Shown piece by piece: positions 1 through 22,455 of a DNA stretch of 22,455 nt. The stretch is from IMG/VR virus record IMGVR_UViG_3300047319_000050, positions 1-22,455 of that record, one strand, 5' to 3'. Within the stretch, counting starts at the first letter, position 1; every line of letters begins with the position of its first letter. The position numbers and the translations under genes were made by a program. The notes under the pieces are model-generated. The model was not told where the DNA came from, did not search any database, and worked only from the letters and a program-made list of their open reading frames with translations. Source of the DNA: a virus.

Positions 1-6
1 CGAAAC

Positions 7-19
7 GAAAGGGGCTTTC
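7..19. repeat. GAAAG-N3-CTTTC palindrome, copy 1
   Basis: Exact interrupted palindrome GAAAG-GGG-CTTTC, ending 3 bases before the ATG of the SprT-like gene, so it occupies that gene's ribosome-binding region. It is one of eight exact copies in the window. Function unknown. Confidence 0.8.
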
Positions 20-22
20 AGG

Positions 23-664
23 ATGAACCGCGAAACTTGGCTTAACGAAATGGCCGCCTTGATGGCACCGCGCTTTGAAGAAATGGGCTTCCCGCTGCCG
101 CCGTTCTACGTGTCCGTGGGCTTCCCGTCGAGCGGGAAAGACGGCAAGGCCGCCGCAGAGTGCTGGCATTCCAGCGCAAGCGCCGATAAGCGCTTTCAAA
201 TCCATATCCGCCCGGACGAAGCGGATTCGATGATGGTTTCCGGGCACCTTGCGCACGAACTGGCGCACTCGGCCGTGGGCTTCGATTGCGGCCACCAAGG
301 CGCATTTGCGCGCGTCGTGTTGGCGCTCGGGCTGAAGCGCCCGCTAACGTCAACGGTGGTTGGCGAAGAATTTAAAGCGTGGGCGCAGCCGTTTATCGAC
401 AATCTTGGAAAAATCCCCCACGCCAGCCTGCGCTGGACCAATGCACGCGGCCAGCAACGTGGCGAAGGCGGCGAAGGTTCTGCCCTGGATGGCGAAGGCG
501 AAGGCGAAATTTCCACAGGCCCGAAAAAGCAATCAGCCAGGCTGCTGAAGGCGTGCTGCGCGGAATGCGGCTACACGGTGCGAATCACCAAAAAGTGGCT
601 GGAAGTCGGCCGCCCGCACTGCCCGCTGCATGGTGCAATGGACGTGGAAGGCGCGGAAGACTGA
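23..664 (+). CDS. SprT-like zinc metalloprotein
   Basis: A 213-residue protein carrying a metallopeptidase-type motif, HELAH at residues 78-82, followed by a likely third zinc ligand at His91 (CGHQGAF). This is the layout of SprT/Spartan-like domains. After a glycine/glutamate-rich low-complexity linker (about 142-165) comes a C-terminal zinc ribbon, CxxC at about 179-182 and CPLH at 200-203, as in SprT proteins. Cellular SprT-family relatives (Spartan) cleave proteins crosslinked to DNA; the phage role is unknown. It is the only plus-strand gene and converges on the tail gene D. The ATG at 23 is preceded by GGGGCTTTCAGG, a weak ribosome-binding site embedded in a repeated palindrome. The family assignment is firm, but the substrate and any function in infection are not known. 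Confidence 0.85.
   Translation: MNRETWLNEMAALMAPRFEEMGFPLPPFYVSVGFPSSGKDGKAAAECWHSSASADKRFQIHIRPDEADSMMVSGHLAHELAHSAVGFDCGHQGAFARVVLALGLKRPLTSTVVGEEFKAWAQPFIDNLGKIPHASLRWTNARGQQRGEGGEGSALDGEGEGEISTGPKKQSARLLKACCAECGYTVRITKKWLEVGRPHCPLHGAMDVEGAED
459..510 (+). repeat. GGCGAA simple repeat in SprT linker
   Basis: The hexamer GGCGAA occurs five times in about 50 bases (461, 470, 491, 497, 503) and encodes the Gly/Glu-rich linker between the metallopeptidase core and the zinc ribbon. It is probably a slippage-prone flexible hinge. Confidence 0.7.
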
Positions 665-762
665 AACGAAGCGCAGGCGGGCGGTCTGCGTTTATCTGGA
701 TAAATACGGCGCATCCTGCGCGATGCGCCGGGCCATGGCTGGCGGTGTTTCGTCCATCTGGA
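665..762. other. Convergent intergenic region with hairpin
   Basis: This 98-base spacer separates the convergent SprT-like gene and D. It holds one clear inverted repeat, GGCGCAT (708-714) and ATGCGCC (723-729), with an 8-base loop. No T-tract follows on either strand, so it is not a textbook terminator, although its position between convergent genes fits a transcription barrier. No P2 ogr-like or other small gene was recognised here. Confidence 0.4.
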
Positions 763-1821
763 TTATTCGGCGCTGTCCGACTCGGCGCCGTTCATCGCGG
801 CTTCCACGTCGGCGTCGCTGTTGGGCTTCTCGCATGAAACCACGCAGCGATAGGCGTCCTTACTCATTTCGTGTTGAACGCGTTTCACTAACCATTCTCC
901 GTCTGCTTCGTCGCCAAACTCCGACACGTCCAGAATGGATTCGGCCGTCAGCTTCGGCTCGCCGGGTATGTTGACTTCGAAGTTAAAGCCGCCCCGCGCC
1001 CGCCGCGCCAATTCGGCTTTGGCGGCAGCCAGCGCCATTGCTGGCGTGGCGAAATACTGCTTTAGGCGCTTCACCGGCTCGCCCGTTCCGGCCGTCACTT
1101 CGTGGCGCTTCGCGGCTCGCGTGGCGTGGTAGTACGCCACCACAGTACCAGCGGACTCGCGCGTGGATTCTTCCCAATGAAACGCGCTGCAATTGCCGGC
1201 CTTTACCGCGATCCTGGGCAGCGCCGCGCCGCTTGCCGTCGTTGCGTCGCCGCGCTTGGTGAAAATCAGCTTGCCGCCCGCTGGCTTTGCAATCGCGTCG
1301 TATTTCTTCGCGATGCGTAGCAGCAGGTTCATATCCGATTCTTCGGACTGGTTGATGTGCGGCAGCACCACGCTGGAAAGCGCGGGCGAAACTATCGCGG
1401 CCATACCATGTTCTTTCGCCATCTTTGCGACCATCGCGCCGATGGTCGTTCCCAGCTTCCACGAACGTGATTTGTGGGATTGAAAATCGACTTTCCCTTT
1501 TGGCGTTTGATCCCACGGCGCCGCGTGCGCCAGGATCGTAAGCTGGCGCGGCCAGCCTGTACGTTTCACGCCATCGCAGACAAAAATTCCCTTTTCCGTC
1601 ATTACGCCGTCGTATCCCAGTGACAGCGAAATTTCGGCGCCGGTCGGCGGCTTTTTGATGCGCTTCCCGTCCACGTGGTCGGCCAGCACAATTTCCAGCT
1701 TGTCGGAGTTGTCGCCCGTTTCGTCTGTCAGCGACAGCGACACGAACCGGTCAACGATAACGGCCGTTATGTCGGTATCGTTCGCCTTGATGGAAAACGC
1801 GGGCGCCAGATTCATGTCCAT
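763..1821 (-). CDS. D: P2 gpD-like tail/baseplate hub protein
   Basis: A 352-residue protein of the phage late control gene D family (P2 gpD is about 387 residues). In contractile tails this protein forms the central hub beneath the tube and carries the gpV spike; it resembles T4 gp27 and VgrG cores. The N-terminal half (AFSIKANDTDIT, then KLEIVLADH) gives the usual split beta-barrel start. The C-terminal part has the typical ATPAMALAAAKAEL stretch and a late GEWLVKRVQHEMS segment. It is the last gene of the minus-strand tail run, and its start overlaps the end of the X gene by 10 bases, as in P2-type T-U-X-D clusters. In P2 the next gene is ogr; here no such gene follows. Confidence 0.93.
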   Translation of the reverse strand: MDMNLAPAFSIKANDTDITAVIVDRFVSLSLTDETGDNSDKLEIVLADHVDGKRIKKPPTGAEISLSLGYDGVMTEKGIFVCDGVKRTGWPRQLTILAHAAPWDQTPKGKVDFQSHKSRSWKLGTTIGAMVAKMAKEHGMAAIVSPALSSVVLPHINQSEESDMNLLLRIAKKYDAIAKPAGGKLIFTKRGDATTASGAALPRIAVKAGNCSAFHWEESTRESAGTVVAYYHATRAAKRHEVTAGTGEPVKRLKQYFATPAMALAAAKAELARRARGGFNFEVNIPGEPKLTAESILDVSEFGDEADGEWLVKRVQHEMSKDAYRCVVSCEKPNSDADVEAAMNGAESDSAE

Positions 1822-2033
1822 AGCGAAACCCCGCCCGTGGCCGCCACTTCCGTTTTTACGTCGATCACGGGCAGCGCCACCAGCGTGCCAACGGGCAGCA
1901 CCGGACCCATATCAGCCAGGCCGTAATTAGCCGCCAGCACGGCCGCCAGAATCGACGGCGTGACAGAGCCGTATTGTTTCCAGGCGATAAAGTCCAGCGT
2001 GTCGCCAGCACGCGCGATGTATTGCGCCGTCAT
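1812..2033 (-). CDS. X: P2 gpX-like tail protein (LysM-like)
   Basis: A 73-residue protein beginning MTAQYIARAGDTLDFIAWKQ, the signature of the tail protein X family. This is a small LysM-like fold found next to D in P2- and Mu-like phages, and it is thought to sit at the hub/tube interface. The start overlaps the stop of U by 4 bases (ATGA) and its own end overlaps D by 10 bases, so the three are probably translated in a coupled way. The length matches the family. Confidence 0.92.
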   Translation of the reverse strand: MTAQYIARAGDTLDFIAWKQYGSVTPSILAAVLAANYGLADMGPVLPVGTLVALPVIDVKTEVAATGGVSLWT

Positions 2034-2977
2034 GTGAATTTCTTTATCAGGCTATTGGTTGCGCTTTGCGTCGTCGCCAGCAGGGTAGAAACCGACGTGG
2101 TGGCCTTCCCGGCTGTCGCCAGTGCCGTGGCAGCCGCAGTGGGCAGCGTGCCCGCCACGGTGCTGATATTGTCAATAATCCGCCCCGCCGAAGCGGCATG
2201 AATGCCCAGCGTGTCGATTTTGTCCAATATCGTTTTGGCGCCGCTCAATGCACCGCCGATGTTGCCAATACTCTGCACTTGCTGCGCAACGTCCTGCGCC
2301 GTGTTCCGAAGGTCTTTAACCACGTCCATGCCACGGTTCAGCGCGCCAATAGCGCTGTTCGCTTCCGTCAGCACGGGCGCGACGGAGATTTGCACCTGCG
2401 CAGCGGCGCTTTTCAGGCTGCCCAGCGTGCTGGCGGCCGTGCTTTGTACCGTCTTTACCATGCCAGCGAAACCGGACAGCGCGGCGGCCGTGGTGCCACC
2501 TGCGGCGCTGGTCGCGACGGCCGCCACGCTGCTGGCGCTGCCCAGGATGCTGCCGCCGTCGTCGGCCGCTTCGCCGTCGTCATAGATCGACAGCCGCAAC
2601 GTGAATTCCACCTTGCGCGGGCTGCCGTCCGTCTTGTGGCTGCTTTGCTTCTCGTCCAGCCGCTCGATAACCCAGCGCCCTTGATAGAAGCCCATGCTAT
2701 CCGTCAGGTCGTACGGCAGCCCGTCGTTAGCCATGGCGCGCAGTTCATCCAGGCTTTGAATGTCGCCCTTGTAATCCGGGTAGATCAGGCCGGGCAGTTC
2801 CAGAGAATCCTCGCCGCGCCCCGTGAATTGCTTCGCCGCAAGCTGGCCCATGCGTTCCTGCGCGGGCCACTTCCACTCTGTCGTTCGCGCCCACTCCTGG
2901 AAAACCAGGGTGTTGATAGAAAACTGGTAATCGCCCAGCACCATCATGCTGGGCATGTTTCCGCTATCGCTCGCCAT
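2030..2977 (-). CDS. U: gpU-like tail protein with long C-terminal extension
   Basis: A 315-residue protein. Residues about 10-134 match the P2 gpU tail family (MMVLGDYQFSINTLVFQEW, LPGLIYPDYKG, GRWVIERLDEKQS, VEFTLRLSIYDD). P2 gpU is about 159 residues. Here an Ala/Thr/Ser-rich extension of about 175 residues follows a DDGEAADDGG hinge at 133-142. It looks helical, with hydrophobic heptad-like stretches and almost no aromatic residues, rather like a tape measure or an apolipoprotein-type helix bundle. gpU-type proteins act at the distal tail end near the tape measure and hub. The gene begins 2 bases after the T stop and overlaps X by 4 bases. The core assignment is strong; the role of the extension is unknown. 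Confidence 0.88.
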   Translation of the reverse strand: MASDSGNMPSMMVLGDYQFSINTLVFQEWARTTEWKWPAQERMGQLAAKQFTGRGEDSLELPGLIYPDYKGDIQSLDELRAMANDGLPYDLTDSMGFYQGRWVIERLDEKQSSHKTDGSPRKVEFTLRLSIYDDGEAADDGGSILGSASSVAAVATSAAGGTTAAALSGFAGMVKTVQSTAASTLGSLKSAAAQVQISVAPVLTEANSAIGALNRGMDVVKDLRNTAQDVAQQVQSIGNIGGALSGAKTILDKIDTLGIHAASAGRIIDNISTVAGTLPTAAATALATAGKATTSVSTLLATTQSATNSLIKKFT

Positions 2978-2979
2978 GC

Positions 2980-5046
2980 TTAAAAGCCCGTGTCGTAAAG
3001 CCCGGAACCCAGCTTGTTAGCTGGCGCCCCCAAGCGTGTCATTACCTCGCGTGCCGCGTCCTTACCGGGCTGGCCCGGCTGCTGGTGGAATTCGACGTGA
3101 TACTGGCGGTTATCCTGCGCAGGTGCGGCGCTCGCGCTGCGCGCCGTGGCCAGCGGTGGCACGGTCGGCGCGGTCGGGTTTTGCCCGCCCGTAAGCGAAG
3201 CGGAAATTTCTGCATTCGATTTGCCGCCTGTCCGCGCCGCAAGCGCCCGCAGGAAGTCGCCCGCTGGAAGGTGCGCCGATGCGGCCCACCAGCGGCCGTT
3301 TTTCACGTCGTCCGCGCCCTTCCCTGCGTCCACGTCAGGCAGCCCGGCAGCCTTCGCCACTCCCAGCGCCACTTCGGCCAGCGTGGCAGCCATGCCCAAT
3401 TTGCCGATAAACCCCAGGATTCCTTTCGCTGCGCCGCCCGCTGCGCCATTTACGCCATTGGCCGCGCCTTCCAGTTCGCGCAGGGAAGCCACCGAACGCG
3501 CCAGCCGGATCGTGGCGAATAGCTGAAGCGCACCGCCCGCCGTCACCAGCAACGGCGCCGCAACAGTCAGCCCAACGGCCAGCCCGCCCAACCCCATCAC
3601 AATGCCTTTCATCAGGCGCGGATTTTCGTCCGCGAACCGATTAACCTTTTCCAGCACGTCGGCCGTGCGTTCCATCGCGGTGGCGAACGCGGGTATCAGC
3701 ACCCGGCCCACGCGTTCCTGGGCATCATCCAGGCGCGCACGGGCGTTATCTACCTTGCCCGCTGTGGATTGCTGATTGGCCTTGTCTGATTCCTCTATGC
3801 CGTGGGCGCTCTTATAATTCGTCCGGTCTCGCTCAATCGCTGTTCTATTGAACATGCGCTGAAATAGCACGTTTCCTGCGTTCGTGTTCGACGTGTAATC
3901 CGAAACGAATTTCTGGACGGCGGCAGAATCTCCCAGGTTGACGCCTTTACGTTTAGCCAGCGGCAGAAGGTGTTTTTCCACCCAGGCCTGTTGGTCTTCA
4001 ATCAGCAGCTTGTTATCCACCAGCGCATCGGACTTGTAATTCGTCACAAGGCCGTTTTTCAGCTTCACTTTGCGACGGTCCAGCAGCCCGTCTGCCAGCA
4101 TGTTCGTGAATTTGTGCGCGTCCTGGTGCCCGCCGATCCATGCATTATTCAGCGTGCTGATTGCTTTGCCGTATTGCGGGGCGCCAAGCGCCTGGACCAT
4201 GAAAGAATCACCGAAGAATGCGTCATGGCTCGCGCCGATACCTGCCGCCTTCGCGCCGCGCTGCGCCGCCAGCCAGTCTTCTGCCGAAACCTTGCCTTGC
4301 GATGCCGTGATGCCCCGGAATGCATAATCCATCTGCTTACGCATTTCTTCAGCACTGGATGCGCCCCCCCGTTCGTCGGCAATCTTTGCGAGCGCATACA
4401 TTGCGCCGTCTTCGACTTCGTGGCCTGCGTGTTCGCGGTTGTATAGTTGCAGGCCGGATTTCGCTTGTAGCGCGGTCGGCAGTGCTTCCACAGCATGCGA
4501 TGCACTGCCCAGCGAAGCCTGCAATTCTCGCGCGGTCTTGAAAGCATCCGTTACTGAAACGCCGAACTGGCGCGAACCGCCTGCCGCAGAAATCAGCGAT
4601 TTCTGATCGGCCGCAGAAAGGCCGGAATTCTTGATTATGTTTACTTCGTTCTCGCGCTTGACTGCGGCGTGAATGCCCGTGGCCAGCACGCCACCAATTG
4701 CTAGGCCGGATGCGCCCACGGTGGTGGCCGCGCCGCGCATGCTGCCCGCAACGCCCTTGGCTTTGGTGTAGCGCGATTGCTCGCGGTTTAGCCGTTCCTG
4801 CGCGCGGCGCAGGCGGTCGATAGTATCGACTGTCTTTGCATACTCGCTGCGCAATGCCGAAACGTCTTTCCCCATGCGGGAAAACGTCTGGATAGATTTG
4901 CCCAGCAAAACCTGGCGCTTTGTCACGCGCCCCATTTCGCCAGAAATTTTCTTCAGGCCGGATTCAGCGGCGCCCAGCGCACCTTTCAGCGCGCCGGTAA
5001 TCGTGCCGCCGATTACGATTGTGGTATTTAGCCGCTTGTTAGCCAT
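2980..5046 (-). CDS. T: Tail tape measure protein
   Basis: A 688-residue protein at the P2 T position (P2 gpT is about 815 residues). The N-terminal 100 residues form a charged coiled coil (TVDTIDRLRRAQERLNREQS), followed by a Gly/Ala-rich membrane-like segment (about 105-128). A second long hydrophobic segment follows near residue 480 (MKGIVMGLGGLAVGLTVAA), the arrangement seen in tape measures that set tail length and may insert into the host membrane. The C-terminus is Pro/Ala-rich, then ends in a short conserved-looking tail. The ATG at 5046 lies inside the last codons of the frameshifted E' frame (stop at 5039), as in P2, so translation is probably coupled. The shorter length suggests a shorter tail than P2. 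Confidence 0.93.
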   Translation of the reverse strand: MANKRLNTTIVIGGTITGALKGALGAAESGLKKISGEMGRVTKRQVLLGKSIQTFSRMGKDVSALRSEYAKTVDTIDRLRRAQERLNREQSRYTKAKGVAGSMRGAATTVGASGLAIGGVLATGIHAAVKRENEVNIIKNSGLSAADQKSLISAAGGSRQFGVSVTDAFKTARELQASLGSASHAVEALPTALQAKSGLQLYNREHAGHEVEDGAMYALAKIADERGGASSAEEMRKQMDYAFRGITASQGKVSAEDWLAAQRGAKAAGIGASHDAFFGDSFMVQALGAPQYGKAISTLNNAWIGGHQDAHKFTNMLADGLLDRRKVKLKNGLVTNYKSDALVDNKLLIEDQQAWVEKHLLPLAKRKGVNLGDSAAVQKFVSDYTSNTNAGNVLFQRMFNRTAIERDRTNYKSAHGIEESDKANQQSTAGKVDNARARLDDAQERVGRVLIPAFATAMERTADVLEKVNRFADENPRLMKGIVMGLGGLAVGLTVAAPLLVTAGGALQLFATIRLARSVASLRELEGAANGVNGAAGGAAKGILGFIGKLGMAATLAEVALGVAKAAGLPDVDAGKGADDVKNGRWWAASAHLPAGDFLRALAARTGGKSNAEISASLTGGQNPTAPTVPPLATARSASAAPAQDNRQYHVEFHQQPGQPGKDAAREVMTRLGAPANKLGSGLYDTGF

Positions 5047-5493
5047 TGCCCGCAGTCAGTTCGTTTAATCCGTCGATCCACCACACGAACCGCGATGCGG
5101 TCATGCCCATGATTTCCGATTCTCCCCAGCCCGTGTGGCTGGCCAGGGCAAGCGCGCTGCGTCGGATGAATTCAGGCGCTAGACGAGAAAACCCGCGTAG
5201 GCCGCCGACAAACGAATGTAGTCGCGCTGGGTGAGCGATTGAATCTGCTTTTCGTCCATTTCGCACAGATTGGCAAAAATGGTGATTTCTTTTTCCAGGT
5301 CGCTGCCCTTCAGCTTGTCATACACAACCTGGTCCCGCACAACGGGTTCGCGCATGCGAAGTTTCGAGACTTTCACGCCAGCCAGGTCCATGGGGCGCGA
5401 CAGTTCAATGTCCGCGAAACCTTCGCCGTATTCCACGAAGTCTTCCGGGCTTTTGTTTTCTTCGGTTTTTGCTGCTGCTTTGCGGGTTGCCAT
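5039..5493 (-). CDS. E+E': Tail assembly chaperone E-E' (-1 frameshift product)
   Basis: This is the predicted extended product of about 151 residues made when ribosomes shift -1 at GGGTTTT near the end of E. The first about 102 residues are shared with E. The other frame then continues as SRLAPEFIRRSALALASHTG and ends in ...FVWWIDGLNELTAGNG. The C-terminal pattern, with a W...I..M motif and a Trp-rich end, is typical of the second tail-assembly chaperone encoded by P2 E' and lambda T frames. Such pairs bind the tape measure during tail assembly. The E' frame has no convincing independent start or ribosome-binding site, and its stop overlaps the T start by 8 bases. This supports frameshifting rather than a separate gene. 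Confidence 0.85.
5179..5493 (-). CDS. E: Tail assembly chaperone E
   Basis: A 104-residue protein of the P2 gpE family: a Lys/Ala-rich start, LSRPMDLAGVKVSKLRMREP, and a C-terminal NLCEMDEKQIQSLTQRDYIR. It is the unshifted partner of a chaperone pair that keeps the tape measure soluble and helps tube polymerisation. The start at 5493 has a good ribosome-binding site (ATAGGA about 8 bases upstream). The stop at 5179 lies only 9 bases beyond the slippery heptamer. It sits between the tube gene and the tape measure, as in P2. Confidence 0.93.
   Translation of the reverse strand: MATRKAAAKTEENKSPEDFVEYGEGFADIELSRPMDLAGVKVSKLRMREPVVRDQVVYDKLKGSDLEKEITIFANLCEMDEKQIQSLTQRDYIRLSAAYAGFLV
5188..5194 (-). 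promoter_or_regulatory. -1 ribosomal frameshift site GGGTTTT
   Basis: Read on the minus strand in the E frame, the codons are GCG GGT TTT CTC, which contain the canonical slippery heptamer G-GGT-TTT. Slipping back one base gives GGG TTT with good re-pairing and enters the E' frame. The E stop TAG follows 6 bases after the heptamer. A 6-bp hairpin (5126-5131 with 5137-5142) lies about 46 bases downstream, which is rather far for a classic stimulator. Confidence 0.85.
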
Positions 5494-5514
5494 AGTTGAT
5501 TCCTATATTTTTAT

Positions 5515-5527
5515 GAAAGCGACTTTC
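5515..5527. repeat. GAAAG-N3-CTTTC palindrome, copy 2
   Basis: GAAAG-CGA-CTTTC in the tube-to-E intergenic spacer, flanked by T and A so that TGAAAG...CTTTCA is symmetric over 15 bases. It abuts the hairpin 5528-5550. Confidence 0.8.
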
Positions 5528-5550
5528 AGGGCTGGCGTTGCACCAGCCCT
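5528..5550 (-). terminator. Intergenic hairpin after tube gene
   Basis: A perfect 8-bp stem, AGGGCTGG (5528-5535) and CCAGCCCT (5543-5550), with a 7-base loop, located just after the tube gene stop. No T-run follows directly on the minus strand. A partial terminator or an mRNA-stabilising 3' structure that sets tube levels above the downstream genes is therefore likelier than a full stop. Confidence 0.5.
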
Positions 5551-5559
5551 GCGCCGTCT

Positions 5560-6066
5560 TTAGATGCCCAGCAGGCTGCGAACGTTGGCCAGCGCGTCCA
5601 CGCCGTTTTTCTTGAAAACCATGTTCACCACATCGACTTCAATAACCGTGGTGCCGCCAACTTCCAGTTTGTAATACTTCAGCGTCAGCGATGTTTTCAG
5701 CTTCGCGGCCGTGCCTGTCTGCACAGTGCCCTGGTCGATTTCCTTAACCTTGCCGCGCATCGTATGCACAACACCCGTTTCGGTGCCGTCGTCGTCTTCC
5801 AGAACTTCGCGCAGCGACACGGTAATGTCGGACCCTTCCGTAACGGCGAAAGTCGCAATCACGTCTTTGTCGTAAGACTTCAGCGTGAAATCGGCTTCCA
5901 GCTTTTCCAGGCCCATCGTGATTTCGGCGGGCGCGAACATGCCGCCCCCCAGGAAGTCTTCCAGCTTGGCGGTCAGCTTCGGCGGGTTGAATTCTTCGCA
6001 CTTGCCAGCCTTGCCAAGCCCGTTATAAAAAACGTTGAAATACTTGCGGATGTTTTGGATAGGCAT
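5560..6066 (-). CDS. FII: Major tail tube protein
   Basis: A 168-residue protein of the P2 FII tail tube family (P2 FII is about 172). The start MPIQNIRKYFNVFYNGLGKAG, then PPKLTAKLEDFLGGGMFAP and ITMGLEKLEADFTLKSYDK, match the family pattern. Subunits stack as hexameric rings inside the sheath. It begins 6 bases after the sheath stop with only a weak ribosome-binding site, so coupling to sheath translation is likely. A hairpin and a dispersed palindrome follow the stop. Confidence 0.95.
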   Translation of the reverse strand: MPIQNIRKYFNVFYNGLGKAGKCEEFNPPKLTAKLEDFLGGGMFAPAEITMGLEKLEADFTLKSYDKDVIATFAVTEGSDITVSLREVLEDDDGTETGVVHTMRGKVKEIDQGTVQTGTAAKLKTSLTLKYYKLEVGGTTVIEVDVVNMVFKKNGVDALANVRSLLGI

Positions 6067-6072
6067 GGGCTA

Positions 6073-7524
6073 TTAGCTCGCGCTCGAAGAAAAGATGCTG
6101 GCGATATAGTCATTCACCAGGTGTTCGCGGAACGTTACGCGCTCGCTCGGGTAGACGGGCGTGAAATCGAAATCGAAAGCGATATCACCCTTCGCGATCT
6201 GGTCCGGCGTGTTTAGGTCCGGGTCTGCCCAGCAGGTGCCGCCCAGGATCGCGCCGATAGCCGTCAGGTGGCGCAGGAACGAATTCACGCCTTCCACCAC
6301 GTCGTTGACGTAGTTTTTTGTAATACCCTGGTCCACCGCCCACAGGTGCGCCGCCATCAGGCTGTCCGCGATAATGTCCGACGTGCGAACGACGCACAGG
6401 AACGCCCATTTCTGATCGCTCGACAGCGTGCGATTGCCCCACAGGCGAAAGCCATTCTGGCGAATCACCACGTTGACGTTTTTCGCGTTCAGCAGATTGG
6501 CGCGGCATGTGGTATCACCCATCACGAAATCAATCACGCGAGCGGTGCCTGTAACGCCGTTGATAGCCTGGTTCGATGGCGACCACCAGAAACCGCGTTC
6601 GTTGTCCGACTTCGCCAGCAAGCCAGCAGCGTGCGCACTGGTGAATGCTGTAACGTTGTTGCCGCTGCTGTCTGTCTTCGTCACCTGGGATTCAACCAGG
6701 TAAATGCGTCGGCTGTCGAAGTCGCCCGCGTATGCGATGGCGTCCGCGTCGGTCGTGCTGGGCGCGTCGGGAATGATCACCGCGCGCAGCGAATTCGCAA
6801 TGCCAGTAAATTCCGCAACCACGGCATTGGCCACGGTGCCCGTTGTCGCCGTAAAAGTCGCGGTCTCGGTGCCCGCGCCAGCGCCAGCGGGAAGTGCGAA
6901 CGTCGGCAGGGCCGTATAGCCGGAACCGTATTTCGACAGCGCAACGGCCGTAACCTTGCCGCCCGAAACCGTGGCCGTGGCCACCGCGCCCGTTCCGCCG
7001 CCGCCACCCGATGCGACCAGCGTATAAGTGCCGTCCGTGTAGCCTGCGCCAGCATCGTCAATCGCGAGCGTGGAAACGCCATTGGCCGTGCGTGTGTGCG
7101 TGAAGCCGGGCGCAATCAGAATGCGCGGCTTGTAGCCGGTCACGTGTTCGGCGCCCACGAATGCCTGGACGCCAAGGTAATTTCCGCTCGCGTCGGTGCC
7201 GCCGATGATGTTGGCGCGCTGCACCGCCGCGTCCACGTCGGCCGCAACACGAACAACGATCAGGACAGCTTTCGATTGATCGAAAATGCTGTCGATTGCA
7301 TCGGGCAGCGTGCCGTTATCCACCGAAGTGGTAAGCGCGACCAGTTTCGCCGCATCCACGCGCGAGCCAGCGACCAGCACGGGCGTATTCAGCGGGAATG
7401 CAGCCGGGTCGGCATTCGGCGCGGTGCCAATGATGCCGATAACGGAACTGGAAGCAATGCTGATTGTCCGGGAACCGTCGTTGATTTCCAGGACTTCCAA
7501 GCCGTGCAGAAAGTCAGTGCTCAT
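6073..7524 (-). CDS. FI: Contractile tail sheath protein
   Basis: A 483-residue protein of the P2 FI sheath family. The N-terminus (MSTDFLHGLEVLEINDGSRT, then SSSVIGIIGTAPNAD) and the C-terminal half (NGFRLWGNRTLSSDQKWAFLCVVRT, IAKGDIAFDFDFTPVYPSERV) are clearly sheath. P2 FI is about 396 residues. The excess of about 87 is accounted for by a Gly/Thr-rich domain at about 145-233, placed between RILIAPGFTHT and NAVVAEF. The start at 7524 has a good AAGAGG ribosome-binding site. The gene opens a new segment after a strong terminator, matching P2, where FI begins its own operon (FI-FII-E-T-U-D). Confidence 0.95.
   Translation of the reverse strand: MSTDFLHGLEVLEINDGSRTISIASSSVIGIIGTAPNADPAAFPLNTPVLVAGSRVDAAKLVALTTSVDNGTLPDAIDSIFDQSKAVLIVVRVAADVDAAVQRANIIGGTDASGNYLGVQAFVGAEHVTGYKPRILIAPGFTHTRTANGVSTLAIDDAGAGYTDGTYTLVASGGGGGTGAVATATVSGGKVTAVALSKYGSGYTALPTFALPAGAGAGTETATFTATTGTVANAVVAEFTGIANSLRAVIIPDAPSTTDADAIAYAGDFDSRRIYLVESQVTKTDSSGNNVTAFTSAHAAGLLAKSDNERGFWWSPSNQAINGVTGTARVIDFVMGDTTCRANLLNAKNVNVVIRQNGFRLWGNRTLSSDQKWAFLCVVRTSDIIADSLMAAHLWAVDQGITKNYVNDVVEGVNSFLRHLTAIGAILGGTCWADPDLNTPDQIAKGDIAFDFDFTPVYPSERVTFREHLVNDYIASIFSSSAS
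6826..7092 (-). other. Inserted GxGYT domain within sheath
   Basis: This encodes residues about 145-233 of the sheath. Two related units can be seen, DDAGAGYTDGTYTLVASGGG and SKYGSGYTALPTFALPAGAG, separated by GTGAVATATVSGGKVTAV. The pattern GxGYTxxP plus GGxGTGAxAxAxVSGGxV resembles beta-rich repeats seen in many phage surface proteins. It is probably an exposed decoration domain on the outside of the sheath. Confidence 0.7.
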
Positions 7525-7595
7525 GTAGTGGGCCTCTTAATATTGCCGCAATCATCGCGCCGGGTCGCCGCCCGTTCCACGTGGGGGTTTTGGGC
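7525..7595 (-). promoter_or_regulatory. Leader of the sheath operon
   Basis: This stretch between the terminator and the sheath gene must supply the 5' leader, and probably a promoter, for FI and downstream genes if the terminator is efficient. It contains the AAGAGG ribosome-binding site and one copy of the CCACGTGGGGGTTT repeat (7571-7590). No sigma-70 -35/-10 pair is convincing. An activator-dependent late promoter, as P2 has at this place, would fit; that is inference. Confidence 0.4.
7571..7590 (-). repeat. CCACGTGGGGGTTT repeat, copy 1
   Basis: The plus-strand 20-mer CCCGTTCCACGTGGGGGTTT occurs identically at 12831-12850. It lies between the terminator and the sheath start. On the coding strand it reads AAACCCCCACGTGGAACGGG. 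Confidence 0.85.
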
Positions 7596-7620
7596 AAAAA
7601 AAGACCACCCGAAGGTGGCC
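7596..7620 (-). terminator. Rho-independent terminator with UUCG loop
   Basis: On the minus strand, GGCCACC-TTCG-GGTGGTC is followed immediately by seven T residues (plus strand 7596-7602 all A). The stem is 7 bp with one G-U pair and closes on a C(UUCG)G tetraloop, which is exceptionally stable. It lies 27 bases after the stop of the small membrane gene and ends the baseplate/fibre transcript before the sheath operon. Confidence 0.92.
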
Positions 7621-7635
7621 AAAGGCTGCCGCTGT

Positions 7636-7648
7636 GAAAGTCGCTTTC
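7636..7648. repeat. GAAAG-N3-CTTTC palindrome, copy 3
   Basis: GAAAG-TCG-CTTTC, symmetric over 15 bases with flanking T/A. It overlaps the TGA stop (7647-7649) of the small membrane gene, upstream of the terminator. Confidence 0.8.
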
Positions 7649-7940
7649 AGCGTGGAAGGGTTGCGTTCGCCAGGCAATGGCCCTTCCCGAAAATGAAATC
7701 AATGCACGGCGCCACGAAGTGCGCCCAGCGTTCGCCCCGTATCAGTGCGTTGCCGGTTCGCGTGCTGATTGATTGCGTGGCTGGCCCGCCGAACATCGCG
7801 TTGCCTTCCTCGTCTTGCGCCAGCGCCATCTGTTCGGCGCGCTGCGATCCTGCCAGCGCTTCGATAAGCATTACCAGCAGAAGTAACGGCATGGCAACCA
7901 GGCATAGCAGCCACAGGCCCAGCAGCCTGGCGCGTGTCAC
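7647..7940 (-). CDS. Small membrane-anchored protein of unknown function
   Basis: A 97-residue protein that starts at a GTG overlapping the previous stop by 4 bases (GTGA). Residues about 6-30 form a strong hydrophobic helix (LLGLWLLCLVAMPLLLLVML), giving a signal-anchor with a short basic N-terminus. The soluble part contains GNAMFGGPATQSISTRTGNA and ends in APCIDFIFGKGHC. From memory this TISxRxG...IDxxFGxxHC pattern recurs in small proteins of proteobacterial phages and prophages without known function. A holin or spanin role is not supported by anything specific. It is the last gene before the strong terminator, after the fibre genes. Confidence 0.75.
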   Translation of the reverse strand: MTRARLLGLWLLCLVAMPLLLLVMLIEALAGSQRAEQMALAQDEEGNAMFGGPATQSISTRTGNALIRGERWAHFVAPCIDFIFGKGHCLANATLPR

Positions 7941-8404
7941 TGCACCACCCCGGTAAGAATCTGCGCCTTGCGCGTCGGCACGTCCACTTCTACCCCGCTC
8001 GCCTTGACGGCCGTCAGCGTGTATTCGATGGCGTTTTGCACCGTCTGCAAAGACAGGTCCACAACGTCCGTGCGCGGGTCGTCAATCAGTTTCCAGAATG
8101 ACGCCAGCGTCTTGTCCTCTGCCTTCAGGGTGTCCGCCGCCACGCTTTCCGCTGGCGTGAAAAGCATCTGGAAGGCGATAGGGCCGATCTTTGGCGGAAC
8201 CGGCGCGGGTGCAACCGGCGCAGGCGGCTGTGGCGCAATCGTCCACACTCCGTCTTCGACAGTGCTGCCAACTGTCACGCTGTCCGGCACTTCATTAAAG
8301 ATCGCGGCCACATCAGGATGAAAGCATTCAAGCAGCGTGAAGCCTTCATGCGGAACAAACACTTCGACAGCGACGTTGTTTTGAATTCGTGCGTATGTTG
8401 TCAT
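7937..8404 (-). CDS. Fibre-locus protein, putative tail fibre accessory
   Basis: A 155-residue protein that begins directly after the adhesin-like gene (its ATG abuts that gene's stop). The N-terminus (MTTYARIQNNVAVEVFVPHE, then FHPDVAAIFNEVPDSV) resembles the start of short proteins often found beside phage tail fibre genes. A proline-rich linker at about 78-92 (PQPPAPVAPAPVPPK) leads to a helical C-terminal half. It sits where P2 carries its fibre-assembly chaperone G, but no clear gpG sequence match is visible. A chaperone or small fibre component is an inference from place alone. Confidence 0.65.
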   Translation of the reverse strand: MTTYARIQNNVAVEVFVPHEGFTLLECFHPDVAAIFNEVPDSVTVGSTVEDGVWTIAPQPPAPVAPAPVPPKIGPIAFQMLFTPAESVAADTLKAEDKTLASFWKLIDDPRTDVVDLSLQTVQNAIEYTLTAVKASGVEVDVPTRKAQILTGVVQ

Positions 8405-9343
8405 TTAAAACTCCACGATAACTAGGCCATTGCCGCCTTTTCCGCCCGCAAATCCACCAACGCCCCCGACGCCGCCGAGCCCAACAGTTACGGCGAATAT
8501 GGTGCCCGGCGCAACAGTGAAAACGCCATGTGCGTAACCACCTCCATAGCCGCCGACTCCAACGTCTGGAAGCGTGCTGCTTGCCCCGCCCCCGCCCCCA
8601 CCAATGCCACCTATGCCGCCTGCCACATTTACTCCTGACAAACCAGGGCCGCCGCCGCCACCATATCCGCCCGCCCCACCATTGCCAACTGCGCCGGTTC
8701 CGCCACCGCCGCCAGGGCCCCCTGTATAACCGGAACTACTGGCGGACGCAGAACCGCCCGCCCCCGTGAATCCATCAAACGGGAATCGAAGGACAGCGTT
8801 TATCGGATTTACTGATGAAGTTGGTGATGGCGGGTTTCCTACGCAGTCACAGCCGTTGCCAAATGGTGAGCCGCCGCTTCCATTTGGCGTCGCCATTCCG
8901 CCGCCAACGCCGCTATTGCCACCGTTGCCAAGTTGCGATCCAGCGCCCCCGCCAGAAACGCTAGGCAATCCACCAGACGACTGTAAGTCTCCACCGATGC
9001 CGATTCCTGGAGATGGCGATGCCTGGCCGCCGGCAGAACCACCCGTTGCTGATATCAGCGATCCGAAACTTGAAGTTGTCCCCTGCGCTCCTACCGTGCG
9101 CGGATTAACCCCTTGACCACCACCGGCGCCACCGACAACACGGACACGTATCTTGGACACGTAAGGCGGAACGATAAATGTTCCACTAGACAGGAACGCC
9201 TGCCACGCACCATTCCCGAACACACCCAAGAAGCCGGGCGCGGCTACCATCGTTCCTGATATCCCGCTGAGATTGGTAAGTGCAGCCGCTACAACCGTGC
9301 TTTTCCCAGTCGGATATGGGAACCCAAAAATTCCGCGTTGCAT
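8405..9343 (-). CDS. Glycine-rich tail tip adhesin-like protein
   Basis: A 312-residue protein. After a short N-terminal region (MQRGIFGFPYPTGKSTVVAA) comes the pattern SSGTFIVPPYVSKIRVRVVG. Then about 200 residues of glycine-dense sequence follow (GGAGGGQG, GGPGGGGGTGAVGNGGAGG, GGIGGIGGGGGGAS), ending FAGGKGGNGLVIVEF. The sequence SGTFxVPxxVxxIRVRVxGGGGG opening a glycine-rich domain is well known in phage fibres. Glycine stretches of this type form polyglycine-II helix sandwiches in T4-like gp38 adhesins, with receptor contact made by loops between them. It is probably the receptor-binding part of the fibre here. It overlaps the upstream gene by 1 base (TAATG). Confidence 0.8.
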   Translation of the reverse strand: MQRGIFGFPYPTGKSTVVAAALTNLSGISGTMVAAPGFLGVFGNGAWQAFLSSGTFIVPPYVSKIRVRVVGGAGGGQGVNPRTVGAQGTTSSFGSLISATGGSAGGQASPSPGIGIGGDLQSSGGLPSVSGGGAGSQLGNGGNSGVGGGMATPNGSGGSPFGNGCDCVGNPPSPTSSVNPINAVLRFPFDGFTGAGGSASASSSGYTGGPGGGGGTGAVGNGGAGGYGGGGGPGLSGVNVAGGIGGIGGGGGGASSTLPDVGVGGYGGGYAHGVFTVAPGTIFAVTVGLGGVGGVGGFAGGKGGNGLVIVEF

Positions 9344-10374
9344 TAGTAAGCCCCTCCTTCTGCCTGAATAGATACGCCCGAGAGAATCGGGGGCGTGCCG
9401 ACCATGACCCCACTTGCGACAGCCGCGCTCGCCCCAATCGTCAGAATGCTGGCGTAGGTATTCGCGGATTGCACTTGCCCGGCGTTCGGGCCTGCGAGCA
9501 CTTCGGTTTGCAAAACACCCGCCGAATTCATGCCTGTGATGGTGAAGTTGACGGCGGATAGATTTGCGCCGCCCGAAAGAATGATCGGGCTAGGAAGCGG
9601 AATAGCCGACACGCCAGCAACAGCAGAATAACCAGCCGATACGGTGCCCGCATTGGTTGAAAGCGGGATGATTGAGAGAACCGCCTTATACGCGTTTGCC
9701 GAATACACGGTGTTTGCATTCGGTCCAGCGAGCGTTTCGGACACAATCACGCCTTGCGCGTTGCGTCCTGTGATTTTGTAGCTCACGGCAGAAACGTTCG
9801 CTGCGCTCGTCAGCGAAACAAGCGCCGGATTCGCCATCACATACGGGGATGCGGTCAACGTCATCGGCACGTTAGCCGTGGGCGCTGCCGCTGCCGCTGC
9901 TGCCGTTGTTGAACCCGCCGTGGCACTTGCGCCGTTCAGGTTCAACAGAGCCGCGCCAGCCGTGGTTTGCGATAGCGCAATATTGTTAATCGATATTTCT
10001 TGCGCCACCTGCGTGTCATTGATCGTTGCCCGCAGCGACCAGTTAGCCGGGATCGCAATAGGGAACAGATTCGGGTTATCGACCGCTTGCAGCGTGGTCG
10101 ATCTGTTGGCGGAACCATTGGCCGCGCTCGACGCATTAAGCTGGATTTCGTCGCCATACTGGCGGTATGCCGCTCCGTCGTAGCGGAATAGGCGCAGAAC
10201 AGTCGCAGCGAGCGTTCCAAGCTGCGTGATTACGATACGCTCGACTTGGCCACCGCCAGCGCTTGCCGGGAAAATCGTTGCCGCATTAACAGGTGCGACT
10301 CGCGAAGAATCACCTGTGTTCAGGATGGCCGCGCCGACCGTTGGCGTCGATGCGTAGTTCGGAGTTGTTGCCAT
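9343..10374 (-). CDS. Tail fibre/spike protein with duplicated domain
   Basis: A 343-residue protein in the fibre cassette. Residues 1-148 form one domain (MATTPNYASTPTVGAAILNT, then VERIVITQLGTLAATVLRLF), followed by an Ala/Thr linker at 150-168. Two related units follow: residues about 193-250 (NVSAVSYKITGRNAQGVIVS) and about 271-326 (NLSAVNFTITGMNSAGVLQT). They share ETLAGPNANTVYSAN versus EVLAGPNAGQVQSAN, and their spacing is 78 residues. The beta-rich repeats and the position between the H-like gene and the glycine-rich adhesin suggest a structural fibre or shaft part. The start has a strong AAGGA ribosome-binding site 6 bases upstream. No exact family was recognised. Confidence 0.75.
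   Translation of the reverse strand: MATTPNYASTPTVGAAILNTGDSSRVAPVNAATIFPASAGGGQVERIVITQLGTLAATVLRLFRYDGAAYRQYGDEIQLNASSAANGSANRSTTLQAVDNPNLFPIAIPANWSLRATINDTQVAQEISINNIALSQTTAGAALLNLNGASATAGSTTAAAAAAAPTANVPMTLTASPYVMANPALVSLTSAANVSAVSYKITGRNAQGVIVSETLAGPNANTVYSANAYKAVLSIIPLSTNAGTVSAGYSAVAGVSAIPLPSPIILSGGANLSAVNFTITGMNSAGVLQTEVLAGPNAGQVQSANTYASILTIGASAAVASGVMVGTPPILSGVSIQAEGGAY
9397..9798 (-). repeat. Tandem domain duplication in fibre gene
   Basis: This encodes the two related units of the 343-residue protein (copy A about 9625-9798, copy B about 9397-9564). Both contain the LAGPNA motif and a following SAN(A/T)Y motif. It is visible at protein level; the DNA copies have diverged, so the duplication is not recent. 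Confidence 0.75.
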
Positions 10375-10382
10375 GTTTTTCC

Positions 10383-11027
10383 TTAGAGCAGATAGCCAAG
10401 CTGGTATAGGGCGGCTGATGCTTTATCGGCAGCCAGGTTGCCGGCCGTCGATTCAACACGCTGCGTCACCCATTGCGTGTTAGGGATAAGCTGGCTGCTG
10501 TCGTTTGTCGGCGGCGTCGGCGCTTTCGGCGTGCCCGTAAAAGTCGGGCTGTTGATCGGCGCGAACAGCGACGAAACCCAGGCGCGCGTGGCGCCGACCA
10601 CATTGGGGTCAATCACCAGCGTTACCGCTGCCGAGTTACCGACTTTCAGCGCCGCTTGCACCACCATGTCCCGCGTGGTGCCATCGGTCGGAACCGGCTT
10701 GTATGTGAGCGGGAAATTGCCGTATCCGATCAGGTCGCCAGCGTCATCGAACACGCCAACTTCGCGAATGTAAAAGCCGCCCGTCGCCGATGGAACGGGG
10801 AATTCTGCGAGCACAATCGTTGGATCGCTCACACTCTCCGACAGCGAACTCAAAGGAGCGCGGAACACTTCATGCACCAGCGCAACTTCAGTTCCGACAG
10901 GCGGCGTAACGTCCGCGCCGTTACCGTCGCCAACAGCCATTTGCGTGATTTCTAGCGGCGTACCAGCGGCCAATGCTTCGGCCAGCTTCGCCGCGCCTAT
11001 GGCCGTTACCTTCATGTAATACAACAT
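10383..11027 (-). CDS. H: Short gpH-like tail-collar fibre protein
   Basis: A 214-residue protein whose start (MKVTAIGAAKLAEAL, then LEITQMAVGDGNGADVTPP) is the N-terminal tail-attachment domain of P2 gpH-type fibres. The middle has GGFYIREVGVFDDAGDLIGYGNFP and QAALKVGNSAAVTLVID, also typical. Near the end lies SPTFTGTPKAPTPP...NTQWV, the linker motif that usually leads into fibre repeats. P2 gpH is about 669 residues; this one stops after the base region, so shaft and receptor functions must be supplied by the next genes. ATG at 11027 has GGAG 8 bases upstream; ATG at residue 5 is an alternative. Confidence 0.88.
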   Translation of the reverse strand: MLYYMKVTAIGAAKLAEALAAGTPLEITQMAVGDGNGADVTPPVGTEVALVHEVFRAPLSSLSESVSDPTIVLAEFPVPSATGGFYIREVGVFDDAGDLIGYGNFPLTYKPVPTDGTTRDMVVQAALKVGNSAAVTLVIDPNVVGATRAWVSSLFAPINSPTFTGTPKAPTPPTNDSSQLIPNTQWVTQRVESTAGNLAADKASAALYQLGYLL

Positions 11028-11029
11028 TG

Positions 11030-11581
11030 TCAGGACTCCGCGTTAATCGTCACGGTTTCGCCACAAATTACGGCGCAACCGAAATAGAATTGCCCCGATG
11101 TTTCACCCAGGACATTGACGCCAGTCAAGTGGCTTCGGACGTTTTTCGCGGACTCCGCGGCGGCCACAATGTCATCAAAAGCGCTCGTATCAGGGATGCC
11201 CACCTGGTTGACAGTCACGTCCACTTCGAACGTGTATGGCGCCCCCATCGGCGTTTTCTGGAACCACTCCACCACGCCGGTTGCGTCATATCCAAGGCTG
11301 GAAACGGCCGTTTTTACGGCGCCCGCCGTGCCCTTGTGTCGATGGATATAGACACTGTTTTTAATCGCCGCGCGCTTCTGCGCTTCAGTCCATGACGCGT
11401 TCCAGTTATCGACGGAATACGCCCACGCGAGCCATGGCAGCACCGCGAGCGGGCACGTGTCAGGGTTCCAGACCTGGCGAACCATCACGGGCACGTCGCC
11501 AACGCGGGAAGTGGCCAGGTCCAGCGCGCGTTCCTGCGCCGTCGCGTTCAGCGGCAATAAACTTTCGTCGGCCACCGTCAC
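11030..11581 (-). CDS. I: Baseplate protein gpI
   Basis: A 183-residue protein of the P2 tail protein I family (P2 gpI is about 176). Its start LLPLNATAQERALDLATSRV, the core WNPDTCPLAVLPWLAWAYSVD and WTEAQKRAAIKNSVYIHRHK are diagnostic. gpI is a baseplate wedge component that links J to the fibres. The start is GTG and overlaps the J stop by 4 bases (GTGA). Confidence 0.95.
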   Translation of the reverse strand: MTVADESLLPLNATAQERALDLATSRVGDVPVMVRQVWNPDTCPLAVLPWLAWAYSVDNWNASWTEAQKRAAIKNSVYIHRHKGTAGAVKTAVSSLGYDATGVVEWFQKTPMGAPYTFEVDVTVNQVGIPDTSAFDDIVAAAESAKNVRSHLTGVNVLGETSGQFYFGCAVICGETVTINAES

Positions 11582-12465
11582 GCCTCCGTGATATCAATGG
11601 CCGTGCAGAATGGCGCGTGCCCGCTATCAGTAGTCAGGTTTGCCACTGGCGCCGTAAGCGTCACAGCCTTAACCCCGACTTGATGCAACGCGCCGTAAAT
11701 CCCCGACAGCGCCACTTCCGCGCCAAGTCGGCGGCACGAATCCGCGTAATCCTGTGCGGCTATCTGCGCGGCCTCGATAACCACGCTTGAATCGGGACCA
11801 TCGAACAGTTCAAGAATCGCGGAAATGGCGTAATTCACCACCGCAGCAGGCGCCACCGTTACCTGGTCCGTTAGCGGTCGAATGTCGTCCGTGTTCAGTT
11901 CGGCCGTTACCGCGTCGATAATGTCCTGCGTCGGAACGCCATTTCCCACATTCGACAGCACGGTAACAAGCACTTGCCCCGGCGTTGGGCTAACCACAGA
12001 AACGTCACTTACGCGGCCGTCCGCGTCCAGCGCGTGAGACAGATAAGCACCTACTGGCCCGGCCGTGCTGAAGCCTTCGAACGAAAGCTGGATGCGCGCC
12101 CGGTACGACGTGTCCGACTCCATAACAGCAGGCGTCGGCGGAATGGTCGTATCGTCCGCAGGAACAACCACCAGGCGCGGAACGTTATAGTTCGCGCCGA
12201 TCTGGTCCAGGTCTGCGTCGTCCGCATACGACAGCATGATGGCCTGCGCGGCCTCATTCACGCGCTGGCGCAGCAAAACTTCCCGATAAGCCGCGACTTC
12301 CAGAATCTTGTAAGCCGGGTCGGATTCGACCAGCGCGGAATAGGTCGAATCTCGCGCGATAAGATCGGCCAGCATGTCCGCGAAAATCGTATCGAAATCC
12401 AGTGCTTCGATAACTTGCGGGGCGGGAAGCGTGGACAGGTCCACCGCCGTGAAAGCGCTGGACAT
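11578..12465 (-). CDS. J: Baseplate wedge protein gpJ
   Basis: A 295-residue protein of the baseplate J family (P2 gpJ is about 302; related to T4 gp6). Typical features are VIEALDFDTIFADMLADLIA near the start, VAAYREVLLRQRVNEAAQA, ADDADLDQIGANYNVPR, and SDTSYRARIQLSFEGFSTAG in the middle. It forms the ring of the wedge together with W and I. It overlaps W by 1 base (TAATG) and I by 4 bases. Confidence 0.96.
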   Translation of the reverse strand: MSSAFTAVDLSTLPAPQVIEALDFDTIFADMLADLIARDSTYSALVESDPAYKILEVAAYREVLLRQRVNEAAQAIMLSYADDADLDQIGANYNVPRLVVVPADDTTIPPTPAVMESDTSYRARIQLSFEGFSTAGPVGAYLSHALDADGRVSDVSVVSPTPGQVLVTVLSNVGNGVPTQDIIDAVTAELNTDDIRPLTDQVTVAPAAVVNYAISAILELFDGPDSSVVIEAAQIAAQDYADSCRRLGAEVALSGIYGALHQVGVKAVTLTAPVANLTTDSGHAPFCTAIDITEA

Positions 12466-12827
12466 TAGGAAACCTTGATGCCGTCGATTTTTACGGGCTG
12501 CCCGTCAGGCAGATAAGTGCCGTCAATGTCCAGCACCAGCGCACCCGGCGCCGCGCTCGATACATTGACTTTGGAAACACGAAAACGCGGCTCCCACTTA
12601 CGAATCGCGCTCACTGTCGCGGCATAAATGCGCGTCAGCGTGGATTTATTCATGGGAGCATCAGCCAGGCTAAACAGGTCGCTGCCATAGTCGCGGCGCA
12701 TCACACGGCTACCCGTAGGCGTCGTGAGAATATCCGTTATGGATTGCCGCAGGTGATTAACACCTGAAAGCGGCTTTCCTGTGGTCGCGTCGGTTCCGTT
12801 CATGAACGGGATTCTGGCCTTGGCCAT
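12465..12827 (-). CDS. W: Baseplate protein gpW (gp25-like)
   Basis: A 120-residue protein of the P2 gpW / T4 gp25 family (P2 gpW is about 115). The core SITDILTTPTGSRVMRRDYG followed by EPRFRV is the lysozyme-like gp25 fold signature that nucleates sheath assembly on the baseplate. The upstream gap to V is only 21 bases and consists of a copy of the CCACGTGGGGGTTT repeat, which ends 3 bases from the ATG. The gene's residues GKPLSG contain one GAAAG-N3-CTTTC palindrome. Confidence 0.96.
   Translation of the reverse strand: MAKARIPFMNGTDATTGKPLSGVNHLRQSITDILTTPTGSRVMRRDYGSDLFSLADAPMNKSTLTRIYAATVSAIRKWEPRFRVSKVNVSSAAPGALVLDIDGTYLPDGQPVKIDGIKVS
12766..12778. repeat. GAAAG-N3-CTTTC palindrome, copy 4
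   Basis: GAAAG-CGG-CTTTC within the 5' end of W, coding for GKPLS on the minus strand. The same core and the same peptide occur again in the portal gene (copy 6). Confidence 0.75.
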
Positions 12828-12830
12828 GGT

Positions 12831-12850
12831 CCCGTTCCACGTGGGGGTTT
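12831..12850 (-). repeat. CCACGTGGGGGTTT repeat, copy 2
   Basis: The 20-mer CCCGTTCCACGTGGGGGTTT, identical to 7571-7590. It fills the V-W junction; its end overlaps the V stop codon (12849-12851). Confidence 0.85.
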
Positions 12851-13526
12851 ATCCCTCTGCGGCGCTTGTGTTCGGCCCGTCGTGTTCCGTGTGGTGGTGC
12901 GACTTCACGCCGATGCCGTCCACAACCACGTCGCCATTCACGACATTTACGCCGCCGCTAATCGCGTTGGCGCCACCACTCGATCCAGCCGCACCCGATA
13001 CGCCAGAAAGCCACGACAGCAGCTTTGTAACGGTTGCCGCGCCGTCGAATGTGGCCAGGTCGCCCACGTGTTCGAACTGCTGCGCGGTAAGCGTGGCCTT
13101 GCCGTCCACCAGCACCAGCGACGTGCTGCCGCAGGTAAGCGACAGGCTGCCGCCCGCTGGCACGTTGATGCTGTACGCCTTCGCGCTGCGGTCGTGCTGA
13201 ACCACCGTGCCGTCCGCGTAGGTGGTGCGGCGCACGTTCGGGTCCAGCGCTGGCGCCGCGAACCGGTCCTGGTACAGCGAAAACAGAATGATGGCCTGCG
13301 CCACGTCACCGTAAGGCGTGAAAATCACCACCTGTTCGCCCGGTTCCGGCGCCCACCATTCCGCATCTGGCCCGGCTCGATGCACGCCCCACTGCATCGG
13401 ATCGGACTGCACCCCGCCGATTTCCACAATTGCCGTGTCGGTCCCGTCCACGATTTGAACCACGGTGCCGATACGGATTAGCTGCGAAACGATGCGCTGC
13501 AATTCCCCGATTTCCTGGGCACTCAT
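12849..13526 (-). CDS. V: Baseplate spike protein gpV
   Basis: A 225-residue protein of the P2 gpV family (P2 gpV is about 211), the membrane-piercing spike at the tail tip. The start MSAQEIGELQRIVSQLIRIG and GVHRAGPDAEWWAPEPGEQV give the OB-fold domain. Repeating beta strands follow (VPAGGSLSLTCGSTSLVLVD). The apex ends VKSHHHTEHDGPN, with His residues at 210-212 and 215 matching the metal-binding HxH seen at gpV tips. The ATG at 13526 was chosen over an upstream in-frame ATG because the family begins here and it forms an ATGA overlap with the previous gene. Confidence 0.95.
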   Translation of the reverse strand: MSAQEIGELQRIVSQLIRIGTVVQIVDGTDTAIVEIGGVQSDPMQWGVHRAGPDAEWWAPEPGEQVVIFTPYGDVAQAIILFSLYQDRFAAPALDPNVRRTTYADGTVVQHDRSAKAYSINVPAGGSLSLTCGSTSLVLVDGKATLTAQQFEHVGDLATFDGAATVTKLLSWLSGVSGAAGSSGGANAISGGVNVVNGDVVVDGIGVKSHHHTEHDGPNTSAAEG

Positions 13527-14098
13527 ATCGCGCCCACCTGCGGCAGAAGCGGCTTGTAATCGGCTTCGTGGCCCAGCCCGATATCCGGCGCAAAGCTGTA
13601 TGTCGGGATTCCTGCCACGCCCGCGTCGTCGGCGTAAATATCCGTGCCGAACTGGATCACCTGCGCCCATTCGATGCGCCAAACCACGTAACGGTCGGCC
13701 ATCGGGTGGAATTCATCGCGATAGGCGCCGATCACGTGCGCCGGTTCAGTCCAGCAGGATGCCGAATTGAACCGTTTCAGGCGCAGCCATGCCGCCATGG
13801 TGGCGGCTGCCGCCTGCGCTGCGGTCTTCGCGCGGGCTGTCTTGTATCCGACGATCACCCGCGCCTCAAAGCGCGCCCGCAATGGGATAAGCCCGTTCGC
13901 GCGGTCGCAGTCCGGTTCTTCCTCGAATTCGGACAGGTCCAGCAGCACGGCGGGCAAGTCGGTGGCGTCCAGTTCGTCGCGGTCGGTTTCCTCGCGGTCG
14001 AACGCCACCAGCTTGAAATCGGGGAAGGTGGCCTGGATAGCCGCCACAATGGCGTCTTTGACGCCTGAAACCTGGACTATTGGGAGCGCTGGCGCCAT
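13523..14098 (-). CDS. Putative tail terminator/completion protein
   Basis: A 191-residue protein that lies directly after the Z-like gene, the place of tail terminator U in lambda. The sequence shows an acidic N-terminal third (ATFPDFKLVAFDREETDRDE, DLSEFEEEPDCDRANG), then RARFEARVIVGYKTA and an Ala-rich helix, which suits an alpha/beta fold like tail terminator proteins. No distinctive motif ties it to one family; Mu gp37-like or P2 R-like proteins are alternatives. It overlaps Z by 22 bases and V by 4. A ring protein that caps the tail at the head-proximal end is the inferred role. Confidence 0.6.
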   Translation of the reverse strand: MAPALPIVQVSGVKDAIVAAIQATFPDFKLVAFDREETDRDELDATDLPAVLLDLSEFEEEPDCDRANGLIPLRARFEARVIVGYKTARAKTAAQAAAATMAAWLRLKRFNSASCWTEPAHVIGAYRDEFHPMADRYVVWRIEWAQVIQFGTDIYADDAGVAGIPTYSFAPDIGLGHEADYKPLLPQVGAI

Positions 14099-14643
14099 TT
14101 CAGTTCGTGTTCGAATGTCTTGAAAAACTGCGCCGTAAAGGGCAGCCCGCCTAAAATATGGTCTTCGATGTACGTTTGCGCCGGGTCGCCTAGTTCCACC
14201 GTTACTTTCTTGATCGGCAGCCGCGTTTTGCCCACGCGCTTGAACACTTGCCGGTTAGATGCGGCCGTGCCGCCATTGCCCGCCCGGCCCTTCGCGATAA
14301 ACGCATCCGCCACGAAGCGGTCGCCGTAGGCGGCCACCCCGCCACCTATGCCCCGGTCTTCCTTCGCGTTAAGGTGGATCATTCCCATAGGGTCCAGCCC
14401 GTACCACACGCGAACGCCCTTGCCGCCCGCCACGCGCGACAGCCGGAACGTGCGCAGCCGTCGTTTTACTTCCTTCGGCGGCAGCTTTAGTTCCTTCGCC
14501 AGCGCCTTGATGGATCGCGACGTAAGCCAGCGCGCCATTTTCGTAAGCGTTGACGCCATGGCCTTGTCCACCTGCGCAGGCGTGGCCGCCAGAAACGCTT
14601 CAACAGCGTCCAGGCTGTGTTCGTCAATCGCTATTTCAATCAC
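14077..14643 (-). CDS. Z: Lambda gpZ-like minor tail / head-tail protein
   Basis: A 188-residue protein, close to lambda gpZ (about 192). Recognisable features are KAMASTLTKMARWLTSRSIK near the start, the basic KLPPKEVKRRLRTFRLSR segment, and GVRVWYGLDPMGMIHLN, as in the prophage minor tail protein Z family. It is required for tail and head joining in lambda. It follows the FII-like gene with a 4-base overlap and is followed by a U-position gene, so the lambda order FII-Z-U is kept. Confidence 0.88.
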   Translation of the reverse strand: MIEIAIDEHSLDAVEAFLAATPAQVDKAMASTLTKMARWLTSRSIKALAKELKLPPKEVKRRLRTFRLSRVAGGKGVRVWYGLDPMGMIHLNAKEDRGIGGGVAAYGDRFVADAFIAKGRAGNGGTAASNRQVFKRVGKTRLPIKKVTVELGDPAQTYIEDHILGGLPFTAQFFKTFEHELKWRQRSQ

Positions 14644-14960
14644 AGCGAGGGTTCCAGGAACAGCAGCGCCATGCCGTCGCCAAGCTGGTGAGGCTTTTTG
14701 TGCGCCTCATAACTTTTCGACTCGATCACCACGGCATCGCCGCGCTTGACGGCGGCCACGTCGGAATACTTGCACGTGAAAATCGGGCGCGTGCTGTCCA
14801 TGTCCGTTTGCCCTGCGGCAATCGTCACCCCCGGTTCATCCAGGATGCCCAGCACGGGCGGCAAGACGAAGCCACTGGCCAGCGTAATGGTGGCCATACT
14901 GGCGAAATCGTCAGGGTCCAGAAACGCGTCCAGACCGTCCCAGGCGGGATGCGCTGGCAT
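14640..14960 (-). CDS. Head-tail joining protein, lambda gpFII-like
   Basis: A 106-residue protein at the lambda FII position (lambda FII is about 117). The sequence MPAHPAWDGLDAFLDPDDFA and the later DMDSTRPIFTCKYSDVAAVK, GDAVVIES and GDGMALLFLEPS fit the FII/attachment family, a small beta-barrel that forms the connector surface to which the tail docks. It overlaps its upstream neighbour by 1 base (TGATG) and Z by 4 bases. Confidence 0.8.
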   Translation of the reverse strand: MPAHPAWDGLDAFLDPDDFASMATITLASGFVLPPVLGILDEPGVTIAAGQTDMDSTRPIFTCKYSDVAAVKRGDAVVIESKSYEAHKKPHQLGDGMALLFLEPSL

Positions 14961-15154
14961 CAGGCTGCCTTGGCCTTCGCGGACGGCTTCGCGGCCCGCT
15001 GGTCGTCGTCAGACACGGCCATGCGGCGCGCTTTCAGACTCAGCGCGTCGGCGCGCAACAATTCCACGCGGTCGCCCGGCATAACCATTTCGCCGTCCAC
15101 AAAAAACGGCTTTACCACCCTAAGCACTTCGCCACGCTCGAAAGCCACTTTCAT
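14960..15154 (-). CDS. Small head protein at lambda FI position, unknown
   Basis: A 64-residue protein just after the capsid gene. It has a short beta-type start (FERGEVLRVVKPFFVDGEMV), then PGDRVELLRADALSLKARRM, and a Lys/Ala-rich tail (AAKPSAKAKAA). The VxxGDRVELxxxxA pattern resembles small SH3-like proteins that appear beside head-tail connector genes in many phages. Start choice is unclear. The ATG at 15154 has GAGG only 2 bases upstream, whereas GTG at 15148 has the same GAGG at a normal spacing of 8. The ATG-AAA-GTG-GCT-TTC codons contain a copy of the dispersed palindrome. Confidence 0.65.
   Translation of the reverse strand: MKVAFERGEVLRVVKPFFVDGEMVMPGDRVELLRADALSLKARRMAVSDDDQRAAKPSAKAKAA
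15140..15152. repeat. GAAAG-N3-CTTTC palindrome, copy 5
   Basis: GAAAG-CCA-CTTTC covering the start codon region of the 64-residue gene (the G of ATG begins the palindrome on the minus strand). Confidence 0.8.
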
Positions 15155-15172
15155 ATCCTCATGTTGATGTGA

Positions 15173-15199
15173 AAACGGGCAGCGCTTCGCTGCCCGTTT
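15173..15199 (-). terminator. Strong hairpin after the capsid gene
   Basis: A perfect 12-bp stem, AAACGGGCAGCG (15173-15184) and CGCTGCCCGTTT (15188-15199), with a 3-base loop, in the 90-base spacer after the capsid stop. On the minus strand it is followed by a short T run (the stem ends in TTT and one more T follows). It is probably a partial terminator or RNA-stabilising element that sets capsid mRNA above the connector genes. Confidence 0.75.
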
Positions 15200-15244
15200 C
15201 GTGTCTCAGCGGCGGCAGCCTATGCCGCTCACTGCCTCAAAACT

Positions 15245-16552
15245 TTACGGTGCGGGCTTGCGGCCCAACGCGAACGATTCGACTCGGCGCAGCGCGAAAT
15301 CGACGTCCTGGAAAACCACGATACGAGTGCCGCCCGACTTCGACAGGGAACTGGTGTCCACCGTCAGGTCCAGGCCGCCCCACATGGCGATAATCAGGTC
15401 CGCGAAATTGCCGAAAAACACGTCACCGGCCGTAAGCTGGTTCGTCACTCGCGTCTGGTAGCCGTTCATGGTGTCGCCCTGTTCCCACAGGGTGGCGCCG
15501 GTCGGCGTGCCAGGGAATTTCTGCGTGGTCTTCGCGGCGCCCTTGGTTTGCGCGTCCACGATGTAGGCCATGTTTGCCACGGCCGCGTTTCGCGATGCAA
15601 TGGCCGTTTCCATGGCCACGGCTTCGACGTAAGACGGGTAAGTGGCCGCGAAATTCACGGCAGCAATGCCCGTGTAATTCGCGATGCCCTTCGGCTGGTG
15701 CGCCGAACCGGAACCGTAGTAACCCGCCAGGTCGATCGCCAGGCCAAGCGCTTCGGCAAGGTCGGCGCGCACCAGCGCTTCCACGTCCAGGCTCGATTGC
15801 ATCATCAAGCGGCGCGTAATGTCCGAATACGCTGCAACCGTCTTCGGGGAAAGCGCGATCTGGCCCAGGTCCATTTCGCCTTCGGGCGCGTCGTCGCCTT
15901 CGCCAATCCAGTAGCCTTGCGAACGCGCGGTTTTGCGCGGGATATCGACGTTTCCGACCAGGCCGCCAATCGGGCGACCCAATTGCATGATGGTCGTGGC
16001 GTTTTTCAGCAGGTCGATAAACGCGCTGGCCATCAGTTCCGTTGCGATGGATGCGCCACCCGTCGAACCGGCACCGCTTTGTCCGTTCTGGCCTGCGTTG
16101 AACGAACGCCCTTCGATCAGCGAGCGGCCCAGCACTTCAGGCGGAACCATAATGCCCTGCGCTTCCTTGCCCACTTTTTCTGCGGCAGCGCGGCCAGCTT
16201 CGATTTCGAAACCGGCTTCCTTCTGCGCCTTTTTGTCGGTCGGATTCGCCAGGGCGCGAATCGCCTTCATGAAACTGAACTTGCGCGCGTCCTCCGCCGA
16301 CAGGCCCGTGGACGCGTCCATGGTCTGCTCGGCAATCGGGCGCGAATGGCGCTTTTCGACGTGTTCCAGCAGCGCGGTGCGGAATTCGTCCATGCTCTTG
16401 CCGCTCGACACGAATTCACGTGCCAATTCGTCGGCGCCATACTGGCTGCCTGCTGCCACGATTTCCCGAACGCGGGCGCGCTCGGCATCGGCACCGGCGC
16501 GGCGCTGTGCGTCGGCGTCGATGTTTTGCGGTTCCAGGGTCGGGTCCGGCAT
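15245..16552 (-). CDS. Major capsid protein from internal start (nested)
   Basis: An alternative in-frame product of 435 residues, beginning MPDPTLEPQNIDADAQ at residue 205 of the fusion. Its ATG is preceded by AAGGA at a 9-base spacing, the best ribosome-binding site in the gene. It would contain only the delta region plus capsid domain, close to a free-standing HK97 capsid precursor. The arrangement recalls the lambda C/Nu3 overlap, where a scaffold starts inside the protease gene. The nested product is inferred from the signals, not proven. Confidence 0.65.
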   Translation of the reverse strand: MPDPTLEPQNIDADAQRRAGADAERARVREIVAAGSQYGADELAREFVSSGKSMDEFRTALLEHVEKRHSRPIAEQTMDASTGLSAEDARKFSFMKAIRALANPTDKKAQKEAGFEIEAGRAAAEKVGKEAQGIMVPPEVLGRSLIEGRSFNAGQNGQSGAGSTGGASIATELMASAFIDLLKNATTIMQLGRPIGGLVGNVDIPRKTARSQGYWIGEGDDAPEGEMDLGQIALSPKTVAAYSDITRRLMMQSSLDVEALVRADLAEALGLAIDLAGYYGSGSAHQPKGIANYTGIAAVNFAATYPSYVEAVAMETAIASRNAAVANMAYIVDAQTKGAAKTTQKFPGTPTGATLWEQGDTMNGYQTRVTNQLTAGDVFFGNFADLIIAMWGGLDLTVDTSSLSKSGGTRIVVFQDVDFALRRVESFALGRKPAP

Positions 16553-17164
16553 GTTTCGGTTTCCTTGAGTGGTTATCTTTGGTTCTTCACTGCCCTTTTC
16601 GGGCACGTTGGGATTTTCCGGCGTGACTGCGGCCGGTTCCACGTGGGGGTTTTCTGCTGAACGCCCTACGCCCACGGTGTCGTCGGCAGGAATGCTTACG
16701 AAAGAGATTTCAACCGGCAGCCAGGAAGTAACGGTGTACACGTCGCCGTCTTCGCGCATTTCCGTAAGCGTCGCCTCCTGGATGGCATACCCAACGGAAA
16801 CATGCTGGCGGATGCGGTCGATCACGTCCTGGAACACTTCGCTGGCGCGCTCGCCGCGCCCGAAGCGAACGACAGCCCGGCCGCGCTTGTCGGTGTCGAT
16901 GCGCGCCGACTCGATCACGCCCACCTGGTCGGTGCGGTCGTGGTCCATCAGCAGGGCGCCGCCGTTATTCAGGCGCGACAGGTCGGCCGCCCCTTCGGCG
17001 TGCGAAAGAATTTCGATTCCCCACCAGCGCGGCACTTCGATTTCCGAACTGAACGCCAGTTCGACGGTGCGCGCTTCCACGTCAATGGCGCCGACTTCAG
17101 CGGCACGCCAAAGCGTGCCCTTGCTGTTCATGTCGCGGATAGAAACCTGGGTTTTTGTCGTCAT
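15245..17164 (-). CDS. Fused HK97-type prohead protease and major capsid protein
   Basis: A 639-residue two-domain protein. Residues 1 to about 170 are an HK97-type prohead protease: GALLMDHDRTDQVGVIESAR with likely catalytic His75, RIRQHVSVGYAIQE with likely Ser123, and PVEISFVSIPADDTVGVGRS. Residues 171-204 are a disordered Pro/Glu linker with ENPHV and ENPNV. Residues 205 to about 370 look like a helical delta (scaffold) region. Residues 371-639 are the HK97 capsid fold: VGNVDIPRKTARSQGYWIGE, MDLGQIALSPKTVAAYSDIT, RRLMMQSSLDVEALVRADLA, GSAHQPKGIANY, and a late VFFGNFADLIIAMWGGLD. Separate genes encode these in HK97; here they are in one frame. The upstream ATG has no clear ribosome-binding site, whereas an in-frame ATG at 16552 has a good one. 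Confidence 0.93.
   Translation of the reverse strand: MTTKTQVSIRDMNSKGTLWRAAEVGAIDVEARTVELAFSSEIEVPRWWGIEILSHAEGAADLSRLNNGGALLMDHDRTDQVGVIESARIDTDKRGRAVVRFGRGERASEVFQDVIDRIRQHVSVGYAIQEATLTEMREDGDVYTVTSWLPVEISFVSIPADDTVGVGRSAENPHVEPAAVTPENPNVPEKGSEEPKITTQGNRNMPDPTLEPQNIDADAQRRAGADAERARVREIVAAGSQYGADELAREFVSSGKSMDEFRTALLEHVEKRHSRPIAEQTMDASTGLSAEDARKFSFMKAIRALANPTDKKAQKEAGFEIEAGRAAAEKVGKEAQGIMVPPEVLGRSLIEGRSFNAGQNGQSGAGSTGGASIATELMASAFIDLLKNATTIMQLGRPIGGLVGNVDIPRKTARSQGYWIGEGDDAPEGEMDLGQIALSPKTVAAYSDITRRLMMQSSLDVEALVRADLAEALGLAIDLAGYYGSGSAHQPKGIANYTGIAAVNFAATYPSYVEAVAMETAIASRNAAVANMAYIVDAQTKGAAKTTQKFPGTPTGATLWEQGDTMNGYQTRVTNQLTAGDVFFGNFADLIIAMWGGLDLTVDTSSLSKSGGTRIVVFQDVDFALRRVESFALGRKPAP
16562..16566 (-). 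promoter_or_regulatory. Internal ribosome-binding site in protease-capsid gene
   Basis: The minus strand reads AAGGA-AACCGAAAC-ATG, with the AGGA core at 16562-16565 and 9 bases to the ATG at 16552. The first start of the gene (17164) has only AACAGCTAACACACC before its ATG, which contains no purine-rich site. Capsid may thus be made mostly from this inner start. Confidence 0.65.
16604..16618 (-). repeat. Degenerate CCACGTGGGGGTTT-like copy
   Basis: CACGTTGGGATTTTC differs by two bases from the CACGTGGGGGTTTTC of the full copy 35 bases away. It encodes ENPNV in the same frame as ENPHV, so it may be an older tandem copy. Confidence 0.5.
16635..16656 (-). repeat. CCACGTGGGGGTTT repeat, copy 3
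   Basis: Matches the intergenic copies over GTTCCACGTGGGGGTTTT (16636-16653) and the terminase copy over 18 bases (16639-16656). It encodes ENPHVE in the linker between protease and capsid domains. Confidence 0.85.
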
Positions 17165-17170
17165 GGTGTG

Positions 17171-18748
17171 TTAGCTGTTCGGGTGCGAACCTTCGGCGGC
17201 CACGGGCGGCGGCACAAGCGCCTCGCCCATGGATGCGAGAATGTATTTTTCGTCGATGCCAGCGGCTTGCATGGCCTTAATGTCGGCGGCAATGTCCGCG
17301 AAAACTTCGTCAGGGTCGCCGCCCCATTCGCGGATGATTCGGCCCGCGCTGGTAAGCAGGTTGTTTTTCGATTCCACGGCTGCATTTACGTCGGCTGTCG
17401 GGTCGATCCATTGCCAGCGGCGCGGTTGCCAGCTAATCGAATCCTGCAATTCATCCAGAATTGCGGGCGAAAGCGGCTTTCCTTTAACCTTGATTCGGCC
17501 CTTCAGCAGCGAATAGCGCAGCCAAGCTTCCTGCACGGGCTGAACGGCGCTTTCTATCAGCCATTCCTGCAACTCTTTCCAGTGCTCGCGTTCGTCCAGC
17601 GTGCCTTGGCGGATGCTGGAAAAATTCACGCCTTCCAGGTCGCTGGCCAGGTTGTTGTATGACACGCCAAAGCCAGCGCTCGCGCCGCGCAGCAGCGTTT
17701 TGAAGACGGGCAGGAATTCGCCGCTCGGGTATTGCGGCAGCCATTCCTTCATTTCCGCGCCTTCGGGCAGCACGTTGAATGAACCGGGTTCCGCGTCGAA
17801 TTCCAAGCCGGGTTCGTCGCCTTCCTCGAATTCGGGCGACTCGCCTTCCTTCCACTGGATGAAACCCATTTTCGACGCGCCGACACGCGCATTTACGATG
17901 GCCGCATCCTCAAACGCGCCCATATTGCGCATGCGAAACAGCGCCGTGGCCATCCAGGGCAGGCCGCGTTTCTGGCCCACCAAGTCTTCCTGGAAGCCAT
18001 GCACCATTTCTTCTGCTGGCACGGTCACATAGCCCACGCCCGCATATTCATATTCGGCCTCGCCGTCGTCCACCGTCGAAAGGTGGTAATTCACGGGGCG
18101 CCCGAAACGGTTGAATTCGATGCCGTGGCGAATGAAATTCAGGCCGTTGTAGCGGTCCACGTTGTAGTCAATCGGCACCCGCAGCGGGTCGATTACCTGC
18201 ACCGAGAAGCCCCACGGGCCAGCGTCTTTGCCGGTCACAATGCGCAGGAAGAATTCGCCGTCCTGCGCCGCGCTTTTCACCAGCAAGCGCTGGATTGCGC
18301 GCCACGATTTCTTCCCCGCCACGTCGGCGGTGTTTTTGTGGCACCACTTTTCCCAAGCATCTTTCAGCGCGCGATTTACGTCCGCGTCGTGCGTGCCGTC
18401 CGCTTTTTTGAAAGCGGCTTTCATCAGGATGCCTTTCGGCCCAACGATGTTTTGCGCACACATGCGCAGGAAAGCCCGCGCATAGTCGTTATTCATCACC
18501 TGCTCGCGCGAGCGGGCGACAAGCGTCCGATAGTTGCGGGTAATGATCCAGTCAGCAGGCAGCGCGGTGGCCGTCCACGACTCGTTTAAACGATCAAAGC
18601 CCGCCGCATTGAACTGGAATGCCGAACGGATCGCGCGGCCCGCAACGCGAGCGGCGCGCGTGATGCGCGATTGCGGAACGTCGCGCGTGGTCGCCGCCTG
18701 CTTGGCGGGCATCAGCCCGCGCGAGCGGATGAAATCGAAAAGTGCCAT
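17171..18748 (-). CDS. Portal protein, lambda gpB type
   Basis: A 525-residue protein of the lambda-type portal family (lambda gpB is about 533). Signature parts are SREQVMNNDYARAFLRMCAQ, GKKSWRAIQRLLVKSAAQDG, FSVQVIDPLRVPID, VPAEEMVHGFQEDLVGQKRG and LLRGASAGFGVSYNNLASDL. It forms the dodecameric ring at one vertex for DNA passage and tail attachment. The C-terminus is acidic and disordered. The ATG at 18748 (MALFDFIRSRG) was chosen over an upstream ATG at 18868 because it forms a TGATG junction with the upstream gene's stop. Two dispersed palindromes lie inside its coding sequence (GKPLS and MKAAF). The order TerL, W-like, portal, protease is the lambda order. Confidence 0.94.
   Translation of the reverse strand: MALFDFIRSRGLMPAKQAATTRDVPQSRITRAARVAGRAIRSAFQFNAAGFDRLNESWTATALPADWIITRNYRTLVARSREQVMNNDYARAFLRMCAQNIVGPKGILMKAAFKKADGTHDADVNRALKDAWEKWCHKNTADVAGKKSWRAIQRLLVKSAAQDGEFFLRIVTGKDAGPWGFSVQVIDPLRVPIDYNVDRYNGLNFIRHGIEFNRFGRPVNYHLSTVDDGEAEYEYAGVGYVTVPAEEMVHGFQEDLVGQKRGLPWMATALFRMRNMGAFEDAAIVNARVGASKMGFIQWKEGESPEFEEGDEPGLEFDAEPGSFNVLPEGAEMKEWLPQYPSGEFLPVFKTLLRGASAGFGVSYNNLASDLEGVNFSSIRQGTLDEREHWKELQEWLIESAVQPVQEAWLRYSLLKGRIKVKGKPLSPAILDELQDSISWQPRRWQWIDPTADVNAAVESKNNLLTSAGRIIREWGGDPDEVFADIAADIKAMQAAGIDEKYILASMGEALVPPPVAAEGSHPNS
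17469..17481. repeat. GAAAG-N3-CTTTC palindrome, copy 6
   Basis: GAAAG-CGG-CTTTC inside the portal gene, coding for GKPLS on the minus strand, the same peptide as copy 4 in W. Confidence 0.75.
18410..18422. repeat. GAAAG-N3-CTTTC palindrome, copy 7
   Basis: GAAAG-CGG-CTTTC inside the portal gene, coding for MKAAF; symmetric over 15 bases with flanking T/A. Confidence 0.75.
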
Positions 18749-19278
18749 CAGAGGGAAACCCTTACCTGGGCGCCGAACAGGTTGCCGCGCTGGGCAGCCT
18801 TCAGGCGGCGCACTTCGGATTTGTAATACTTGCGAAGTGCCAGAAGGTCCGCGATAGGCGTGCGCCACAACTCGCGGTTATTGATCGTGTAGCGCATTTG
18901 ATCCTGTGACGCGCGCTTTTCCAGGACAGCTTCGATTGCGTCCAGTGCGCGCTGGGCGTGTACTCGCGTGTCCGTTCCGTCAGCCAGGGATGCGATATCC
19001 GGCTGGACCGTGACTTGCCCGGATTCGATTTCCAGCACGGTGCCGCTCGACACGGCGCGAACCGAAAACAGGTATTCGCCCGCCGTCCAGCCCGTCGTGG
19101 TGGCTGCGTCCACCAGTAAAAGATGGTCGGCGCCATCGGGCTGGCTTGCGAAATCAATCGCCTTTGGCCCGCGCAGCAGCACGTTAAGCGCCCATGTGGG
19201 CGCCTCGTACTCATTCAGCCGCACGGTGCGCGAAAACGTCACGCCCGCGCGGATGCTGTTAGGGAAATGGCCTTGCAT
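18748..19278 (-). CDS. Head-tail joining candidate at lambda W position
   Basis: A 176-residue protein between large terminase and portal, where lambda carries W. The C-terminal 60 residues (LASQ-type helix around VHAQRALDAIEAVLEKRASQ, YTINNRELWRTPIADLLALR, KSEVRRLKAAQRG) resemble the helix-beta-helix gpW architecture, including the Asp/Leu-rich second helix that ends in basic residues. The first about 110 residues are extra: a beta-rich domain (SIRAGVTFSRTVRLNEYEAP, LLVDAATTTGWTAGEYLFSV) of the immunoglobulin-like or carrier type. Lambda gpW is only about 68 residues. The start has GGTG 6 bases upstream. The gpW analogy rests on position and a general pattern, not on a certain match. Confidence 0.65.
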   Translation of the reverse strand: MQGHFPNSIRAGVTFSRTVRLNEYEAPTWALNVLLRGPKAIDFASQPDGADHLLLVDAATTTGWTAGEYLFSVRAVSSGTVLEIESGQVTVQPDIASLADGTDTRVHAQRALDAIEAVLEKRASQDQMRYTINNRELWRTPIADLLALRKYYKSEVRRLKAAQRGNLFGAQVRVSL

Positions 19279-19281
19279 GCG

Positions 19282-21303
19282 TCACCAATTGGTGGCGAAT
19301 CCCCCACGGCGTCGGCCTGCGGTTAAAGATTTCGCCCGTTTAATGGGCCTAGTTTCCTTTTGCGGCTCGTCTTTAGCCACGTGGGGGTTTTCTGGCGCTG
19401 GAAGCGGCCGTGGCACGGGTTTCGGCGCCTCGCGGCGTGGCGGCGGTGCCATTTCGTCCGGGCTCACCATTTCGGGCGTCCAGACAAGCGTTTTGCCGTC
19501 CAGAATCAGCCGTTTTGCAAGCTGTTTCAGGCTTGGATTCATGATTTTTAGGGCTGCCATGGCGTACACGCGGCAGTCCAAAGCCTCGTTTCGCACCTTG
19601 TCGCCCTTGTGCCACTCGCGCACCGGGAAGCCCCGCACGAAGCGGGTTTTCAGCTTTTCAGCCGTTAATTGCTTGAAATAGTCTTCTCCGTGGTCTTCGT
19701 CGGCCGGAAAGTGGCAATATCCCGGCCCTTCGCGCTTCATTGCGAGTCGGCGCATAACAACCAGCTTCGCTTCGTCCACGCCCACCTGGTACAAATCGAC
19801 TTTCCGGCTGTGTTTGCCTGATTGCTTGCGCTGCGGCTTCTCAACAATGGCCCGGCCCCAGCCCGGAATGCCCTTGATAGCGAATATCTTGCGGGCGCGG
19901 CGGGCGCGAATGTATTCATAGGCCGCCTGCGTGTAGCCGGTCGTTCCGCCCGTGTCCACGGTGGTGGCCTGGATGGACAGCAGCGCGCCGCTTTCGTGCT
20001 GGAATTCTTCGGCCAGTAGGTCGTCTAGGTCGTTCCACACGTCGCCCGACAGCGGATCACCGTATAGCACGCGGTATGCGACAGACCAAGACTGTTCGAA
20101 CAGCCCCCAAGCCACTATTTCGACTTCCAGCCGGTCGGTTTGCATGTCCACGCCAGCCGTAAGGTATAGGCCATGCATCGGCACGGGCGCCGTGTACACC
20201 TCGCGGCGGGCGTAGAGTGAATCCGGGTCGGCCTGTTCGGCGGTTTCTTCGAAGGTTTCAGCCAGGGAAACGTTCACGAAAGACTGCAAATCGCCAGCGG
20301 CCAGCTTGTCCAGGTAGGACTGGACGATATCGCGCAGCTTGCGGAACGTCGAAAGCATTTCGGGCGCGTGGAATGACGCGTGGCCCTTGAACGGCTTCGC
20401 CGCCTTCCAGCCAGCGCCCTTTTCTTCGGCCGTACGAATGGCCATCACGCGCTGCCCGTCGTCCCACAGGCTGCCGCAATGCTCGCAGCAGTAGCGGGCG
20501 CTGTCCGGGTCTTGCTCGCCTTCCAGATTGTCGCGGCCAGTCCAGATAACCTGCGGCCACTTCAGGTATTGCGCCTCGCCGCAGTCCGGGCACGGCACGT
20601 AATAGCGCCGCTGGTCGCCCATGTTGAACGACGTCTCGATGCGCGAAGCGCCTTTGATGGTCGGCGTACTGGATTCGGTGCGTAGCTGCAAATCCCCGAA
20701 CGTCGCGGCGCGCTGCGCCAGCAGTTCCAGCGGGTCGCCTTCGCCCGTGTCGGCCAGCATGCCGTCCACTTCGTCGGCCTGCGTGACTGGCGCGGAACGG
20801 CCGCGCAGGGTCCGTGGCGAACCCGCCCAGCCGAACATTAACCACCCACCGATAAACGAGATAATGCGGCTGTTGTTGACGCCATCACGGCCGCGCGACT
20901 TCGCCAGCTTGCGCGAAATGCTTTTGTTCGCGTCCAGCATCGGCCGCAGCTTCGTTTCCTGGAACGTCTGAACGTCGCCCTGCGTCGGTTGAATGAAAAT
21001 CTGACTGCGCGGGTCGTGGTCGATGAAAAACCCTGCGATTGCCTGCTGAATCGTGGTCTTTCCAAGCTGGGCGCCAGTCATGTACGACACGCGACGAATG
21101 CCGGGTTCGTGGATCACGTTCAGCATGCCGCGCTGATACGGTGCGTTATCGAAGCGAATCAGGCCCGGCACAGCGTTACCGGCAGGGATTTTTAGATTCG
21201 CTTCGGCCCACACGGACGGCAGCATGTCGGCGGGCGGAACAAGATTTCTCGCGGCCCGCCGCAGGGCTTTGCGGATGCCTAGCAGATTGCTGAACAGGTG
21301 CAT
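19282..21303 (-). CDS. terL: Terminase large subunit, GpA type
   Basis: A 673-residue DNA-packaging motor and nuclease (lambda gpA is about 641). Visible parts: Walker A TGAQLGKTT (76-84), Walker B around TQADEVDGM (174-182), a zinc-finger-like pair CPDC (238-241) and CEHC (273-276). Nuclease acidic residues are D386 (AGVDMQTDRLEVEIVAWG) and D450 (TTVDTGGTTGY), with a late D in NEALDCRVYAM. The C-terminal 50 residues are a Pro/Arg/Lys-rich disordered tail that contains the repeat-derived ENPHV. The ATG at 21303 is immediately preceded by a GAAAG-N3-CTTTC palindrome, which is the whole spacer to the upstream gene. Confidence 0.96.
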   Translation of the reverse strand: MHLFSNLLGIRKALRRAARNLVPPADMLPSVWAEANLKIPAGNAVPGLIRFDNAPYQRGMLNVIHEPGIRRVSYMTGAQLGKTTIQQAIAGFFIDHDPRSQIFIQPTQGDVQTFQETKLRPMLDANKSISRKLAKSRGRDGVNNSRIISFIGGWLMFGWAGSPRTLRGRSAPVTQADEVDGMLADTGEGDPLELLAQRAATFGDLQLRTESSTPTIKGASRIETSFNMGDQRRYYVPCPDCGEAQYLKWPQVIWTGRDNLEGEQDPDSARYCCEHCGSLWDDGQRVMAIRTAEEKGAGWKAAKPFKGHASFHAPEMLSTFRKLRDIVQSYLDKLAAGDLQSFVNVSLAETFEETAEQADPDSLYARREVYTAPVPMHGLYLTAGVDMQTDRLEVEIVAWGLFEQSWSVAYRVLYGDPLSGDVWNDLDDLLAEEFQHESGALLSIQATTVDTGGTTGYTQAAYEYIRARRARKIFAIKGIPGWGRAIVEKPQRKQSGKHSRKVDLYQVGVDEAKLVVMRRLAMKREGPGYCHFPADEDHGEDYFKQLTAEKLKTRFVRGFPVREWHKGDKVRNEALDCRVYAMAALKIMNPSLKQLAKRLILDGKTLVWTPEMVSPDEMAPPPRREAPKPVPRPLPAPENPHVAKDEPQKETRPIKRAKSLTAGRRRGGFATNW
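19377..19394 (-). repeat. CCACGTGGGGGTTT repeat, copy 4
   Basis: The 18-mer CCACGTGGGGGTTTTCTG is shared with copy 3. It encodes ENPHV in the disordered C-terminal tail of the large terminase. Confidence 0.85.
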
Positions 21304-21316
21304 GAAAGTGGCTTTC
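21304..21316. repeat. GAAAG-N3-CTTTC palindrome, copy 8
   Basis: GAAAG-TGG-CTTTC exactly filling the gap between the upstream stop (TAG at 21316-21318) and the ATG of the large terminase. Confidence 0.8.
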
Positions 21317-21531
21317 TACCCGGCGCGCTTGATGCGTCCAAAGATACGAACGACGAAAAAGAAGGCGTGGAGCGTGTACACGTTCGCTTCCACTTCGCCG
21401 TCGCGCACTCGATACTTCCCGGCGCCAAAAAAGTACGTGAAGCGGTCGCCGTTTGCGAAATCGTTAAACCACAATTCATTCGCGGCAGACAGAGAGACGC
21501 GCCCACCGAAAGGACGAAATGTAATTTTCAT
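21316..21531 (-). CDS. Small protein of unknown function between terminase subunits
   Basis: A 71-residue protein, MKITFRPFGGRVSLSAANEL, rich in Phe and Tyr, with a basic C-terminus (VRIFGRIKRAG). No transmembrane span is clear. The aromatic stretch AFFFVVRIF near the end could be membrane-associated. Its ATG overlaps the stop of the preceding membrane gene by 4 bases (ATGA), which supports it as a real translated gene. The family is not recognised. Confidence 0.6.
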   Translation of the reverse strand: MKITFRPFGGRVSLSAANELWFNDFANGDRFTYFFGAGKYRVRDGEVEANVYTLHAFFFVVRIFGRIKRAG

Positions 21532-21815
21532 TCTTCGCCCTCGAAATCACGGTGCCGTAGCTCGGTGTTGCGCGCCTTGTTGCGTTTAATTACGGCTCGC
21601 TGTTCCGCCATTACAGCAAACGGAAACAGAATCACCGAAAGCGGGTAAAGCGCCACCAGCAGAATCAGAATCAGAAGCGCGGCGGCGCTCTTGAACCACT
21701 CCACCGTTTCTTTCCATAGTTCGTGCCAGTCGAAATACTTAGGCGTCAACACGAACGGCAGAGTGCGCGCGGTTTCGCCCGCGTATTTGAAATAGTCGCG
21801 CCAGAAATCTTTCAT
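21528..21815 (-). CDS. Small membrane protein between terminase subunits
   Basis: A 95-residue protein with one long hydrophobic stretch at about 43-70 (AAALLILILLVALYPLSVIL), a Trp/Tyr-rich amphipathic N-terminal part (WRDYFKYAGETARTLPF) and a charged C-terminus (IKRNKARNTELRHRDFEGEE). The segment has a central Pro and might form one or two short spans. It overlaps the small terminase by 4 bases and the next gene by 4, so it is clearly part of the operon. The function is unknown; an insertion cassette in the terminase operon or a lysis-related membrane protein are possibilities without direct support. Confidence 0.7.
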   Translation of the reverse strand: MKDFWRDYFKYAGETARTLPFVLTPKYFDWHELWKETVEWFKSAAALLILILLVALYPLSVILFPFAVMAEQRAVIKRNKARNTELRHRDFEGEE

Positions 21816-22330
21816 TCTTCGTCTTCCCCGTCTTCGTCGTCTTCCAGCGCCACGTCGGCGTCGGCCGATGTTTCCAGCGCCAGCGTGATTTCTTCGCGCA
21901 AAGTGCGTTTAAACGCTGTTTCGTTGGTCTCGCCCAGCAGCCTGAGTGCGGCGCGGGCGGGAATGTTCAGCATGTTGGCGCGTATGGTGGCCAGCAGGCG
22001 GCTGGTGGCCTTCTCGAATTCGGCCACGGGCGCCACTTCGTCGCGTGCCTTGGCCAGTTCCAGTTCGGCGCGCAGGGTGTCGGCTTGCGCTTTCCGCAGG
22101 TCCAGCTTGTCCATGTCGTCGGGCGCGTCGCCAGCGGCGGCCTTGGCGCGCTCGTCTTCACGCCAGCGGGCCACGTCGGCGGTGTTAAAGGACCATTCCA
22201 CGCCACGGGCGCCGCGCTGGTGGACAGGGCAGCCCTTTTTCACCCAGGTGTCGATGGTCGTCAAAGCCACGTCGAAAATCTCGGCCAGCTTCGCCCGATT
22301 TACGAGCATTCCCCGCACGCCTGTTGCCAT
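21812..22330 (-). CDS. terS: Terminase small subunit, Nu1-like
   Basis: A 172-residue protein of the lambda Nu1 type (about 181). The N-terminal part has a winged helix-turn-helix (NRAKLAEIFDVALTTIDTWV, then GVEWSFNTADVARWRE), which binds the packaging site. A coiled coil follows (MDKLDLRKAQADTLRAELEL, about 70-105), then helices and an acidic tail. The ATG at 22330 was chosen because the family starts with this helix-turn-helix and GGGGA lies upstream at about 11 bases. A TTG-initiated form extending to 22369 is unlikely. It is the first gene of the minus-strand head operon in the window. Confidence 0.92.
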   Translation of the reverse strand: MATGVRGMLVNRAKLAEIFDVALTTIDTWVKKGCPVHQRGARGVEWSFNTADVARWREDERAKAAAGDAPDDMDKLDLRKAQADTLRAELELAKARDEVAPVAEFEKATSRLLATIRANMLNIPARAALRLLGETNETAFKRTLREEITLALETSADADVALEDDEDGEDEE

Positions 22331-22455
22331 ACGTAAACTATTCCCCGAAAATTCTTTTCTTGTTAACAATCAAAGCACTTGACAGGCGGCGCATAGTCGT
22401 ATTAACGGCTTTAAAAAATCCTCTCAGATTTTTATTCTCGCGGTGCCTTGTACCC
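22331..22455 (-). promoter_or_regulatory. Leader upstream of small terminase
   Basis: 125 bases, AT-richer than the rest of the window, presumably carrying the head-operon promoter or packaging-site sequences. It holds a perfect 10-base palindrome TTGTTAACAA (22360-22369) and an AT-rich inverted repeat AAAAATC (22414-22420) with GATTTTT (22427-22433). No confident -35/-10 pair is visible. Lambda has its cos/B sites just before Nu1, so a packaging recognition site here is reasonable but unproven. Confidence 0.4.

Follow-up and report, generated by a model that had tools for sequence, protein, structure and literature searches.

The window, a 22,455-base virus record of IMG/VR whose relatives are referred to here by L-numbers, contains a capsid gene in which a protease and a capsid protein are fused and in which a second start precedes the capsid part. 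Fusion, catalytic residues, open frame and a start signal of low structure are directly visible in the sequence. We consider it likely, with a probability of about 0.8, that this is a two-start capsid gene: a protease-capsid fusion and a shorter delta-capsid protein would both be made from it and co-assemble, and the protease dose would be set by the two starts. The original prediction that one gene could give rise to both the fusion and free delta-capsid by means of an internal start finds strong support in the comparison of sequences from four fusion groups.

Genes in which protease and capsid are fused occur commonly, and they raise a problem of stoichiometry: with a protease on every one of the several hundred shell subunits, dose and packing would differ greatly from what is known of HK97. 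This problem would be resolved by a conserved internal start, from which a simple, testable prediction follows on the way in which a virus controls the amount of an enzyme enclosed in its shell. Furthermore, the 600-700 aa "major capsid proteins" annotated in many databases may hide a main product of about 430-470 aa.

The fusion gene of the window

Pfam and profile matches show that the minus-strand genes of the window follow the order of a tailed-phage head and tail. They code for a large terminase (gpA type), a lambda-family portal protein, the fusion, a head-tail attachment protein, a minor tail protein Z, a baseplate protein J and others. The capsid gene is separated from the FII-like attachment gene by a 64-aa ORF without Pfam match (14960-15154, minus strand). 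The features of the fusion gene are listed in Table 1.

Table 1. Positions of the fusion gene, its parts and its upstream neighbour in the window
Feature	Position	Strand	Basis or remark
Lambda-family portal protein gene	17171..18868	-	Profile matches; directly upstream of the fusion ORF
Protease-linker-delta-capsid fusion ORF, 639 aa	15245..17164	-	Pfam S78 and Phage_capsid; PHROG_617
First ATG of the fusion	17162..17164	-	Without SD; 6 nt past the portal stop TAA 17171-17173
S78 protease domain, model strands 18-156	16697..17113	-	Pfam and AlphaFold2 model
Disordered linker, residues 158-214	16523..16693	-	pLDDT below 50
AAGGA Shine-Dalgarno (SD) motif of the internal start	16562..16566	-	9 nt upstream of ATG-205
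Internal ATG (Met205)	16550..16552	-	SD and conservation in relatives
Predicted internal product, delta and capsid, 435 aa	15245..16552	-	Deduced product
Helical scaffold (delta) domain, residues about 217-346	16127..16516	-	AlphaFold2 model
Mature HK97-fold capsid from about residue 369	15248..16060	-	Match to R4C capsid chain 8gta

Pfam assigns residues 69-164 of the 639-codon frame (17164-15245) to Peptidase_S78 and residues 370-634 to Phage_capsid, and the PHROG_617 profile covers residues 16-636 (E 2.7e-183, 612 bits). The AlphaFold2 model of the fusion (mean pLDDT 70.6) consists of a beta-rich protease (residues 18-156), a disordered region (158-214), helices (217-346), a second disordered region (348-380) and the capsid from residue 381. 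Its top PDB match is 8gta, the capsid of R4C, and HK97 (1ohg) was matched as well. The presence of a protease and an HK97-fold capsid in a single frame, as had been proposed, is confirmed by Pfam and, for the capsid, by both structure matches. The catalytic His75 is kept in 43 of the 44 clusters run for family A, the family of the window, and Ser123 in all 44.

The 8gta chain from the R4C virion, perhaps trimmed a little in the deposited entry, begins at the equivalent of fusion residue 369; consequently, delta and protease are missing from that virion model. Because this chain starts downstream of both starts, N-terminal mass spectrometry of virions would be uninformative as to which of them was used.

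The sequence ahead of the first ATG reads ...GAACAGCTAACACACC-ATG and holds no SD. Coupling to the stop codon of the portal gene probably assists initiation here. The internal start has the context CTCAAGGAAACCGAAAC-ATG; the ATG at 16552 and the AAGGA at 16562-16566, 9 bases ahead of it, are as originally described for a 435-residue delta-capsid protein starting at residue 205. In the model Met205 falls in the disordered linker, 12 residues ahead of the first delta helix.

The lack of a ribosome-binding site at the first ATG, a further part of the prediction, holds for the close clade only; the claim of a generally weak first start was dropped, since a good SD is present at this position in many of the distant members. 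In several of them it is stronger than the internal SD, so that the minority share predicted for the fusion need not apply generally. The SD at the start upstream of the protease is very strong in L050, L054 and L072, and given these strong upstream signals the ratio of fusion to capsid may differ between lineages.

Both products could be made with the fusion as the majority or in equal amount, the internal product serving some other need, for example at pentons or portal-proximal sites. The strong first-start SD of the distant members would suit this alternative, as would the gain that the first start of the window can draw from coupling to the portal stop. However, in 25 of 25 close relatives the initiation energy, a rough estimate that leaves this coupling out, favours the internal start by a mean of 4.4 kcal/mol. 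We regard the alternative as unlikely.

Conservation of the internal start

Relatives of the fusion are abundant, with 54 in phage records that cover at least 80% of the query and 73 loci in IMG/VR; as they were gathered with full-length fusion queries, unfused relatives are under-sampled in this pool. Family A relatives were clustered at 80% identity, and a cluster was counted if its linker contained an ATG preceded, at a suitable distance, by 4 or more nt matching the SD. As run, 40 of 44 clusters were counted; L098 belongs to family B, so that 39 of 43 remain for family A proper. The internal ATG with SD is conserved in related fusions. For the 44 clusters 11.8+-2.8 were expected when codon order was randomized and 22.6+-2.8 with synonymous codons. 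Of the remaining in-frame ATGs in these genes 22% have an SD match, and the recurrent Met codons q238, q269, q288 and q299, which serve as a built-in control, show mostly weak SD energies. With clustering at 50% identity the internal ATG with SD was found in 18 of 21 clusters.

The internal start of family A is conserved down to about 31% protein identity. Examples at 31-45% identity are CRP-811 (aaggagaacact-ATG), VP882 (agaggtgcagaa-ATG), R4C (cggaggacgca-ATG) and CRP-823 (aaaggagtgatccc-ATG). An SD is absent at the linker ATG in three cyanophage sequences, in L068 and in Xanthomonas phage L088. The cyanophage members L093, L094 and L095 have kept the linker ATG without SD, which perhaps reflects SD-independent initiation in their hosts.

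Two further fusion families were also compared. Family B combines an S78 protease with a PF25209 capsid (NF045541; RcOceanus, Stenotrophomonas S1), and family C a ClpP-like protease with a PF25209 capsid (NF045540; Pseudomonas F10, MD8, coliphage mEp043). The internal ATG with SD is present in 41 of 42 clusters of family B (codon-order null 11.3+-2.8) and in 42 of 43 of family C (12.4+-2.8); these null counts take clusters as independent, and clustering at 50% identity, with 7 of 8 (B) and 12 of 12 (C), corrects for this only in part. The lone exception in family C, L175, has a GTG with AAGGAG instead of the ATG. Across the fusion families 18-22% of the other in-frame ATGs have an SD.

In a group of actinophages, Microbacterium phage Anseraureola and its relatives, the motif GAGAGGA...ATG stands at the junction of an S78 protease and a capsid that matches PF25209 only below its cut-off; the structure rank at this junction is 0.96-0.98. 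Absence of the inner signal from all relatives would have spoken against the prediction; the opposite was found, the signal being present in nearly all fusions examined. The same internal start is seen with two unrelated proteases. Probably, protease-capsid fusions of tailed phages follow a rule of two starts, whichever the protease (herpes-type S78 or ClpP-type) or the capsid family, and initiation rather than gene number would set the protease dose of the prohead.

Selection on the start signal

We considered two reasons why the signal could be present without being used. First, only the full-length polyprotein might be made, with every subunit carrying a protease that is trimmed off after assembly; the internal ATG and SD would then be a by-product of the Glu/Lys/Arg-rich disordered linker. 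It is consistent with this that the frame is open in all clusters, and the R4C capsid chains begin after delta whichever the precursor. Such linkers also raise the chance of SD matches; the codon-order null, however, yields about 12 of 43 clusters and is far below the counts observed (39/43, 41/42 and 42/43), so that linker composition was rejected as the source of the SD. Likewise, a conserved peptide motif with the SD as by-product was rejected because codon phases and encoded peptides differ: the SD core occurs in all three phases, over 39 (A), 32 (B) and 26 (C) different tripeptides. The motif thus stays while phase and encoded residues vary.

In addition, the RNA structure is low at exactly this site. 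Among the positions of its gene, the region from -25 to +20 of the internal start has less structure than a median of 95-96% (families A, B and C; Wilcoxon p 9e-22), and it has less than 82% (A), 97% (B) and 92% (C) of the other linker positions. For the internal start of the window -6.7 kcal/mol was calculated, compared to a gene median of -12.2. The linkers themselves measure 36 to 99 residues, with 25-27 distinct lengths per family, and the frame is nevertheless never interrupted. Varying linkers with an open frame, an SD in all phases and low structure together indicate that the fusion and the nested capsid start are both maintained by selection. A gene expressed only at full length is accordingly very improbable.

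Second, the internal start could be a functionless relic, left over from an ancestor in which the capsid had a gene of its own, before the stop codon upstream of it was lost. Capsid genes of unfused phages such as HK97 do start at the equivalent place, and so does that of L319, a capsid-only relative (1575-2855, minus strand; 426 aa) with its own SD. In a relic one would expect the signal to decay. It is instead still present at about 31% protein identity, despite insertions and deletions in the linker, and it is found in three families and in the actinophage group. This makes a relic the least probable of the explanations considered. As for L319, no protease gene is among its listed ORFs and its capsid gene adjoins an ORF for a possible small terminase; L319 is possibly a satellite or a degraded prophage.

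Proposed mechanism and known systems

For the two-start reading we infer initiation, product ratio, co-assembly and order of cleavage as follows. Ribosomes ending the portal gene would re-initiate at the first ATG and produce the protease-linker-delta-capsid protein of 639 aa, whereas initiation at the internal AAGGA...ATG-205 would produce delta-capsid of 435 aa, the counterpart of gp5 in HK97. Through the delta-capsid part that they have in common both proteins could co-assemble, the fusion bringing the S78 protease inside the prohead in a ratio fixed by the two start sites. Cleavage near residue 369 by the protease, once the shell is complete, would then remove delta and the protease itself, so that the same mature capsid protein results from either product.

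In HK97 the protease gp4 and the capsid protein gp5 are encoded by separate genes. Their domains are those of the window fusion, and the predicted internal product corresponds to gp5, but in the window a single open frame encodes both. In lambda C/Nu3 and Mu I/Z an in-frame internal start within the protease gene yields the downstream assembly part alone. The window gene resembles lambda C/Nu3 in its in-frame internal start with a conserved SD, its products being predicted from sequence; the nested product is scaffold only in lambda C/Nu3 and Mu I/Z, whereas in the window it would comprise scaffold and major capsid protein.

The fusion architecture as such is already catalogued, as PHROG_617 and, for two other groups, under NCBIfam names. 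The window protein matches the PHROG_617 fusions of vB_EcoM-ep3, VP882, phiHAP-1 and R4C end to end and shares their traits, namely the full-length profile match, an S78 protease with catalytic His and Ser, an HK97-fold capsid and the gene order portal - fusion - head-tail. In the records examined one long "major capsid protein" is annotated and the internal start is unmarked. Layout and junction SD-ATG are also those of the NF045541 and NF045540 protease/major capsid fusions, which differ from the window fusion in their capsid (PF25209 instead of PF05065) and, for NF045540, in the ClpP-like protease; with 180 bits, over the N-terminal half only, the window fusion stays below the curated cut-off of NF045541 (525 bits).

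The internal start of protease-capsid fusions appears to be undescribed: no description was found in open-access full texts, from which the subscription literature may differ. Papers on R4C, B8b, V. campbellii prophages and R. capsulatus phages contain no N-terminal data on the precursors. The 685-aa peptidase U35 ORF of phage B8b matches family B; in proteomics of the virion 42.7% of it was covered, with 937 spectra (PMC4294664), which would be expected if it is mainly the capsid part that is left.

Comparison of L100, L104, L105 and L106 with L098 shows that families B and C have the same PF25209 capsid and unrelated proteases (S78 or ClpP-like). Homology between the two families begins near the internal start, which suggests an exchange of protease modules at this point. 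In fusions of marine roseophages and cyanophages about 170-290 extra residues are found ahead of the protease (L089:772-1500, L094:778-1500, L095:871-1500, L097:372-1500). Part of this extra region matches a Hva1_TUDOR domain in L089, and in L097 two CDS, each named major capsid protein, divide the region between them.
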